A DNA stretch of 64,000 bases. Source: Amycolatopsis thermalba. GTDB lineage: Bacteria > Actinomycetota > Actinomycetes > Mycobacteriales > Pseudonocardiaceae. Positions 1 to 64,000 of the stretch are shown here, piece by piece (within the stretch, counting starts at the first letter, position 1; every line of letters starts with the position of its first letter). Location: NCBI RefSeq assembly GCF_003385215.1, contig NZ_PQHW01000001.1, positions 124,001 through 188,000 of the forward strand, given 5' to 3'. The translations under genes and the position numbers were made by a program. The notes beneath the pieces are model-generated. The model was given only the letters and a program-made list of their open reading frames with translations, searched no databases and had not been told where the DNA came from.

Positions 1-1
1 G

Positions 2-781
2 GAGGGACGAGCGTTCGATGGAGCGTTCGTTCTGCTTCGCGACGACGCGCTCCTGCTGGAGCTGCGGGAGAACGTTCAGGCACTCCTCGCGCACCCGGCG
101 GCGGAAGTCCTCGACACGAGAGACGTCAGCGAGATCCGCGGGGCGGTGACGATCATTCGCCAGGGCATGAAGGACGTGCTCGCCCAGCGCCGGCGGCTCA
201 CCGCGACGTTGAAGGAGCACATCGTCAACCGCGACGTGCTCCAGGAGCGCGAGCTCGACCGGGTGTTGCGAGGGATCGAGCGTGAACTGGCGAAGTGGAT
301 GGAGACCGCGGGTCCGCGAGCCCCGGTTCCGGTCGAACTGCTGCCGCCCGTGGCGAAGGTGGGCCACCTGCGTACCCGGCTCTGGGATCCCGCCTCGGCC
401 GAACCCCCGCCGCCACTGGAACGGGTCGACGACGACGGTCTGGAGCCACCCACGGTCGAGGAGCTGCGAATGCAGGGCGGGCCTTCGCTTGACGAGCTGC
501 GGGCGGCGTTGATCGACGCCTTCACCACCGGCAACAGTGACACGGTGGGACATCTGTTCAATGAACTGCCGAAGCGACTGCGGCGCCCCGTCGAGGTTCT
601 CGGGCTCCTCCACCTCGTGTCGCGTATCGACGCGATGAGTGACGACGACGAAACCGAGGTGTTCGAAGCGATCCGCCCGAACGGCGATCGACGTCACTTC
701 CTGGTACCCAGGATGTCCCTCACCCCTACCGAAGCCGCAGCGCTCGCCGGTCTCACACTCAACGGATCCGCTGGTGAGTGA
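2..781 (+). CDS. jetA: Wadjet subunit JetA (DUF3375 family), C-terminal part, 5' truncated
   Basis: The reading frame is open from the first bases of the window to a TGA, giving 259 visible residues. The gene starts upstream, so only about the C-terminal half is seen. It is called JetA mainly from context: it directly precedes JetB, JetC and JetD and shares an 8-base overlap with jetB (GTGAGTGA). The visible part is mostly helical, with acidic and arginine-rich stretches, which fits the kleisin/winged-helix role of JetA in the Wadjet SMC complex that recognises and linearises plasmids. The DUF3375 assignment is from recalled family pattern and could not be searched. Confidence 0.8.
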
Positions 782-1625
782 CACCACGGACGAGTCGGCC
801 GAGAACGCCGCTTCGCACTTCCTTCAGGCTGGCGCTGGCGAGGACTTCGACTCGCACTTCGACGACGACACCGAACTCCTCGACGACGACACCGAATTCC
901 TCGGCGACGTCGACGAAGGCTTCGCCGGCGAGGAAAAGCAGGAAGGATCGTCGCTGGTACTGTTCGAAGGAGACGCGGGCGGTCTGTCGCTCGAACAACG
1001 CCGCGCCTTGGTCGCACTGCTGAAGCACCGGTTCATCTCGGCGGCACGGAATCCCGCGGAATGGCGCGTCATCCGAGAGGATCCGGTTCCGATCAAGTCC
1101 CGGTTGAACGACATGTTCCTCGATCTCCACGTGGATCCGAACCACGAGGTCGCGTTCAAACAGCAAGCGGCCTCCGAAGGTGGCGGGCGGGAGTTTCCGA
1201 CGCTTCTCCACGACACGGTGTACACCCGTGAGGAGACGATTTCGCTGGTGTTCCTGCGGCACCGATTCCAGAGCGAACGAGCGTCCGGGCACGAAGACGT
1301 CACCGTCGAACGAGACGAACTCATCGCGCACATTGCCTCGTTCCGGCCGGCTCACGCAACCAACCGCGCGGGTGACGAGTCGAAAGCCAACAACGCCATC
1401 GACAGCCTGATCAGGGCGAAGGTCCTCACTCGCACCAATGACGCGTCCCGTTTACGGATCTCTCCGGTCATCGCGGTCCTGCTGCCGTTGCGAAAACTCC
1501 AGGAGCTGTGGGAGTGGCTCATGCAGCTCAACGGCACCGAACCCGGCACCGGGGCAGACGACGCGCTCGCTGTCGACCCTGCCCATGCGGCTCCCGCGAA
1601 AACCGAGGGAAAGGCATCCAGTTGA
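774..1625 (+). CDS. jetB: Wadjet subunit JetB (DUF4194-like)
   Basis: Start chosen at the GTG overlapping the jetA stop, giving 283 residues; an upstream in-frame start inside jetA is unlikely. An acidic tract near residues 20-60, built on a repeated DDDTE-L motif, is followed by a helical region and a winged-helix-like part (residues about 80-250) as in DUF4194 proteins. In Wadjet, JetB acts as the KITE-like subunit that binds JetA and the JetC heads. The stop overlaps the jetC TTG start, so translation is probably coupled along the operon. Confidence 0.85.
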
Positions 1626-4600
1626 CGACTAACCACTCCGAGCGGCAGCTGCTCCGCCTTCCCGGCACCACCGAGGGGGCCACGCAATGGAAGGTCGACA
1701 CGCTCCAGCTGATCAACTGGGGCGGCTTCCACGGCCACAGCATCGTCAGCTTCGCGCCGACCACCACCCTGCTGTCCGGCGCATCCGGGACAGGTAAGTC
1801 GACCTTGCTCGACGCCTACATCGCGGTGATGATGGACTCCAACATCCCCTTCAACGGCGCGTCCAACGACGCGACCGTCGGACGTGCCCGAAGCGCCGAC
1901 CAGCGTAGCCTCATCTCCTATCTACGCGGCAAGCTGGATACGAGCCGGATCACCGGTGGCGGGTTGGCCGACCAGGTCCTGCGGGGAGAAAGCTCCGCGA
2001 CATGGGGGGCGCTGGCGGTCACGTTCGTCGACGACAACGAACATCGCTACACCGTCGCCCGCCTCTACCACGTTCCCCGCGCGGCTACCAAGGACAGCGA
2101 TCTCACCCGGAAGATGTGCATCGTCGAAGGCACGATCGACCTGTCCGAGGTCGAGCCCTTCGCCAAGGACAAGTTCGACAAGCGGACGGTCGAGGGCAGA
2201 TTTCCGAACCTGAAGATGCACGAGACCTACGGGTCGTTCTCCCAGGCGTTCTTCACGCGGCTGGGTATCGGCGCCCACGGCGACGGCGCCAAGGCACTCC
2301 GCCTGCTCGCGCGCATCCAGGCCGGATACCAGGTCCGCACGGTTGACGACCTGTACAAGTCCATGGTCATCGACCTACCGGGTACCTACGCCGCCGCGGA
2401 CGACGCGGTCGAGCACTTCAAGAATCTCGAAGACGCCTACGACGCGATGGAGACCGAGGGACAGAAGTCCGAGGTTCTCGCCCGGATTCCCGAGCTGCAC
2501 CGGGACCGGCAGGAAGCACTCGAGAAGGCTCGCCTGATCGACACGTTCGGTATTCATCGAAGCGGGGACACGCCGTTCACTGTGTGGATGCTCGGTACCG
2601 AAGACACCCTGCTCGAAACGGCCGAAACCGCCAGGCGCAGCCAGCGGGCCCAAGCCGTCAAGGACAAGGGTGAAGCCGAAAAGCGACATGCCGAGCTGAC
2701 ATCTCGTAAGATCGATGTCGAAGCCGACCTCCGCAAGAACGAGTCACATGCGACGCTCGCCCGTCTCGAAGCGGAGATCAACCGGCTCGGATCCGACTTG
2801 AACGCCGCGTCCGCCCAACGCGCCACCTTCGACGAGCTGACGGCCCGGCTCGGCCTCACCATCGACAACGAGGACGACTTCACCGCCACCCAGAAGCAGT
2901 CCCGCACGTTCGTCGACGGGTTCGAGGCCGCACTCGAGGTCGTCAATGCGCGACGGCACGCTCTTCAAATCGCCGTCTACGAGCCCAGCAAGGAGAAAGG
3001 CGAGCTCGTCGACGAACGCGACTCGCTGGCACACCGCGAAGGACGCATGGATCCGAAGCTGGACAAATCGCGGATGATGATCGCCCACGCGACGGGTATC
3101 CCGCCGGAGGACCTGCCGTTCGTCGGCGAGCTCCTCGACGTGCCGGCTGAGCAGAGGAAGTGGCGGAAGGCCATCGAAACCACTCTCTTCGGCCTCGCCC
3201 GCGTCCTCCTCATCGACGCAGACGAGCTCGATCGAGTCTCTCGTGTGATCGACCCACTCGACCTTCCGCACCGAGTCAACTACGAAGGAGTGCATCTCAC
3301 TTCGTACGAACCCAGAGATTTCGACCCGGCCTACGTGTCGGGGAAACTGGACTACAAGCCCACGCGCTTCACCGCATGGGTCCAGGACCGCATCTCCGGC
3401 GCCGGCGTCGATGCGTTGTGCGTCGACAATGCCGGCGGGCTGGGTGGAGGGGGCCGCCGCGTCACAGTGAATGGCCAAACCCGCAGGGGAAGGTCCGGCG
3501 CTCACGGCTCGATCAACGCGCCGTACGTCATCGGGTTCTCGAAGGAGGAGCGCCTGGCAGAGATCGAGACCCGCCTCGACGAACTGGAGAAGGTCCTCGG
3601 CGATCTCGACAGACGGCGAGCCGACGTCGACCGCGAGTTCACAGCGCTCCTCGCGGACAAGAGCTCCCACGAACACATCCTCTCCACCAGGTGGCGCAGC
3701 ATCGATCCCGACGGCGTCCAGCGTGAGATCGACAGCCGAGAACAGCAGAGGAAGCGCATCCTGGCCTCGGACGACGCCCTCCGCACGTTCCAGACCGAAC
3801 TCGAAGCCCTCAACACCAGCTTGAAGGACGCCGGAGGCAAGATCTACGCGGCCGAGCAGACCATCGAAAGGCTCGATGCCGACCTTGGCGAGATCATCGA
3901 CCGGAAGGACCACATCGTCGGGGAACTCCAGCGCATCAACCGTGAGCAGGCCGTCACGCTCACCGACGAGCAGTCAGCCTATCTCGACACCGAGTTCGCA
4001 CAGGTCGCAACCGTAGGAGACCTCAGTGGGTTCCGAGCTGGGGCCGGCCGCCTCAAGGGGAGGCTCGTCGAACTCGAGCAGGGAGAACTGGGCAAGGCCG
4101 ACAAGGCGACGCAAGCACTCGAAACCGCGTTTCAACGGTATCTGGACCGGTGGGACGACCCGAACCTGTCAGCCTCGATCGAGAACTACCCGTCATTCCG
4201 GCGCATACTGGACAGCATCGTCGCCACCGGCCTCCACGAGCGCCGACAGGAATGGGCGAAACGGCTCACGGACTGGTCCGGACAAGATCTCGTACCGCTC
4301 GCCGGCGCGTTCGGTCTCGCGATCGACGACATCCGCAACCGGCTCGAACCCGTCAACAAAATTCTCGCACAACTCCCGTTCGGCGCCCACCGTGACCGGC
4401 TCAAGATCGATCTGCGCGAGTTGAACCGCGACGACATCAAGAAGTTCAAGAGGGAACTGAACACTCTGTCCCGAGCCGACATCGACGCCTTCACCGACGA
4501 CCAGGTCCAAAAGTGGTACAGGAAACTACGCCGGTTCATGGGCGCGATCCGGAAGGACACCGCCGGCAAGAACAACCGCGACTACTTCCTCGACGTGCGC

Positions 4601-5026
4601 AAGCACATCGAGATCACCGCCGTCTCCTACGACAGTCACGGTCGTGAGCGGTCAACCTACGCCGCGCTCGGCGGGAAATCAGGTGGTGAGTCCCAGGAGC
4701 TGGTCGCCTTCATCGTGGGCGCCGCACTGCGCTTTCAACTCGGCGACGAAACCGACGCACGCCCCGGATTCGCGCCCGTTTTCCTCGACGAAGGATTCGT
4801 GAAAGCCGACAGCGAGTTCGCGGGCCGTGCGGTAGACGCGTGGAAGGGCCTCGGTTTCCAGCTCATCATCGGCGCCCCGTACGGCCAGTTCACCGCGCTC
4901 GAGCCACACGCCAGCCACTTTCTGTACATGGCGAAGAACAGCCGCGGCTACTCGTCCGTGAAGACCCTTTCCCGAACGGAACGCCGAGCGGACGCACAGG
5001 CAGACGTCACCGAGATGCCCGCATGA
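1622..5026 (+). CDS. jetC: Wadjet SMC-like ATPase JetC
   Basis: SMC/SbcC-type ATPase of 1134 residues. Walker A is GASGTGKS at residues 53-60, the ABC signature SGGES is near 1020-1024, and Walker B ends in FLDEG with D1056-E1057. Two long charged helical arms (about 300-480 and 640-900) flank a hinge region, the usual layout of a DNA-loop-extruding motor. Start is TTG at 1622, which overlaps the jetB stop and follows a GAGGGAAAGG ribosome-binding site; a start further upstream would run deep into jetB. The gene overlaps jetD by ATGA. All ATPase motifs are intact, so the motor is probably functional. Confidence 0.93.
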
Positions 5027-6189
5027 AAACGCCCGCCGACGTCCTCGCCGACATCCGTCGACGACTCGACCGCACCTGGGCCGGTGACGTCGCCGGCGCC
5101 ACGACATCGTGGCCACACCGGTTCGCCCTCGGCACGACCACGAAGACCCAGCTCGAAGCCGGCTGGCAAACCATCTACCAGCCGCGAATCCGGCAGTGGC
5201 GCGACTGGGCCCGAGGACGTCCGGTACGGCTGCACACCCAGCAGAAGCGGGTATACACCACGACCCAGGACATCCCCACGCACCTCGAAATCGTCGATGT
5301 CGGCAGCGCCGCCGCTGTCGTCGGCGATGGCTGGGAGAGACGACTCGCGAAAGCGCGGGCTCACCTGACTCGTGTCACCACCCACTTCCCCGCCGCCGCC
5401 GACCCCGCCCTCGTCATCCGCACAGCCAACCGCTACGAGGACACTGACTTCGAGCTCCTGCTCACCGTCGCCGCCTGGTTCCAGGCCCACGACGCCAGTG
5501 GCTACACACCACGTCAGGTCCCGATACCCGGTGTCCACTCCAAGTGGCTCAACACCCATCAGCCGCTGATCCTCGCACTCACCGGACGTGACAGCCTCGG
5601 CCTCCTGCCCAAACACCCCGCCCGCATCCACTTCAGCTACCTCGACCCCACCTACCAAGCCTCGGGCGCACGTCGCCACGACTCCGCGAGCGTCGGCGAC
5701 AGCGTCACGCCCGCTTACGCCCCGACCGTGGTCATCATCTCCGAGAACAAAGACACCGCGATCCACTTCCCGCCCATCACCGGCGGTATCGCCGTCGAGG
5801 GTGGTGGATTCGGTGGCAAGACCGCGGCCGCCTTCCCCTGGCTCACCGCCGCGCCGCACCTCTACTACTGGGGTGACATCGACGCGCATGGCTACGAAAT
5901 CCTCAACGGCTGGCGCGACGACGGCGTGCCTGTCGCCAGCATCCTCATGGACACCACAACATACGACACCTACGAGCCCTACGGCACCGATACAGACCAA
6001 CGGGGCCAACGCCTCGAACCGGGAAGCCCCAAGTCCCTGCCACACCTCACGCCGGACGAGCGCGCCGTTTATGAACGCCTCACTGACCCGATGTTTCGCG
6101 GTTACCGGCGCATCGAACAGGAACGCATACCGCTGCACACCGCCGCTAGCGTCGTCACTGCTCGCACCGCGTCCTCGAACGGGCACTGA
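5023..6189 (+). CDS. jetD: Wadjet nuclease subunit JetD (DUF3322/DUF2220, Toprim-like)
   Basis: 388-residue protein whose ATG overlaps the jetC stop by 4 bases. The C-terminal half has a Toprim pattern: the acidic residue in ISENKDTA (E241) and the DxD in WGDIDAHG (D285, D287), the residues expected to bind metal for DNA cleavage. The N-terminal 150 residues match the JetD arm that docks on the SMC core. JetD is the subunit that cuts circular plasmid DNA in Wadjet. The gene closes the operon; after its stop the sequence becomes gene remnants. The intact catalytic residues suggest an active nuclease. Confidence 0.92.
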   Translation: MKTPADVLADIRRRLDRTWAGDVAGATTSWPHRFALGTTTKTQLEAGWQTIYQPRIRQWRDWARGRPVRLHTQQKRVYTTTQDIPTHLEIVDVGSAAAVVGDGWERRLAKARAHLTRVTTHFPAAADPALVIRTANRYEDTDFELLLTVAAWFQAHDASGYTPRQVPIPGVHSKWLNTHQPLILALTGRDSLGLLPKHPARIHFSYLDPTYQASGARRHDSASVGDSVTPAYAPTVVIISENKDTAIHFPPITGGIAVEGGGFGGKTAAAFPWLTAAPHLYYWGDIDAHGYEILNGWRDDGVPVASILMDTTTYDTYEPYGTDTDQRGQRLEPGSPKSLPHLTPDERAVYERLTDPMFRGYRRIEQERIPLHTAASVVTARTASSNGH

Positions 6190-6467
6190 TAGCGGCTCAC
6201 CTTCGGGGCTCCGCGGTGCCTGGATGACCAGCGGGATCCGATGTTCTAGCGCAGGTGTGCCGTCGACGGGGTGCCAGGGATGAGCTGGATGTTCGGTGAT
6301 CGCTGGAGAAGTCAGGTCGGTGCCACGGCCACCGGAGTCACCGCCAACCGGGCAGCGACCACCGAGGACTGGAGCGGGGTGATGCCCCCGAGAGGGAAGA
6401 CGGGCACGTACGCGACGACGTCGGTGGCGAGCCGACTGCCGGCGGTGCCGCGGCCGCCTGTCGGCGG
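6190..6467. other. Non-coding or decayed stretch after jetD
   Basis: No intact gene is visible. On the minus strand one open segment of about 40 codons (roughly 6345-6450) reads TDVVAYVPVFPLGGITPLQ and ends in a stop; it looks like the tail of a lost protein but I cannot assign it to a family. The rest is GC-rich sequence without codon structure. Together with the toxin-antitoxin remnants next door it suggests a recombination zone at the edge of the Wadjet operon. Confidence 0.35.
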
Positions 6468-6742
6468 TCAGGTGCCGAAGCGGAAGCCGGCCGGGTCGCG
6501 TGGCGGCGTGAGGCCGGGACGCGTCCACCGGGCCAGATGCTCCGCGGCCTCCGGGTCGGCACCGTTGAGCCCGTGGAACACGAAGACGCCGTCCACCCCA
6601 GCCGCTTGTTGCCGTCGATCAGCGGAGGGTTGCGCACGATCGACTTGAGGAGGACGGCGGCCTTCTCGTGCAGGCCGGGATAGGCGTCCTGCCCCATTAC
6701 CGACACCTGCGGGCGGTGCGCCGCGGAGTCCAGCAGCCCGAC
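6468..6742 (-). pseudogene. Doc/Fic-family toxin remnant, frameshifted
   Basis: Minus strand. One frame reads VGLLDSAAHRPQ, then DAYPGLHEKAAVLLKSIVRN, then LIDGNKRLGW, the core of Doc toxins (Fic fold, DGNKR part of the HxFx(D/A)GNKR loop). The first residue of that motif is Asn instead of His (RNPPLIDGNKR), which would itself remove the catalytic base. After NKRLGW a frameshift moves the reading into VFVFHGLNGADPEAAEHLAR and on to a normal-looking C-terminus ending FRFGT. The N-terminal part of a Doc protein is absent. The gene is almost certainly dead. Confidence 0.75.
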
Positions 6743-6889
6743 GTGCTCCTTAGGTCCTGGCCCGCGCGGAACGCCTTGCCCGCGCCGGTCAGCACCACCG
6801 CGCGCACCGCCGCCTCGTGCTTGCTGACACCCTGCGCCTCGGCGAGCATCGCGAGCGCGCTCCTGCTCCTCGGTCAAGCGCAAAGTCAT
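6743..6889 (-). pseudogene. Antitoxin remnant joined to an enoyl-CoA-hydratase-like segment
   Basis: Minus strand. It starts MTLRLTEEQERA, typical of ribbon-helix-helix/CopG-like antitoxins paired with Doc. It then needs one frameshift to continue as LAMLAEAQGVSKHEAAVRA. The following part, VVLTGAGKAFRAGQDL then KEH after another shift, does not look like antitoxin; it resembles the oxyanion-hole segment of crotonases (VVLTGAG-AFCAG-DL). The segment then runs into the Doc remnant. It looks like a deletion scar joining pieces of different genes. The crotonase reading is pattern recognition only. Confidence 0.6.
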
Positions 6890-6928
6890 GACCACGCACC
6901 CGACGCTACCAAGCTGGTATCAAGATCA

Positions 6929-9900
6929 TCAGGCGCCGAAGTGGACGTGGGCCGCCCACACGGACGGGAGGTTCGGGTACTTCTCCCGCAGCGCGCGGGC
7001 CGTCCGGTGCACCGCCGTCGCCGCCGTCCCGGCTCCGGGTGTGAGCAGGTCCCGGTAGATCCACTGCGCCAGCACCGGCGCGACGGCGTCCTCCACCCGC
7101 CACAGCGTGCCGACGACCTGGGCGAACCCGGCGATCTGGAACGCGGCCGCCGGGTGGATCGCCTCGTCGGACAGGGTTTCGCTCGTGCGGGCGGTGTCGC
7201 AGGCGGACAGGTAGGCGAACCGCGCGTCCGGCAGGCGCAGCCGGGACACGTCGACCACGCGCAGCGGGGCGCGGGCGTGGTCGTGCAGCACCAGGTGGCT
7301 GTCCGACGGGTTGTCCGGATCGCTGTACCCGTGGCAGGCGAAGTGCACCCAGCCGGCGGACGGCAGCGCGTCGAGAACGGCGTCGCGGGTGGCGTCCGCG
7401 CCGGTCAGCACCGTGGCACCGGGGACGTGGGCGGCGAGGAACTCCGCTTCGGCCCGCGCGCCGGGCAGGTCGGAACCGTCCGGAGTGGACGGCATCGCGA
7501 CGACGAGCAGCCGCGGCCGCTCGCCACTCCCCCGCCGCCGCGTCCGCGCGTGGGCCAGCGCCCGGACCGTCGGCGTGACCGACGAGATCACCCGGTCCAT
7601 CACCGTCGGGCCGCCGCCGCGGTGGTGTCCGGCGGCGTGCAGCGGGAGCAGGCTGAGCACGCCGACCGGCGCCCACCAGATCCGCGATCCGGTCACCCCG
7701 ATCGCGTCCAGCACCGGGCCGGTCACGGTGTCCCACAACCATTCCAGTGTGTCGTGGATCGTGCGCTCGGCGGCCTGCCGCTCACCGGGTTCCGCGGCCA
7801 GCGCGGCGCGGAAGGCACGCACCCGCTGCCGCAGCGCGTCTTCGGTCAGGTCCGGCAGCGGCCGGGCGCGGACGCCGTCCGGGGTGAGGATCACCGCGTC
7901 GCACCGGTAGCGGCTGACGTTGACGTAGACCACCGGGCCCTCGTGCGCCTGCGCCGTCAGATCGTCCAGCGACGGCGGCCGGAGGAACCGGTCCAGCCCC
8001 GGCAGTTCCCGGATGCGCGCGGCCAGCGCCTCCAGTTCCGCGGCGAGCGCGAGGCGGTCCCGCGTGGTGTCGGTTTCGAACTCCGCACCCAGCGCCTCGA
8101 ACTCCGCCGCCAGCCCGGGCGCCCGCTCGCGCAGCTCGGACAGGTCGCCGCGGCTGTCGAGCGCCTGGGCCGCCAGCACGCAGCGGCCGGACTCCAGCAC
8201 GGTCACCGCACTCTCGGGGTCGCCCGCGTTCAGCGCGCACGCGGCCGCGTCGGCGGCGAGCCCGGCGAAGCGGCCCAGCCAGTACTGGGCGTCGCCCCGG
8301 TCCAGACGGCGGCCGGCGAGCTGGGGCAGCAACCCGACCGCGACCGCGTAGCCCTCGGCCGCCGTCGCGGGCAACCCGCCCTCGGCGGCCAGCTCGCCCC
8401 ACCGCTCGGCCGCCTCCACCCGCCGGACCGTCGGTGATCCGGCGAAGAGCGCGGCCTCGCGGTAGACGTCGAGCGCCTCGGTGAGCGCGTCGCGGTCGCC
8501 GGACCGGCGGAACCGCAGCCGCAGCGCGTCGGCGAGCGTGCTCAGCGTCGTGGTCCGCGAGAACGCCTCGCCCTCCCGGCCCCGGACCGCGTCACGCGCG
8601 AGCGCGACGGCCTCGTCGAGGATCGCCGGGTCCGTCTCCCCCGCACCGGGCCGCGCGGACCAGTCGCACAACGCCCCGGCCAGACCGGCCACGTAACCGG
8701 CTCGCTCCGGGCTGCCCTCGGCGGCCGCGGCCACCGACGCGCGCCGCGCGGCGATCGCCTCGCGCAGGGCGTTCTGGTCGCCGGACCGGGCGTAGGCGGT
8801 GCCCAGGGCGCCGCCCAGGTTCGCCAGGCGCAGCGCGCGGTCGGGGTGGCCGGCCGGGGTCGCGTCGGCGGCGGCGCGGTGCACGCGGATGGCCTCGTCG
8901 AGGGCTTCCGCCCGGCCCGTCCGCTCGAACCAGTCCGACAGCATGGTGGCGAGGTTGCCGAGATGGCGGGCGTGCCCGGCGACGCGGCCGGCGCCCAGGC
9001 GGACGGATTCCCGCGCGGCGTCGAGCGCGTCGGTCAGCATCCGCAGCTCGCCGGTGACGCGGAACCGGCGGTGCAGCGTCGCGGCGAGGTTGGCCAGCAT
9101 CACCGGATGGTCCGGGTGCCCGGCGGTCGTGGCGGCGGCCGCGCGGGCCGCGTCGATCGCCTCGGTGAGCAGGGCGAGCTCGCCGGTGGCGAGGAACAGC
9201 GTGTTCAGCGTGACGGCGAGGTTGCCCAGGTACCGGGGCCGCCGCGGGTCCCCGGACGGCGCGCACCGGACCGCTTCCCGTTGCAGCTCCACCGATTCCG
9301 TGAGCGCGGCGCGGTCGCCGAACGCCTCGCCGCGCTGCGCCAGCGCCGCCGCGAGGTGGTCCAGCCGCTCGGCCCGGCGGGGTTGCCCGGCGGGCGTGGC
9401 GGCGATCGCCGCGCGGCCGTGCCGGACGGCCCGCTCCAGCAGTTCCGGGTTCCGGGTCCGGCCGAACTCGGCGGCGAGCAGGCCAGACATTTCGGCCTCC
9501 ACCCCGGCGCGGTCGGCCAGGTGCCCGGCGCGCTCGGGGCGTTCGCCGGTGAGCGCGGTCCACTCGCGCTGGGTGAACAGCAGGTTCGTGGAGAACCGCG
9601 AATACCTCGGGTCGCCGGGCGGGGTGATCGCGACCAGGGTGGTGCGGGCTTCGAGCAGCTCGGCCAGGTCGTCGCGGGTGCCGGTGAGCCGGTGGCGGTC
9701 GTCGAGCAGGACACACAGGTGCGCCAGCCGGTCCAGGTGGTCGGCCGAGCCGGCCGGGGTGAGCTCGACGGCACGGCGCGCCGCGTCGACGGCCTCCGGC
9801 AGCACCGCGGGGTCACCGGTGTGGGAGAACCAGCGGCGGAGCAGAACCGCGAGGAAGTGCAGGCTGCGGCCGGTGATCTCGTCGTCCGGTGCGTGGCGCG

Positions 9901-10396
9901 CCGCGTCCCGCGCCTGCTCGATGCCTTCCCGCAACGCGTCCTCGTCGCCGGTCACGGTGAACACCGTCAGCAGCGCGACGACGAGGTTGTCCTGGTAGTC
10001 GGCCTTGTCCTCGGGCGCCGCGCCCTCGACGGCCTGCCGGCTCCACCACACCGCGTCGTCCAGGGTGGCCGGGTCGCGGTTGTGCTGGAACGCGGTGTGC
10101 AGCACCATGCCGAGGTTGTTGGCGTGGGCGGCTTCCTCGGCCGGGCGGTCCGCGGTGAGCAGGACCGCCTCCAGCAGGCCGTCGACGGCTTCCCGCAGGT
10201 AGCTCAGGTCGCCGGTCTGGTGGAACCGGGTCTGCAGCAGGCCGCCCAGGTTCCGCAGGTAGGTGGTGCGCTCGTCGCCGCCCGCGGCCGCGAGCGCCTG
10301 GCGTCCGTACTCGATGGCCGTCTGGACCGAGGCCGGGTCCGGGCTGTGCCGGGCCACCCGGTAGGCGTCCCAGAACCGCTCGCCCCAGTCGGTCAC
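6929..10396 (-). CDS. TPR-CHAT protein (caspase-like protease domain)
   Basis: 1155 residues, GTG start three bases after the stop of the 46-residue gene. Residues about 10-700 are tandem helical repeats of the TPR kind; the unit of roughly 45-50 residues recurs with patterns such as LGGLLQTRFHQTGD and LA-LL-RF--TGD---L-EAV. The C-terminal 300 residues are a CHAT domain: WAPVGVLSLLPLHAAG strand, VHFACHG with His1022, and YLSACDT with Cys1066, the expected catalytic dyad. CHAT proteases fused to TPRs act as sensor-effector proteins in bacterial conflict systems, for example Csx29 of type III-E CRISPR. Here there is no CRISPR context; the partners are the two genes upstream in the operon. Protease activity is inferred from the dyad. 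Confidence 0.9.
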   Translation of the reverse strand: MTDWGERFWDAYRVARHSPDPASVQTAIEYGRQALAAAGGDERTTYLRNLGGLLQTRFHQTGDLSYLREAVDGLLEAVLLTADRPAEEAAHANNLGMVLHTAFQHNRDPATLDDAVWWSRQAVEGAAPEDKADYQDNLVVALLTVFTVTGDEDALREGIEQARDAARHAPDDEITGRSLHFLAVLLRRWFSHTGDPAVLPEAVDAARRAVELTPAGSADHLDRLAHLCVLLDDRHRLTGTRDDLAELLEARTTLVAITPPGDPRYSRFSTNLLFTQREWTALTGERPERAGHLADRAGVEAEMSGLLAAEFGRTRNPELLERAVRHGRAAIAATPAGQPRRAERLDHLAAALAQRGEAFGDRAALTESVELQREAVRCAPSGDPRRPRYLGNLAVTLNTLFLATGELALLTEAIDAARAAAATTAGHPDHPVMLANLAATLHRRFRVTGELRMLTDALDAARESVRLGAGRVAGHARHLGNLATMLSDWFERTGRAEALDEAIRVHRAAADATPAGHPDRALRLANLGGALGTAYARSGDQNALREAIAARRASVAAAAEGSPERAGYVAGLAGALCDWSARPGAGETDPAILDEAVALARDAVRGREGEAFSRTTTLSTLADALRLRFRRSGDRDALTEALDVYREAALFAGSPTVRRVEAAERWGELAAEGGLPATAAEGYAVAVGLLPQLAGRRLDRGDAQYWLGRFAGLAADAAACALNAGDPESAVTVLESGRCVLAAQALDSRGDLSELRERAPGLAAEFEALGAEFETDTTRDRLALAAELEALAARIRELPGLDRFLRPPSLDDLTAQAHEGPVVYVNVSRYRCDAVILTPDGVRARPLPDLTEDALRQRVRAFRAALAAEPGERQAAERTIHDTLEWLWDTVTGPVLDAIGVTGSRIWWAPVGVLSLLPLHAAGHHRGGGPTVMDRVISSVTPTVRALAHARTRRRGSGERPRLLVVAMPSTPDGSDLPGARAEAEFLAAHVPGATVLTGADATRDAVLDALPSAGWVHFACHGYSDPDNPSDSHLVLHDHARAPLRVVDVSRLRLPDARFAYLSACDTARTSETLSDEAIHPAAAFQIAGFAQVVGTLWRVEDAVAPVLAQWIYRDLLTPGAGTAATAVHRTARALREKYPNLPSVWAAHVHFGA

Positions 10397-10399
10397 GGG

Positions 10400-10540
10400 T
10401 CAGTCCTCGGCCGCCTGGGAGGTGCCGGCGGACCCGGCAGGCGGGTCCTCGGGTTCGGTGACCTCGCGCTTGGGCGTGTAGCCGCGCGACACGCTCGTGC
10501 GCACGATCTCCTCCTCTTCGGGGGTGAGTTCGCGGTCCAT
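10400..10540 (-). CDS. 46-residue acidic small protein in the CHAT operon
   Basis: Short ORF whose ATG overlaps the stop of the DUF6338-like gene (TGATG) and whose stop lies three bases before the CHAT GTG, so it sits translationally coupled between the two. The sequence starts MDRELTPEEEEIVRTSVSRG, is helical and acidic at first, then basic (YTPKREV), then a disordered Pro/Ala/Glu tail. No signal peptide or membrane segment. I recognise no family. Its position between a membrane protein and a CHAT protease makes it a candidate adaptor or protease substrate, which is only inference. Confidence 0.65.
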   Translation of the reverse strand: MDRELTPEEEEIVRTSVSRGYTPKREVTEPEDPPAGSAGTSQAAED

Positions 10541-11178
10541 CACTTCTCCTTCCCCTGGTCCGGTTCGACGAACTCCAGCACGTCGAAGTCCTCCGCCCGC
10601 AGCCGCAGGCCCGCCGTGCCGTGAACGCGCGCGCCGAAGCTGCCGTCCGGGCCCATCACGCGCGCCGATTCGAGGTACAGCTCGGGCGGGTGCGGGTAGG
10701 AGGAGGCGTAGGAGCGGTGGCCGTACCAGCCGCCCGCCCAGTTGCCGTCCTTGAGGCGGACGCGGATGAAGCACGGTTCGCGGTCGCGGAAGGCGTGGTC
10801 CCAGCCGGTGGGGGTGCGCAGGTACCGCGAGCCGCGGCGGCGGCGCTCCACCAGCGACACCGCGCCGGCCGCGAGCGCCGGGACGACGAGGAACAGCAGC
10901 ACCGCCACCGCGCCGACCAGACGGGGCTGCTCGGTGAACCCGGTCCAGTCGCCGGGCCCGGTGCCCCGGGCGAGCCGGACGAGCGCGGGCCCGGCGACGA
11001 TCGCGTAGGCGGCGTCGAGGGCGATGGAGGCGACGATCGCGCGCAGCACCCGCTCGCCGAGGTCGCGCTCCCCCGGCACCGGCCCGCGCCGCCGTTCGCG
11101 CACGAACTGGTAGGTGATGCCGGGCAGCACGAGGAGGACGAGCAGCGCGAGCTGCACGACCGTCGACGGTGCCTGCAT
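10540..11178 (-). CDS. DUF6338-like membrane protein
   Basis: 212 residues, ATG preceded by GGGAGGGG about 8 bases upstream. Three hydrophobic helices: residues about 5-22 (VVQLALLVLLVLPGITYQFV), 43-65 and 85-108. A soluble C-terminal domain of about 100 residues follows, with the conserved-looking block GNWAGGWYGHRSYASSYP and a later YLESARVM. This layout matches DUF6338 as I recall it; no function is known for that family. First gene of a three-gene operon with the 46-residue peptide and the TPR-CHAT protein, so it probably places the module at the membrane. Confidence 0.75.
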   Translation of the reverse strand: MQAPSTVVQLALLVLLVLPGITYQFVRERRRGPVPGERDLGERVLRAIVASIALDAAYAIVAGPALVRLARGTGPGDWTGFTEQPRLVGAVAVLLFLVVPALAAGAVSLVERRRRGSRYLRTPTGWDHAFRDREPCFIRVRLKDGNWAGGWYGHRSYASSYPHPPELYLESARVMGPDGSFGARVHGTAGLRLRAEDFDVLEFVEPDQGKEK

Positions 11179-11205
11179 CGCCTCATCCCCTCCCGGACGC
11201 CCTCG

Positions 11206-11217
11206 GCGTGATCACGC
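11206..11217. promoter_or_regulatory. Palindrome upstream of the CHAT operon
   Basis: Perfect 12-bp palindrome GCGTGATCACGC, about 28 bases before the start of the DUF6338-like gene and about 100 bases before the divergent AraC gene. It could be an operator for either gene. No strong -35/-10 pair is seen next to it. Confidence 0.35.
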
Positions 11218-11317
11218 TAGCGCCAAGCCGCCCCGGGTTGTGCCGGACCGCCCGGTTTCGCCCGAACGTCGGTCGCGTACCCGGCTCGTTCACCGCCGGG
11301 ATCTCGGCTACGTTCGG

Positions 11318-12199
11318 ATGATGTTCGACTCGCCCGACTTCGATCTGGCGCCCTACGCGGGGTTCGGCACGTCGGCGCCGGTGCGGCGCACCTACTGCAG
11401 CTGGGCCGACGCGGGCTGGCGGTCGCTGCTCGTGCAGTGCTTCGACCACGCGCCGGCGGTCGAGCAGCTCCGGCTGCCCGGCGTGTCCGACGTCCACCTG
11501 ATCCTCTACGTGGCCGGGGACGTGGACATGCGGACGCGCGCGGACGGGAAACCGGTCCGCCGCCGCCGGGCGCCCGGCGACCTCGAACTCGTCGTGCCCG
11601 GCCGCGCCAGCGTGCGCGACTACCGCGCGCACTCCGCGATGCGCACGATCCAGGTGCACATCCCGTCGGCGACCCTGGCCCGGACAGCGGCCCAGCTGGA
11701 CGGCCCGGCGCCGGACTTCGCAGCGCTGTCCGCCGCGCTGGCCGCGGGCGATCCGCTCGTCGGGCAGCTCCTCCGCGCGCTGCCCGCCGCCCGCGACACG
11801 GACGATCTGTACGCCGAATCGGCTGCCGCGTTCCTCGCCACGCACCTGGTGACGCGCGGCCGGCACGCGCCGCCGCCGGGGCCGGAGCACGCCGCCGTCC
11901 GCGCGGCCATCGCCGTCATGCGGGACCGGCTGGCCGAGCCGCTGACGCTGGCCGACATCGCCGCCGAGGTGCACCTGAGCGTGTACCACCTGATCCGCGT
12001 CTTCCGGGCGGCGACCGGCGAGACACCCCACCGGTACCTCACCCGGCTGCGGATCGAGCAGGCCCAGCGGCTGCTGTCCGGAACCACCCTCACCCTCGCC
12101 GGCATCGCCGCGCGGTGCGGCTTCGCCAGTCCCGGCGCGCTGTCAGCGGCGTTCCTGAACCAGGTCGGCGTGCGGCCCTCGGCCTACCGCGAGAACTGA
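11318..12199 (+). CDS. AraC-family transcriptional regulator
   Basis: 293 residues from the first of two tandem ATG codons (MMFDSPDFDLAPY); no clear ribosome-binding site decides between them. The N-terminal 170 residues are a cupin-like sensor domain. The C-terminal 100 residues have both AraC helix-turn-helix motifs: LTLADIAAEVHLSVYHLIRV followed by FRAATGETPHRYL, and LAGIAARCGFASPGALSAAF. It lies between two minus-strand operons and converges with the nicD-like gene, overlapping it by 57 bases. Its target is not shown by the sequence; the divergent CHAT operon is the closest promoter. Confidence 0.88.
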   Translation: MMFDSPDFDLAPYAGFGTSAPVRRTYCSWADAGWRSLLVQCFDHAPAVEQLRLPGVSDVHLILYVAGDVDMRTRADGKPVRRRRAPGDLELVVPGRASVRDYRAHSAMRTIQVHIPSATLARTAAQLDGPAPDFAALSAALAAGDPLVGQLLRALPAARDTDDLYAESAAAFLATHLVTRGRHAPPPGPEHAAVRAAIAVMRDRLAEPLTLADIAAEVHLSVYHLIRVFRAATGETPHRYLTRLRIEQAQRLLSGTTLTLAGIAARCGFASPGALSAAFLNQVGVRPSAYREN

Positions 12200-13051
12200 T
12201 CGCAGCGCCTCGCGCAGGGCGGTGAGGGCGGTTGCGGGCTGGTCCCAGAACACCATGTGCCCGGCGTCCGGGATCGCCACCAGTTCGGCGGCCGGGTTGG
12301 CGCGGCCGGCTTCGGCCGCGCCGGCGGCGGTGACGACCGGGCTGTCCCCGCCGTACAGCAGAACGGCCGGGGCGGGCACGTGGGGCCAGTGGTCGAAGAA
12401 GTCCTCCGACTCGAAACCGGCGTGGGTGGCGGCGATCGCGGTGCGGGAGCACGACGACAGCCACCGGGCACGCAGCTCCTGTTCGCGGCGCGGCCACCGG
12501 GGCCAGGACCGCGCCACCTCGTCGGCGTCGGTGCCGCGGCGGGCCTGGTCGAGCTGGCCGAGGAACGCCTCCAGCGTGGTGGGATAGGGGCCGCGGCCGG
12601 GGCCGCTCATCGGTGGGTCGGCCAGGATCGTGCCGCGCACCTCGCAGCGGGCGGTGGCCGCGGCCGCGATGCGCGCTCCCATCGAATGTCCGAAGAGGAC
12701 CGGCCGGTCCAGCCCCAACCCGGAGGCGACGGCAGCGACATCAGTGGCGTAGGTGGCCAGGTCGTAGCCCTGCGGCCGGGTATCGGCACTGTCGGACAGC
12801 CCGCGGCCGCGGACGTCGAGCACGATCGGGCGCACCAGGCCGGTGAGTTCGCGCGCCACGAAGTCCATCGTGATCGCGGGGCTGGTGATGCCGGGCAGCA
12901 CGAGCAGCGGGATGCCGTCCGCCGGCCCGTAGTCGAGCAGGTGCAGCCGCACCGCCCCGGACCGGACCCAGCGGCTGGTCGCCGGGACCGCCGCGAGGTC
13001 GGCGAGCGCGGGCTGGCTCAGCGTGCGCGCGGACGGGGACTCGGGAACCAT
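12143..13051 (-). CDS. nicD: N-formylmaleamate deformylase-like alpha/beta hydrolase (NicD)
   Basis: 302-residue alpha/beta hydrolase. Nucleophile elbow is FGHSMG (Ser123), the likely acid is Asp145 in ILADPPMSG, and the His is in IPDAGHMVFW near 273. The nearby placement of the acid after the nucleophile fits NicD, which hydrolyses N-formylmaleamate to maleamate and formate in nicotinate breakdown. The gene starts one base after the nicF stop and is last in the nic operon. Its final 57 bases overlap the end of the converging AraC gene. Without the neighbours it would only be called an alpha/beta hydrolase. Confidence 0.83.
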   Translation of the reverse strand: MVPESPSARTLSQPALADLAAVPATSRWVRSGAVRLHLLDYGPADGIPLLVLPGITSPAITMDFVARELTGLVRPIVLDVRGRGLSDSADTRPQGYDLATYATDVAAVASGLGLDRPVLFGHSMGARIAAAATARCEVRGTILADPPMSGPGRGPYPTTLEAFLGQLDQARRGTDADEVARSWPRWPRREQELRARWLSSCSRTAIAATHAGFESEDFFDHWPHVPAPAVLLYGGDSPVVTAAGAAEAGRANPAAELVAIPDAGHMVFWDQPATALTALREALRSVLAVGRGPHADLVQERR

Positions 13052-13052
13052 G

Positions 13053-13736
13053 TCAGGACACCTTCCTGCCGGCTCGGTCCGGCGCGTCGAGGTAGGCCAC
13101 GGCGTCGGCGAGTGCGACCACGTCGGCGTACTTGGCCTGCAGGTCGAACAGCGCCGCGTCGTGCGGCCCGCGGGCCCGGTCGCCGCAGGCTTCGCGCACC
13201 ACGAGGGTGTCGAAGCCGGACTGGACGGCGTCCACGGCGGTCGCCCGGACGCACCCGGAGGTGGTGGCTCCGCAGACGAGCGCGGTGTCCGCGCCCAGCC
13301 CGGTCAGCAGCGCCGCCAGCCCGGTTCCGTGGAACGCCGAAGCGCCCTTCTTCAGCACGAGGTGGTCGCTGTCGCGGCAGTCCAGCCGGGGGTCGAGCGC
13401 AACGGCGTCACTTCCTTCGCGCAGGCCGCGCATGCCGGGCGCCTTCCGGAGCCAGGCCACGGCGTCCCCCTCGGCCTCGGCCGGGGTGTAGCTGATCGCG
13501 GTGTAGATCACCGGGACGTCACCGCGTCGGGCCGCGCTCACGAGCGTGGCGGCCGCGGTCACTTCGGCGGTCAGGTCGGCTCCGGACGGGAAACCGGGTT
13601 CGGTGAAGCCGCGGGTCAGGTCGACCACGATCAGGGCCGGGCTCTGTCCACGCGGGACGGTGGCGCCGAACCCGGCCCGGTCGTAGACAGCGTCGGTCTC
13701 GGCGCCGTGCAGGCCGCGGTGGTCATCGACGGGCAC
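13053..13736 (-). CDS. nicF: Maleamate amidohydrolase (isochorismatase superfamily, NicF)
   Basis: 227 residues from a GTG that follows AAGGAG by about 7 bases and lies inside the 3' end of the CoxG-like gene. The cysteine hydrolase triad is present: Asp39 in ALIVVDLTRGF, Lys130 in HLVLKKGASAF and Cys162 in CGATTSGCVRA. This matches the N-carbamoylsarcosine amidase/maleamate amidase branch. It would convert maleamate to maleate plus ammonia, directly after NicD, whose gene follows by one base. Confidence 0.87.
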   Translation of the reverse strand: MPVDDHRGLHGAETDAVYDRAGFGATVPRGQSPALIVVDLTRGFTEPGFPSGADLTAEVTAAATLVSAARRGDVPVIYTAISYTPAEAEGDAVAWLRKAPGMRGLREGSDAVALDPRLDCRDSDHLVLKKGASAFHGTGLAALLTGLGADTALVCGATTSGCVRATAVDAVQSGFDTLVVREACGDRARGPHDAALFDLQAKYADVVALADAVAYLDAPDRAGRKVS

Positions 13737-14388
13737 GCTGCAGCTCCTTGATGAGTTTGTCCTGGGTGCGGATCCGGCCCAGCAGCCAGCCCTGGAACAG
13801 CCCGAGCGCGGCGGCGACCGCGACCGCGGCGTACCGCTTGGCGCCCGGGGGCAGCAGCATGGCCAGCCCGTCGAGGGACTCGCCGCCGTCCGCCGGGACC
13901 GGCGCCGCCGGAGCGGCGGCCCGGGGCTCCTCCCTCGCGCCCGGCTGGGCGCTGAGCTGGGCGGCGAGGTTGCGGGCGAACTGGTCGAGCAACCGGGCCG
14001 ACACGGCACTGATGGCGCCCTTGCCGAACTGGGCGAGCTTGCCACGGAGGGACAGGTCGGTGCGCAGGTCGATGGTGGCGCCGCCGGGGGCCTCCCGGAC
14101 GATCAGGGTGACGTCGGCTTCGGCGTCGCCGTTGCCGTGGGTGTCCGCTCCCCGCGCCGACAGCCGCAGCCGCCGCCCGGTGGTGTCGACCTCGGTGAAG
14201 CGCACCTTGCCGGAGTAGGCCGCGGTGATGGGGCCGACCTTGACCTTGACCCGGCCCAGGTACGCGTCGCCCTCCTGCCCGTCCAGGGTCGCGCCCGGCA
14301 GGCAGCCCGCGACCCGCTCGACGTCGTTGATCAACGCGAACACCGCGCCGGGATCGGCCGGGACGGACAGCTGGTTTTCCAGGATCAC
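13723..14388 (-). CDS. CoxG-like SRPBCC protein with C-terminal membrane anchor
   Basis: 221 residues, GTG start overlapping the iron-sulfur subunit stop. Residues 1-145 form an SRPBCC/CoxG domain (ENQLSVPADPGAVFALINDV start, ERVAGCLPGA motif). A Pro/Ala linker follows, and a hydrophobic segment near residues 188-207 (YAAVAVAAALGLFQGWLLG) should anchor it in the membrane. CoxG proteins accompany molybdenum hydroxylases of the CO-dehydrogenase type and are thought to place the enzyme at the membrane for electron transfer. Its place between the hydroxylase and nicF supports that role here. Confidence 0.88.
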   Translation of the reverse strand: MILENQLSVPADPGAVFALINDVERVAGCLPGATLDGQEGDAYLGRVKVKVGPITAAYSGKVRFTEVDTTGRRLRLSARGADTHGNGDAEADVTLIVREAPGGATIDLRTDLSLRGKLAQFGKGAISAVSARLLDQFARNLAAQLSAQPGAREEPRAAAPAAPVPADGGESLDGLAMLLPPGAKRYAAVAVAAALGLFQGWLLGRIRTQDKLIKELQRARR

Positions 14389-14882
14389 GAGGTCACTTCC
14401 TTCTCGGTGTCACGACGGCGGGCCGCGGTCGCCGCGACGGCGTCCACGATCGTCTGGTAACCGGTGCAGCGGCACAGGTTCGCCGAGACCGCTTCGCGGA
14501 TCTCCGCGCGGTCCGCGTCCGGTTGCTGGGCCAGGAATCCCTCGGCGAGCATCAGGAATCCCGGCGTGCAGAAGCCGCACTGCAGCCCGTGGTGCTCGCG
14601 GAAGGCCTGTTGCAGGTCGGACAGCTCACCGTCCTGGCTCAGCGATTCGACGGTGCGGATGTCGGCGTCCTCGGCCTGCACGGCGAAGACGAGGCACGCG
14701 CGCACCGGTTCGCCGTCCACGAGGACGGTGCAGGCTCCGCACACGCCGTGCTCGCACCCCGCGTGCGCGCCGGTGAGGCCGAGGTCGTGGCGCAGGACGT
14801 CGAGCAGGGTCTTGCGGGGCTCGACGACGGCTTCGTGCTCGCTGCCGTTGACGGTCAGGACGATCAGGTGCCGGTCGGTCAT
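14385..14882 (-). CDS. Nicotinate hydroxylase [2Fe-2S] subunit (xanthine dehydrogenase family)
   Basis: 165 residues with two [2Fe-2S] sites: plant-type ligands Cys43, Cys48, Cys51 and Cys63 (AGCEHGVCGACTV) and the second cluster Cys102, Cys105, Cys137 and Cys139 (QCGFCTPGF, NLCRCTGYQ). It transfers electrons from the molybdenum centre to FAD. Overlaps the large subunit gene by ATGA. Its neighbourhood with nicC, nicX, nicD, nicF and nicE suggests that the complex hydroxylates nicotinate at C6. Confidence 0.92.
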   Translation of the reverse strand: MTDRHLIVLTVNGSEHEAVVEPRKTLLDVLRHDLGLTGAHAGCEHGVCGACTVLVDGEPVRACLVFAVQAEDADIRTVESLSQDGELSDLQQAFREHHGLQCGFCTPGFLMLAEGFLAQQPDADRAEIREAVSANLCRCTGYQTIVDAVAATAARRRDTEKEVTS

Positions 14883-17281
14883 GAGGCGGTACTCGTTTCT
14901 CGCTCCGGGGCCGCGTCGAGCGCGGCGAGCACGGTCTGCGGGTGCACCGGTGTCGTGTCGAGTTCGACACCGGTGTGGCGCAACGCGTCGTTGATCGCGT
15001 TCAGCACCGCGGCCGGCGCGCCGATGGTGCCGCCTTCGCCGGCGCCCTTCGCGCCGTTCTCGGTGAACGCGCAGGGCGTTTCCAGGTGGGACACGGTGAT
15101 GTCGGGGATCTCGGTGGCGGTCGGCACGAGGTAGTCGATGAAGCTGGCGGCCGACGGTTCACCGTTGCCGGCGTAGGTGACCTCCTCGAACAACGCGCCG
15201 GCGATGCCCTGGGCGATCCCGCCGCGGCACTGCCCGTCGACGACCTGCGGGTGGATCACCACCCCGCAGTCCTCCACGCACACGTAGCGCAGGATCGTGA
15301 CGGCGCCGGTGCCCGGGTCGGCCTCCACGACCACGGCGTGCGTGGCGTTGGAGAAGGTGCCGTCGCCGGGCACGTCGAAGCTCGCCGTGGCCGTCAGCGT
15401 CGGTTCGACGTCCTTGGGCAGCAGGTGGCTGCGCAGGTAGGCGACGTCGGCGATCTCCTCGAACGACGCGCGCCGGCCCGGGTCGTCGATCTGGACGACG
15501 CCGCCCGCACCGTCGAGGCGGACGTTGTCCGGACTGGTCTCCAGCAGGTGCGCCGCGATCCGGCACAGCAGCTCACCGAGCCGCGTGGCCGCCAGCGCCA
15601 CGGCCGAGCCGCCGATGGTCACCGACCGCGAGGCGAAGGTTCCCCACCCGTAGGCGATGCGCTCGGTGTCGCCCTGGCGCAGCTTCACCTGGTCGAGGTG
15701 CACCCCCAGCCGGTCGGCGACGATCTGCGCGAGCGTCGTCTCGTGGGACTGGCCGTGGTTCATGGTGCCGCTGGTGACGACGACCGAGCCGGTGGTGTCC
15801 ATCCGGATCTCGGAGATGTCGAACCCGGGCACCACGGTCATCTTCCGTTTGGCGAAGGCGCCCGACCCGTACCCGGTGCGCTCGGAGAAGCAGCAGAACC
15901 CGATGCCGATGTGCCTGCCCTCGGCGGTCGCGGTGTCCCGGAACTCGAACCACCCCTCGTCGCGCAGCGTGGCTTCGGCCAGGTCCAGCGATTCCCGGTA
16001 GGTGCCGGGGTCGTAGGTGACGGCGTTGACGCCGGTGTAGGGGAACTGGGTGATCAGGTTCCGCCGCCGGATCTCCAGCGGATCGAGGCCGAGTTCGCGC
16101 GCGGCGCGCTCCATCACCCGCTCGATCGCCATCACGTACTGGGGCCTGCTGACGCCGCGGTAGGGCGCGGTGGGCGCCTTGTTGCTGGTGATGGCGCGGG
16201 CCCGGACCCGGTAGGCGGGCACCCGGTACACGCTGGGCATCTCCGCCGAGGCCATCAGCGGCTCGATCCCGGCGGTGAACGGGTAGCAGGAGTAGGCGCC
16301 CATGTCGCACACGATGTCGGCGTCCAGGGCGGTGATCCGCCCGCCGGCGTCGAACGCCGCCCGGGTGCGGTAGCGCTGCTCCCGGGCCAGGAACCCGGCG
16401 GTCAGGGCCTCGCGCCGGTCCTCGATCCACTTCACCGGCCGGTTCAGGCGCCTCGCCGCGGCCGCCACCGCGATCTCCTCGCGCCCGACCACGCACTTCT
16501 GGCCGAACCCGCCGCCCATGTCCGGGACGGTGACCCGCACGGTCCGCTCGGGCACGCGCAACGAGCGGGCGAGCGCGGTGCGCACCTGGTGCGGGACCTG
16601 GGTGCACATCTGCACCAGCAGCTGGTCGTCGTGGTCGTCCCAGGACGCGATCACGCCGCGGGTTTCCAGCGGGAGCGCGTTCTGCCGTCCGCTGCGGGTG
16701 ACGACCTCGACCACGCACGCGGCGGCCGCGAACGCCTCGTCCACCCCGGGGGTGTCGAACATGGACACGTCCAGCAGCACGTTGCCGGGTGCTTCCTCGT
16801 GCACCAGTGGCGCGCCCTCGGCGAGCGCGGTCTCCTCCGACACGATCGCCCCGAGGGGCTCGTAGTCCACGACGGCCAGTTCGGCGCCGTCCTCGGCGAG
16901 GTAGGGGTCCCGCGCGACGACCAGCGCGACCGGTTCGCCGGTGAACCGCACCTTGTCCCGGGCCAGGATCGGCATCGCGGTCGGCGCGAACTCCTCGGGC
17001 GGGCGGTCCAGCAACGCGACGATGTCGCCCAGATCGAGGTCGGCCGCCGTCCACGCGGCGACGACCCCGTCGACCGCCAGGGTGGCCGACAGGTCGATCC
17101 CGGTGATCCGGGCGTGCGCGACCGTGGCGCGGACGAAACACGCGTGCAGCGTGCCGGGCGGCTGGATGTCGTCGACGAAGCGTCCCCGGCCGGTGAGCAG
17201 CCGCGGGTCCTCCCGCCGGGGCACCGACGCGCCGACCCACCGGCCGCCTCGCCCGTCGAACCGCGGAGCACCGTCGCTCAT
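14879..17281 (-). CDS. Nicotinate hydroxylase molybdopterin subunit
   Basis: 800 residues, start at the ATG (MSDGAPRFDGRGGRWVG) that overlaps the stop of the FAD subunit. Typical MCD-binding large subunit: VGASVPRREDPRLLTGRGRF at the N-terminus, the MGGGFGQK dioxo-molybdenum loop near residue 260, and the catalytic glutamate in GAKGAGEGG near 749. It should insert water-derived oxygen into the pyridine ring of nicotinate. Substrate is inferred from the operon; by sequence alone it could be any CO-dehydrogenase-type hydroxylase. It lacks the cytochrome domain known from the NicB of Pseudomonas putida. Confidence 0.88.
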   Translation of the reverse strand: MSDGAPRFDGRGGRWVGASVPRREDPRLLTGRGRFVDDIQPPGTLHACFVRATVAHARITGIDLSATLAVDGVVAAWTAADLDLGDIVALLDRPPEEFAPTAMPILARDKVRFTGEPVALVVARDPYLAEDGAELAVVDYEPLGAIVSEETALAEGAPLVHEEAPGNVLLDVSMFDTPGVDEAFAAAACVVEVVTRSGRQNALPLETRGVIASWDDHDDQLLVQMCTQVPHQVRTALARSLRVPERTVRVTVPDMGGGFGQKCVVGREEIAVAAAARRLNRPVKWIEDRREALTAGFLAREQRYRTRAAFDAGGRITALDADIVCDMGAYSCYPFTAGIEPLMASAEMPSVYRVPAYRVRARAITSNKAPTAPYRGVSRPQYVMAIERVMERAARELGLDPLEIRRRNLITQFPYTGVNAVTYDPGTYRESLDLAEATLRDEGWFEFRDTATAEGRHIGIGFCCFSERTGYGSGAFAKRKMTVVPGFDISEIRMDTTGSVVVTSGTMNHGQSHETTLAQIVADRLGVHLDQVKLRQGDTERIAYGWGTFASRSVTIGGSAVALAATRLGELLCRIAAHLLETSPDNVRLDGAGGVVQIDDPGRRASFEEIADVAYLRSHLLPKDVEPTLTATASFDVPGDGTFSNATHAVVVEADPGTGAVTILRYVCVEDCGVVIHPQVVDGQCRGGIAQGIAGALFEEVTYAGNGEPSAASFIDYLVPTATEIPDITVSHLETPCAFTENGAKGAGEGGTIGAPAAVLNAINDALRHTGVELDTTPVHPQTVLAALDAAPERETSTAS

Positions 17282-18141
17282 CGCGTCACTCCTTTCTCCC
17301 ACGCCTGGTGCAGGGCCTGGACGACGAGCGTCCGGGTGAGCCGGCGGCGGTAGGCGCTGCTGCCGGCGGCGTCGCCGGGCTGGTCGACCGCGGCGGCCGC
17401 GGCGTCGGCGCACGCGGCGAACAGGTCCCGCCCGGGGTCACCGGCGGCAAGGACGGCCTCGGCTTCCGGGACCCGGACGGGCGCCGGCGCGACGCCGCCG
17501 ACCACCACCCGGCCCCCGTCCTCGTGGAGGCTGACCGCGACGTCGACGATCGCGAAGTCGCCGTGGCGGCGGGCGAACTCGGTCAGCGCCGGCCTCGGCG
17601 ACGGCCGGGTGAACCGCACCGCCGTCACCACCTCGTCCGGTTCCACGGCGGTGGTGTAGAACCCGTGGAACATCTCCGCGGCCGGGATCTCCCGCCGCCC
17701 GCCGGAGCCGTCGGCGACGATCACGGCGTCGAGCAGGAGCGCGAGCAGGCACCACTCGGCGGTGGCGTCGCCGTGCACGATGCTGCCGGCCACCGTGCCG
17801 CGGGAGCGGATCGGCAGGTGCCCCACCCACCGCATGGCACGCGAGAGTACGTCGAAGTCCGGCCCCAGCTTCGCCACCTCGACCGCCCGGTGGGTGACCA
17901 GCGCCCCGATCTCCAGCCCCGCGCCCGCGCGCCGCAGGCCGGTCAGGGCCGGATCCCGGCGCAGCGGCCCCAGGTCGACCAGGGCCGTCGGCCGGGCGAG
18001 CCGGAAGTTCATCATCGGGACCAGGCTCTGCCCGCCGGCGATCAGCTTCGGCTCCTCGCCCGCCGCGGCGAGCTCGCCGAGCAGGCCGATGGCGTCGGGC
18101 ACGTCGTGGGCCCGGTGGTAGGCGAACGCGGCGGGCTTCAC
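17278..18141 (-). CDS. Nicotinate hydroxylase FAD subunit
   Basis: 287 residues from a GTG (KPAAFAYHRAHDV). FAD-binding motifs of the CoxM/CutM type are present: IAGGQSLVPMMNFRLARP near residues 35-52 and RGTVAGSIVHGDATAEW near 113-130. Together with the two downstream subunits it makes a full Mo/FAD/2xFe-S hydroxylase, which differs from the two-subunit NicAB enzyme of P. putida. Adjacent genes overlap by 4 bases, indicating one transcript. Confidence 0.9.
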   Translation of the reverse strand: MKPAAFAYHRAHDVPDAIGLLGELAAAGEEPKLIAGGQSLVPMMNFRLARPTALVDLGPLRRDPALTGLRRAGAGLEIGALVTHRAVEVAKLGPDFDVLSRAMRWVGHLPIRSRGTVAGSIVHGDATAEWCLLALLLDAVIVADGSGGRREIPAAEMFHGFYTTAVEPDEVVTAVRFTRPSPRPALTEFARRHGDFAIVDVAVSLHEDGGRVVVGGVAPAPVRVPEAEAVLAAGDPGRDLFAACADAAAAAVDQPGDAAGSSAYRRRLTRTLVVQALHQAWEKGVTR

Positions 18142-18160
18142 GGTGTCGACCTCCTGTCGT

Positions 18161-19555
18161 TCACGGCACCTGCGTGGTTTTCGCGGGCGCCTCGGGCTTG
18201 GCCGGGACGGCGATCCGGTCGAGCTCGCGGCCGCGGGTCTCCGGCGCCCCCAGCATCATGAACACCACCGCGGCCACCACGAGACCGCCCAGCACGGTGA
18301 ACGTCAGCGGCAGTCCGAGCACCGGCCACAGGAGACTGCCGAACACCAGCGGCGCGAAGCCGGTCACGGCCCGGCTCGACGACGACGCCCAGCCGAAACC
18401 GGACGCCCGCAGCTCCGTCGGGTACAGCTCGGACACGTAGGCGTACATCACCGGGATGACCACCAGCGCCAGCATGCCGAACGCGCCGATCGCGATCACG
18501 GCGCCGGTGGGTGAGCCCAGCAGCAGCGAGAACACCACGAGCGAAAGCGCCGCGAGCGGCCCGGCGACCGCGACGATCCGCTTGCGGCCGACCTTCTCCA
18601 CGAGCAGCACCGCCACCGCGACGCCCACGATGCCCAGCGCGTTCATCAGCGCGGTCGAGGCGAAGGCCGCGATCTCCCCGAACCCCTGGGCGCGCAGGAT
18701 CGACGGCATCCAGCTCAGGGCGGCGTAGTACACCAGCATGACGCTGATGAACAGCGACCACGCGACGGCCGTGATCCGCGGGCTGAACGCCCACACCCGG
18801 CGCAGCTGGTCGAACGCGGCCGTGAGCGCGCCGCCGCGAGTGTCCTCCACGACCGCCGGCGGGATCGTGTACGGCTCGGCGGGCGCGCCCGTGCGGCGGA
18901 CGAGGTCGTCGATGACCGCGCGGGCCTCCGCTTCCCGGCCCTTGCGCACCAGGTACAGCGGGGATTCCGGAACCCCGCGCCGGACCCAGAACAGCAGCAG
19001 CGCGGGCAGGATCATCAGCACCAGCATCCAGCGCCAGTTCCCGGACACCGGGACCAGCAGGGTCGCCGTGACGGCGGCCAGGGTGGTGCCCACCGGCCAC
19101 CAGCCGTCCATCGCCGAGAGCACCCGGCCGCGGTGGCGCCGCGGGGAGAACTCGCTGACGATCGCGTAGTCCACCGGGATGCACCCGCCGAGCCCCACCC
19201 CGGCCAGGAACCGCAGAGCCAGGAAGACCTCCACGTTCGGCGAGAGCGCCCCGAGCACGGAGAACAGGGCGAACACCAGCAGCGTGATGCTGAACGCCCG
19301 TTTCCGGCCGATGCGGTCGGCCACGGTGCCCCACACGACGGCCCCCACCGCCATGCCGATCAGGTTGGCGGTCGCCACCAGGCCCTTCTGGCCCGGTGAC
19401 AACCCGAACTCGGTCCCGACCAGCGGCGTGAGGAACCCGTTCAGGGCGACGTCCCACGCGTCGAACATGTAGCCCAGACCACCGATGAGGAAGATCTTCC
19501 CCTGCACGCTCCAGCGCCAGGGCAGGTCCTGGACGATCTGATCTCCGGTACGCAT
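18161..19555 (-). CDS. MFS transporter, probable nicotinate carrier
   Basis: 464 residues with 12 predicted membrane helices. It has the MFS loop motif GTVADRIGRKRAF after helix 2, FLAGVGLGGCIPVDYAIVSE in helix 4-5, and a long central loop (about 200-240). The sequence pattern belongs to the aromatic acid:H+ symporter/sugar porter-like branch that includes niacin carriers. Position inside the nic operon suggests uptake of nicotinate. A few bases separate it from its neighbours on both sides, with a CGGAGCG site before the ATG. Confidence 0.85.
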   Translation of the reverse strand: MRTGDQIVQDLPWRWSVQGKIFLIGGLGYMFDAWDVALNGFLTPLVGTEFGLSPGQKGLVATANLIGMAVGAVVWGTVADRIGRKRAFSITLLVFALFSVLGALSPNVEVFLALRFLAGVGLGGCIPVDYAIVSEFSPRRHRGRVLSAMDGWWPVGTTLAAVTATLLVPVSGNWRWMLVLMILPALLLFWVRRGVPESPLYLVRKGREAEARAVIDDLVRRTGAPAEPYTIPPAVVEDTRGGALTAAFDQLRRVWAFSPRITAVAWSLFISVMLVYYAALSWMPSILRAQGFGEIAAFASTALMNALGIVGVAVAVLLVEKVGRKRIVAVAGPLAALSLVVFSLLLGSPTGAVIAIGAFGMLALVVIPVMYAYVSELYPTELRASGFGWASSSSRAVTGFAPLVFGSLLWPVLGLPLTFTVLGGLVVAAVVFMMLGAPETRGRELDRIAVPAKPEAPAKTTQVP

Positions 19556-19592
19556 GAATCGCTCCGTTGCGATTGTCGGCCAGTTCCGCGCC

Positions 19593-20864
19593 TCAGCGGG
19601 CGAACTGGTAGTTGATGGACTCGGTGTCCGGATCGGTGAGCGGGCTGCCGTTCCACAGCCAGTCGTAGGACACGTCGGACTCGCCGTCGAACCGGCGCAG
19701 CTTCTCGTCGCGCTCGCGCTGCTCGGGACCGTCGGGCAGGTGGTAGAAGCTCATGTTCTGCAGGGACGCGTCCTGGACCATGCCGGCGTGCTTGGCGCGC
19801 CGGTCGACGTAGCGGATCAGGGCGCCGTCGATCCCGTCGCGGGTGACGCGTCCCAGCTCCTCGGCGAGCACCGCCGCGTCCTCCATCGCCTGGGACGCGC
19901 CCTGGGCCTGGTAGGGCAGCATGGCGTGGCAGGCGTCGCCGAGCAGGGCGACCCGCCCGTCCACCCACACCGGATCGCGCCGGCGCCGATACATGGCCCA
20001 CACCGACACATCCTCGTCCTTGGCCTTCGACAGCACGGCCGGGACCCGGTCGTCCCAGTCCCGGTACTCCGCCGCGAGCTGCTCGGCGGTCGCCGGGCCG
20101 CTCCACTCGCGGGCGATCGTGTCGGTGCACGGCACGATCGCGACCACGTTGAGGTACTGGCCGCCGCGGATCAGGTAGTGCACCAGGTGCTTGTCCGGGC
20201 CGTACCAGATCGTGGAGTGGTAGCGGTCGACGAGGAACCGGGTGGCCGGGTCCTGGGCGACCAGGTCCCCGGGGATCAGGGCGCGGTAGGCCATCTCGCC
20301 GGAGAACACCAGCGTGTCGTCGAACCCGGCGAGATCGCGGACCGCGGAGCGGATGCCGTCCGCGCCGATCACCACGTCCCCGGTGAACCGGCGGCCGTCG
20401 GCGGTGATCACCGCCGGGCGTTCCGGCTGGGCGCGGTCCAGCTCGACCACCCGCGCGCCGGTCGCCACCTGGACCACCGGCCCGTGGCCGTCCGGGTCCA
20501 CGCACGCGTCCAGCAGCACCCCGTGCAGGTCGGCGCGGTGGTAGTGCCAGTACGGGGCGCCGTAGGTGTCGGTGACCCGCTGTCCCAGCGGCAGCTGGGC
20601 GATGATGCTGCCGTCGGCCCACCGGCGGCGGACCTGGTCCTGCGGCTCGGTGCGCACCCGCTCGAGCTGCGAGCGCAGGCCCAGTCCGATGAGGATCCGG
20701 CTGGCGTTGGGCGCGGTCTGGATGCCCGCGCCGATCTCGCCGAGCTGCGGCGCCGCCTCGACCACGGTGACCCGCAGGCCCCGCTGCCGCAGCGACAGTG
20801 CCGCGCACAGCCCGCCCAGGCCGCCCCCGACGACCACGACTTCGAACGACTGGCTCGCCGTCAC
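19593..20864 (-). CDS. nicC: 6-hydroxynicotinate 3-monooxygenase-like FAD enzyme (NicC)
   Basis: 423 residues; start is the GTG overlapping the nicE stop (GTGA) after a GAGGAGG site. The N-terminal Rossmann motif VVVGGGLGGLCAALSLRQRG binds FAD, and GDACHAMLPYQAQGASQAME is the second flavin motif of class A monooxygenases. NicC carries out decarboxylative hydroxylation of 6-hydroxynicotinate to 2,5-dihydroxypyridine. The family also includes salicylate hydroxylases; the nic operon decides the call. Confidence 0.88.
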   Translation of the reverse strand: MTASQSFEVVVVGGGLGGLCAALSLRQRGLRVTVVEAAPQLGEIGAGIQTAPNASRILIGLGLRSQLERVRTEPQDQVRRRWADGSIIAQLPLGQRVTDTYGAPYWHYHRADLHGVLLDACVDPDGHGPVVQVATGARVVELDRAQPERPAVITADGRRFTGDVVIGADGIRSAVRDLAGFDDTLVFSGEMAYRALIPGDLVAQDPATRFLVDRYHSTIWYGPDKHLVHYLIRGGQYLNVVAIVPCTDTIAREWSGPATAEQLAAEYRDWDDRVPAVLSKAKDEDVSVWAMYRRRRDPVWVDGRVALLGDACHAMLPYQAQGASQAMEDAAVLAEELGRVTRDGIDGALIRYVDRRAKHAGMVQDASLQNMSFYHLPDGPEQRERDEKLRRFDGESDVSYDWLWNGSPLTDPDTESINYQFAR

Positions 20865-21634
20865 GCCGGCCTCCTCGTCTCGCTGTCCGCCCCGGCGAGC
20901 AGCCGCCCGGCCCCCGGCACGCGCGGCGGGAGCCCGAGTTCGGTCAGGATCCGGAACGTGGTCGCGGTGGCCGCCGACAGGACCGGGATCCCGATCTCGT
21001 CCTCGACGGGCTGGATCGACGGCAGCGACGGCATCTGCACGCACGCGGACAGCACCAGGGCGTCCACTCCGGACAGATCGAGTTTGCGGTAGTGCTCGCG
21101 CAGGTCGTGCGGGTCCAGCCGGGCCACCGCGAGGTTGTCCGGCACCTCCAGCGACAGCGCGTCCACCACCTCGACCCCGGCGTCCTCGATGTAGTCCGCC
21201 ACCGCCTTCGTCAGCGGCTTCAGGTACGGGGTGATGATCGCGATCTTCGCGGCGCCCAGCGCCGCGAGGCCGGACAGCAGCGCCCCCGCGCTGGACACGA
21301 CCGGCGCGGCGCAGCCCTCGGCGCGCAGAACGCGGGTGATGTCGTCCTCGGCCGTGCAGTGGTAGCCGGGTCCCTGGGCCATGATCGCCACCAGGCAGGC
21401 GGTGGCGACCACGTCCGGGCGGGCGTCGGCGAGCTCGGCCGCCGCGCGTCCGGCCTGGGCGTTCATCGCGCGCAGCTGCTCCGGGTCGACGTGCTGCATG
21501 CGGGCCCGCGCGGAGTGGAAGACGAACGCCTCCCCCGGCTCGGCCTCTTCGCGGGCGCGCAGCATCCGGGGCAGCTCGGTCTCCATGGTGAGGTTCGAGC
21601 TGGGGACGATCATCCCGATGTGGTGGTCGGTCAT
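20861..21634 (-). CDS. nicE: Maleate cis-trans isomerase (NicE)
   Basis: 257 residues, Asp/Glu racemase superfamily. Starts MTDHHIGMIVPSSNLTMETE, which is the maleate isomerase N-terminus. The two catalytic cysteines are Cys80 (VATACLVAIM) and Cys198 (VLSACVQMPSLPS). It turns maleate into fumarate, the last step of nicotinate breakdown before the citric acid cycle. Overlaps nicX by ATGA and nicC by GTGA. Confidence 0.92.
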   Translation of the reverse strand: MTDHHIGMIVPSSNLTMETELPRMLRAREEAEPGEAFVFHSARARMQHVDPEQLRAMNAQAGRAAAELADARPDVVATACLVAIMAQGPGYHCTAEDDITRVLRAEGCAAPVVSSAGALLSGLAALGAAKIAIITPYLKPLTKAVADYIEDAGVEVVDALSLEVPDNLAVARLDPHDLREHYRKLDLSGVDALVLSACVQMPSLPSIQPVEDEIGIPVLSAATATTFRILTELGLPPRVPGAGRLLAGADSETRRPA

Positions 21635-22677
21635 CGCTTCGCCGCCGGGCGCATCTCCGGCACGGTCAGCTCGCCGGCGTCGACGATCAGCTCGTCGTCG
21701 AGGTAGAGCGAGTTGCCGCGCATCGGGATGTCGAAGTGGCAGGCGGTGTCGTTCGGGCCGCCCAGCTCGTTGTTCGGGCCGATGGAGAACATCACGTTGC
21801 CGTAGAAGCTGCGCAGCTCCATCCCCATCCCGCCGGGGAACTGGGTCAGGCCGTGCCAGTGCGCGCGCTCGTCCAGGCCCCAGCCCACGTGGCTCATCCC
21901 GTAGCCGCGGGGGTCGTGGAAGCTTTCGATGTAGGAGCGCAGCAGGTCGGCGTCCAAACCGGACGATCCGGCGCCGCCGCGGATGTCGCGGATGAAGCCC
22001 TCCTCGATGGTGATCTCCACCGGGGTCTGCACGTAGGTGTTGAACGGCAGCAGCACGTCCCCGGGCGACAGCACGATCTTGCCGTCCACGCCGTCGTCGG
22101 CGCCCCCGGTGAACACGAACGCCGCGGGCCAGTGGTCCCAGCGGCCCGGGGTGTCGGTGTAGCCGTACTCCGACAGCGTCGGGTACACGCCGAGCCGGTA
22201 GGTGACGTCGGTGCCGGCCGGGCTGGTGATCCGCATCGTGCTCGCCTTGGCCAGCAGCTCGGCGCCGATCTCCACCCGCTCGCGCAGCTCCTTGGTGGGC
22301 ATCAGCCGGGCCAGCAGCTCGGGCGGCTCGACGGCGGTGAGGATGCGGGTGCCGGCTTCCTGGATGGCGAACTGCTCCTTGCTGAACAGCAGGAACGTGC
22401 AGTCGACGACCATGTCCACGCCCTTGAGCGCGTCCACCGCGCGGGGGATGTTCCCCAGCCCGGAGTCGCCCACCGCCCACGCGCCGGACGCGCTGGCCGG
22501 CGAGGGCAGGCGCATGTGGTAGGTCGCGGCGCCCAGCTGCTGGGCGGCCCACAGGAAGGCGTCGGCGTACTCCGCCCGCTCGCCGCCGCGGGTCAGCACC
22601 ACCACGGTCTCGCCCTCGTGCACGCCCGAGAGCGTCAGCTGGCGCAGGCAGATGTCGTTGAACAGGTTCTGGTCCAT
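21631..22677 (-). CDS. nicX: 2,5-dihydroxypyridine 5,6-dioxygenase (NicX)
   Basis: 348 residues, first gene of the nic operon, with a strong GGAGGTGG ribosome-binding site. Fe(II) ligands of this small non-heme dioxygenase family are visible as His263 (MSHVGWGLDE), and His314 and Asp316 (ACHFDIPMRG), with the same spacing as the H-H-D set reported for the P. putida enzyme. It opens the ring of 2,5-dihydroxypyridine to N-formylmaleamate. The family is narrow, so this gene is the strongest single marker for the pathway. Confidence 0.93.
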   Translation of the reverse strand: MDQNLFNDICLRQLTLSGVHEGETVVVLTRGGERAEYADAFLWAAQQLGAATYHMRLPSPASASGAWAVGDSGLGNIPRAVDALKGVDMVVDCTFLLFSKEQFAIQEAGTRILTAVEPPELLARLMPTKELRERVEIGAELLAKASTMRITSPAGTDVTYRLGVYPTLSEYGYTDTPGRWDHWPAAFVFTGGADDGVDGKIVLSPGDVLLPFNTYVQTPVEITIEEGFIRDIRGGAGSSGLDADLLRSYIESFHDPRGYGMSHVGWGLDERAHWHGLTQFPGGMGMELRSFYGNVMFSIGPNNELGGPNDTACHFDIPMRGNSLYLDDELIVDAGELTVPEMRPAAKR

Positions 22678-22700
22678 CGTTGACCACCTCCGCTATTAAT

Positions 22701-22773
22701 CCGAACACGTATTATCCGGATACGCAAGAGTTTGGGCCGGACTGTCACGGCGGCGCGATCGTCCGGACACGTA
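22701..22773. promoter_or_regulatory. Divergent nicX/nicR control region with palindrome and repeats
   Basis: The 130-base gap between nicX and the MarR gene holds CGTATTATCCGGATACG (22708-22724, arms CGTAT/ATACG, with an inner perfect palindrome TATCCGGATA). An 11-base direct repeat CCGRACACGTA occurs at 22701-22711 and 22763-22773. Such sites between a MarR gene and its target are the usual operators. Binding by the MarR protein is inferred. Confidence 0.6.
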
Positions 22774-22807
22774 GGATCACGGGAAGCCGCGAGAGTGGGA
22801 GGGTTTG

Positions 22808-23311
22808 ATGGGTGAGCCAGCGCGGGCAGGCCGGCGCGGCCGGGGGGCTCCGGCCGTCGCACCGGCGCCTCCTCCGGATCTGCTGGCCGCCCCCGGGTAC
22901 GGCGCCCGCCGCATGTACCAGGCCTACCTCGCCGCGTGGAACCGCCACGTCGACCCGGTGCTGACCGGGCCCCAGTTCGCGGTCCTGTCCGCCGTGCGGG
23001 CCTACCCCGGCAGCGACCAGAGTTCCCTGGCCGGCGCGGTCGCCCTGGACACCTCCACGATGGCGGACCTGTGCCGCAGGCTCGAACAGCGCGGCCTCAT
23101 CCAGCGCGTCGAGTCGCCCCGCGACGCGCGCCGCAAGCTGCTGTCGCTCACCGAGGAGGGCTCGGCGGTGCTGACGGAGGTCAACCGCCGGGCCCGCCGC
23201 CTGGACAAGGCGCTGCTCGGCTCGGATTCGAGCGATGTCGACGTCGCGGGGCTGCTGAACACCCTGGGCGCGCGCTGGGAGGCCGTCGCGGCGCTCGACG
23301 AACTGGACTGA
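22808..23311 (+). CDS. nicR: MarR-family regulator of the nic operon (NicR-like)
   Basis: 167 residues; ATG follows GGGAGGG closely. A MarR winged helix is seen: LTGPQFAVLSAVRAYPGSDQ, SLAGAVALDTSTMADLCRRL recognition helix, RGLIQRVESPRDARRKLLSL wing. An Arg/Pro-rich N-terminal extension of about 25 residues precedes it. It is transcribed divergently from nicX. By analogy with NicR of P. putida it should repress the nic genes until a pathway intermediate such as 6-hydroxynicotinate accumulates; the ligand is inference. Confidence 0.82.
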   Translation: MGEPARAGRRGRGAPAVAPAPPPDLLAAPGYGARRMYQAYLAAWNRHVDPVLTGPQFAVLSAVRAYPGSDQSSLAGAVALDTSTMADLCRRLEQRGLIQRVESPRDARRKLLSLTEEGSAVLTEVNRRARRLDKALLGSDSSDVDVAGLLNTLGARWEAVAALDELD

Positions 23312-23345
23312 TTTCGTTTGAAACCGCGGTCGTACCGCGGGCAGG

Positions 23346-23987
23346 ATGCCGGGCGTGGATCTGCTCGCGGTGCTGCCCGCCTTCGCCCTGGCCGTGGTCC
23401 TGATCTCGGCCTCGCCGGGGCCGGCGATGGCCTTGATCCTGCGCCGGGCGGCGGTGCGGGGGTTCCGCGGGGCGGTGCCGACCGTGCTCGGTCTCGAAGC
23501 CGGTCTGTACGTGTGGGCGTTGTCCGCCGCGGCGGGGCTGGCGGCACTGGTCGCCGCGTCGGAGGTCGCGTTCCTCGTGCTGCGGGTCGCCGGCGCGGCG
23601 TTCCTGATCCACCTGGGGATCAAGGCGTGGCGGTCGGCCTGGCGCCCGGCCGCGCCTGCCGACGAGCCGCCCACGGCGCCGGCCACGGGCTGGGCCGCCG
23701 CGTTCGGCGAAGGCCTGCTCGTCATGCTGGCGAACCCGAAGGCGGCCGCGTTCATGATCGCGTTCTACCCGCAGTTCGTGCCCGAGGGCCGGCCGTTGTT
23801 CGGCACGACGGCGCTGCTCGCCGCGTTCCAGGTGGCCCTGGAAACCGTCCTGTACCTGAGCCTGGCGGCGGCGGTCGGGCGGGCCGGCGGGTGGTTCCGC
23901 CAGTCCGCCGTCCGCCGCAGGCTCGACGCGATCAGCGGCACCGTGCTGGTCGCACTCGGCGTGCGGATGGCCGTGGACGGCCGGTGA
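23346..23987 (+). CDS. LysE-family amino acid exporter
   Basis: 213 residues, six predicted membrane helices. The LysE signature ISASPGPAMALILRRA lies in helix 1 and MLANPKAAAFMIAFYPQFV in helix 4. A GTG three codons downstream is another possible start because GGCAGG is very close to the ATG. The gene follows the MarR gene on the same strand with a 34-base gap. LysE proteins export amino acids or small toxic compounds; the substrate is unknown. Confidence 0.87.
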   Translation: MPGVDLLAVLPAFALAVVLISASPGPAMALILRRAAVRGFRGAVPTVLGLEAGLYVWALSAAAGLAALVAASEVAFLVLRVAGAAFLIHLGIKAWRSAWRPAAPADEPPTAPATGWAAAFGEGLLVMLANPKAAAFMIAFYPQFVPEGRPLFGTTALLAAFQVALETVLYLSLAAAVGRAGGWFRQSAVRRRLDAISGTVLVALGVRMAVDGR

Positions 23988-23999
23988 TGGCGCGGCCGG

Positions 24000-24428
24000 T
24001 CAGAGCGCCCGGCCGAGGGCTTCGGTCAGGGCGACCGGGGTGATCACGAGGTGGTCGAAGCGCCAGCCGTGCGCGGTGCGGCGCGCCCGGTAGTGGTGGA
24101 CTCCGGCCGCGACGGCCTCGGTCTTGTCGTCGAGGACGAACACGGCGATGTCGTGGGCCCGCACCGTGGCGGTGTCGCCGTCGACGTCGATGACGAGGTT
24201 GGCCTTGCTGTGCAGGGTGCGGACGTAGGTGTCGTGCCCCGAGCGGGCGAGTTCGACGAGGGCTTCGATGCCGCGCGCCTCCCCGCGCAGGGAGGTGACG
24301 ACGACGTCCTCGGTGAACAGCCGGCCGGTCTCGTCGTAGCGGCCTTCGTCGAGCCACACGCTGTGGCGGGCGACCAGCTCGGCGAGCTCGGCGCGGTCGG
24401 CCAGCGCGCGGATCGGCGTCTCTGTCAT
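24000..24428 (-). CDS. SnoaL-like (NTF2 fold) protein
   Basis: 142 residues with the SnoaL_4/NTF2-like pattern: RAELAELVARHSVWLDEGRY then ETGRLFTEDVVV at the N-terminus, HSKANLVIDVDGDTATVRAH in the middle, and HHYRARRTAHGWRFDHL. No catalytic set can be assigned. It lies ten bases downstream of the epoxide hydrolase gene on the same strand, so both are probably co-transcribed and may act on the same epoxide-derived compound. Confidence 0.82.
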   Translation of the reverse strand: MTETPIRALADRAELAELVARHSVWLDEGRYDETGRLFTEDVVVTSLRGEARGIEALVELARSGHDTYVRTLHSKANLVIDVDGDTATVRAHDIAVFVLDDKTEAVAAGVHHYRARRTAHGWRFDHLVITPVALTEALGRAL

Positions 24429-24438
24429 GGCGGTCTCC

Positions 24439-25527
24439 TCAGGACGTCAGGGCGGTCAGGAAGAAGGTCCGGACGTCCTCGGCGAAGAGGTCCGGCACCT
24501 CCATGGCGGCGAAGTGGCCACCGCGCTCGAACTCCGACCAGTGCCGGATGTCGTACAGCCGCTCGGCCAGCGGCCGCACCGACTGGGTGATGTCGTGCGG
24601 GAGCACGGCCACGCCGACCGGCACCCGGCACGGCAGGTACTGCCCCCGCGGGGCGTCGTGGTGCAGCCGCGCCGAGGAGGCCGCGGTCGCGGTCAGCCAG
24701 TACAGCGAGACGTTGGTGAGCAACCGGTCGTCGCTGATCCGCGAGTCCGGGTCGGTCCAGTGCGCGAACCGCTCGGCGATCCAGACCAGCTGCCCGACCG
24801 GCGAGTCGGTCAGCGCGTAGCCGATGGTCTGCGGGGTCGCGGCCTGCAGGGCCTGGTACGGCGGGCGGTTCGCCATCAGCTGCCTGACCTTGTCCAGCCG
24901 GGCCTCGTCCGTTTCGGACAGTTCGACGCCGGCATCGGGGTCCGGCCGGGTCGGCAGGTAGTTGATGTGCACGCCGACCACCTGTTCGGGCGCCACCGAG
25001 CCGAGCGCCAGGGAGATGCCGGCGCCGAAGTCGCCGCCTTGCGCGCCGTACCGCTCGTACCCGAGGCGGCGCATCAGCTCGGCCCACGCCCGCGCGATCC
25101 GCTCGGCGCTCCAGCCGCCCTCGTGGGTCGGCCCGGAGAAGCCGTAGCCCGGAATGGACGGGATCACCAGGTGGAAGTCGCGCGACAGCGGCTCGATCAC
25201 GTCCAGGAACTCCAGGAACGAGCCGGGCCAGCCGTGGGTGAGGACCAGCGCGAGCGCGTCCGGTCTGGCCGACCGGACGTGCACGAAGTGGATGCTCTGG
25301 CCGTCGATCTCGGTGGTGAAGTGCGGCAGCTCGTTGAGCTCGGCTTCGTGCTTTCGCCAGTCGTAGCCGCTGCGCCAGTGGCCGGCCAGTGCCCGCAGGC
25401 GTGCCAGCGGGAAGCCGTAGTCCCAGCCGGCGCCGGCGACCTCGTTGGGCCAGCGGGTGCGGGCGAGCCGGTCGTTCAGGTCGTCGAGGTCGGCCTGGGG
25501 GATGTCGATGCGGAACGGTTCGATCAT
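24439..25527 (-). CDS. Epoxide hydrolase (alpha/beta fold, EHN domain)
   Basis: 362 residues from the ATG of MIEPFRIDIPQADL, preceded by GGGAG at about 9 bases; an ATG 24 bases upstream has no such site. The N-terminal EHN domain (WRSGYDWRKHEAELN) is typical of microsomal-type epoxide hydrolases. HGWPGSF forms the oxyanion hole, Asp in QGGDFGAG is the nucleophile, and GGHFAAME holds the catalytic His. Substrate unknown. First gene of a pair with the SnoaL-like gene. Confidence 0.88.
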   Translation of the reverse strand: MIEPFRIDIPQADLDDLNDRLARTRWPNEVAGAGWDYGFPLARLRALAGHWRSGYDWRKHEAELNELPHFTTEIDGQSIHFVHVRSARPDALALVLTHGWPGSFLEFLDVIEPLSRDFHLVIPSIPGYGFSGPTHEGGWSAERIARAWAELMRRLGYERYGAQGGDFGAGISLALGSVAPEQVVGVHINYLPTRPDPDAGVELSETDEARLDKVRQLMANRPPYQALQAATPQTIGYALTDSPVGQLVWIAERFAHWTDPDSRISDDRLLTNVSLYWLTATAASSARLHHDAPRGQYLPCRVPVGVAVLPHDITQSVRPLAERLYDIRHWSEFERGGHFAAMEVPDLFAEDVRTFFLTALTS

Positions 25528-25558
25528 GGTGCCCAGCTCCCGGTTGTCCATTCGGCTA

Positions 25559-25600
25559 CCTAACGTTAGCCACTCTATCGTTTGCTGGCCTAACGCTATC
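25559..25600. promoter_or_regulatory. Repeat pair upstream of epoxide hydrolase
   Basis: Two copies of CCTAACG-TA-C (CCTAACGTTAGC at 25559-25570 and CCTAACGCTATC at 25589-25600) spaced 30 bases apart, about three helical turns. The first contains the perfect palindrome CTAACGTTAG. They sit in the divergent gap between the epoxide hydrolase and the FAD oxidoreductase. No regulator gene is next to them. Confidence 0.5.
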
Positions 25601-25690
25601 ACACTCATTGGTGGGCCGAACGAATTTTTTCCCTGACCGGTGGTTGCGCCCCCACTCGGCGTGGTAGTCCTCCTCCCGAGGAGGGCGGAC

Positions 25691-26908
25691 ATGGTGGAGC
25701 GGGCCGAGGTGGTCGTGGCCGGCGCGGGTCCGGCCGGGCTCGCCGCGGCCCGGATCCTGCAGGGCGCCGGGCTGCACGTGCTGGTCTGCGAGGCCGGGGA
25801 CGACATCGGCGGCCGGGTGCGCACCGACGTGATCGACGGGTTCCGCCTCGACCGCGGGTTCCAGGTGCTGCTGCCCGCCTACCCGGCCGTGCGGGAGCTG
25901 TCCGGCCTCGCCGACCTGCGGTTGCAGTACTTCACGCGAGGGGTGATCGCGGACGGGCAGGCGCTGGCCCCGCCGTGGCGGCACCGCCGCGCGGTGCGGG
26001 ACCTGCTCGCCTGCACCGCCGGCCGGCCACGCGACGTGGCCGCGCTGCTGACGATGTCGGCACGGGACGTGCTCGCCCCCGCCCGCCGGCTCGAAGCCGG
26101 TGCCGATTCGAGCATCGCCGAGGACCTCGCCCGGCGCGGCGTCGGCGACCGGACGGTCGACGAGGTGCTGCGGCCGTTCCTCGCCGGGGTGTTCCTGGAC
26201 CGTCCCTTGAGGACGTCCGCGCGGGCGTTCCACCTGGTGTGGCGGAGCTTCCTGCGCGGCGGCGCGGCGCTGCCCGCGTCCGGGATGGGCGCGCTGCCGC
26301 ACCTGCTCGCCCGCGATCTCGTGCCCGGCACCGTCCGATGTGGAGTCCGCGTCACCGGGATCACCGGCGAAGGCGTCACGACCGACCGCGGCGAGGTGCT
26401 CGCGCGGGCGGTGGTGGTGGCCGCGGCGGACGGCCTGCTCGGCGTCCCGGCGCCGGAGTGGCACGCGGTGACCACCTACTACTACCGCACGAGCGGCCAC
26501 CCGCCGTCCCGGCAGCCGACCCTGCGCACCGACAGCGGTGACCTGCTGGTCAACACCGCGGTGATCAGCGCCGTCGCGCCGGGGTACGCGCCGCCGGGCC
26601 AGACGCTGGTCGCCGCGTCGGTGCCGGAACGCTGCGACACCGGCAACGAGCTGGAGCCGCACGTGCGGACCACGCTCGCGCGGATGTACGACACCACGAC
26701 CACGGACTGGGAGCGGGTCGAGACCTACGCGATCGCGCGGGCGCTGCCGGTCATGCCGGCCGGCCACCCGCTACGGCAGCCGGTCCGGCTCGCCCCGGGC
26801 CGCTACGTGTGCGGGGACCACCGCGACACCAGCTCCATCCAGGGCGCGCTGGTGTCCGGCCGCCGCGCGGCGACGGCCGTGCTGGCGGATCTGCGCTCCC
26901 GGCCGTGA
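25691..26908 (+). CDS. FAD-dependent amine oxidase/desaturase-like oxidoreductase
   Basis: 405 residues, ATG after GAGGAGG. N-terminal dinucleotide-binding motif VVVAGAGPAGLAAARILQGA then VCEAGDDIGGRVRTD is the amine oxidase/phytoene desaturase signature. The C-terminus has GRYVCGDHRDTSSIQGALVS, the second FAD contact. The protein is somewhat short for a desaturase. Substrate unknown. Its 3' end overlaps the converging EamA gene by 138 bases. Confidence 0.83.
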   Translation: MVERAEVVVAGAGPAGLAAARILQGAGLHVLVCEAGDDIGGRVRTDVIDGFRLDRGFQVLLPAYPAVRELSGLADLRLQYFTRGVIADGQALAPPWRHRRAVRDLLACTAGRPRDVAALLTMSARDVLAPARRLEAGADSSIAEDLARRGVGDRTVDEVLRPFLAGVFLDRPLRTSARAFHLVWRSFLRGGAALPASGMGALPHLLARDLVPGTVRCGVRVTGITGEGVTTDRGEVLARAVVVAAADGLLGVPAPEWHAVTTYYYRTSGHPPSRQPTLRTDSGDLLVNTAVISAVAPGYAPPGQTLVAASVPERCDTGNELEPHVRTTLARMYDTTTTDWERVETYAIARALPVMPAGHPLRQPVRLAPGRYVCGDHRDTSSIQGALVSGRRAATAVLADLRSRP

Positions 26909-27745
26909 CCGCTGCCCGGCGACGATCGCGGCCAGGGCCAGGGCGAAGCCGGTCAGCTGAACCGGTCCGAGCGTCTGCCCGAGCACGACGACCCCGAGCA
27001 GCGCGGCGACCATCGGCGACAGCAGGCCGAGCACGGCGACCGAGGTGACCGGCAGCGTCGTGATCCCGCGGAACCACAGCACGTACGCCAGCAGCCCGCC
27101 GGCGAGCCCGAGCCACAGGTAACCGAGCACCGCGGGGACATCGACCGCGGGCGGGGCGCCCTCGACCAGGAACGTGACCGGCACCAGGAACAGCCCGCCC
27201 GCGGTCAGCTGCCACGCCGCGAACGCGGTCGGGCCGGCCTCGGCGGGACGGCCCCACTTCTTGGTGAGCGTGACGCCGAGCGCCATGGTCGCCGCGCCGC
27301 CCAGCCCGGCCAGCACGCCGGCCACGCCGAATCCGGCCGCCGGGCCGAGCACGACCAGGCCCACCCCCACGACACCGGTCACGCCCCAGGCGAATCGCCA
27401 CGCCGACGGGCTTTCCTTCAGGACCGCGACCGCGAGCACGGCCACGATCAGCGGCTGGGTGGCGCCCAGGGTCGCCGCGACGCCGCCGGGCAGCCGTTCG
27501 GCGGCGACGAACAGCAGCGGGAAGAACAGGCCGATGTTGAGCACGCCGAGCACGGCGGCCTTCCACCACCAGGCCCCGCGCGGCAGGGTCCGCGTGGCGG
27601 CGAGGGCGATCAGGCCCGCAGGCAGGGCCCGGAGCAGGCCCGCGAACAACGGGTGGGCGGGCGGCAGGAGTTCGGTGGTGACCACGGAGGTCGATCCCCA
27701 GACCACGGGCGCGAAGGCGGCCAGTGCGGTGTCGCGAAGTCTCAC
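26771..27745 (-). CDS. EamA/DMT-family transporter
   Basis: 324 residues from the GTG of (V)RLRDTALAAFAPVVWGST, the usual family start. Ten membrane helices in two EamA halves (LGVLNIGLFFPLLFVAAERL and LGYLWLGLAGGLLAYVLWFR). The last 45 or so residues after VAGQRSRP are charged, not membrane-like, and are read from sequence antisense to the FAD oxidoreductase, so the natural stop seems to have been lost. Likely exporter of a small metabolite or drug, controlled by the divergent LysR gene. Confidence 0.86.
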   Translation of the reverse strand: MRLRDTALAAFAPVVWGSTSVVTTELLPPAHPLFAGLLRALPAGLIALAATRTLPRGAWWWKAAVLGVLNIGLFFPLLFVAAERLPGGVAATLGATQPLIVAVLAVAVLKESPSAWRFAWGVTGVVGVGLVVLGPAAGFGVAGVLAGLGGAATMALGVTLTKKWGRPAEAGPTAFAAWQLTAGGLFLVPVTFLVEGAPPAVDVPAVLGYLWLGLAGGLLAYVLWFRGITTLPVTSVAVLGLLSPMVAALLGVVVLGQTLGPVQLTGFALALAAIVAGQRSRPGAQIRQHGRRRAAAGHQRALDGAGVAVVPAHVAARGEPDRLP

Positions 27746-27802
27746 CCGGCCAGTCTCGGTCGCCTTGATCCATGAGTCCAACACATGTTCGTCACCTGAC
27801 CG

Positions 27803-27817
27803 ATCGTGCGGCACGAT
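27803..27817. promoter_or_regulatory. LysR operator candidate
   Basis: Perfect 7+1+7 inverted repeat ATCGTGCGGCACGAT ending six bases before the LysR GTG start, inside the 78-base divergent gap with the EamA gene. The position fits autoregulation together with control of the transporter. Confidence 0.6.
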
Positions 27818-27823
27818 AGATCG

Positions 27824-28699
27824 GTGGAACTCCAGCAAATGCGCTACGTCGTCGCGGTGGCCGAGACCGGCAGCTTCACCCGGGCGGCGCAGCGATGTCT
27901 CGTCGTGCAGTCGGCGCTCAGCCACCAGGTCGCCCGCCTGGAGCGGGAGCTGGGGGCGCGGTTGTTCGACCGCACCAGCCGGCGGGTGCGGCTGACCGCG
28001 GCGGGCGCGGCGTTCCTGCCCGCGGCGCGGCAGTGCCTGGACTTCGCCGAGCGGGCGGCGGCGGAGGTGGCGGCCGCGGTCGGCGAGGTGCGGGGCCGGC
28101 TGAGCGTCGGGGTGATCCCCACGGTCGCGGCGGTCGACCTGCCGGACGCGCTGCGAGTGTTCCGGCAGCGCTACCCGCAGGTGCGGGTCCGGCTGCGGAT
28201 GGCGGCGAGCCACGAGCTGGTCGAGCAGGTCCGGGAAGGGGCGCTGGACCTGGCCTTCCTCGGGTTGCCGGTCACCACGCGGCCCGAGGGCGTGCGGGGA
28301 CACGAACTGGCGCGCGACCGGCTCGTCGCGGTGGTCGCGCCCGGGCACGCCCTGGCGGGGCGGGCGGAGGTCGACCTGCGGACGCTCGCGGCGGAGCAGT
28401 TCGTGGACTTCACGGCGGGCACGCCGGGCCGCGCCCAGTCCGACCAGGCCTTCGCGGCGGCGGGGGTGCAGCGCGAGGTGGCGTTCGAGGTCACCACGGC
28501 CGAGCTGATGGCCGGGCTGATCCGGGCGGGCCTCGGGGTGGCGATGCTGCCGTCGACGTACGCGCCGCACCTGTCCGGCGTGGCGACGGTCCCGGTCACC
28601 GACGCGCCCGGGCGGATCGAGCACCTGGTCTGGAGCACGGCGGGCCTCACCCCGGCGGCCGCGGCGTTCCTGGAGGTGCTCGGCGTGCCGGCCGGGTAG
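27824..28699 (+). CDS. LysR-family transcriptional regulator
   Basis: 291 residues from the GTG giving VELQQMRYVVAVAETGSF, the normal LysR start. Winged helix: FTRAAQRCLVVQSALSHQVA then LERELGARLFDRTSRRVRLT. The remainder is the two-lobe effector-binding domain. It is divergent from the EamA transporter gene and probably controls it; the inducer is unknown. Confidence 0.9.
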   Translation: MELQQMRYVVAVAETGSFTRAAQRCLVVQSALSHQVARLERELGARLFDRTSRRVRLTAAGAAFLPAARQCLDFAERAAAEVAAAVGEVRGRLSVGVIPTVAAVDLPDALRVFRQRYPQVRVRLRMAASHELVEQVREGALDLAFLGLPVTTRPEGVRGHELARDRLVAVVAPGHALAGRAEVDLRTLAAEQFVDFTAGTPGRAQSDQAFAAAGVQREVAFEVTTAELMAGLIRAGLGVAMLPSTYAPHLSGVATVPVTDAPGRIEHLVWSTAGLTPAAAAFLEVLGVPAG

Positions 28700-28810
28700 G
28701 GCGGTCCGCGGGCGGACATCCCGCCGCCGCAGGGTGGGGAGCCTGCCACACCGTGGCCGGGGATCGGCGTTCGGTGTGGTTTCCGTTGGCGCTGCTGCGT
28801 TTCCCGCCGA

Positions 28811-28946
28811 TCCGCTGGTGCAGACCCGGTACGGCTACGCCCCTACCAGCCGGAGCGACAGGCGGGGTTCCGCACCACGACGCTGGCGGTGCTCGGCGTC
28901 GTCGCAGGGGTGCGCCCTCGGCGTGCTCCTCTCCCGCCCGGCTTAA
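28811..28946 (+). pseudogene. Possible remnant of a short membrane protein
   Basis: Between the LysR and DUF1206 genes the plus strand reads RYGYAPTSRSD, then in another frame AGFRTTTLAVLGVVAG, then in the original frame CALGVLLSRPA and a stop. Joined, these form a plausible single-helix protein, but two frameshifts are needed and the start is unclear. The rest of this 296-base gap shows nothing else. Confidence 0.3.
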
Positions 28947-28995
28947 CCACGCCACCTCCGGGGTACACCCGATCGAGTGACGAGGAGGTGCCCGG

Positions 28996-29823
28996 ATGAC
29001 GAGCAACGCGACAGGCGCCGGTTGGGCGGCACGGGTCAGGGGCCGCTCCGCGGCGCAGGCCGCCGGGCGCGCGGGCATGGTCTGCTGGGGGCTGGTGCAC
29101 CTGGTCGTCGCCTACCTGGCGGTCCGCGTCGCGACCGGGGACGGCGGCAAGGAGGCCGACCAGAAGGGCGCGCTGCAGGAGGTCGGATCCACGCCGGCCG
29201 GCCAGGCGATGCTGTGGGTGCTCGCCATCGGACTGGTCGCGTTCGGGGGGTGGCAGTTCCTGATGGCCGCCCGCGGCTACACCTGGGTGCCCCGGCGCGG
29301 CAAGCGGGTGCGCAAGCGCATCGGCTCCGGGGCACGGGGCGTGGTGGTGCTCGCCCTGGCCTACACCGCGATCCGGCTCGCCACCGGCAGCGGCTCCGCG
29401 CACGGCAACCAGCCGCAGCAGGAGTTCACCGCCCGCCTGCTCCGGCTGCCCGCCGGGCAGGCGCTGGTGGCGGTCGCCGGGGCGGCGGTGATCGCGGTCG
29501 GCGTCGCGGCGGCGGTGAAGGGGATCAAACGCAGCTTCCTCGACGACCTGAACACCCCGAAACTGCCCGCGGGCAGCACGAAGTGGGTCGAGTGGCTCGG
29601 CTCCGCGGGGTACGTCGCCAAGGGCGTGGTGTACGCGATCATCGGCGGGCTGCTCGGCTACGCCGCGCTGCGGTCGGACGCCGGCCAGGCGGGCGGGGTC
29701 GACAAGGCGCTGCGCACGCTCGCCGCCCAGCCCTACGGCGTCGTGCTGCTGGTGGTCGTCGCGGCCGGGCTGGCGGCGTTCGGCATCTACTGCTTCGCCG
29801 CGGCGCGCGCGCACAAGAGCTGA
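28996..29823 (+). CDS. DUF1206 membrane protein
   Basis: 275 residues, ATG after GAGGAGGTG. Three repeats of a two-helix unit as in DUF1206 proteins: each starts with a Gly-rich helix (AGRAGMVCWGLVHLVVAYLA, GARGVVVLALAYTAIRLATG, LGSAGYVAKGVVYAIIGGLL) and ends with a second helix such as LVAFGGWQFLMAAR. Function of the family is unknown; it is common in actinomycetes. Confidence 0.92.
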   Translation: MTSNATGAGWAARVRGRSAAQAAGRAGMVCWGLVHLVVAYLAVRVATGDGGKEADQKGALQEVGSTPAGQAMLWVLAIGLVAFGGWQFLMAARGYTWVPRRGKRVRKRIGSGARGVVVLALAYTAIRLATGSGSAHGNQPQQEFTARLLRLPAGQALVAVAGAAVIAVGVAAAVKGIKRSFLDDLNTPKLPAGSTKWVEWLGSAGYVAKGVVYAIIGGLLGYAALRSDAGQAGGVDKALRTLAAQPYGVVLLVVVAAGLAAFGIYCFAAARAHKS

Positions 29824-29846
29824 CGCTTCTGGCTAAGCTGACGCCC

Positions 29847-30239
29847 GTGACCATCTGGACGGACGTCATCAACTACGTACGCATCCGGTACGAGGTGCTG
29901 GAGGAGAGCGAGCACTGGCTGCGCTTCCGGCTGGACACCGACGGCGGCCGCAGCCAGCAGGTCACCGTGCACCACCTGCCCGACCTCGACGGCGCCGAAT
30001 GGGCCGAGATCTCCTCGGCCGTGGGCTGGGCCGACAAGATCGACCTGCGCCGCCTGCTCGAGCTGGCCGGCGTCTCGTCGATCGGGGGCGCCGCGGTCGT
30101 GGACGGGGTCGCGCTGATCAAGCACACCGTGCCGCTGACGTCACTGCACCTGCGGGAGGAGTTCGAGCGGCCGCTGCTGTCGGTCGTCGCGCAGGCGGAC
30201 GCGTTCGAACACGAACTCTCCACCGGCGACGAGTTCTGA
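29847..30239 (+). CDS. Hypothetical YbjN/T3SS-chaperone-like protein
   Basis: 130 residues from a GTG (TIWTDVINYVRIRYEVLEES) 23 bases after the DUF1206 stop. Mixed alpha/beta, acidic C-terminus, no membrane segment. The pattern (short helix, antiparallel strands, RHLPLTSLHLREEFERPLLS-like helix) recalls YbjN/type III chaperone folds common in actinomycetes, but I do not recognise a named family. Start supported only by length and codon pattern. Confidence 0.65.
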   Translation: MTIWTDVINYVRIRYEVLEESEHWLRFRLDTDGGRSQQVTVHHLPDLDGAEWAEISSAVGWADKIDLRRLLELAGVSSIGGAAVVDGVALIKHTVPLTSLHLREEFERPLLSVVAQADAFEHELSTGDEF

Positions 30240-30248
30240 CCCGCCGCG

Positions 30249-30836
30249 CTAGCCCGCGGTGATCTCGGCGGCCGTGCGGCAGCCCGCGGTCGCCAGGTCC
30301 AGGTTCGCCAGCGAGGCCCGGTGCACCGCCTCGTCGGCGGCGGCCACGCAGTCGCTCACCGGGTGAACGGTGAACCCGAGGTCGGTGGCGTGCCGCGCGG
30401 TCTGCTCGACGGTCAGGTTGGTGGCGACGCCGGTGACGTACAGCGTGGTGACGCCGGCGTCGCCGAGGCGGGCGGCGAGGTCGTTGCCGGCGAGCCCGGA
30501 GAGTTTCTGGTTGTCGGTCACGTGTTCGGCGAGGTGCGTCATCTCGGGGATGATCCGGGTGCCCGGGGCGCCGGGCCGGAACTGCTCCTGCGCGTCGCCG
30601 ACGGCCCGCATGAACGCGGTGTTGCGCACGAGCCGGCCCTCGTCCTCGGGGATCGTGAAGCGGGTGAAGTAGACCGGGATCCCGGCGGCGGCGGCCCACT
30701 GGTGGAACCGGACCGCGCGGCCGACGACGCCGCTGCGCTCGACGGGCGCGGCGAGCATACCGCCGAAGAAGCCCTCCGGCTTGATGACGTTGACCTGCCA
30801 GTGCAGGGCGAGCACGGCGGCGTGTTCCATGGTCAT
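30249..30836 (-). CDS. Isochorismatase-fold protein with altered catalytic residues
   Basis: 195 residues (a second in-frame ATG two codons downstream has better spacing to GCGGGG). The fold is clearly isochorismatase-like: MLAAPVERSGVVGRAVRFHQ, a TRF--PEDE region, DNQKLSGLAGNDLAARL with the conserved Lys, and YVTGVATNLTVEQTARHAT. In active enzymes the last motif carries Cys where this protein has Thr (ATNLTVE), and the Asp of the first strand (VIDMQ-like) is replaced in ALHWQ. It is therefore unlikely to be a standard cysteine hydrolase and may be a binding protein. Confidence 0.8.
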   Translation of the reverse strand: MTMEHAAVLALHWQVNVIKPEGFFGGMLAAPVERSGVVGRAVRFHQWAAAAGIPVYFTRFTIPEDEGRLVRNTAFMRAVGDAQEQFRPGAPGTRIIPEMTHLAEHVTDNQKLSGLAGNDLAARLGDAGVTTLYVTGVATNLTVEQTARHATDLGFTVHPVSDCVAAADEAVHRASLANLDLATAGCRTAAEITAG

Positions 30837-30898
30837 CCCCGCAGCCTAGCGGCGGCCTACAGTGGGGACACCAGGTTCGGCGAGGAAAGGAGCCGGCG

Positions 30899-31276
30899 AT
30901 GGCCGTCCAGCTCAACCACACGATCGTCGAGGCGCGGGACCGGGCGGAAACCGCCGAGTTCCTGACCGGCGTCCTCGGCCTGCCCGGCCCGGTCCCCTAC
31001 GGCCCGTTCCTCGTGGTGCAGGCCGACAACGGGGTCTCGCTCGACGTGCTCCAGGTCGACGGGCCCGTGCACCCGCAGCACTACGCCTTCCTGGTCAGCG
31101 ACGCCGAGTTCGACGAGATCTTCGAGCGCATCACCAGTCGCGGCCTGCCGTACTGGGCGGACCCGTTCCAGAAGGAGCCGGGGCGGATCAACCACCACGA
31201 CGGTGGCCGCGGCGTGTACTGGAACGACCCGAACGGGCACCGGCTGGAAATCATCACCAAGCCCTACGGGGGCTAG
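30899..31276 (+). CDS. VOC-family (glyoxalase-like) protein
   Basis: 125 residues, AAAGGAG site before the ATG. Single vicinal-oxygen-chelate module: QLNHTIVEARDRAETAEFLT, a middle LDVLQVDGPVHPQHYAFLVS with His ligands, and the terminal YWNDPNGHRLEII with the Glu ligand. Likely a metal-dependent dioxygenase or lyase of unknown substrate. Not obviously co-transcribed with the isochorismatase-like gene, which is on the other strand. Confidence 0.85.
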   Translation: MAVQLNHTIVEARDRAETAEFLTGVLGLPGPVPYGPFLVVQADNGVSLDVLQVDGPVHPQHYAFLVSDAEFDEIFERITSRGLPYWADPFQKEPGRINHHDGGRGVYWNDPNGHRLEIITKPYGG

Positions 31277-31317
31277 AGCGGCGGCGTTCGCCCTGGCTGG
31301 TCTGCGACGATGGCGCC

Positions 31318-31650
31318 ATGGACGAGGAAGCCATTCCCATTCTGCGCGTGGCGGACGCCGCGGCGGCGGTCGCGTGGTACGAGCGACTGGGCTTCGCCAA
31401 GCAGTGGGAACACCGCTTCGAACCGGGACTGCCCGCGTTCGTCGAGGTCGCGCGGGGCGGCGTGCGGTTGTTCTTGTCCGAGCACACGGGAGACGCCCGC
31501 CCCGGCACGCTGGTCTACCTCCGCGTCCGTGACGTGGAGGCCGTCGCCACCGAGTTCGGCGTGCCGGTGACGGACGCTCCGTGGGCGCGTGAGGTCGAGC
31601 TGCGCGACCCCGACGGCAACCGGCTCCGGGTCGGCACGCCGACGGAATGA
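31318..31650 (+). CDS. Bleomycin-resistance-type VOC protein
   Basis: 110 residues. Starts MDEEAIPILRVADAAAAVAW and has YERLGFAKQWEHRFEPGLPA, typical of the glyoxalase superfamily proteins annotated as bleomycin resistance; ends with VELRDPDGNRLRVGTP. These usually bind hydrophobic drugs as dimers without catalysis. A 44-base stretch (31387-31430) recurs with 3 mismatches at 42084-42127 on the other strand, in a scar of gene fragments. Confidence 0.83.
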   Translation: MDEEAIPILRVADAAAAVAWYERLGFAKQWEHRFEPGLPAFVEVARGGVRLFLSEHTGDARPGTLVYLRVRDVEAVATEFGVPVTDAPWAREVELRDPDGNRLRVGTPTE

Positions 31651-31713
31651 CGCGCGCCGGCGGCGACGCGGTGCCGGTGGCCGAGAAGGACGGCCGGCGC
31701 CGGACGCGGTGTC

Positions 31714-32055
31714 CTAGAGCAGTTCGGTGCGGCAGCCGAGCCGCTCCCCCAGCTCGGCGAGCAGCGGACCCGGGCCCCGGTGCCCGCGCGCGACGGTGAC
31801 GGGCACGAGCCGCCCGGCGAGCCCGGTCGCCACGTTGTAGATGCGGTAGACGACCCGGGCCCCGGCGGCGTGCTCGTGCACCTCGACGCGCCCGCACCAC
31901 CACCACTGCCCGCGTGCCTCGATCCACCCCTGCGCCGCGTCCTTGCGCACCCGCAATGGCGTGGCGGAGGCCGAGAACGCGGTGCTCAGCACGAGGTCCC
32001 GCACCTGCGGCAGGGGCGCGTGCACCAGACCCTGGTGCACGCCGAGCAATCTCAT
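31714..32055 (-). CDS. Hypothetical protein (small SRPBCC-like)
   Basis: 113 residues from MRLLGVHQGLVHAPLPQVRD, with AGGGGGCC ahead of the ATG. Predominantly beta with a C-terminal helix (LLAELGERLGCRTELL). The middle part RGQWWWCGRVEVHEHAAGAR is conserved-looking. It may be a small SRPBCC-type protein. No recognised domain and no functional context: it converges with the VOC gene, and the 240 bases before it hold no gene. Confidence 0.6.
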   Translation of the reverse strand: MRLLGVHQGLVHAPLPQVRDLVLSTAFSASATPLRVRKDAAQGWIEARGQWWWCGRVEVHEHAAGARVVYRIYNVATGLAGRLVPVTVARGHRGPGPLLAELGERLGCRTELL

Positions 32056-32257
32056 GCGGCCCCCTGGTGAACGGCGGATCACGTGATCCGGCCCCGCGGG
32101 ACGATCACGGACACCACGTCAGCGCTCACGACCCGGCTACGGAACGGGTGGCTCCGGCGGCCGGGCGGACGCGGCGTTCGGCGAACGGGCGAGGTGGGCA
32201 CGCCGGCTCCACCGCGCGTACACAGTGGACGGACCGTTCCCGAGCCCGGCTGACCAC

Positions 32258-32290
32258 ACGGGCGTCCGTCCGAAGTGGACGGGCGCCCGT
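32258..32290 (-). terminator. Hairpin terminator of the transglycosylase gene
   Basis: 14-bp inverted repeat (ACGGGCGTCCGTCC / GGACGGGCGCCCGT) with one G-U wobble position and a 5-base loop, starting six bases after the transglycosylase stop codon. No U-tract, as is common in actinomycetes. Confidence 0.75.
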
Positions 32291-32295
32291 CGTCG

Positions 32296-33078
32296 TCAGT
32301 AGCCGCGGTAGCCGCTGCCCTTCCGGATGGACTTCAGCCCGGGGTGGCCGTCGAAACCGCCGTAGCGGCTGATCGTGTAGCGCACCCCGGCGATGATGTT
32401 GTCCACCGGGTTGAAGATGTCGTCGTGGCCGGGCAGCTTGTGCGCGTTGAAGGTCGAGTCGATGCACTGCATCAGCCCCTTGGAGGGGTGACCGGCGCGC
32501 CAGTTGCTGTCCCAGCGGTTGACGGCGTTCGGGTTGCCGCTCGACTCCTTGTCGATGATCGTGCGGATGGCCTGCACGTCACCGCCGCCGACCGGCACGC
32601 CCTGCGCCCGCATGACGCGGATGGCCTCGTTGATCCAGCCCGCGATCGGGTCGCCGGTGGTGTCGAACACCTCCGGCGCGGGCGGCGGGGCCGGAGCCGG
32701 TTCCGCGACCGGGGTTTCCACGGCGACCGGCTCGGGTGCCGCGACCTCGACGGCGGCGGGGATGTCCAGCACCGGCGCCGGGGTGGTGACCACCCACGTC
32801 GACGGCGGCCCGAGAACCGGGACGGCGGCCACGGTGCCGGCGACCGGGGTCGCACCGGCGGCGGGCGCCGGCGGGGCGGCCTCGCCGCTGCCGCTCGCCA
32901 TCGCGAGCGGGCTGGCGGAGCCGGCCACGGACATCATGAGCAGGCTCGCCGAAACGGACGTGCGCGCGCCGATCCGGCCGAGGTTCTTCGGTTTGGCTGC
33001 GTGCCGCGGGCGGTACCTGTCCGGGGAAAACAGGGCCGCCTTCCGGGGAGCACGGTTGTTGGAATTATGGCTTCCCAT
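32296..33078 (-). CDS. Secreted transglycosylase (SLT domain)
   Basis: 260 residues from MGSHNSNNRAPRKA, with AAGGAGACC upstream; an upstream in-frame GTG would add 24 unlikely residues. A basic N-terminus of about 45 residues precedes a hydrophobic stretch (TSVSASLLMMSVAGSASPLA) that should act as signal peptide, then an Ala/Pro linker. The C-terminal 110 residues are an SLT-like lysozyme fold: IRTIIDKESSGNPNAVNRWD with the catalytic Glu, SKGLMQCIDSTF, and NIIAGVRYTISRYGGF. Likely cleaves peptidoglycan during growth or spore germination. Confidence 0.88.
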   Translation of the reverse strand: MGSHNSNNRAPRKAALFSPDRYRPRHAAKPKNLGRIGARTSVSASLLMMSVAGSASPLAMASGSGEAAPPAPAAGATPVAGTVAAVPVLGPPSTWVVTTPAPVLDIPAAVEVAAPEPVAVETPVAEPAPAPPPAPEVFDTTGDPIAGWINEAIRVMRAQGVPVGGGDVQAIRTIIDKESSGNPNAVNRWDSNWRAGHPSKGLMQCIDSTFNAHKLPGHDDIFNPVDNIIAGVRYTISRYGGFDGHPGLKSIRKGSGYRGY

Positions 33079-33516
33079 GAACGGGAGGTCTCCTTGCTTG
33101 ACGTTCAGCCACGCCGACCCTGTCGGGGGCCAGGCCGGCGGGAGCCACACGAGACGGAACGGGGGATTTCCGGTCTCCGCGAGGCCTCGGCCAGATTACG
33201 AACACGCAACGGAGATATCACCAAACGGTGACTGACCACACAGTTTGAGGGGGTGGCGTGCGATCTTGCGGACCGGCTGTTCCCGCAGCTCTAACAGCGT
33301 TTCTACCGCTGGGTAATAGCACTGCTACTGCCTCCCGCGCGGGCCGATTCGCGGGCCCCGCGAGGTTACGGGCGAAGCAAGGGATCTTCACCCCTCGCGC
33401 CCAGCCTCACACCGCCACGCTCCCCCCGGTGATCACCGATCAGCGCCGCAATCCATCACCCGCCCGCGTGTTCGAATAGCACCGATCACTTTCTTTCGTG
33501 ACCCGTCCAGCCTTCC
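33079..33516. promoter_or_regulatory. Long upstream region of the transglycosylase gene
   Basis: No coding signal. On the minus strand there is TCACCGTTTGGTGA (5-bp arms) and a TAATCT -10-like box roughly 90-100 bases before the start, giving a structured leader. A 12-bp palindrome CGGTGATCACCG lies at 33427-33438. Actinomycete genes of this kind often carry a c-di-AMP (ydaO) riboswitch; I could not match its conserved core here. Confidence 0.3.
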
Positions 33517-33579
33517 TCAACCAGTCGATTGACAACCTGGGGACGGGTGCTCTACCGTCGTCCGCAACCAAGTAGTTGA
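33517..33579 (+). promoter_or_regulatory. ArsR promoter with two operator-like 16-mers
   Basis: TCAACCAGTCGATTGA (33517-33532) and GCAACCAAGTAGTTGA (33564-33579) share CAACCA at the left and TTGA at the right end. A perfect TTGACA -35 box (33529-33534) overlaps the first copy; the -10 candidate TCTACC around 33551 is weak. The second copy ends ten bases before the ArsR start, so binding would block transcription. Confidence 0.6.
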
Positions 33580-33588
33580 GGAAGCAGG

Positions 33589-33948
33589 GTGGACGAGACT
33601 ACCGAGCGGCTCAACCGCGTGTTCGCGGCCCTGGCCGACCCGACCCGGCGCGACCTGGTCGCCCGGCTGGCCGCCGCGGACGCGACCGTCGGCGAGCTGG
33701 CCGAGCCGTACGACATGAGCCTCCAGGCGGTCTCCAAGCACGTGAAGGTGCTCGAGGAGGCCGGTCTGGTGACCCGCAGCCGGATCGCCCAGCGGCGGCC
33801 CGTCCACCTCGACGCGGAGGTGCTCGACCTGATGACGAAGTGGATCGAGCGCTACCGCCGCCAGGCCGAGGAGCGGTACCGGCGCCTGGACGCCGTGCTG
33901 TCCCGCCTGACCGGCGACACCGGCCAGACCCAGGAGGACGCATCATGA
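33589..33948 (+). CDS. ArsR-family repressor
   Basis: 119 residues from a GTG. Winged helix: LNRVFAALADPTRRDLVARL, VGELAEPYDMSLQAVSKHVK recognition region, LEEAGLVTRSRIAQRRPVHL wing. The metal-binding ELCVCD motif of ArsR/SmtB sensors is absent, so it is of the type found next to AHSA1/SRPBCC genes. It overlaps the SRPBCC gene by ATGA and probably represses its own operon. Confidence 0.9.
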   Translation: MDETTERLNRVFAALADPTRRDLVARLAAADATVGELAEPYDMSLQAVSKHVKVLEEAGLVTRSRIAQRRPVHLDAEVLDLMTKWIERYRRQAEERYRRLDAVLSRLTGDTGQTQEDAS

Positions 33949-34433
33949 CCACGCCCCAGCAGGAAACCCGGATCGTGGCGGCCGAGAAGGTGCCGACCAT
34001 CGAGATCATCCGCGAGTTCGACGCACCACCCGAGCAGGTGTTCCGCGCCCACGTCGACCGCGACCTCTACGCGCGGTGGGTCGGGCCGCGCTCGCTGACC
34101 ACGAGGATCACCAGGTGGGACGCCCGCACCGGCGGCGAATGGGCCTTCGCCAACGACCGGGACGGCACCGAGATCGCCTCGTTCTACGGCAGCTTCCACG
34201 AGGTGCGCCCGCACGAGCGGATCGTGTGGACCTTCACCTACGAAGGCGAACCCGACGGGGTCGCGCTGGAGACGCTCACCTTCGAGGCGCTCGGCGGCGG
34301 CCGGACCCGGCTGCGGGTGCTGAGCGTGGTCGAGGACTTCGAAACCCGCGACGGCATACTGTCCAGCGGCATGGACGTCGGCGTCCGCGAGGGCTACGAG
34401 AAGCTCGACGAGCTGCTGGCCGGGGGAGCCTGA
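33945..34433 (+). CDS. SRPBCC (AHSA1) domain protein
   Basis: 162 residues, START-like fold: PTIEIIREFDAPPEQVFRAH, LYARWVGPRSLTTRI, then GTEIASFYGSFHEVRPHERI and WTFTYEG, and a C-terminal helix GMDVGVREGYEKLDELL. Such proteins bind hydrophobic ligands. Function unknown; always found behind ArsR genes of this kind. Coupled to its neighbours by overlap and a 1-base gap. Confidence 0.9.
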   Translation: MTTPQQETRIVAAEKVPTIEIIREFDAPPEQVFRAHVDRDLYARWVGPRSLTTRITRWDARTGGEWAFANDRDGTEIASFYGSFHEVRPHERIVWTFTYEGEPDGVALETLTFEALGGGRTRLRVLSVVEDFETRDGILSSGMDVGVREGYEKLDELLAGGA

Positions 34434-34434
34434 G

Positions 34435-34986
34435 ATGACCCCGGCCCAGCAGCACGCACACGACGCGGCCCGCTTCACCGAACTGGTCGAGTCCGCCTCC
34501 CCCGGTGACTGGGCCCGCCCCAGCCCGGTTCCGGAGTGGACGGCGCTGGACATCGTCAAACACCTCGTCGAGTGGTCCCGGGCGTTCCTGCGCGGCGCCG
34601 GGATCGACCTCCCGGCCCTGGACGTCGACGCCGGGCCGGCCGCCGCCTGGAAGCAGCACGTCACCGACATCCAGGCCATCCTCGACCACCCCGGCGGACG
34701 GGTGCACAGCAACCCGCACACCGGCGACAAGCCCGTCGACGAGGCGGTCGACCAGTTCTACACCGCCGACGTGTGGATGCACACCTGGGACCTGGCCAAG
34801 GCACTCGGCCGCGAACCCGACCTCGGCCAGGACCGCTGCGCCACCGTGCTCGCCGCGATGCGGCCGATCGAACACCTCCTGCGCGACAGCGGCCACTACG
34901 GCCCCGCGGTCCCCGTCCCCGCCGACGCGTCCCCGCAGGACCAGCTGATGGCCTTCATCGGCCGCGACCCGGCCTGGCGCCCCTGA
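34435..34986 (+). CDS. TIGR03086/maleylpyruvate-isomerase-type metal-binding protein
   Basis: 183 residues, DinB-like four-helix bundle. His residues in LDIVKHLVEWSRAFL and in YTADVWMHTWDLAKALG are at the positions expected to bind a metal in this mycothiol-dependent enzyme family; SASPGDWARPSPVPEWT is the common N-terminal motif. Last gene of the ArsR operon. Its substrate is unknown. Confidence 0.85.
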   Translation: MTPAQQHAHDAARFTELVESASPGDWARPSPVPEWTALDIVKHLVEWSRAFLRGAGIDLPALDVDAGPAAAWKQHVTDIQAILDHPGGRVHSNPHTGDKPVDEAVDQFYTADVWMHTWDLAKALGREPDLGQDRCATVLAAMRPIEHLLRDSGHYGPAVPVPADASPQDQLMAFIGRDPAWRP

Positions 34987-35077
34987 CCAGGTCCTTCTCG
35001 CTCCACACTCGCTCAGCCATGAGCTCCCTTCCTAGATCGAGAGCCCAGACTGTCAACAACCTCCGTCAGTTTCAGAC

Positions 35078-36298
35078 CTAGCGGCGGCCGCGGAAGGTGC
35101 GCCTCAGGTCCGCCACCCAGGCGTCCGGCACCTCCCAGGGGATGAAGTGCCCGCCTGCGTCGTGGGCGGTCAGGTTGACGTGGTTGTACCAGGCGGCGTG
35201 GTCGCTGTCCAAGAAGTGCCGGACCCGGTCCCCGGTGCTGACGCCGGGCGGGTTCTCGTAGCCGACGAAGGTGATGCCCGTGGGCGCCTCGACCACCGGC
35301 CGGCGGTCGTGCGAGGGGGTCCACGGGTAGCGGTTGTTGTTGGCGTAGGTGCGGATCGACGTGCCGATCGAGTTCGTCACCCAGAAGATCATCGCGTGGG
35401 TGAGCAGATCGTCCTTGCTGAACACCGACTCGATGTCGCCGCCGTTGTCGCTCCAGTTCACCCACCGTTCGAGGATCCAGGCGAGCATCCCGGCCGGCGA
35501 GTCGGTCAGCCCGTAGGCCAGCGTGCTCGGGTGCAGCATGTGCGCGGCGAGGTGCACGGCGAACCGCCGGTCCAGCGCGATCAGTCCGGAGTGGACATCG
35601 GCGGGCAGCCCGGCGGGAAAGGGCTTTCCGCCGCCGAAGGCCCACGCCCGGTCGCCGGTGAACAGGTCGAGCCGCAAGCCGGATCCGATGTGGATGGCGT
35701 ACAGCTCGCCGGCGTACTTGTGGCCGAGCTGTCCGGTGACCAGCGCCCCGACGTCACAACCCGCGGCGGCGTACCTGTCGTAGCCGAGGACGCCGGTCAT
35801 CAGCGTGTGCCACAGGTCGGCGACCTTCCAGAAGTTCATGTCCGGGTGGCGCGGCAGCGGCGAGGAGAACCCGAAACCGGGGAACGACGGGACGATCACG
35901 TCGAACGCCTCGGCCGGGTCGCCGCCGTGCGCGCCGGGATCGGCCAGCGGGCCGACGACCTTGGACCAGTGCCAGAACGTCCACGGCCAGCCGTGGGTGA
36001 GGATCAGCGGCACCGGATCGGGCCCCACCCCGGGTTTGCGCATGAAGTGCACCGGCACGCCGTCGACGTCGACCCGGTAGTGCTCGTAGGCGTTGATCGC
36101 GGCTTCGGCGCGGCGCCAGTCGTATCCGGTGCGCCAGTAGCCGACGAGCTCGCGCAGGTAGTCGCGGTTCACGCCGTAGAACCAGTCCTCGTTGCCGACG
36201 TCGTCGGGCCAGCGGGTCAGCTCCAGGCGCCGATGGAGGTCGTCGAGCACCTCCTCGGGCACGTGGATCGGCTCCGGCACCAGCGGGAAGTCAGTCAT
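35078..36298 (-). CDS. Epoxide hydrolase (EHN type), MarR-linked
   Basis: 406 residues. EHN domain with LELTRWPDDVGNEDWFYGVN and YWRTGYDWRRAEAAINAYEH, oxyanion motif HGWPWTFWHW, nucleophile Asp in GCDVGALV, and catalytic His in AGGHFIPWE. Longer than the other epoxide hydrolase at 24439-25527, and clearly paralogous. Lies 15 bases after the MarR gene, so the two form an operon. Substrate unknown. Confidence 0.88.
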   Translation of the reverse strand: MTDFPLVPEPIHVPEEVLDDLHRRLELTRWPDDVGNEDWFYGVNRDYLRELVGYWRTGYDWRRAEAAINAYEHYRVDVDGVPVHFMRKPGVGPDPVPLILTHGWPWTFWHWSKVVGPLADPGAHGGDPAEAFDVIVPSFPGFGFSSPLPRHPDMNFWKVADLWHTLMTGVLGYDRYAAAGCDVGALVTGQLGHKYAGELYAIHIGSGLRLDLFTGDRAWAFGGGKPFPAGLPADVHSGLIALDRRFAVHLAAHMLHPSTLAYGLTDSPAGMLAWILERWVNWSDNGGDIESVFSKDDLLTHAMIFWVTNSIGTSIRTYANNNRYPWTPSHDRRPVVEAPTGITFVGYENPPGVSTGDRVRHFLDSDHAAWYNHVNLTAHDAGGHFIPWEVPDAWVADLRRTFRGRR

Positions 36299-36313
36299 CG
36301 TCCACTCCTGCGG

Positions 36314-36754
36314 TCACTGCACCGTTCGTCCCTGATCGAGTTCGACCAGGCGGGCCAGGGCGGGCAGCGCCGCCGCGATGGCCGTGCGCTCCGCCGGGGT
36401 GAGCCGGCCGGCGAGTTCGGCGAGCCGCGCCTGGCGCTCGGCCCGTCGTCCGTCCACGACCGCCGCCCCCGCCTCGGTGATCCGCACCAGGACCCCGCGG
36501 CCGTCCGACGGGTCCGGCTCGCGCCGCAGCAGCCCGTCGCGCTCCAGCTTGGTCACGATCTGGGTGATCGCCGACTGCGTGACCTGTTCGCTGGCCGTCA
36601 GCTCGGTGAGTCGCCGCGGGCCGCGGCGGGCCAGCGTGTGGAGCACGGACAGCGTCGTGAAGCTCCGCCGCTGCCCGGCCGGGAGCCGGATGGCCATCCG
36701 GGTGAAGTCCTCGAACACGGCGGTCAGCTCGGCGACGCTCAGTTCGGCAGGCAC
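36314..36754 (-). CDS. MarR-family regulator
   Basis: 146 residues from a GTG. Winged helix: RSFTTLSVLHTLARRGPRRL, TELTASEQVTQSAITQIVTK recognition helix, and LERDGLLRREPDPSDGRGVL wing. First gene of a two-gene operon with an epoxide hydrolase. The inverted repeat just upstream suggests autorepression released by an unknown ligand. Confidence 0.88.
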   Translation of the reverse strand: MPAELSVAELTAVFEDFTRMAIRLPAGQRRSFTTLSVLHTLARRGPRRLTELTASEQVTQSAITQIVTKLERDGLLRREPDPSDGRGVLVRITEAGAAVVDGRRAERQARLAELAGRLTPAERTAIAAALPALARLVELDQGRTVQ

Positions 36755-36767
36755 CGGCGAAGTGTAT

Positions 36768-36788
36768 CAGTAACTCAATTAGTTTCTG
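36768..36788. promoter_or_regulatory. MarR operator candidate
   Basis: CAGTAACT-caatt-AGTTTCTG, an inverted repeat with 8-base arms and one mismatch, 13 bases upstream of the MarR start. It is AT-rich in a GC-rich region, as expected for a promoter. Confidence 0.6.
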
Positions 36789-36795
36789 ATGTTCT

Positions 36796-39156
36796 TTACG
36801 GCCGCCAGCGGCGGTGCGCGGTCCCCGGCTCCCCGCGGCGGATCAGCTCCAGCCTGGGCTTGGGGCCTTCGGTGCGGCCGGTCTGCGGGCGCCGGGACCC
36901 CGCCCGCCACGGCAGCGGCCACTCCGCCCCGGGGCCGGAGTACCCCTGCTCCGCGGCGGCGTGCAGCGTCCAGTTCGGGTCGTACAGGTGCGCGCGGCCC
37001 AGCAGGCACAGGTCCGCGCGGCCGGCGAGCAGGATCGAGTTGACGTCGTCGTAGGAGGAGATGACGCCGACCGCCATGGTCGCGATGCCGGTTTCGTTGC
37101 GGATGCGGTCGGCGAAGGGCGTCTGGTAGGACCGGCCGAACGCGGGCTTCTCGGCGGGATCCACCTGGCCGGTGGACACGTCGATGACGTCCGCCCCGGC
37201 CGTGGCGAACGCGCGGGCGATCTCCACCGAATCCTCGGCGGTGATGCCGTCGTCGCACCAGTCCGTGGCCGAGATCCGGACACTCATCGGCCGGTCCGCC
37301 GGCCACACCCGCCGCATCGCCCGGAACACCTCGAGCGGGAACCGCAGCCGCGCCTCCAGCGACCCGCCGTAGCCGTCGGTGCGGTGGTTGGTCAGCGGTG
37401 AGATGAACGACGACAACAGGTAGCCGTGCGCGCAGTGCAGTTCGAGCAGGTCGAACCCGGCGTCGGCGGCCCGCGCCGCGGCGTCGGTGAACTGGCGCCG
37501 GATCACGCCGAGATCGTCCGGATCGAGTTCGCGCGGCACCTGGTTCACGCCCTCCCGGTAGGGCATGGGCGACGGGGCGACGACCGGCCAGTTGCCCTCC
37601 GGCAGCGGCTGGTCGATGCCCTCCCACATCAGCCGGGTGGAGCCCTTGCGCCCCGAGTGCCCGATCTGGATGCCGATCTTCGCGGTGCTCTCGGCGTGCA
37701 CGAACTCGGTGATCCGCCGCCACGCCCGCGCCTGCTCGTCGGTGTAGATCCCGGTGCAGCCCGGGGTGATCCGGCCGATGTCGGACACACACACCATCTC
37801 GGTCATCACCAGGCCCGCGCCGCCGAGCGCCTTGCCGCCCAGGTGCACCAGGTGGAAGTCGCCGGGCATCCCGTCGCAGGCCCGGTACATGTCCATCGGG
37901 GACACCACCACGCGGTTGCGCAGCTCCAGCCCGCGCAGCCGGAACGGCTGGAACATCGGCGGCCGCACGCTGCCGTCGCCGTGGCCGCGCCGCTGCTCGT
38001 GCCCGGCGAACCAGCGGTCGGCGCGGTCGACGAACCCGGGGTCGCGGACGCGGAGGTTGTCGTAGGTGACGCGACGGCTGCGGGTCATGATGTTGAACGC
38101 GAACTGCACCGGCTCCTGGTGCACGTACTGGCCCAGGTTCTCGAACCACTCCAGGCTGGCCTGCGCCGCGCGCTGGGTCGACTCGACCACCGGCTTGCGC
38201 TCCGCCTCGTAGGCGATCAGCGCCCGCTCCACGTCCGGCTGCTCGTGCAGGGACGCGGCGAGCGCGAGCGCGTCCTCCATCGCGAGCTTGGTGCCCGAGC
38301 CGATCGAGAAGTGCGCGGTGTGCGCGGCGTCCCCGAGCAGGATGACGTTGCCGTGGCGCCACCGCTGGTTGCGCACCGTGGTGAAGGTGATCCACCGGGA
38401 GTTGTTCGCCAGCAGCCGGGCGCCGCCCAGCACGCCGGCGAACAGCTCCCGCACCAGCTCGATCGACTTCTCGTCGGACTCCCCCGGCGCGAACTCGCGG
38501 TCGGCGAAGGCGGCGAACCCGGCCCGCTGCCACACCTGTTCGGCCATCTCCACGATGAAGGTGCTGCCGTGCGCGTCGAACGGGTAGCCGTGGATCTGCA
38601 TGACCCCGTACGGCGTCTGTTCGATGTAGAACTTGAACGCGTCGAACACCTTGTCCGTGCCCAGCCACATGTAGCGGCACGAGCGGTCGTCCAGGGACGG
38701 GCCGAACACGCCCGCGTGGCGGGCGCGCACCGCCGAGTTCACCCCGTCCGCGGCGACGACGAGGTCGTACTCGGCCGCGAGCCGGTCGGCGTCCGGGGCG
38801 GGCGTGGCGAAGTGCAGCCGCACGCCCAGCCCGGCGCACCGCTGCTGCAGGATCTGCAGCAGCCGTTTGCGGCTCATCGCGGCGAACCCGTGGCCGCCGC
38901 TGGTGAGCACCTGGCCGCGGAAGTGCACGTCGATGTCGTCCCAGCGGGCGAATTCCCGCGCCATCTCCCGGTAGACCTGCTCGTCGGCGTGCTCGATGCC
39001 CCCGAGTGTCTCGTCCGAGAACACCACGCCGAACCCGAACGTGTCGTCGGCGGCGTTGCGTTCCCACACGTCGATCTCGTCGCCCGGGCCCAGGTGCTTG
39101 GCCAGCGCCGCGAAGTACAGCCCGCCCGGCCCGCCGCCGATCACCGCGATCCGCAT
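36796..39156 (-). CDS. 2-aminobenzoyl-CoA monooxygenase/reductase-like fused flavoprotein
   Basis: 786 residues; ATG overlaps the ligase stop (TGATG). The N-terminal 385 residues are a class A FAD monooxygenase ([40 protein letters not shown]). The C-terminal 370 residues are an old-yellow-enzyme-type FMN reductase ([40 protein letters not shown]). This fusion is seen in 2-aminobenzoyl-CoA monooxygenase/reductase and in salicylyl-CoA 5-hydroxylases. The co-located CoA ligase and RidA favour 2-aminobenzoyl-CoA; salicylyl-CoA remains possible. It would hydroxylate and dearomatise the CoA thioester. Confidence 0.85.
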
Positions 39157-40784
39157 CACCGCTCCCCCGCGTGATCGCGCTCGCGAAGCTTGTAGCGCTG
39201 CAGCTTTCCGGTGTTGCTGCGCGGAAGATCGGAGACGAACTCGACCGCGCGCGGGTACTTGTACGGCGCGATCCGCGCCTTCACGAAGTTCTGCAACTCG
39301 GACACCAGGGCCTGGTCCGCCTCGACGCCGGGTGACGGGACGACGAAGGCCTTGACGAGCTGGCCGCGTTCGGGGTCGGGCACGCCGACCACACCGCACT
39401 CGAGGACGGCCTCGTGCGCGAGCAGGGCCTCCTCGACCTCCGGCCCGGCGATGTTGTAGCCGGAGGAGACGATCATGTCGTCGTTGCGGGCCACGAAGTA
39501 GAGGTAGCCGTCCTCGTCGGCGACGAAGGTGTCGCCGGTGATGTTCCAGCCGTCCTGGACGTAGGCGGCCTGGCGGTCGTCGGCCAGGTACCGGCAGCCG
39601 GTCGGCCCCTTCACCGCCAGCCGCCCCGGCGTCCCCGGCGGCAGCGGCTTGCCGTCTTCGCCGAGCACGGCCGCCCGGTATCCGGGCACGGCGCGGCCGG
39701 TGGCGCCGGGCCGGATGTCGTCGTCGGCGGCGGAGACGAAGATGTGCAGCATCTCGGTCGCGCCGATGCCGTCGATCAGGCGCAGGCCGGTCGCCTTGTG
39801 CACCGCGTGCCACGTCGCCTCCGGCAGGTGCTCCCCCGCCGACACCGCCCGCCGCAGCTTGCCCAGCGCGCGGACCCGGTTCGAGCGGAGCATGGCGCGG
39901 TAGGCGGTGGGGGCGGTGAAGCACACGGAGACGTCGTGGGCCTCGATGGCGTCGGCGAGTTCGTCGGGGGTCGCCTTTTCTATCAGGAGCGTGGCCGCGC
40001 CGGCGCGCAGCGGGAACACCAGCAGGCCGCCGAGACCGAAGGTGAACGCCAGCGGCGGGGTGCCGGTGAAGACGTCGTCCGGGCGCGGCCGCAGGACGTG
40101 CCGGGAGAAGGTGTCGGTGATCGCCAGGACGTCCCGGTGGAAGTGCATGGTCGCCTTCGGCCGCCCCGTGGTGCCCGACGTGAACGCCAGCAGCGCGACG
40201 TCGTCGGCCGCGGTGTCGACCGCGGTGAACCCGCCCGGCGCCGCCCGCGCGCGGGCCATCAGGTCGTCCGGATCGCCTCCGCCGTACCGGACCACCGGCG
40301 CGCCGGCCAGGTCGGCCGCCACGAGTTCGCCGTCGAACCGCGCGTCGCACAGCGCGAGGTTGACCGCGGCGATCCGCGCGATCGCGGTCAGCTCACCGGC
40401 CCGCAGCAGGGGCATCGTCGCCACCGCGACGGCGCCGGCCTTCATCACCGCGAGCCAGCAGGCCGCCAGCGCCGGGGTGTTCGGGCCGCGCAGCAGGACC
40501 CGCTGCCCGGGAACCACGCCGAGCTGTTCGGTGAGCACCCAGGCGAGGCGATCGACCCGGTCCCGCAACTGGCCGTAGGTCCAGGTTTCGCCGTCCGGGG
40601 TGAGCAGGCACGGGCGGTCCGGCCCGAGCCGCTCGACGACCGCGTCGAGGAGTTCGACGCCGCAGTTGAGCCGCGGCGGATACCGCAGCTCGGGCAGTTC
40701 CTCCAGGAACTCCGGCCAGGAGTGCCGGGGCGGCAGGTTGTCCCGGCAGAACGTGTCGGCGTGCGCGGAACCCGGGAAGGTCAT
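39156..40784 (-). CDS. Aryl-CoA ligase, probable 2-aminobenzoate-CoA ligase
   Basis: 542 residues, ANL superfamily. AMP-binding motif [20 protein letters not shown] near residues 195-214, [12 protein letters not shown] motif, WNITGDTF and [19 protein letters not shown], catalytic Lys in [12 protein letters not shown]. The opening [20 protein letters not shown] is what I recall from 2-aminobenzoate-CoA ligases. Promoter evidence suggests a leaderless transcript starting at the ATG. Salicylate or benzoate are alternative substrates. Confidence 0.83.
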
Positions 40785-40789
40785 GCCCC

Positions 40790-40818
40790 AATCATTCTCT
40801 TTTCGTGACGGTAGTCAA
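40790..40818 (-). promoter_or_regulatory. Ligase promoter with PaaX-type operator
   Basis: Minus strand: TTGACT (40813-40818), 17-base spacer, ATGATT (40790-40795). The expected start point falls on the ligase ATG, so the mRNA is probably leaderless. TGACGGTAGTCA (40806-40817) covers the -35 box and matches a site in the acyl-CoA dehydrogenase promoter. The region also serves the divergent PaaX gene. Confidence 0.65.
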
Positions 40819-40878
40819 GACAGCGATAGAAATGATGGAGCCGGGGACGCCACCGCGCGGCGGGTTAGAGTGACTGCC

Positions 40879-41718
40879 GTGGCCACCGGTGCGGACGAGA
40901 ACAACGGGCGTGGGCAGCAGCCGCGGGCGCTGATCGTCACCGTCTACGGTCTCTACGCCCGGGAGGCGGGCGGCTGGATGAGCGTCGCCGCGCTGATCCA
41001 GCTGCTGGCGCACTGCGGGGTGGACGAGCCGGCCGTGCGGTCCGCGGTCTTCCGGCTCAAGCGGCGCGGGCTGCTGACGGCGGCGAAGGTCGGCGGGGCC
41101 GCCGGGTACGAACTGTCCGCCACCGCCCGCGAGATCCTCGACGAGGGCGACCGCCGCATCTTCGAGCGCCGCCGGGCCGATGCCGGCGAGGGCTGGCTGA
41201 TGGCGGTGTTCAGCGTGCCGGAGTCCGAACGCGACAAACGGCACCAGCTGCGCTCCCGGCTGTCCTGGCTCGGGTTCGGCACGGTGTCGTCGGGGGTGTG
41301 GATCGCCCCGGCGCACCTGCTCGGCGAGACGCGGGAGGCGCTCCTGCGCCAGGGCCTGGATCCCTACGTCGAGCTGTTCCACGCCGACCACCTGGGTTTC
41401 GCCGCGACCGCGGAGCGGGTGCGGGACTGGTGGGACCTCCAGCGCCTGCACGAGCTGTACGACACGTTCCTGGGCCGCCACGAGCCGGTGCTCGCGCGCT
41501 ACCGGCGACGGCGCCGCATCGACGGCGCGGAAGCGTTCGCCGACTACGTCCACGCGCTCACCGACTGGCGGCGGCTGCCCTACCTCGAACCCGGGCTCCC
41601 CCTGGAGGTGCTCCCGGCCGGCTGGATCGGCCTCCGCGCGGCGGAGGTGTTCTTCGAGCTACGGCGCCGGCTCGCCGGGCCCGCGCACGGGCACGTCGAA
41701 CCCCTGCTCGCGCGGTAG
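40879..41718 (+). CDS. PaaX-family transcriptional repressor
   Basis: 279 residues from the GTG giving VATGADENNGRG. No ribosome-binding site is seen, but TAGAGT (40866-40871) ends seven bases before it, which fits a leaderless start; a GTG nine bases upstream is the alternative. N-terminal winged helix: LIVTVYGLYAREAGGWMSVA then VDEPAVRSAVFRLKRRGLLT. PaaX core: AGEGWLMAVFSVPESERDKR and LRSRLSWLGFGTVSSGVWIA. PaaX proteins repress aryl-CoA pathways and are released by an aryl-CoA. It lies between the two halves of the anthranilate-type cluster. Confidence 0.88.
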   Translation: MATGADENNGRGQQPRALIVTVYGLYAREAGGWMSVAALIQLLAHCGVDEPAVRSAVFRLKRRGLLTAAKVGGAAGYELSATAREILDEGDRRIFERRRADAGEGWLMAVFSVPESERDKRHQLRSRLSWLGFGTVSSGVWIAPAHLLGETREALLRQGLDPYVELFHADHLGFAATAERVRDWWDLQRLHELYDTFLGRHEPVLARYRRRRRIDGAEAFADYVHALTDWRRLPYLEPGLPLEVLPAGWIGLRAAEVFFELRRRLAGPAHGHVEPLLAR

Positions 41719-41931
41719 TCAAGCCACGCCGGGACCAGGCGCTGCCGTCCCGCGGTCCCAGCGGGCGCGGGACTCGATCACGGTGTGGCGGTGCTCCGCC
41801 GCCCAGTCGGCGACGGCTTTCAGCACGAACGTGAGGCTGTGGCCGGTGGGAGTCAGCGCGTACTCGACGCGGGCCGGCACCGTCCATGTGTCGCCGATGC
41901 GGTCCAGGACCTCCCGGACGTCGCAGGCCAT
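41719..41931 (-). pseudogene. HxlR-family regulator with internal deletion
   Basis: 70 residues: ACDVREVLDRIGDTWTV is the start of an HxlR winged helix and PARVEYALTPTGHSLTFVLK followed by AVADWAAEHRHTVIESRARW is its end. About 40 residues between them, including the recognition helix, are missing without a frameshift. The product could not bind DNA normally. The 5' end runs into a transposase fragment. Confidence 0.75.
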
Positions 41932-41934
41932 CGG

Positions 41935-42075
41935 GATACGCCGGCCGTACGGACTGGACGATCCTGCGCAACGGCATCCACGGCTGCCACGCCGCTGCCG
42001 GGCGGCGATGCAGGCCAGGTGCAGTCCGGTCGACAGGCCACCCCGGGAACGTCCCAGAGCGTGCTCAGCAGGCTC
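41935..42075 (-). mobile_element. IS5-type transposase fragment
   Basis: Minus strand reads EHALGRSRGGLSTGLHLAC, the first strand of an IS5-family DDE transposase (usually GRSRGGLTTKIHLA), then loses similarity after about 20 residues. Neither terminal repeats nor the DDE triad are present. It is a relic between the HxlR and VOC fragments. Confidence 0.65.
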
Positions 42076-42131
42076 GGAGCCGAAGTCCTGGCTCGAAGCG
42101 GTGTTCCCGCTGCTTGGCGAAGCCCAGGTGG
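42076..42131 (-). pseudogene. VOC (bleomycin-resistance-like) gene fragment
   Basis: Minus strand 42084-42127 matches 31387-31430 (plus) at 41 of 44 bases and reads LGFAKQREHRFEPGL, an internal motif of the VOC protein at 31318-31650. It abuts the RidA stop codon and the transposase fragment. Confidence 0.7.
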
Positions 42132-42520
42132 TCACACCACGGCGAACCCCTGCACCTCGACCAGCGCCTCGGCATCCCACAGCCGGGCCACGCCGATGCC
42201 CGCCATCGCCGGGTAGTCCCGGCCGGCCAGGCGTCGCCACACCCGGCCGATCTCCCCGGCGTGGGCCCGGTAGTCGTCCATGTCGGTGACGTACACGGTC
42301 AGGCTCGCCAGCTGCCCCGGCTCGCCGCCCGCCGCCCGCAGCGCGGTGAGCAGGTTGGACAGGGCCTGCTCGAACTGCGCCACGATGTCCCCGCCGACGA
42401 TCCGTCCACTTCGGTCCAACGCGGTCTGCCCGGCCAGGAAGACCGTCGTCCCGGTGCCGACGACCGCGTGCGAGAAACCCCGTGGCGGCGCCAGTTCCGG
42501 CGGGTTGACGCGTTCGACGC

Positions 42521-42524
<4 letters not shown>
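42132..42524 (-). CDS. RidA-family enamine/imine deaminase
   Basis: 130 residues from the GTG overlapping the SDR stop (GTGA). Rid core: GTTVFLAGQTALDRSG, IVAQFEQALSNLLTALRAAG, VTDMDDYRAHAGEIGRVW and AMAGIGVARLWDAEALVEVQ with Arg114 and Glu123, the residues of active RidA proteins. In an anthranilate-CoA pathway it could release ammonia from the enamine made by the reductase. Last gene of the four-gene operon that starts with the acyl-CoA dehydrogenase. Confidence 0.87.
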
Positions 42525-43269
<745 letters not shown>

Positions 43270-43273
<4 letters not shown>

Positions 43274-44100
43274 CGGCCCTCCCAGCGCGGGGCGCGGCGT
43301 TCGGTGAACGCGGCGTGGAACTCGGCGTGGTCGCGCGTGGTCATGAGCAGGGCCTGGGTCATCGCGTCCAGTTCCATCGACGCCGGCATGGACATGTCCA
43401 GTTCGGCCGTGAGCAACGACTTCGTCTGCGCGAGCGCGAGCGTCGGGCCGTCGGCGAGCCGGCGGGCCAGGTCGGCGACCGCGGTGTCCAGCTCGTCGTC
43501 GGCCACCAGCCGCGACACCAGGCCGTACCGGCCGGCGGTCTCGGCGTCGATCGTGTCGCCGAGCATCAGCAGCTCGGTGGCCCGCCCGAGCCCGACCACG
43601 CGCGGCAGCAGGTACGCCGCGCCCATGTCCCCGCCGGACAGGCCCACCTTGGTGAACAGGAAGGCGAAGCGCCCGGACCGGCTCACGATCCGGAAGTCCG
43701 ACGCCAGCGCCACCACCGCGCCCGCGCCGGCCGCGATGCCGTGGATGGCGGTGATGATCGGGATCGGGCACTCCCGCATCGCCCGGATGACCGCGCCGGT
43801 CATCTTCGTGAACCGCATGAGGTCGCGCGGCTCCATCCGGATCAGCTCGCCGATGATCTCGTCGACGTCGCCACCGCCGCAGAACCCCTTGCCCTCGCCG
43901 CGGATGACCAGCGCGCGCACGTCCTGGTGGTGCGGCAGCTCGGCGAGCAGGTCGCGCAGGTCGGCGTAGCTTTCGAAGGTCAGCGGGTTGAGTTTTTCCG
44001 GCCGGTCCAGGGTCACGGTGGCCACGCCGCCGTCCTTGGCGAACCGGAAGTGCCGCCAGTGCTCGGTCAGCCGCGGGGAGGCGTGGAAGCGGTAGGTCAT
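43270..44100 (-). CDS. Enoyl-CoA hydratase/isomerase family protein
   Basis: 276 residues, crotonase fold. VATVTLDRPEKLNPLTFESY, oxyanion-hole motif GEGKGFCGGGDVDEIIGEL near 69-87, GIAAGAGAVVALASDFRI, and TKVGLSGGDMGAAYLLPRVV with Asp at the catalytic acid position. The extended N-terminus (about 25 residues) is typical of the aryl-CoA cluster versions. Hydrates or isomerises the ring-derived enoyl-CoA. Coupled by ATGA to the dehydrogenase gene. Confidence 0.9.
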
Positions 44101-45233
44101 CGGGTGTACTCCCTGCCGATCAGGTTGCGGGCGATGAGGGAACGCTGGACTTCGGAGGCGCCTTCGTAGATGCGCAGCGCCCGCACGTCGCGGTAGAGGT
44201 GTTCCAGCGGATGTCCCCGCCGCAGGGCCGCCGCGCCGTGCAGCTGGACGCACCCGTCGACGATCCGCTGCGCGGCTTCGGTGGCGTACAGCTTCGCCAT
44301 CGCCGACCGCCGCGGCTGCTCGTCCGGTCCGGCGCCGTCGTCGTAGGCCGCGGCCGCGGCGTAGACGAGCAGCCGGGCCGCCTCCAGCTCCGTCGCCATC
44401 TCGGCGACGCGGTGCGCCACGGACTGCTGGTTCGCCAGCGGCGCCCCGTACACCCGGCGTTCCCGGACGTGGGTCAGCGTCGCGTCGAGCGCGGCCTGGG
44501 CCATCCCGACCGCGAAGGCGCCGACGCTGGGCCGGAACAGGTCCAGCGTGCGCATGGCGACGGTGAACCCGCGGTGGACCTCGCCCAGCACCGCGCCCGC
44601 GCCGACCCGCACCCCGTCGAACACCAGGCGGCCGATCGGGTGCGGGGACAGCATGTCGAGCGGTTCCCCGGACAACCCCGGGCTCGTCCCCGGGACGGCG
44701 AACGCGGTGACGCCGCGCGCGCCGGCGTCGGGCGTGGTGCGCGCGAAGACGGTGTAGATGTCGGCGTCGGGGGCGTTGGAGATCCACAGCTTCTCGCCGG
44801 TCAGCACCCAGCCGTCGCCGTCGCGTTCGGCGCGCAGCTGAAGCGCCGCGGCGTCCGATCCGGCGCCCGCCTCGGTCAGGGCGAACGCGGCGACCGCCTC
44901 CCCGGAGATCACCGCGGGGATCCAGCGGCTGACCAGTTCGGGTGAGCCGGACTGCAGGATCGGGTAGCTGCCCAGCCCCTGCAGCGCGAGCGCGGTCTCC
45001 GCCTCGGTGCGGATCTGGGCGATCGTCTCGCGCAGCAGGCACAACCGCAGGGCCGCGGCACCGGACGGCGGGTCGCCCGGCCCGAACAGGCCCCGCAGCA
45101 GGCCGCGCTCCCCCAGGGCCTGCACCAGGGCGCGGTCCACCCGGCCGGGCACTGGCGCGGGAAGCCCACTCGCGGCTTCGCGCACCCAGCGCACGTACTC
45201 ACGCTGCTCGCCACTGAGCCGGAATCCGCTCAC
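44097..45233 (-). CDS. Acyl-CoA dehydrogenase
   Basis: 378 residues from a GTG after AAGGGAG. ACAD signatures: AFALTEAGAGSDAAAL and the C-terminal RRGHPLEHLYRDVRALRIYE then GASEVQRSLIARNL. In the catalytic segment the base position carries Glu in IYEGASE. FAD-dependent oxidation of a cyclic or linear acyl-CoA in the pathway. First gene of the operon. Confidence 0.92.
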   Translation of the reverse strand: MSGFRLSGEQREYVRWVREAASGLPAPVPGRVDRALVQALGERGLLRGLFGPGDPPSGAAALRLCLLRETIAQIRTEAETALALQGLGSYPILQSGSPELVSRWIPAVISGEAVAAFALTEAGAGSDAAALQLRAERDGDGWVLTGEKLWISNAPDADIYTVFARTTPDAGARGVTAFAVPGTSPGLSGEPLDMLSPHPIGRLVFDGVRVGAGAVLGEVHRGFTVAMRTLDLFRPSVGAFAVGMAQAALDATLTHVRERRVYGAPLANQQSVAHRVAEMATELEAARLLVYAAAAAYDDGAGPDEQPRRSAMAKLYATEAAQRIVDGCVQLHGAAALRRGHPLEHLYRDVRALRIYEGASEVQRSLIARNLIGREYTR

Positions 45234-45262
45234 CCGGAACTCCCTTCGCGGACGTCAGAGCC

Positions 45263-45290
45263 AGAATATCGCAGCGATGACGCTCGTCAA
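45263..45290 (-). promoter_or_regulatory. Acyl-CoA dehydrogenase promoter with PaaX-type operator
   Basis: Minus strand TTGACG (45285-45290), 16-base spacer, TATTCT (45263-45268). TGACGCTCGTCA (45278-45289), a perfect palindrome apart from its CT centre, covers the -35 box. It matches TGACGGTAGTCA in the ligase promoter at 10 of 12 positions, and both are followed by A. Confidence 0.7.
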
Positions 45291-45301
45291 GGAACCGAAA
45301 T

Positions 45302-45633
45302 GAACGCGCCGGGGTGCCGGACGGCTGCGCAGGCCGCCGCGGCGTGGGCCAAGCCGGTCGGGGCCGGTGGTCGCGCGTCCTGGTGTCGCTCCAGGCGCCC
45401 CGGAGTCATGAGTTCCGGGTAGCCGCCGGGCCCGCGCGCTGTGCCGTGCGGATGCTCTCCCGGTCGAGCTGCGGACCCCGCCGCGACGGTGCACGGATGC
45501 GTACCCCTGGCAGGAGTCGAACGCGCGGCTCCCTCACCATGACGTCACGGTTGGGAGCACGCACGCGAGCGTGACCGCGGCGGCCGGCGGGCCCGCGCCT
45601 CGCGCTTGACCGCAACGGCGACGCTTTCAGACA
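45302..45633. other. Gene-free gap
   Basis: About 330 bases between the acyl-CoA dehydrogenase promoter and the quinone oxidoreductase stop. No convincing ORF. On the minus strand GCGTTCGACTCCTGCCAGG (about 45490-45520) looks like a tRNA T-loop and 3' end, but no matching acceptor or anticodon arm is present. Confidence 0.4.
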
Positions 45634-46527
45634 TCACAGGACGATGACCCGGCGCCCGCGCGTGTGGCCGGCTTGGCTGTCGGCGTGGGCGGCCGCGGCT
45701 TCCGTCAGCGCGTAGGTCTTCTCGACCGGCAGGCGCAGCTTCCCCGCCGCGATGAGGCCGGCAACCTCGTCGAGCGCGTCCTGCACGCTCCCGGCCGTTC
45801 CGGAGAACCGGGCACCGTGCTCGGGCGCGCTGAGGTCGGCGATGGAGACCACCCGCCGGGGGTCCCCGGTCAGCTCGACGAGCTCGCGGATCACCCCGGA
45901 GCCGGCCAGGTCGAGAGCGGCGTCGACCTCGCCGAGCTGTCGCACCCGCCCGACCCAGCCGTCGCCGTAGGTGGTGGCGAGCGCGCCCAGGCTGCGCACG
46001 TAGTCCTGATTGGACGGCCCGGCGGTGCCGATGACGGTGATGCCACGCTCCCGGGCGATCTGCAACACCACCGATCCGACTCCCCCGGCCGCGCCGCTCA
46101 CCAGCAGCGTCTGCCCAGGCTCCACCCCGGCCAGCCCGATGATGCGCAGCGCGGACTCCACCACCGAGGCGTAGCCGGCCGCCTCCGGAAACGTCAGGCC
46201 CCCGGGCATCGGAGCCCACGCGGACAGCACCGCGAACTCCGCATAGGTGTCCGACCCTTCGCCCAACACAGGGTCCCCGATCTCGACCCCGGCCACGCCC
46301 GCACCTATCTCGTCCACCACCCCCGACGCGTCGAGCCCCACCCCGGAAGGCAACGCGATCGGGCGCGAGTCCCGGAACTGGCCCTCGCGCACCCTCCAGT
46401 CGTGGGCGTTCACACCGGCGGCCCGCACCGCGATGCGCACCTGACCAGGCCCCGCGTGCGGCTCCTCGGCGTCGACGAGCTGCAGGACTTCGGGACCGCC
46501 GTACTCGGCGAAGACCACCTTCTTCAT
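45634..46527 (-). CDS. NADP-dependent quinone oxidoreductase (zinc-free MDR)
   Basis: 297 residues from MKKVVFAEYGGPEVLQLVDA. GroES-like domain, then Rossmann motif LLVSGAAGGVGSVVLQIARE near 140-160, and a C-terminal KLRLPVEKTYALTEAAAAHA. No zinc-binding Cys set. Reduces quinones or enones with NADPH. Divergent from a TetR gene and likely controlled by it, a common arrangement. Confidence 0.9.
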   Translation of the reverse strand: MKKVVFAEYGGPEVLQLVDAEEPHAGPGQVRIAVRAAGVNAHDWRVREGQFRDSRPIALPSGVGLDASGVVDEIGAGVAGVEIGDPVLGEGSDTYAEFAVLSAWAPMPGGLTFPEAAGYASVVESALRIIGLAGVEPGQTLLVSGAAGGVGSVVLQIARERGITVIGTAGPSNQDYVRSLGALATTYGDGWVGRVRQLGEVDAALDLAGSGVIRELVELTGDPRRVVSIADLSAPEHGARFSGTAGSVQDALDEVAGLIAAGKLRLPVEKTYALTEAAAAHADSQAGHTRGRRVIVL

Positions 46528-46543
46528 ACCGGCGACCGTAACA

Positions 46544-46554
46544 CTAACGGTTAG
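46544..46554. promoter_or_regulatory. TetR operator candidate
   Basis: CTAACGGTTAG, 5-base arms around one central base, in the 70-base divergent gap between the quinone oxidoreductase and TetR genes. The same CTAAC/GTTAG arms occur in CTAACGTTAG near the epoxide hydrolase at 25560. Confidence 0.65.
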
Positions 46555-46597
46555 CATTTAACAACGGATAGGATTTTGCACCTGGTAGTGTCCACCC

Positions 46598-47218
46598 ATG
46601 GCAGAAGCGCCCCCAGGACGCCGTGAGCGCAAGAAGGCCGCGACCCGGCAGAAGATCGCCGACACCGCACTGCGGCTCTTCCTGGAGCGCGGGTACGACG
46701 CGGTGGGGATCCGTGACGTCGCCGCTGCGGCCGATGTAGCCGTGACCACGGTCTTCGCCCACTTCGCGTCGAAAGAGGCCCTGGTCTTCGAGCGGGACGA
46801 CGACTTCGAACAGCGCCTCGTGCGAGCGGTGACACACCGCTCCCCGCAGGAGCCACTCATGCCGGCACTGCGCCGCGAGGTCCAGGCGCTGCTGCGGCAC
46901 TGCACCGGCGACGGCGCCGGCCCGCTCTGGCGGATGATCGACGAGTCACCCGCGCTGCGGGACTACGAGAAGTCGATGCGGCTGCGTCACGCCGAGGCGC
47001 TGGCCGTGGCCATCGCCGCGGACCTCGGCCTGCCGCAGGTCACCATCGCCTGCCGGACCGTCGCGAGGTTCGTGGTGGACGCCTTCTCGCTCGGCCGCGA
47101 AGCCACCGATCCGGAGGCTGCGGTGGACGAGATCTTCCCCATGATCGAGGCCGCCTGGGAGGTCGCGTGCCGGGCCGCGCAAGGAACTCCTCGATCACGT
47201 GCGGCGGGACCGTGCTGA
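46598..47218 (+). CDS. TetR-family repressor
   Basis: 206 residues. Helix-turn-helix: RQKIADTALRLFLERGYDAV, IRDVAAAADVAVTTVFAHFA, SKEALVFERDDDFEQRLVRA. The rest is an all-helical ligand domain. There is no ribosome-binding site, but TAGTGT (46586-46591) ends six bases before the ATG, so the mRNA may be leaderless. Probably represses the divergent oxidoreductase and itself. Confidence 0.9.
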   Translation: MAEAPPGRRERKKAATRQKIADTALRLFLERGYDAVGIRDVAAAADVAVTTVFAHFASKEALVFERDDDFEQRLVRAVTHRSPQEPLMPALRREVQALLRHCTGDGAGPLWRMIDESPALRDYEKSMRLRHAEALAVAIAADLGLPQVTIACRTVARFVVDAFSLGREATDPEAAVDEIFPMIEAAWEVACRAAQGTPRSRAAGPC

Positions 47219-47233
47219 CCGGTGTGCCGCCGC

Positions 47234-47881
47234 TCAGGGCAGGTAGAGGTCCCGCGTCCCCGCGTCGACGGCCTCGACCGCGCCACCTGAGCGCTCCGCG
47301 AGCCACGCGCTGAACGCATCGCGGCCGGCCTCGGTGACGGCGACCGTCAGCGTGACGTCCGCCCCGTAGTCGGCACCCAGCAGCCGGTAGGGCGAGGTGC
47401 GCAGGTCGTGCTCGAAACGGCCGGCGAGGTCGTGCGGCACGGCGAGCAGCAGTTCGCGGTGCCGAACCCGGCGAAGCGTCCCGACGGCGTCCAGGGTTTC
47501 GGCCAGCGCACCGGAGTACGCGCGGACCAGCCCGCCCGCGCCGAGCTTGGTCCCACCGAACCACCGCGACACGACGGCGACGACATCGGTCAGGTTGCGG
47601 CGCGCCAGCACCTCGAGCATCGGAACGCCCGCCGTGCCGGAGGGTTCGCCGTCGTCGTTGCCGCGCACGGTCATCTCGCCGGTCTCCGGGTCGCCGATCC
47701 GGAGGGCCGTGCAGTGGTGGTTGGCGCCCGGCCCGGCCTTGCGCACCCGCGCGATCACCGCCGCGGCGGCCTCGGCGTCACCGGCGCGGGCAACGGTGCA
47801 CCGGAACCGGGACCGCCTGATCTCGACCTCGTGCTCCCCATCACGGGCGATGACCCGGACCTCGCTCTTCGCTGACTTCAG
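47234..47881 (-). CDS. YigZ/IMPACT-family protein with no ordinary start codon
   Basis: The conserved body (KAGPGANHHCTALRIGD, DDGEPSGTAGVPMLEVL, VVSRWFGGTKLGAGGLVRAY) is unmistakable UPF0029/YigZ. The first usual start (GTG, 47758) would delete the first 41 residues, yet the frame upstream is open and encodes the family N-terminus (EVRVIARDGEHEVEIRRSRF). No ATG, GTG or TTG is in frame there; CTG at 47881 would give 215 residues, the normal length. Either a CTG start is used, or the start was lost by mutation or sequencing error. Lies just downstream of sua5. Confidence 0.75.
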   Translation of the reverse strand: MKSAKSEVRVIARDGEHEVEIRRSRFRCTVARAGDAEAAAAVIARVRKAGPGANHHCTALRIGDPETGEMTVRGNDDGEPSGTAGVPMLEVLARRNLTDVVAVVSRWFGGTKLGAGGLVRAYSGALAETLDAVGTLRRVRHRELLLAVPHDLAGRFEHDLRTSPYRLLGADYGADVTLTVAVTEAGRDAFSAWLAERSGGAVEAVDAGTRDLYLP

Positions 47882-47936
47882 ATCACACCAACCTGGGAAG
47901 GACCGTTGCGGTCGAGCGCCTTCGCGACTGTCCTGA

Positions 47937-48911
47937 TCAGCCGGTGCGGGGGCCGGCGGCGCGGCGCAGCCGGTTGGCGATCGCGAGCCCGAGCCCCTCC
48001 TCCGGCGGGAGCGACGCGATGATGAGGTCGCACCCCCGCTGGTCCAGCTCCCGCAGGAAGCCGTAGAGGCTGCGCGCGTAGGCGGCCATCGAAGCGGGGA
48101 CCTCCGCCACCGCGTGCGCGTTCACCGGGGCGTCGCCCGCGTCCGGGGGCAGCAGGAGGCCCACCTTGTGCCCCTGCTCGCCGGCCAGCTCCGCCTCCGT
48201 GACGACCTTCTCCGGCTCGACCAGCACCACCCGCGCCCGCGGCGCGTAGTGCGACGGGTGCTGGCCCGGCACCCGGATGTGGCTGGTCGCGGGAACCGCG
48301 AGCGGGCGCTCCAGCACGGCTTCGAGGTCCTCGCGGGTCACCCCGCCCGGTCGCAGGACACTCGGCTCGTCACCGGTGACGTCGACGATCGTCGACTCCA
48401 CCCCGACGTGGCAGGGGCCGCCGTCGAGCACGAAGTCGACGGCGTCGCCGAGCTCGGTCCGCACGTGGCCGGCCGTCGTGGGGCTGACGGAGCCGAACCG
48501 GTTCGCCGACGGCGCCACGACACCGCCACCGAACGCCGCCAGCAACGCCAGCGCGACGGGGTGATCGGGCACGCGCACCGCCACGGTCTCCAGACCACCG
48601 GTCGCCTCCAGCGGCACCCTGCGGGCCCGGCGCAGCACCAGTGTCAGCGGCCCCGGCCAGAACCGCTCGGCCAGCAGGCGCGCCGTCGCGGGCACGTCCT
48701 CGACCCAGTCCCCCAGCTGCCCCGCACCGCCGAGGTGAACGATCAACGGATGCGACGACGGGCGCCCCTTGGCCCGGTACACCCGCGCGACGGCGGCCGC
48801 GTCCTCGGCGTTGGCGCCCAGGCCGTAGACCGTCTCGGTCGGGAAGGCCACCAGGCGCCCGGCACGCAGCAGGCCGGCCGCCTTGTCGATGTCACTGGTA
48901 CTCGCCGTCAC
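47937..48911 (-). CDS. L-threonylcarbamoyladenylate synthase (Sua5/YwlC)
   Basis: 324 residues from a GTG (TASTSDIDKAAGLLRAGRLV). YrdC domain: VAFPTETVYGLGANAEDAAA, YRAKGRPSSHPLIVHLGGAG, RFWPGPLTLVLRRA and PSANRFGSVSPTTAGHV. The C-terminal Sua5 domain begins after VPGQHPSHYAPRARVVLVEP. Makes the threonylcarbamoyl-AMP used for the t6A modification of tRNA. The YigZ-type gene follows after 55 bases. Confidence 0.93.
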   Translation of the reverse strand: MTASTSDIDKAAGLLRAGRLVAFPTETVYGLGANAEDAAAVARVYRAKGRPSSHPLIVHLGGAGQLGDWVEDVPATARLLAERFWPGPLTLVLRRARRVPLEATGGLETVAVRVPDHPVALALLAAFGGGVVAPSANRFGSVSPTTAGHVRTELGDAVDFVLDGGPCHVGVESTIVDVTGDEPSVLRPGGVTREDLEAVLERPLAVPATSHIRVPGQHPSHYAPRARVVLVEPEKVVTEAELAGEQGHKVGLLLPPDAGDAPVNAHAVAEVPASMAAYARSLYGFLRELDQRGCDLIIASLPPEEGLGLAIANRLRRAAGPRTG

Positions 48912-48993
48912 GCGCCCGATTCTCCCACCGCCCCGCTCGCCGGACGCGCGGTGGTGGAGGTCGGCGGACCCGGCCCCGTCCGCCTGGCGGGAG

Positions 48994-49360
48994 TCACACC
49001 GAGGCGAGGAAAGAGCGCACGCGATCCAGGAGTACCCCGGCTGCCTCGGGGTCGTACGCGGGGAGTGAGGAGTCGATGAGCACCGCGCCGCGTGCTCCAG
49101 GGCGGGTCTGCGCGAGCCGCTGGGCGATGGTGACACCGAACGAGAACCCGGCGTACCCGAGTTCCGGTCCCAGCGCCTCCGCCTCGGCGATCCCACGCTC
49201 CCGCAGCTGTTCGAACCCGGCGTGGCGAGCGAAGGCGAAACCTTCCTCGAGGCCGGCGAAGGTCCGCCCCGAACAGATCCGGGGGGTGCACCATGTGGCC
49301 CGCCCGGCGCAGGTCCTCGGCGACGCTCCACACGCCCTCGGTCAAGCCCAAGAGCACCGT
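48994..49360 (-). pseudogene. Dienelactone hydrolase family remnant
   Basis: Minus strand. The 5' part reads VLLGLTEGVWSVAEDLRRAG then HMVHPPDLFG; a frameshift leads to FAGLEEGFAFARHAGFEQLR, then LGYAGFSFGVTIAQRLAQTR, GARGAVLIDSSLP and AYDPEAAGVLLDRVRSFLAS, stop. The usual segment between the SLP strand and the YD-EAA-L helix, with the catalytic acid and His, is deleted. The nucleophile elbow GFSFG has Ser rather than Cys. Non-functional. Confidence 0.75.
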
Positions 49361-49754
49361 CGCGCACCACGTGCAGGTGCTCGCCGGCAACGGCCTGCTC
49401 CGGGTGGTGCGCACGCGGCGGGTCCGAGCCGTTGCGGAACGGTTCTACGGCCGCACCGCACGCATGTTCTTCGTCGCGGCGGAGCCGGCCGTGGCCGAGG
49501 CGGCGGTCTCCGGGGACTTCGACGACTTCGAGGTGGCGGCGCGCGAGCCCGCCGCGGCTTTCGAGGCCGGACAGCTGTGGGGCTTCATCCGCCACGCGCG
49601 CATCTCCGGGGACCGGGCCGCGCGGTTCTGGGACAGAATGGCCCAGCTCGTCGACGAGTTCGACCGGCTGCCCCGGTCCGGGGACACCACCTACGGCTTC
49701 GCGATCGGTATCCACCCCACCGGCCACCCGGCTCTGCCGCCGCGAGCGTCCTGA
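49335..49754 (+). pseudogene. ArsR-type regulator lacking its N-terminus
   Basis: The plus strand encodes KPKSTVAHHVQVLAGNGLLR and VVRTRRVRAVAERFYGRTAR, the recognition helix and wing of an ArsR-type regulator, followed by a helical C-terminal domain up to a stop. The first helices that should precede KPKSTV are missing; that sequence is antisense to the dienelactone hydrolase remnant. An ATG at 49293 opens the frame, but its residues are not domain-like. The two broken genes meet here. Confidence 0.65.
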
Positions 49755-50213
49755 CCGGCTCGGCGCGGGACGGTCGAGAACCGTCGCGGGATGCCCGGCG
49801 CCACCGGCCACACACCCCGCGCTCCCGCACCCCGGTGATCGCCGCCGGCACCGCCCCGGGCAGCAGCCGTGAGGCAGGGGTCGCGCGACGGCGGCGAGTC
49901 GTGCGGCCGCCGCCCGTAGCTCGGTCACTTCCTGGGCGCAGCCGGATCGCCCGGGGCTTGAACGTGCGTAGTGGACTGATGGGCCGCGGATCCGGCGCCG
50001 CACCGTCACCGGATCGGCCGGCGCGAAAATCCCGGTCCGTCCGATCCGCACGGCGACGGGCCCGAACGCCCGGAGCGACCACCACCGGGGAACCGCGGCC
50101 ACGCAGCTGGACCAGGCGGCCGGCCCGCATCGGGGCCGGGCGGCGCCCATCCGGAACCCGCTCCGCGACGAATACCCGCTGACCGACTCGATCCACTGGT
50201 TGAGGTGATCACC
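49755..50213. other. Gene-free gap
   Basis: About 460 bases without a convincing ORF. A minus-strand segment encoding QEVTELRAAAARLAAVARPL (near 49890-49950) is helix-like but has no start or stop context. The last bases contain the GAGGTG site of the next gene. Confidence 0.4.
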
Positions 50214-50657
50214 ATGTCCCGATCCACCACCCTGTCCACCACCCGCGGGGCGCGCGCCGCCGCCGGCGTCGTGGGCGCCGTGTTCCTCCTGGTCGGCATC
50301 CTCGGCTTCGTCCCCGGCATCACCACCGGCTACGACGAGCTGACCTTCGCCGGGCACCACTCCGGGGCCCTGTTGCTGGGCGTGTTCGCGGTCTCGGTGC
50401 TGCACAACATCGTGCACCTGCTGTTCGGTGTCGCCGGCCTGGCCGCGTCGCGCAGCGCGGGGGCCGCCCGTGCCTTCCTGATCGGCGGCGGCGCGATCTA
50501 CCTGGTCCTGTGGGTGTACGGGCTGGTCGTCGACGAGGCCGGGAGCGCCAACTTCGTCCCGGTCAACACCGCCGACAACTGGCTGCACCTGGTGCTCGGG
50601 GTCGCGATGATCGCGCTCGGCCTGCTCACCGCGCGCGGACGGCGCACCGCACACTGA
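50214..50657 (+). CDS. DUF4383 membrane protein
   Basis: 147 residues; ATG preceded by GAGGTG at 7 bases. Four membrane helices: AAGVVGAVFLLVGILGFVPG, LLLGVFAVSVLHNIVHLLFG, AFLIGGGAIYLVLWVYGLVV, WLHLVLGVAMIALGLLTARG. The HNIVHLLFG and NTADNWLHLVLG motifs are the DUF4383 signature. Function unknown. Confidence 0.92.
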   Translation: MSRSTTLSTTRGARAAAGVVGAVFLLVGILGFVPGITTGYDELTFAGHHSGALLLGVFAVSVLHNIVHLLFGVAGLAASRSAGAARAFLIGGGAIYLVLWVYGLVVDEAGSANFVPVNTADNWLHLVLGVAMIALGLLTARGRRTAH

Positions 50658-50667
50658 ACCGGAGCGG

Positions 50668-50904
50668 CTACCGCACCCGCGGCGGCCGGCGGTGCCGCGT
50701 CCAGCCCTCCCGCAGGCGCTGGACGAGGCCCGCGACCCCGCGGCGGCGCCGCACGAACACGATCGGGTTCGCCGGTGCGGTGCGGGCGGCGTGGAAGCGG
50801 CGCAGCCCCTCGCGGAACAGCTCGGGATCGCCGCCGACGTCGGGGTGGTGGGCGCGGACGAAGGCGCGGTAGGCGTCGCGGTCGAACCGGTGCTCGTCGT
50901 CCAT
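50668..50904 (-). CDS. Small protein with J-domain-like HPD motif
   Basis: 78 residues from MDDEHRFDRDAYRAFVRAHH with a good GAGGGGAG site. AYRAFVRAHHPDVGGDPELF resembles helix II and the HPD loop of J-domains, but helix I and most of helix III-IV are missing, and the C-terminus is very basic (RRRRGVAGLVQRLREGWTRH). Possibly a minimal DnaK-interacting protein. Convergent with DUF4383. Confidence 0.6.
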   Translation of the reverse strand: MDDEHRFDRDAYRAFVRAHHPDVGGDPELFREGLRRFHAARTAPANPIVFVRRRRGVAGLVQRLREGWTRHRRPPRVR

Positions 50905-51000
50905 GCCCGCGCTCCCCTCGCCTCGGTGCCCGCGTCCACGGTACCGGCCGCGGTGCCCCCGCGCCGGGGGCACCGCGTGATCGCCACGCCGGGCGCACCG

Positions 51001-52044
51001 TCAGACCTGTTCGCCCAGTTTGAAGCCGTTGCGCGGGCTCGTGTAGGAGAAGCCGTCCGCGCCGACGGTGACCTCGGCCTCCCGGGGCTGCACGCGGGGC
51101 ACCACCGGCCGGACCCGCCCGTCGAGGTCGAGCACCGGGGAGGCGTCGGTGTACCAGCTGGGCACCACCGGGTTGCCCCACCAGTCCCGCCGCTGGTGGT
51201 CGTGCACGTCCCAGGTGATCACCGGGTTGTCCGGGTCGCCGGTGTAGTAGTCGTGGGTGTAGATCTCGATCCGGTGGCCGTCCGGGTCGCGGACGTAGAG
51301 GTAGAACGCGTTCGACACCCCGTGGCGCCCGGGCCCGCGCTCGATCATCCCGGACCGGCGCAGCGCGCCGAGGTGGTCGCAGATGTGCAGGATCTGGTGC
51401 CGTTCGTGGGTGGCGAACGCGAGGTGGTGCAGCCGGGGACCGTCGCCGCCGGTGAGGGCCACGTCGTGCACCGTCGGTTTGCGGAACATCCACGCCGCGT
51501 AGACCGTGCCCTCGGCGTCCTGGATGTCCTCCGACACCCGGAAACCGAGGTCCTCGTAGTAGGCCCGGGCGGCCGGGACGTCGGGCGTGCCGAGGTTGAA
51601 GTGGTCCAACCGGGACAGTGCGCCCGCGCCGTGCACGTCGTAGCGCTGGGTGAACCGTTCCACGTGCACGGCGTCGTGGAAGAACTCCACCGGGAAGCCG
51701 AGCGGGTCCTCCACCCGCACGGCTTCGCCGATCCCGCGCGTCGCCCCGGCCGGGCGCCGCTGCACCCGCACCCCGAGGGCGCGGTAGTGCGCCTCGGCGA
51801 GGTCCCGGTCGGCGGCGCCGCGCACCCGGTAGCCGAGCACCGCCAGCGCGGGCGTGTCCCCCTGGCGCAGCACCAGCGAATGGTGCAGGTACTCCTCGAC
51901 CGCGCGGAGGTGGATCCGCTCGCCGTCCTCGTACGTGGGGATCAGGCCGAGCACGTCGACGTAGAACGCCCGGGACGCGGCCAGGTCGGTCACGACCAGC
52001 TCGGCGTAGGCGCAGCGGAGCACATCGGGCGGGGTGGTGGTCAT
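51001..52044 (-). CDS. hpaD: 3,4-dihydroxyphenylacetate 2,3-dioxygenase (HpaD)
   Basis: 347 residues, two-module extradiol dioxygenase. Metal ligands His148 (LDHFNLG), His207 (LHHLAF) and Glu260 (HRIEIYTHD), with His193 and Tyr250 as active-site residues; each is exactly seven lower than the numbers I recall for the Brevibacterium fuscum enzyme. The C-terminal tail with ITWDVHDHQRRDWWGNPVVP is also typical of that family. Cleaves homoprotocatechuate in the meta position. Overlaps hpaE by ATGA. Confidence 0.92.
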   Translation of the reverse strand: MTTTPPDVLRCAYAELVVTDLAASRAFYVDVLGLIPTYEDGERIHLRAVEEYLHHSLVLRQGDTPALAVLGYRVRGAADRDLAEAHYRALGVRVQRRPAGATRGIGEAVRVEDPLGFPVEFFHDAVHVERFTQRYDVHGAGALSRLDHFNLGTPDVPAARAYYEDLGFRVSEDIQDAEGTVYAAWMFRKPTVHDVALTGGDGPRLHHLAFATHERHQILHICDHLGALRRSGMIERGPGRHGVSNAFYLYVRDPDGHRIEIYTHDYYTGDPDNPVITWDVHDHQRRDWWGNPVVPSWYTDASPVLDLDGRVRPVVPRVQPREAEVTVGADGFSYTSPRNGFKLGEQV

Positions 52045-53552
52045 GACTGTCCTTTCCGGACCGCGCCGAACCGGGGGGTGCGCACGGGGCCGAGTGAGAC
52101 GTGGATGGCCTGCTGGTGGGTGTAGAAGTCGAGCGAGCGGTAACCGCCCTCCTGGCCGAGCCCGGAGGCCTTGATCCCGCCGAACGGGGTCCGCAGGTCG
52201 CGGACGTTGTGCGAGTTCAGCCAGACCATCCCGGCCTCGACCGACTGGGCGAAGGTGTGCGCGCGTTCCAGGTTCGAGGTCCACACGTAGGCGGCCAGGC
52301 CGTACCGGACGTCGTTGGCCAGCGCCAGTGCCTCGTCCTCGCTGTCGAAGGGGGTGAGCGCGACGACGGGACCGAAGATCTCCTCCTGGAAGATCCGCGC
52401 GTCCGGGGCGACGTCGGCGAACACGGTCGGCGCCACGTAGTTCCCGGTGTCCAGGCCGGGCGGGCGGCCGCCGCCGGCGAGCAGCCGTCCCTCGGACCGG
52501 CCGAGTTCGACGTAACGCATCACCTTCGCGTGGTGCTCGGGGTGCACCAGCGCGCCGACCTCGGTGGCCGGGTCGTGCGGGTCGCCGACGACGATCGCAC
52601 AGGCGCGGGCGGCGAAACGCTCGCAGAACTCGTCGTAGACGGCGCGCTCGACGAGGATGCGGCTGCCCGCGGTGCAGCGTTCCCCGTTGAGGGAGAACAC
52701 GCCGAACACCGTGGAGTCCAGCGCGGCGTCGAGGTCGGCGTCGGCGAACACGATCGCCGGGGACTTGCCGCCCAGCTCCATGGACATGCCCTTCAGGCCG
52801 GCCGCGCAGTTGCGGAAGATCGTCTGCCCGGTGGCGCTCTCGCCGGTGAACGAGATCAGCGGCACGTCCGGGTGCCGCACCAGCGCGTCGCCGGCTTCCT
52901 CGCCGAACCCGTGGACGAGGTTGAACACACCGTCGGGCAGGCCGGCCTCGGCGAAGATGCCGGCCCACAGCCCGGCCGACAGCGGGGTGAACTCGGCCGG
53001 TTTGAGCACCACGGTGCATCCCGCCGCGAGCGCGGGCGCCAGTTTCCAGCTCTCCAGCATGAACGGCGTGTTCCACGGCGTGATGAGCCCGGCGACGCCG
53101 ACCGGCTTGCGGTGCACGTAGTTGAGCTGCCTGCCGGGCACCCGGTAGGTGTCGTCGGACTGGGCCACGATCAGGTCGGCGAAGAACCGGAAGTTCTCGG
53201 CCGCGCGGTGCGCCTGCCCGAGCGCCTGGGTGATCGGCAGGCCGGTGTCGAACGTCTCCAGCTCCGCGAGCCGGGCGTCCTGCGCCTCGACGGCGTCGGC
53301 GATCCGGTTCAGCACCCGGGCGCGGGCGCGCGGCGGCAGGCCCGGCCAGGGGCCGCCGGTGAACGCCTCGCGCGCCGCCGCGACCGCCCGGTCGACGTCC
53401 TCGGCCTGTCCCGCCGCGGCGGTGACGTACACCTCGTTGGACACCGGGTCGAGCACGTCGAAGGTCTTGCCGGAGAGGCTGTCGGTGAACTCGCCGCCGA
53501 TGTAGTGCCGGATCGCTTCCGGCAACCCGCCGGGGACATGGGGCTCGGGCAT
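52041..53552 (-). CDS. hpaE: 5-carboxymethyl-2-hydroxymuconate semialdehyde dehydrogenase (HpaE)
   Basis: 503 residues, aldehyde dehydrogenase superfamily. Asn161 (TPWNTPFML), Glu259 (SMELGGKSP) and Cys293 (NGERCTAGSR) are the catalytic residues. Oxidises the semialdehyde made by HpaD, whose gene follows directly. Two bases separate it from the DapA-like gene. Confidence 0.9.
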   Translation of the reverse strand: MPEPHVPGGLPEAIRHYIGGEFTDSLSGKTFDVLDPVSNEVYVTAAAGQAEDVDRAVAAAREAFTGGPWPGLPPRARARVLNRIADAVEAQDARLAELETFDTGLPITQALGQAHRAAENFRFFADLIVAQSDDTYRVPGRQLNYVHRKPVGVAGLITPWNTPFMLESWKLAPALAAGCTVVLKPAEFTPLSAGLWAGIFAEAGLPDGVFNLVHGFGEEAGDALVRHPDVPLISFTGESATGQTIFRNCAAGLKGMSMELGGKSPAIVFADADLDAALDSTVFGVFSLNGERCTAGSRILVERAVYDEFCERFAARACAIVVGDPHDPATEVGALVHPEHHAKVMRYVELGRSEGRLLAGGGRPPGLDTGNYVAPTVFADVAPDARIFQEEIFGPVVALTPFDSEDEALALANDVRYGLAAYVWTSNLERAHTFAQSVEAGMVWLNSHNVRDLRTPFGGIKASGLGQEGGYRSLDFYTHQQAIHVSLGPVRTPRFGAVRKGQS

Positions 53553-53554
53553 GG

Positions 53555-54499
53555 TCAGTGTCCTTCCGTCGAAAATCCGTCCGCCGGGCTCAGGTACGCC
53601 TCGCCCTGGCGCAGGAGGTCCCGGATGCGGGCGAGCGCGGCTTCCGAGGGCGGCACCAGCGGGGGCCGCACGTGCGCCGACGCGATGAGGCCGCGCTGGG
53701 CCAGCACCCACTTGCCGGGTGCCGGGTTGGTCTCCACGAACAGCAGGTCCACCAGCGGGTGCAGGCCGTAGTGGAGTTCGCGGGCGCGCTCGTGGTCGCC
53801 GGCCTGCCACGCCTCGTACATCGCGGCGCAGGCGGCCGGGGCGAGGTTGGCGGTGGCGCTGACGAACCCGGCGCCGCCGAGCGCCAGCAGCGGCAGGCAC
53901 AGCAGCTCGATCCCGGACCACACCAGCAGTTCCGGCCCGCACTGGTGCAGCACGCGGGAGAAGTGCTCGAAATCCCGGGTGGTCTCCTTGACGCCGACGA
54001 AGTTGTCCAGGTCGCGGAAGAGCCGGGCCACGGTCTCCGGGGCGAGGTCCACCGCGGTGCGGCTGGGCACGTTGTAGGCCACGATCGGCAGGTCGGGGAA
54101 CTCGCGGGCCACCGTGCGGTACCAGGTGTAGAGCGCTTCCTGGGTGGGGCGCGCGTAGTACGGGGTGATCACGAGCACGGCGTCGGCGCCCGCGTCCCGG
54201 GCGGCGGCGGTCAGCTCCAGGGTTTCGCCGAGTTTCGCCGAGCCGGTGCCCGGCAGGAACGGCACGCGGTCGCCGATCTCGGCGGCCACGGTCCGGATCG
54301 CCGCGGCGCGTTCGGCCACCGTCTGCGCGCCGGGCTCACCGGTCGACCCGCCGAGCGAGATGCCGTGGCTGCCCGCCGCCAGCTGCCAGCGCACCAGGTT
54401 CGCCAGGCCGGCGTGGTCGAGGTCCCCCTCGGCGGTGAACGGGGTCATCAGCGGTGCGATCGAGCCTCTGATCGACCGCGGGTCCGCGCGGAATCGCAT
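53555..54499 (-). CDS. DapA-family aldolase in the hpa cluster
   Basis: 314 residues, (beta/alpha)8 barrel of the DHDPS family. LGGSTGEPG near 49-57, Tyr142 (VAYNVPSRT) and Schiff-base Lys171 (VGVKETTRD). True DapA is not expected in a catabolic operon, so it probably acts as a pyruvate aldolase or dehydratase on a ring-cleavage product, perhaps in place of HpaI, which is not seen here. Function inferred from context. Confidence 0.8.
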   Translation of the reverse strand: MRFRADPRSIRGSIAPLMTPFTAEGDLDHAGLANLVRWQLAAGSHGISLGGSTGEPGAQTVAERAAAIRTVAAEIGDRVPFLPGTGSAKLGETLELTAAARDAGADAVLVITPYYARPTQEALYTWYRTVAREFPDLPIVAYNVPSRTAVDLAPETVARLFRDLDNFVGVKETTRDFEHFSRVLHQCGPELLVWSGIELLCLPLLALGGAGFVSATANLAPAACAAMYEAWQAGDHERARELHYGLHPLVDLLFVETNPAPGKWVLAQRGLIASAHVRPPLVPPSEAALARIRDLLRQGEAYLSPADGFSTEGH

Positions 54500-54524
54500 G
54501 GATCTCCTTTCCGGGAAACGGGTC

Positions 54525-55946
54525 TCACTGCCCGGCGAGCCAGTCGGCGTACCGGGCCCGCCAGTGCTCGTCCATCGGGTACAGGCCCGCCACTGGTTCG
54601 CCGGCGGCCACCTGCGCGGCGATGAACGTCTCCTGCCGTTCCTGCTCCTCGGCCGCGGCGACGACCTCCTCGGCGAGCGGGGGCGGGATGACGAGCACGC
54701 CGTCGTCGTCGCCGACGATCACGTCGCCGGGCCGGACCGCGGCGCCGCCGCAGGCGACGGGCACGTCGATGTCCCACGGCACGTGGCGGCGGCCGAGCAC
54801 GGACGGGTGCGCTCCGGCGTGGTGGACCGGGATGTCCAGCGCGGCCACGGCGGCGATGTCGCGCACTCCGCCGTCGGTGACGATCCCCGCCGCGCCGCGC
54901 ACCTGCGCCCGCAGCGCGAGGATGTCCCCGACGGTGCCGGCGCCGCGTTCCCCGCGGGCCTCCATCACGAGCACCTCGCCCGGACCGAGCGAGTCGATCA
55001 CGCGTTTCTGCGCGTTGTGACCGCCGCCGCGCTCGTCGAAGAGGTCGGCGCGGCAGGGCAGGTACCGCAGGGTGCGGGCCTGCCCGGCGAACCGCCTGCC
55101 CGGTTTGGCGGGCGAGAGCCCGTCGATCGTCACGTCGCCGTGCCCGCGGCGGCGCAGCTGCGCGGCGAGGGTCGCGGTGCCCACCGATTCGAGGCGGCGG
55201 CGCAGATCGGCGGTGAGCACGAACGGCCGGGTGCCGTGGGCGTCCGCGCGCAGGTCGTCCTCGGCCCGCGGCAGCGCGCCGTACGGTCCGAACGGGACGG
55301 TCCCCTCCGCGATCGGCGTGACCAGGCGGCCGGTCGTGTGCCCGCACCCGTCCACCTCGACCTCGACGACGTCGCCGGGCACCACCACCGACGCCCCGGC
55401 GGGTGTGCCGGTCAGGATCACGTCGCCGGGTTCGAGGGTGATCAGCTGGGACAGGTCGGCCACCAGCCGGCCGAACCCGAACAGCACACCGCCGGTGGTG
55501 TCCTCCTGGCGCAGGACGCCGTTGACCCAGGTGCGCACGCGCAGCCGCGCCGGGTCCAGCTCGCCGGCCGGGAGCACCACGGGTCCGAGCGGGGTGAAGC
55601 CGTCACCGCCCTTCGAGCGCAGGTTGGAGCCCCGGTCCGCCGCGCGGAGATCGTATATCCCCAGGTCGTTGGCCGCGGTCACGCCGGACACGCGGGACCA
55701 GCCCTCCTCCGGGGTGACCCGGCGGGTGGTCTGCCCGATGACGAGCGCGATCTCCCCTTCGAAGCCGAGCAGCTGCGCGCCCAGGGGCCGTTCGAGCACG
55801 TCCCCGCTGGCCGCCACGGAGGTCGCCGGCTTGAGGAAGTAGGACGGGTACGCCGGGGTCCGGCCCCGCTGCGCGGCCCGGGAGCGGTAGTTGAGGTGGA
55901 CCGCGATGATCTTGCCCGGCCGTCCGGGCGCCTGGGTCGCGGTCAT
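54525..55946 (-). CDS. FAH-domain (HpaG-like) protein fused to RraA-like domain
   Basis: 473 residues; ATG overlaps the transporter stop. Residues 1-220 are a fumarylacetoacetase-type domain with metal ligands Glu63, Glu65 and Asp94 (GFEGEIALVIG, ANDLGIYDL), as in the decarboxylase/isomerase HpaG. Residues 240-473 are an RraA/HMG-aldolase fold with GAGTVGDILALRAQ (Gly340, Asp341) and IVTDGGVRD (Asp358, Arg362, Asp363), the active-site pattern of metal-dependent pyruvate aldolases and oxaloacetate decarboxylases. It may join two late steps of homoprotocatechuate breakdown. Confidence 0.87.
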   Translation of the reverse strand: MTATQAPGRPGKIIAVHLNYRSRAAQRGRTPAYPSYFLKPATSVAASGDVLERPLGAQLLGFEGEIALVIGQTTRRVTPEEGWSRVSGVTAANDLGIYDLRAADRGSNLRSKGGDGFTPLGPVVLPAGELDPARLRVRTWVNGVLRQEDTTGGVLFGFGRLVADLSQLITLEPGDVILTGTPAGASVVVPGDVVEVEVDGCGHTTGRLVTPIAEGTVPFGPYGALPRAEDDLRADAHGTRPFVLTADLRRRLESVGTATLAAQLRRRGHGDVTIDGLSPAKPGRRFAGQARTLRYLPCRADLFDERGGGHNAQKRVIDSLGPGEVLVMEARGERGAGTVGDILALRAQVRGAAGIVTDGGVRDIAAVAALDIPVHHAGAHPSVLGRRHVPWDIDVPVACGGAAVRPGDVIVGDDDGVLVIPPPLAEEVVAAAEEQERQETFIAAQVAAGEPVAGLYPMDEHWRARYADWLAGQ

Positions 55947-57292
55947 GCGGCGCCACCCGGGTTGCGCTCGGCGGGCAACGGCGTCGCGGCCGGCTCGCCG
56001 GAGACGTCCAGCGGAATGCCGCGGTGGTCGCGGAGCGCGGCGGTGGCGATCAGGCCGAGCAGGGTCATCCCGGCCAGGTAGGCGCACACGGCGTACACGG
56101 TGCCCGTGCTCGACTGCAACGCTTCGGCGATGGTGGGCGCGAACGCGCCGCCGAGCACCGCGCCGAGCGCGTAGGAGATCGCGGCGCCGCTGTAGCGCAC
56201 GCGCGCCGGGTACATCTCGGCGTAGAGCGCCGCCTGGGGACCGTAGGTGAACCCGAGGCCGACCGAGAACAGGAGCAGCGCGACGATCAGCAGTCCCACG
56301 TTCGCGGTGTCGAGCAGGGCGAAGAACGGGACCAGCCACAGCAGCTGGACGACGAAGCCGATCCGGTAGACCCGGAGCCGGCCGATGCGGTCGGCCAGCC
56401 AGCCGCCGGCCAGGGTGCTGACCAGCCAGGCGACGGCGGAGATCATGACGGCCGCGAGCACCGTCGAGCGCTCCAGGTGCAGGGTCCGCACGGCGTAGGA
56501 CTGCACGTATCCGCCGGTGGTCATGTAGCCGACCGCGTTGTTGGCGGCGAACACGATCGCGCCGAGCACGACGAGCCGCCAGTGGTGCCGGAACAGCTGG
56601 ACCAGGGGCAGGCCGGCCTGGCTGCGCGTGCGGCGGACCTCCTCGAAGACCGGGCTCTCGGCGACCCGCGAGCGGATCACCAGCCCGGCGACGATGAGCA
56701 CGGCGCTGAGCAGGAAGGGGATGCGCCAGCCCCAGGCGAGGAACTGCGCCGGCGTGGTCAGCGCGGCCACCAGCGCGAGCACGCCGTTGGCCAGCACGAG
56801 CCCGACCGGAACCCCGATCTGCGGGAACGCGCCGAACAGGCCACGGCGGTCGGCCGGTGCGTGTTCGACGGCGAGCAGGGCGGCCCCGCCCCATTCGCCG
56901 CCCGCCGACAGTCCTTGCACGATGCGCAGCAGGACCAGCGCGACCGGCGCCGTCACGCCGATCGCCGCGGCGCTGGGCACCAGGCCGATCAGCACCGTGG
57001 AGACGCCCATCAGCAGCAGGGTGAGGACCAGCATCGCGCGCCTGCCGATGCGGTCGCCCAGGTGCCCGGCGATCACCGCGCCGACGGGCCGGAAGAAGAA
57101 GCTGATCCCCACGGTGGCGAAGGACAGGATGAGCGCGTCCTCCCCCAGCGCGGCGAAGTACTGCGTGGAGAAGACGAGTCCCGCGGAGATCGCGTAGATG
57201 AAGAAGTCGTACCACTCGATGGTGGTGCCGGCCATCGCCGCCAGGACGACGCGGCGGTGCTCGGGGCCGGTTCTCGTCAACGGTCGCGCCAT
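55943..57292 (-). CDS. MHS-family MFS transporter
   Basis: 449 residues from MARPLTRTGPEHRRVVLAAM after GGGAG; the ATG at 57361 is inside the promoter region and rejected. Metabolite:H+ symporter motifs: GTTIEWYDFFIYAISAGLVF, RPVGAVIAGHLGDRIGRRAM, QGLSAGGEWGGAALLAVEHA. Twelve helices. Probably imports the aromatic acid substrate of the cluster. First gene of the hpa operon. Confidence 0.9.
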   Translation of the reverse strand: MARPLTRTGPEHRRVVLAAMAGTTIEWYDFFIYAISAGLVFSTQYFAALGEDALILSFATVGISFFFRPVGAVIAGHLGDRIGRRAMLVLTLLLMGVSTVLIGLVPSAAAIGVTAPVALVLLRIVQGLSAGGEWGGAALLAVEHAPADRRGLFGAFPQIGVPVGLVLANGVLALVAALTTPAQFLAWGWRIPFLLSAVLIVAGLVIRSRVAESPVFEEVRRTRSQAGLPLVQLFRHHWRLVVLGAIVFAANNAVGYMTTGGYVQSYAVRTLHLERSTVLAAVMISAVAWLVSTLAGGWLADRIGRLRVYRIGFVVQLLWLVPFFALLDTANVGLLIVALLLFSVGLGFTYGPQAALYAEMYPARVRYSGAAISYALGAVLGGAFAPTIAEALQSSTGTVYAVCAYLAGMTLLGLIATAALRDHRGIPLDVSGEPAATPLPAERNPGGAA

Positions 57293-57327
57293 CACGACTC
57301 CCTTGTTGTCGATGCGGACCGCCGGAC

Positions 57328-57398
57328 CATATACGATCTGCGCGACAGCTGACAAGAACACCGAGAAGATGGACGCCTGGACGCCTGGTTCGTATATG
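57328..57398. promoter_or_regulatory. GntR operators in the divergent hpa promoter region
   Basis: CATATACGA (57328-57336) and its exact reverse complement TCGTATATG (57390-57398) sit 53 bases apart in the gap between the MFS and GntR genes. Both are AT-rich islands that could be part of -10 regions for the two divergent genes. Confidence 0.65.
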
Positions 57399-57429
57399 AC
57401 TGGTAGGCTGCGCGGGAGCTGCGAACGGG

Positions 57430-58701
57430 TCAGCGAGCAAGGAGGACCGGGTGCCTGCGCACGTGGACGACAAACCGGACGGCACGGCGAGCAAGTCCCA
57501 GCGAGCGCGCGAGGTGATCAAGGACCGGATCGCGCGCGGGGTGTACGGGCCGGGGCACCGGCTCGTCCTCGGTTCGCTGGCCACCGAGCTGGGCATGAGC
57601 ACGGTGCCGATCCGCGAGGCGATCCGCCTGCTGGAAGCCGAGGGACTCGTGCACTTCCAGCACAACGTGGGGGCGACCGTGGCCGCCATCGACCCGGTGG
57701 AGTACCAGCACGCGATGGAGGTGCTGGCGATCGTGGAAAGCGCGGCGACCGCCCTCGCCGCGCCGCTGCTCACCCCGGCCGACCTGGCGAAGGCGGCCGG
57801 CCTCAACGAGCAGATGCGGACCTGCTTGCGGGATCTGGATCCGGTGGAGTTCACCCGGCTCAACCACGAGTTCCACGAGGTCCTCTATGGACGGTGCCCC
57901 AACCCGCGGCTCCTCGACACGGTGCGCCGCACCTGGTCCGGGCTCGCCACGATCCGGGAGTCGACCTTCTCGTTCGTCCCCGGCCGCGCGGCGGCGTCCG
58001 TCGCCGAACACGACCAGCTGGTGACCCTGATCAGGTCCGGCGCGGGCGCGGAGTGGATCGAGCACCTCGCCCGCGCCCACCGCACGGCCACCCTGACCGC
58101 CTTCCTGGACTGGGAGAAGGAGCACGGGACGCAGCGGCGGTCGTAGGCGCCGGGCGCGCCGCGGCCAGCGCGGCGGCGTGGCCGGTTCGATTCCGGCGAC
58201 CAGGTTGAAGGCGCCGGTCAGCAGGTTGAGCGACACCAGCCCGACCACCTCGGCGATGACGCGCTCGCTCCAGCCGTGCGCCCGGAGTCCGGCCACGTCG
58301 TCGTCGGTGCGGGATGCCGGTTCGGCCAGCACCCGCACCGCGAACTCGACGAGCGCGGTCTCGCGGCGGTCCGTCGCGGTGCCCTGCCTGGCCAGCGCGA
58401 TGTCGGTGTCACTCAGGCCCGCGGCCCGGCCGCCCTCGATGTGGGCTTCCAGGCAGGCGCCGCAGCCGATCCATTCCTGCACGGCGATCGCGAGCTTCTC
58501 GCACACCGCGCGGGGCAGCTTCGTGCGTTTCATCGCCCGCGACAGCTCCAGGTAGCCCTGCAGCAACGCCGGCGAGTGGGCCATCGTGCGGATCATCTCC
58601 CCCGCCGAGCCGTGCCGCTCCACGATTCCGCCGAGCAGCTCGCGGGACTTCTCCGGCGCGCCGCCCGGGTCCAGCGCGCGGAGCCGGCGCCCTGTTTCCA
58701 T
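57430..58701 (-). CDS. AhpD/carboxymuconolactone decarboxylase-like protein; stop lost
   Basis: Recognisable part is 58160-58701: METGRRLRALDPGGAPEKSR, EWIGCGACLEAHIEGG with Cys80, Cys83 and His87 (CxxCxxxH of AhpD), and VSLNLLTGAFNLVAGIEPAT, about 180 residues, the normal length. No stop codon follows; the frame stays open across the whole antisense strand of the GntR gene to 57430, giving 423 residues. The extension has no domain character. Divergent from csoR, so copper control is possible. Confidence 0.7.
   Translation of the reverse strand: METGRRLRALDPGGAPEKSRELLGGIVERHGSAGEMIRTMAHSPALLQGYLELSRAMKRTKLPRAVCEKLAIAVQEWIGCGACLEAHIEGGRAAGLSDTDIALARQGTATDRRETALVEFAVRVLAEPASRTDDDVAGLRAHGWSERVIAEVVGLVSLNLLTGAFNLVAGIEPATPPRWPRRARRLRPPLRPVLLLPVQEGGQGGRAVGAGEVLDPLRARAGPDQGHQLVVFGDGRRRAAGDEREGRLPDRGEPGPGAAHRVEEPRVGAPSIEDLVELVVEPGELHRIQIPQAGPHLLVEAGRLRQVGRGEQRRGEGGRRAFHDRQHLHRVLVLHRVDGGHGRPHVVLEVHESLGFQQADRLADRHRAHAQLGGQRTEDEPVPRPVHPARDPVLDHLARSLGLARRAVRFVVHVRRHPVLLAR
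57451..58146 (+). CDS. GntR-family (FCD) regulator of the hpa cluster
   Basis: 231 residues from a GTG after AAGGAGG. Winged helix: RAREVIKDRIARGVYGPGHR, LGSLATELGMSTVPIREAIR, LLEAEGLVHFQHNVGATVAA. FCD domain metal-site residues NHEFHEVLYG, SVAEHDQLV and LARAHRTAT. Divergent from the hpa operon and likely its repressor. Confidence 0.88.
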   Translation: MPAHVDDKPDGTASKSQRAREVIKDRIARGVYGPGHRLVLGSLATELGMSTVPIREAIRLLEAEGLVHFQHNVGATVAAIDPVEYQHAMEVLAIVESAATALAAPLLTPADLAKAAGLNEQMRTCLRDLDPVEFTRLNHEFHEVLYGRCPNPRLLDTVRRTWSGLATIRESTFSFVPGRAAASVAEHDQLVTLIRSGAGAEWIEHLARAHRTATLTAFLDWEKEHGTQRRS

Positions 58702-58712
58702 CACATGCCTCC

Positions 58713-58812
58713 TACCGGTGAGGGGTACTTGACGCAGCATACCCCCCTTGGGTATAAATTCCTCATCGGCGGCAACGGGGAACCCGACCCGGAGGATACC
58801 GGTAGGGGGTAT
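58713..58812 (+). promoter_or_regulatory. csoR promoter with three CsoR-type operators
   Basis: ATACCCCCCTTGGGTAT (58739-58755), ATACCGGTAGGGGGTAT (58796-58812) and TACCGGTGAGGGGTA (58713-58727) match the TACC-(G/C)n-GGTA pattern of CsoR sites. The first lies between TTGACG (58729-58734) and TATAAA (58753-58758), spacer 18, so bound CsoR would block the promoter. The third is close to the AhpD-like gene start. Confidence 0.75.
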
Positions 58813-58846
58813 AGTCGAAGTCGTCGGCCGGATAGAGGAGATGGAC

Positions 58847-59128
58847 ATGCGGGGATACACCAGCGACAAGGACGGCTACCTGACGCGGCTGCGCCGGATC
58901 GAGGGGCAGGTCCGCGGGTTGCAGCGGATGGTCGAGAACGACGAGTACTGCATCGACGTGCTGACCCAGATCGCGGCGGCGACCAAGGCGCTGCAGTCGG
59001 TGTCGCTGGGGCTGATGGACGAGCACCTCAAGCACTGCGTGGCCGAGGCGATCGCCGTGGGTGGCAACACCGCGGACGCGAAGGTGCGCGAGGCCAGTGA
59101 GGCCATCGCCCGGCTGGTCCGTTCCTGA
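58847..59128 (+). CDS. csoR: Copper-sensing repressor CsoR
   Basis: 93 residues, ATG six bases after GAGGAG; an ATG two codons upstream touches that site and is less likely. CsoR/DUF156 helical fold with the Cu(I) ligands Cys35 (EYCIDV), His60 and Cys64 (DEHLKHCVAEA), matching the C-H-C set of Mycobacterium CsoR with an offset of one. Heads the copper operon csoR-copZ-exported protein-copA. Confidence 0.92.
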   Translation: MRGYTSDKDGYLTRLRRIEGQVRGLQRMVENDEYCIDVLTQIAAATKALQSVSLGLMDEHLKHCVAEAIAVGGNTADAKVREASEAIARLVRS

Positions 59129-59147
59129 CCACGAGAGAGGAAGCGAA

Positions 59148-59354
59148 ATGACTCAGCAGACCTACACCGTGACCGGCATGACGTGCGGGCACTGCGTGGC
59201 TTCGGTGACCGAGGAGGTCGGCGAGATCCCGGGCGTCACGGACGTCGCGGTGGATCTGCCCACCGGCAAGGTCACCGTCACCAGCGAAAACGCGCTCACC
59301 ACCGACGTGGTGCGCGCCGCCGTCGAAGAAGCCGGATACCAGCTGACCGCGTAG
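59148..59354 (+). CDS. copZ: Copper chaperone CopZ
   Basis: 68-residue HMA domain with GMTCGHCVASVTEEVG (CxxC copper site near residue 13-16) and the usual beta-alpha-beta-beta-alpha-beta layout. AGAGAGGAAG precedes the ATG. Hands Cu(I) to CopA. Located 19 bases after csoR. Confidence 0.94.
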   Translation: MTQQTYTVTGMTCGHCVASVTEEVGEIPGVTDVAVDLPTGKVTVTSENALTTDVVRAAVEEAGYQLTA

Positions 59355-59380
59355 CGGCCGGCCCAGAGGACAGGAATGTC

Positions 59381-60331
59381 ATGAACACTGCAGGGAAGCT
59401 CTCCGCCTACGGTGCGGCGCTCGTCCTGGTCGCCGGTGGCGCCTGGGCGATCGGCACCGCTGTCGGTCCCGTCACCAGCGAAGCTGGCACGCGCGGCGGC
59501 GAGGACGCCGCGCACGGGGACAGCCACAGCGGCACTGTCGCGGAGACCACGCAACCCGCTCTGCCCGCGGGGCTGGCGTCGTCCAGGGGCGGTTACACCC
59601 TCACGCCCACCCACACGACGCTGACCACCGGGACCACCAACCAGTTCGCCTTCCGGATCACCGGGCCCGACGGCAACGCGGTCACCGCGTTCGACGTCGA
59701 GCACGACAAGCGCATGCACCTCATCGTGGTGCGCCGCGACACCGCCGGGTTCCAGCACCTGCACCCGGAGATGGCCGGTGACGGCACCTGGACCGTGCCG
59801 CTGAATGTCGCCGACGCCGGCAGCTACCGCGCCTTCGCCGACTTCAAGCCGACCGGCGGCCAGGCCACGACCCTGGGCGTCGACCTCGCCGCGGCCGGCG
59901 ACTTCCAGCCGCGGACCTACGCGCCCTCGCGCGTCGCGGAGGTGGACGGCTACCAGGTGCGCCTCGACGGCGACCTCACCGCCGGACACACGTCGAAGCT
60001 GACGGTCACGGTCACCAAGGACGGCCGGGAGGTCACCGACCTGCAGCCCTACCTGGGCGCCTACGGGCACCTGGTGGCGCTGCGCGAAGGCGACCTGGCC
60101 TACCTCCACGTCCACCCCGACGGCTCACCCGGTGACGGGACCACCCGGCCCGGGCCGACCGTGACCTTCTACGCCGAGGTCCCCTCGGCCGGCACCTACC
60201 GGCTGTTCCTGGACTTCCAGCACGAGGGCAAGGTCCGCACCGCCGAGTTCACCGTGGCGACCGGGACCACGCCACCGGCCACCACGCAGCCGCCCGCGAC
60301 CGCCGACGGCCACGGCCACAGCCACGGCTGA
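59381..60331 (+). CDS. Exported or membrane-anchored His-rich copper-operon protein
   Basis: 316 residues. One N-terminal hydrophobic segment ([19 protein letters not shown]) is a signal peptide or anchor. The outer part has two beta-rich domains with HLHPEM and YLHVHPDG motifs and a terminal HGHSHG, all possible copper ligands. I know similar proteins beside actinomycete copper ATPases but no established function. Probably binds copper outside the membrane. Confidence 0.75.
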
Positions 60332-60350
60332 TCGAGGAAGGGGTACCACG

Positions 60351-62603
<2,253 letters not shown>

Positions 62604-62624
62604 TCCACCGGCCCGGGTGACCGC

Positions 62625-62661
62625 AGCGGCCGGCGCTCACGGCAGGTGAGCGCCGGCCGCT
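62625..62661 (+). terminator. Strong hairpin terminator after copA
   Basis: Perfect 16-bp stem (AGCGGCCGGCGCTCAC / GTGAGCGCCGGCCGCT) with loop GGCAG, 21 bases after the copA stop. No U-tract follows. Confidence 0.8.
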
Positions 62662-62699
62662 ACGGGTTTGAACCGCCCATTTTGGTCAACTACGACCTG

Positions 62700-64000
62700 G
62701 TGGTTTCTTCGACACCTGAGCCCACCGAATACCTCCCGCGCGTCGGCGAGGTGGGGCCCGCCCGGCCGAAGCCGTGGTGGCGGCGGCCCGCGACGATCGC
62801 CGCGGCGGCGGTCCTGCTCGCGCTCGCCGTCCTGTACGTGCTCGACCTCGCGCTGAGTTCGGGCGACGTGCCGCGGGGGACGACGGTGGCGGGTGTGCCG
62901 ATCGGCGGGCTGAGCGAGTCCGCCGCCGAGCAGAAGCTGCGCGAGGAGCTGACGCCCCGGCTCAGCCGGCCGGTCCAGGTGCTGGCCGGGGACCGGGAGA
63001 TCCCGTTCGTTCCCGCCGACGCCGGTGTCCGCGTCGACTTCGCCGCGACCGTCGCCGGAGCCGGATCACAGCCGCTCAACCCGTGGACCCGGCTGGTGTC
63101 GCTGTTCCGGGACCGCGAAACCGCCGTCGTGGCCGAGGCGAACCCCGGCTCCCTGACCGCCACGCTCGACGAGGCGCGGGCGGCGGTCGACCGGCCGGCC
63201 GTGGAGGGCGGCATCCGGTTCGACGGCACGACCCCCGTCCCGGTCGATCCCCAGACCGGGCAGACCCTCGACCTCGCACGGGCCGAGGACGTGCTGCGCA
63301 CCGGGTGGGCCACCTCGCCGCGCCTGACGCTGCCCGTGCTCCCGCTCGCGCCACAGACCACCCCGGAGGGTGTCCGGGCGGCACTCGACCTCCTCGCCCG
63401 CCCCCCAGTGGCCGGCCCGGCGACGGTGCGCGGCGACGGCCGCGACGCCACGGTCGAGCCCGCGCAGCTCGCCGCCGCGCTGACGTTCCAGCCCGGCGGC
63501 AACGGCACGCTCACCGCCGGGCTCGACCGCGCACGGCTCGGTGTCCTGACCGATCAGCTCGCCCCGACGGAGAAGCCGGGGCAGGACGCGCGGATGCGGT
63601 TCGACAACGACCGGCCGGCGGTCGTGCCGTCCGTCGACGGCCGGGCGATCGACTGGGACCAGACCCTGACCGGGCTCCTGCAGGCCATCGGGCCCGGCGG
63701 CAACCGGACCACCGAGGCGCGCTACGTGGCGGTGCCGGCCAGGATCACCACCGACCGGGCCGGGCAGCTCGGGATCAGGGAGGTGATCGGCGAGTTCACC
63801 ACCGGCGGCTTCGCCCCCGATTCCGGCGTGAACATCCGGGTGGTCGCCGAGGAGGTGACCGGCGCGATCGTGCTGCCCGGGGAAACGTTCAGCCTCAACG
63901 GGTACACCGGCCCCCGCGAGGCCGCGCAGGGGTACGTGGAAGCGGGTGTGATCGAGGAGGGCGTGCCGGAGCGTGAGGTGGGTGGCGGTATCTCGCAGTT
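62700..64000 (+). CDS. VanW-family protein, 3' truncated by window end
   Basis: Open frame from a GTG (VVSSTPEPTEYLPRVGEVGP) to the window end, more than 430 residues. A TTG 18 bases upstream is another start option. One membrane helix near residues 32-52 (TIAAAAVLLALAVLYVLDLA), two peptidoglycan-binding-like domains (the first starts TTVAGVPIGGLSESAAEQKL), then the VanW domain with AIVLPGETFSLNGYTGPREA and the VGGGISQ motif at the cut end. Cell envelope protein of unknown exact role. No clear ribosome-binding site. Confidence 0.88.
   Translation, partial: MVSSTPEPTEYLPRVGEVGPARPKPWWRRPATIAAAAVLLALAVLYVLDLALSSGDVPRGTTVAGVPIGGLSESAAEQKLREELTPRLSRPVQVLAGDREIPFVPADAGVRVDFAATVAGAGSQPLNPWTRLVSLFRDRETAVVAEANPGSLTATLDEARAAVDRPAVEGGIRFDGTTPVPVDPQTGQTLDLARAEDVLRTGWATSPRLTLPVLPLAPQTTPEGVRAALDLLARPPVAGPATVRGDGRDATVEPAQLAAALTFQPGGNGTLTAGLDRARLGVLTDQLAPTEKPGQDARMRFDNDRPAVVPSVDGRAIDWDQTLTGLLQAIGPGGNRTTEARYVAVPARITTDRAGQLGIREVIGEFTTGGFAPDSGVNIRVVAEEVTGAIVLPGETFSLNGYTGPREAAQGYVEAGVIEEGVPEREVGGGISQ

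What the first reader, a model, noticed from the sequence alone, without database searches (positions are those of the whole stretch)
6929..11178. Candidate undescribed three-gene module: DUF6338-like membrane protein, 46-residue peptide, TPR-CHAT protease
The three genes are translationally coupled (TGATG overlap, then a 3-base gap). The large protein has an intact His1022/Cys1066 CHAT dyad and about 700 residues of TPR-like repeats. CHAT-TPR proteins are known to cleave specific partners (Csx29 cleaves Csx30), but here no CRISPR genes are present. The unknown small protein is acidic, then basic, then disordered, as a substrate or adaptor could be. The membrane gene would place the event at the membrane. 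The module sits beside Wadjet. Novelty and function are inference.
Basis: partly seen in the sequence, partly recalled or inferred. Interest (0 to 1): 0.72.

Follow-up and report, generated by a model that had tools for sequence, protein, structure and literature searches.

The report
Protease, micropeptide and membrane-protein trio
Soil bacteria carry a conserved set of three genes, a caspase-like protease, a tiny disordered peptide and a small membrane protein, that looks like a protease-controlled membrane switch, possibly for defence against viruses; its function has not been tested.

Summary
In detail: three genes at the stated places, 1-base overlap, 3-base gap, intact His1022/Cys1066 dyad.

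The trio is conserved. A DUF6338 search blind to the protease found the same order in 18 of 20 named loci. In a DUF6338 tree, one clade of 23 rows (support 98/94) has peptide and TPR-CHAT beside it in 23 of 23, whether the protease gene is in-line, convergent or divergent. The dyad is intact in 41 of 41 CHAT domains beside DUF6338, against 15 of 20 homologues without it.

The reading needs correcting. The peptide belongs first to DUF6338: related G-Y-x-P peptides follow DUF6338 genes on proteobacterial plasmids and prophages without CHAT. Six DUF6338 loci have a caspase-TIR pair instead. Wadjet is an incidental neighbour. Most TPR-CHAT homologues lack DUF6338, and many DUF6338 genes lack a protease neighbour.

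Models: DUF6338 has three membrane helices and an Sm-like barrel; the protease resembles separase and Csx29.

Best reading: a protease-gated membrane effector held by its peptide. The linkage is well supported; mechanism and defence role are inferred. The literature searches made found no description of the trio.

The parts
10540..11178 (-). DUF6338 gene (212 aa): three predicted transmembrane helices, then a cytosolic Sm-like beta domain (about residues 136-204)
   Evidence: Pfam PF19865 E 2.9e-68; hydropathy peaks 3-21, 44-62, 87-105; AlphaFold2 model, mean pLDDT 65, beta domain about 77-87; Foldseek best PDB hits Sm/LSm proteins, best E 2.2e-3, probability 1.00
10400..10540 (-). 46-aa disordered acidic peptide; RGYTP motif, CHAT-type acidic N-terminal stretch and EP..P..AG motif
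   Evidence: translation; conserved in 18 of 20 loci and in 23 of 23 rows of the DUF6338 clade; motif counts
6929..10396 (-). TPR-CHAT cysteine protease gene (1155 aa), dyad His1022/Cys1066
   Evidence: Pfam PF12770 E 3.9e-47; dyad invariant in 41 of 41 CHAT domains beside DUF6338; model mean pLDDT 79; Foldseek best hits human separase and Craspase TPR-CHAT

Best explanation
The three genes make one protease-gated membrane module. DUF6338 is a small membrane protein with an Sm-like ring-type domain on the cytosolic side and is the likely effector. The disordered peptide is its dedicated partner, docking through a [RK]-G-Y-x-P-type motif and holding it inactive. The TPR-CHAT protein is a separase/Csx29-like cysteine protease that senses a trigger through its long helical array and, once active, cuts the peptide (or DUF6338 near it), releasing the membrane protein to damage or depolarise the membrane. 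Most likely this serves defence against phages or plasmids by stopping the infected cell. Shown by the evidence: linkage of the three genes, conserved catalytic dyad, peptide tied to DUF6338, predicted folds. Inferred: docking, inhibition, cleavage, membrane damage, defence. My odds: the three work together 0.9; protease acts on the peptide or DUF6338 0.5; the gated-effector order of events 0.35; immune role 0.55.
For: Gene order kept in 18 of 20 loci found blind to the protease. One DUF6338 clade of 23 rows (98/94) with peptide and CHAT within 1.7 kb in 23 of 23, the CHAT gene in-line, convergent or divergent: linkage that survives rearrangement argues for shared function. At least 6 of 23 DUF6338 genes over the cut-off in 100 related genomes lie within 1.5 kb of a CHAT gene, against 0.05 expected; in Streptomyces 16 of 22 loci within 1.7 kb, one a remnant and one a weak CHAT. 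Dyad H/C intact in 41 of 41 (three genomes appear twice) against 15 of 20 without DUF6338. Small G-[YWHF]-x-P ORF with a ribosome-binding-type start behind DUF6338 in 48 of 88 loci, against 6 of 492 other genes in the same loci; outside the CHAT-linked triads 26 of 64. Peptides beside CHAT carry an EP..P..A motif (16 of 17 against 2 of 22) and an acidic N-terminal stretch (12 of 17 against 0 of 22). Caspase-clan proteases of another family (C14 with ThsB-type TIR) stand within about 1.1 kb of DUF6338 in 6 of 88 loci. Mass spectrometry found three proline-rich proteins under 50 aa predicted to share an operon with a DUF6338 gene in Pseudomonas stutzeri (passages of PMC10433244).
Against: No functional data. 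The CHAT-type peptide motifs were chosen after seeing the sequences and sit in one DUF6338 clade, so common descent may explain them. Peptide constraint is modest (median pairwise dN/dS 0.51). 46 of 79 DUF6338 rows in the tree have neither CHAT nor caspase beside them, so a protease is not always needed. The DUF6338 model is of low confidence overall (pLDDT 65, pTM 0.44) and no Sm hit passes E 0.001. PADLOC has no model that matches DUF6338 or this CHAT protein.
Confidence: 0.4

Rival explanations
1. Targeting module: DUF6338 and peptide bring the CHAT protease to the membrane, where it cuts other proteins.
For: All three genes linked in 23 of 23 clade rows; the peptide has elements both shared with all DUF6338 peptides and special to CHAT neighbours, as an adaptor would. 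One different CHAT protein beside DUF6338 (L074, gap 2 bases) begins with a hydrophobic stretch (CHAT).
Against: DUF6338 + peptide occur without any CHAT gene on phages and plasmids, so their shared job cannot only be to place this protease.
Confidence: 0.2
2. Securin-like control: the peptide is a disordered inhibitor or pseudosubstrate of the CHAT protease, and DUF6338 is the sensor that relieves it.
For: Foldseek's best match of the protease is human separase (9hma, E 3.1e-13), which is held by the disordered inhibitor securin (7nj1 is the complex); CHAT-specific peptide flanks.
Against: Related peptides exist where there is no CHAT gene; TPR superhelices attract each other in fold searches, so the separase match is not specific.
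Confidence: 0.13
3. Two neighbours: DUF6338 + peptide is a free-standing cassette (toxin-antitoxin or anti-phage) and the protease is a separate gene that shares hot spots with it.
For: Free-standing pairs on plasmids, a Klebsiella phage and viral contigs; other defence genes beside DUF6338: CBASS-type cyclase and 2TM effector (L139), E1/JAB (L130), SIR2 and a methyltransferase (L147).
Against: 23 of 23 in one clade, tight spacing, overlapping genes, and chance expectation of 0.05 against at least 6 seen.
Confidence: 0.12
4. A house-keeping or developmental membrane-stress system with no role in conflict.
For: The DUF6338-CHAT clade occurs in large free-living actinomycetes; no phage or plasmid phenotype is known; the surrounding genes of the triads are mostly metabolic by eye.
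Against: Patchy distribution (DUF6338 in 23 of 199 Streptomyces genomes), copies on plasmids, caspase-TIR and other defence neighbours in relatives.
Confidence: 0.15

Closest known systems
Csx29 (TPR-CHAT of type III-E CRISPR, Craspase), which cleaves Csx30
   Same: TPR array plus C-terminal CHAT protease with the dyad; nearest solved relative by sequence (7y9x_B, E 6.6e-6) and among the best by fold (7zoq_A, E 2.2e-10)
   Different: 39.2 bits against the NCBIfam Csx29 cut-off of 300; no cas gene among the neighbours scanned; partner is a 46-aa peptide and a membrane protein
Eukaryotic separase with securin
   Same: Helical array plus caspase-clan protease; best Foldseek hit (9hma, E 3.1e-13); a disordered partner
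   Different: Overall TM-score only 0.31; no cohesin; the peptide's relatives occur without the protease
DUF6338 (PF19865) with small proline-rich proteins, Pseudomonas stutzeri
   Same: DUF6338 gene in a predicted operon with several proteins under 50 aa seen by mass spectrometry (PMC10433244, passages)
   Different: No protease mentioned in the passages seen; the paper calls the small proteins not conserved; their sequences were not seen here
TIR plus caspase systems (type IV Thoeris, name recalled)
   Same: Caspase-clan protease beside DUF6338 in 6 of 88 loci; in L131 the order is DUF6338, peptide, TIR, caspase
   Different: The window has CHAT, not C14, and no TIR gene in the trio; DUF6338 is not part of the published system as far as recalled
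Bacterial gasdermins (recalled)
   Same: Idea of a caspase-clan protease that frees a membrane effector
   Different: DUF6338 is three helices plus an Sm-like barrel, not a gasdermin fold; restraint would be a separate peptide
MscS-type channels (recalled)
   Same: Three membrane helices followed by an Sm-like beta domain
   Different: No sequence similarity found; MscS is not in the 50 listed fold hits; channel activity untested

Membership tests
DUF6338 (PF19865) | score above the Pfam cut-off over the whole domain | tested here: met
   229.9 bits against 26.5, profile positions 2-203 of 205
CHAT protease family (PF12770) | score above cut-off and His/Cys dyad | tested here: met
   161.5 bits against 24; His1022, Cys1066
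Csx29 / type III-E CRISPR | NCBIfam Csx29 model cut-off | tested here: not met
   39.2 bits against 300
Csx29 / type III-E CRISPR | Cas7-11 (gRAMP) gene and CRISPR array beside it | tested here: inconclusive
   flanking genes scanned were Wadjet, AraC-type regulator, hydrolase, isochorismatase; no search for CRISPR arrays or Cas7-11 over the whole window was run
TIR-caspase (type IV Thoeris, recalled) | TIR gene next to a caspase-family gene | tested here: not met
   not in the trio or the flanking genes scanned in the window; met in six relatives (in L157 the TIR ORF is short)
Separase | cohesin cleavage and securin control | not testable with these tools
   fold similarity only
Bacterial gasdermin | gasdermin fold in the membrane effector | tested here: not met
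   no gasdermin among the 50 listed PDB fold hits, which are Sm/LSm-type chains; model confidence is low
MscS-type channel | MscS fold or sequence | tested here: inconclusive
   three helices plus Sm-like barrel, but MscS not among listed hits
Known anti-phage system (PADLOC 2.0.0) | match to a defence model | tested here: not met
   none for the three proteins
Toxin-antitoxin | toxicity of one gene, rescue by the other | not testable with these tools
   needs expression experiments

The most novel reading that the evidence does not exclude
DUF6338 plus its G-Y-x-P micropeptide is a widespread, mobile, two-gene membrane effector cassette that different immune proteases of the caspase clan (TPR-CHAT in actinomycetes, C14 caspase with TIR elsewhere) have adopted several times: the peptide is a separate, cleavable safety catch on an Sm-ring membrane protein, doing in trans what the C-terminal domain does in gasdermins.
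Probability: 0.3. Interest if true: 0.88.

Novelty: new variant of a known kind. Interest (0 to 1): 0.72.

Why it matters
CHAT and caspase-like proteases are among the commonest unassigned proteases of multicellular bacteria, and few of their substrates are known. Here a TPR-CHAT subfamily comes with a 46-aa partner and one membrane protein in every relative sampled, so the substrate question becomes testable with three small genes. It also gives a first structural idea (membrane-anchored Sm-like domain) and a recognisable partner peptide for DUF6338, a Pfam family of unknown function found from actinobacteria to proteobacterial plasmids and, by the control search, Haloferax volcanii.

Tried and rejected
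Wadjet as part of the system: rejected, tblastn of its proteins against 24 relatives gave no Jet hit within the fetched DNA. 'The trio is only an annotation accident': rejected by conservation. 'The peptide is specific to the CHAT protease': rejected. A DUF6338 search of viral contigs with the window's own protein found nothing, while one with the Proteus protein found 14 loci. E. coli genomes gave one short match to the caspase part only. Searching the literature for an existing description gave PMC10433244 as the only DUF6338 paper; eLife paper PMC7159879 was searched for CHAT and holds no such word in the main text (passages only). A natural DUF6338-peptide fusion was looked for: some DUF6338 proteins have Pro-rich C-terminal tails (L155, L161) but none with a clear G-Y-x-P motif. 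Structure of a peptide-DUF6338 complex was not modelled, because the tool takes single chains of natural sequence only and I did not build an artificial fusion.

Limits that bear on the counts. The motif test used 17 CHAT-adjacent and 22 other peptides picked to avoid near copies, not all; patterns were set after looking. The RBS score is home-made. The tree used 79 rows after 27 were left out (near copies, fragments and broken genes); of these the 15 triad-type rows also have the CHAT gene beside DUF6338. In one search, 22 of 25 matches were examined (G535 lies at a contig end, G675 and the second piece of the broken G567 gene were not fetched separately). Of the 23 over-cut-off genomes, two (G057, G079) were not fetched; G057 has no CHAT. 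The expected value of 0.05 treats genes as independent; three of the six genomes share one ancestor. L066 is ambiguous: its CHAT gene also has another membrane-protein partner. L184 has only a weak CHAT match and L189/L121 is a remnant.
Full report
What is there. The genome is an actinomycete; its nearest relatives in the search are Amycolatopsis-like (one search names A. tucumanensis at 96% identity of DUF6338).

Is the trio conserved? A scan of named genomes with the DUF6338 protein alone gave 20 loci. In 18 the peptide and the TPR-CHAT gene follow in the same order and strand, in Amycolatopsis, Lentzea, Actinacidiphila, Streptomyces, Saccharothrix, Umezawaea and Actinomadura (in L114 the protease runs off the contig). 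Of the other two, L119 has DUF6338 and peptide with the CHAT gene divergent, and L121 is a remnant. A Streptomyces plasmid carries the trio as well.

Is the linkage more than neighbourhood? In 100 related genomes 23 have a DUF6338 match over the cut-off. At least six of these genes lie within 1.5 kb of a CHAT gene; 0.05 is expected from the CHAT gene numbers of those genomes. In Streptomyces 23 of 199 genomes have DUF6338; of 22 loci examined 16 have CHAT within 1.7 kb, one a remnant and one a weak match. The arrangement varies: in-line (triads, L181), convergent (for example L064, L123, L154, L172, L176), divergent (L119). In a tree of 79 DUF6338 proteins a clade of 23 rows (98/94) has CHAT beside it in all 23, and a peptide in all 23. 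CHAT neighbours also occur outside that clade (L066, L074, L184, L187), and C14 caspase with a ThsB-type TIR stands beside DUF6338 in six loci spread over the tree (L071, L078, L129, L131, L157, L160). Against this, 46 of the 79 rows have neither protease beside them.

The reverse direction is weak. Twenty CHAT loci at about 30-40% identity to the window protein hold no DUF6338, and of 86 Streptomyces genomes that match the protease part only 13 show it beside DUF6338. The four best Streptomyces matches (55-74% identity) all do. In the CHAT tree the triad proteins form one group of 20 rows (92/89; 19 of them 100/99), while other DUF6338-linked CHAT proteins are scattered and the label needs five changes. 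Catalysis seems to matter where DUF6338 is present: the dyad is complete in 41 of 41 CHAT domains beside DUF6338 (three genomes counted twice) and in 15 of 20 without it.

The peptide. Behind DUF6338, a small same-strand ORF with G-[YWHF]-x-P and a ribosome-binding-type start was found in 48 of 88 loci, against 6 of 492 other genes of the same loci; without the start filter 56 of 88 against 33 of 492. Leaving out the CHAT-linked triads it is 26 of 64; these include near copies among the viral contigs. Proteobacterial peptides often have two or three motifs and end in PPPKKP or the like, and Acinetobacter plasmids have two or three such genes in a row. Thirty-two loci had no such motif ORF, though some of them have another Gly/Pro-rich small ORF there. 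Peptides beside CHAT are acidic (mean net charge -9.0 against +2.7) and carry an N-terminal acidic stretch (12 of 17 against 0 of 22) and an EP..P..A motif (16 of 17 against 2 of 22). These patterns were set after looking and lie within one clade, so they are a lead on what the protease may recognise, not proof. Pairwise dN/dS has a median of 0.51: constraint, but not strong.

The proteins. DUF6338 has three hydrophobic peaks and a model with three long helices and a C-terminal beta domain (mean pLDDT 65, beta part about 77-87). Foldseek lists Sm/LSm-type chains throughout its first 50 PDB hits, best E 2.2e-3 with probability 1.00; none passes E 0.001. The viral library also shows Sm-like and RNA-binding small proteins. 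Positive charges after helices 1 and 3 put the Sm-like domain in the cytosol (inference). The protease model (pLDDT 79) matches human separase best (E 3.1e-13, TM 0.31) and Craspase TPR-CHAT/Csx29 (7zoq_A, E 2.2e-10); by sequence Csx29 is the nearest solved protein (E 6.6e-6), but the Csx29 family cut-off is far from met.

How it may work. The order that fits best is: DUF6338 waits in the membrane with its cytosolic Sm-like domain occupied by the peptide; the TPR-CHAT protease is set off by infection; it cuts the peptide, perhaps at the CHAT-specific motif, and the freed membrane protein opens or aggregates and stops the cell. The linkage, the dyad, the peptide-DUF6338 bond in evolution and the folds are shown or predicted here; docking, inhibition, cutting and cell arrest are inferred. 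Other readings (targeting, securin-like inhibition, mere neighbours, non-immune role) are weighed in the rival list.

Defence context. The complete Wadjet beside the window's trio is not shared by relatives. Relatives of DUF6338 sit beside caspase-TIR pairs, a CBASS-type cyclase with a 2TM effector, E1/JAB genes, and SIR2 with a methyltransferase, and in a Tn7-like element's surroundings on a Proteus plasmid. I did not measure this against random genes, so the immune role stays a likely guess.

Verdict. Real, conserved and, by the searches made, undescribed as a trio. It is a new variant of a known kind (caspase-clan protease with a dedicated partner), with a less familiar part: the DUF6338-micropeptide pair.

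Noticed in passing
L082, L083, L086, L088-L091, L095, L097, L099 (and L066): Ten of 20 CHAT loci without DUF6338, and L066, have another membrane protein of about 300 aa (LLVLPGxLY near its start, no Pfam match in the two tested) next to a 90-135-aa protein; a second TPR-CHAT partner set. The small proteins were not shown to be one family.
   Followed up: partly
L093, L094, L096, L101: A CHAT clade near genes that look like rpoB/rpoC (by eye) has Pro in place of the catalytic His, one also without the Cys: probably inactive.
   Followed up: partly
window 2-6189: Complete type I Wadjet JetABCD, JetA cut by the window edge.
   Followed up: yes
window 6271-6928: Between Wadjet and the CHAT gene only short ORFs; one looks by eye like an enoyl-CoA hydratase remnant.
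   Followed up: no
L121 / L189: Streptomyces sp. Ru62 has, besides an intact trio (L110), a broken copy with DUF6338 and CHAT remnants.
   Followed up: no
L065-L068: Four genomes of the window's genus have another DUF6338 subfamily without a G-Y-x-P peptide; L067 lies near a TIR-ATPase-TPR gene.
   Followed up: partly
L134 5692-6442: Klebsiella phage pJN2-26 carries DUF6338 and a two-motif peptide, both annotated as hypothetical.
   Followed up: partly
L131 4659-6879: Proteus penneri plasmid: DUF6338, three-motif peptide, TIR, caspase, just after TnsD/TnsE-type genes.
   Followed up: partly
L139 3591-5594: Mesorhizobium plasmid: CBASS-type cyclase, 2TM effector and DUF6338 in a row.
   Followed up: partly
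L147 2367-6612: Viral contig with a type II-like methyltransferase, a ParA-like gene (by eye) and a SIR2_2 protein in front of DUF6338.
   Followed up: no
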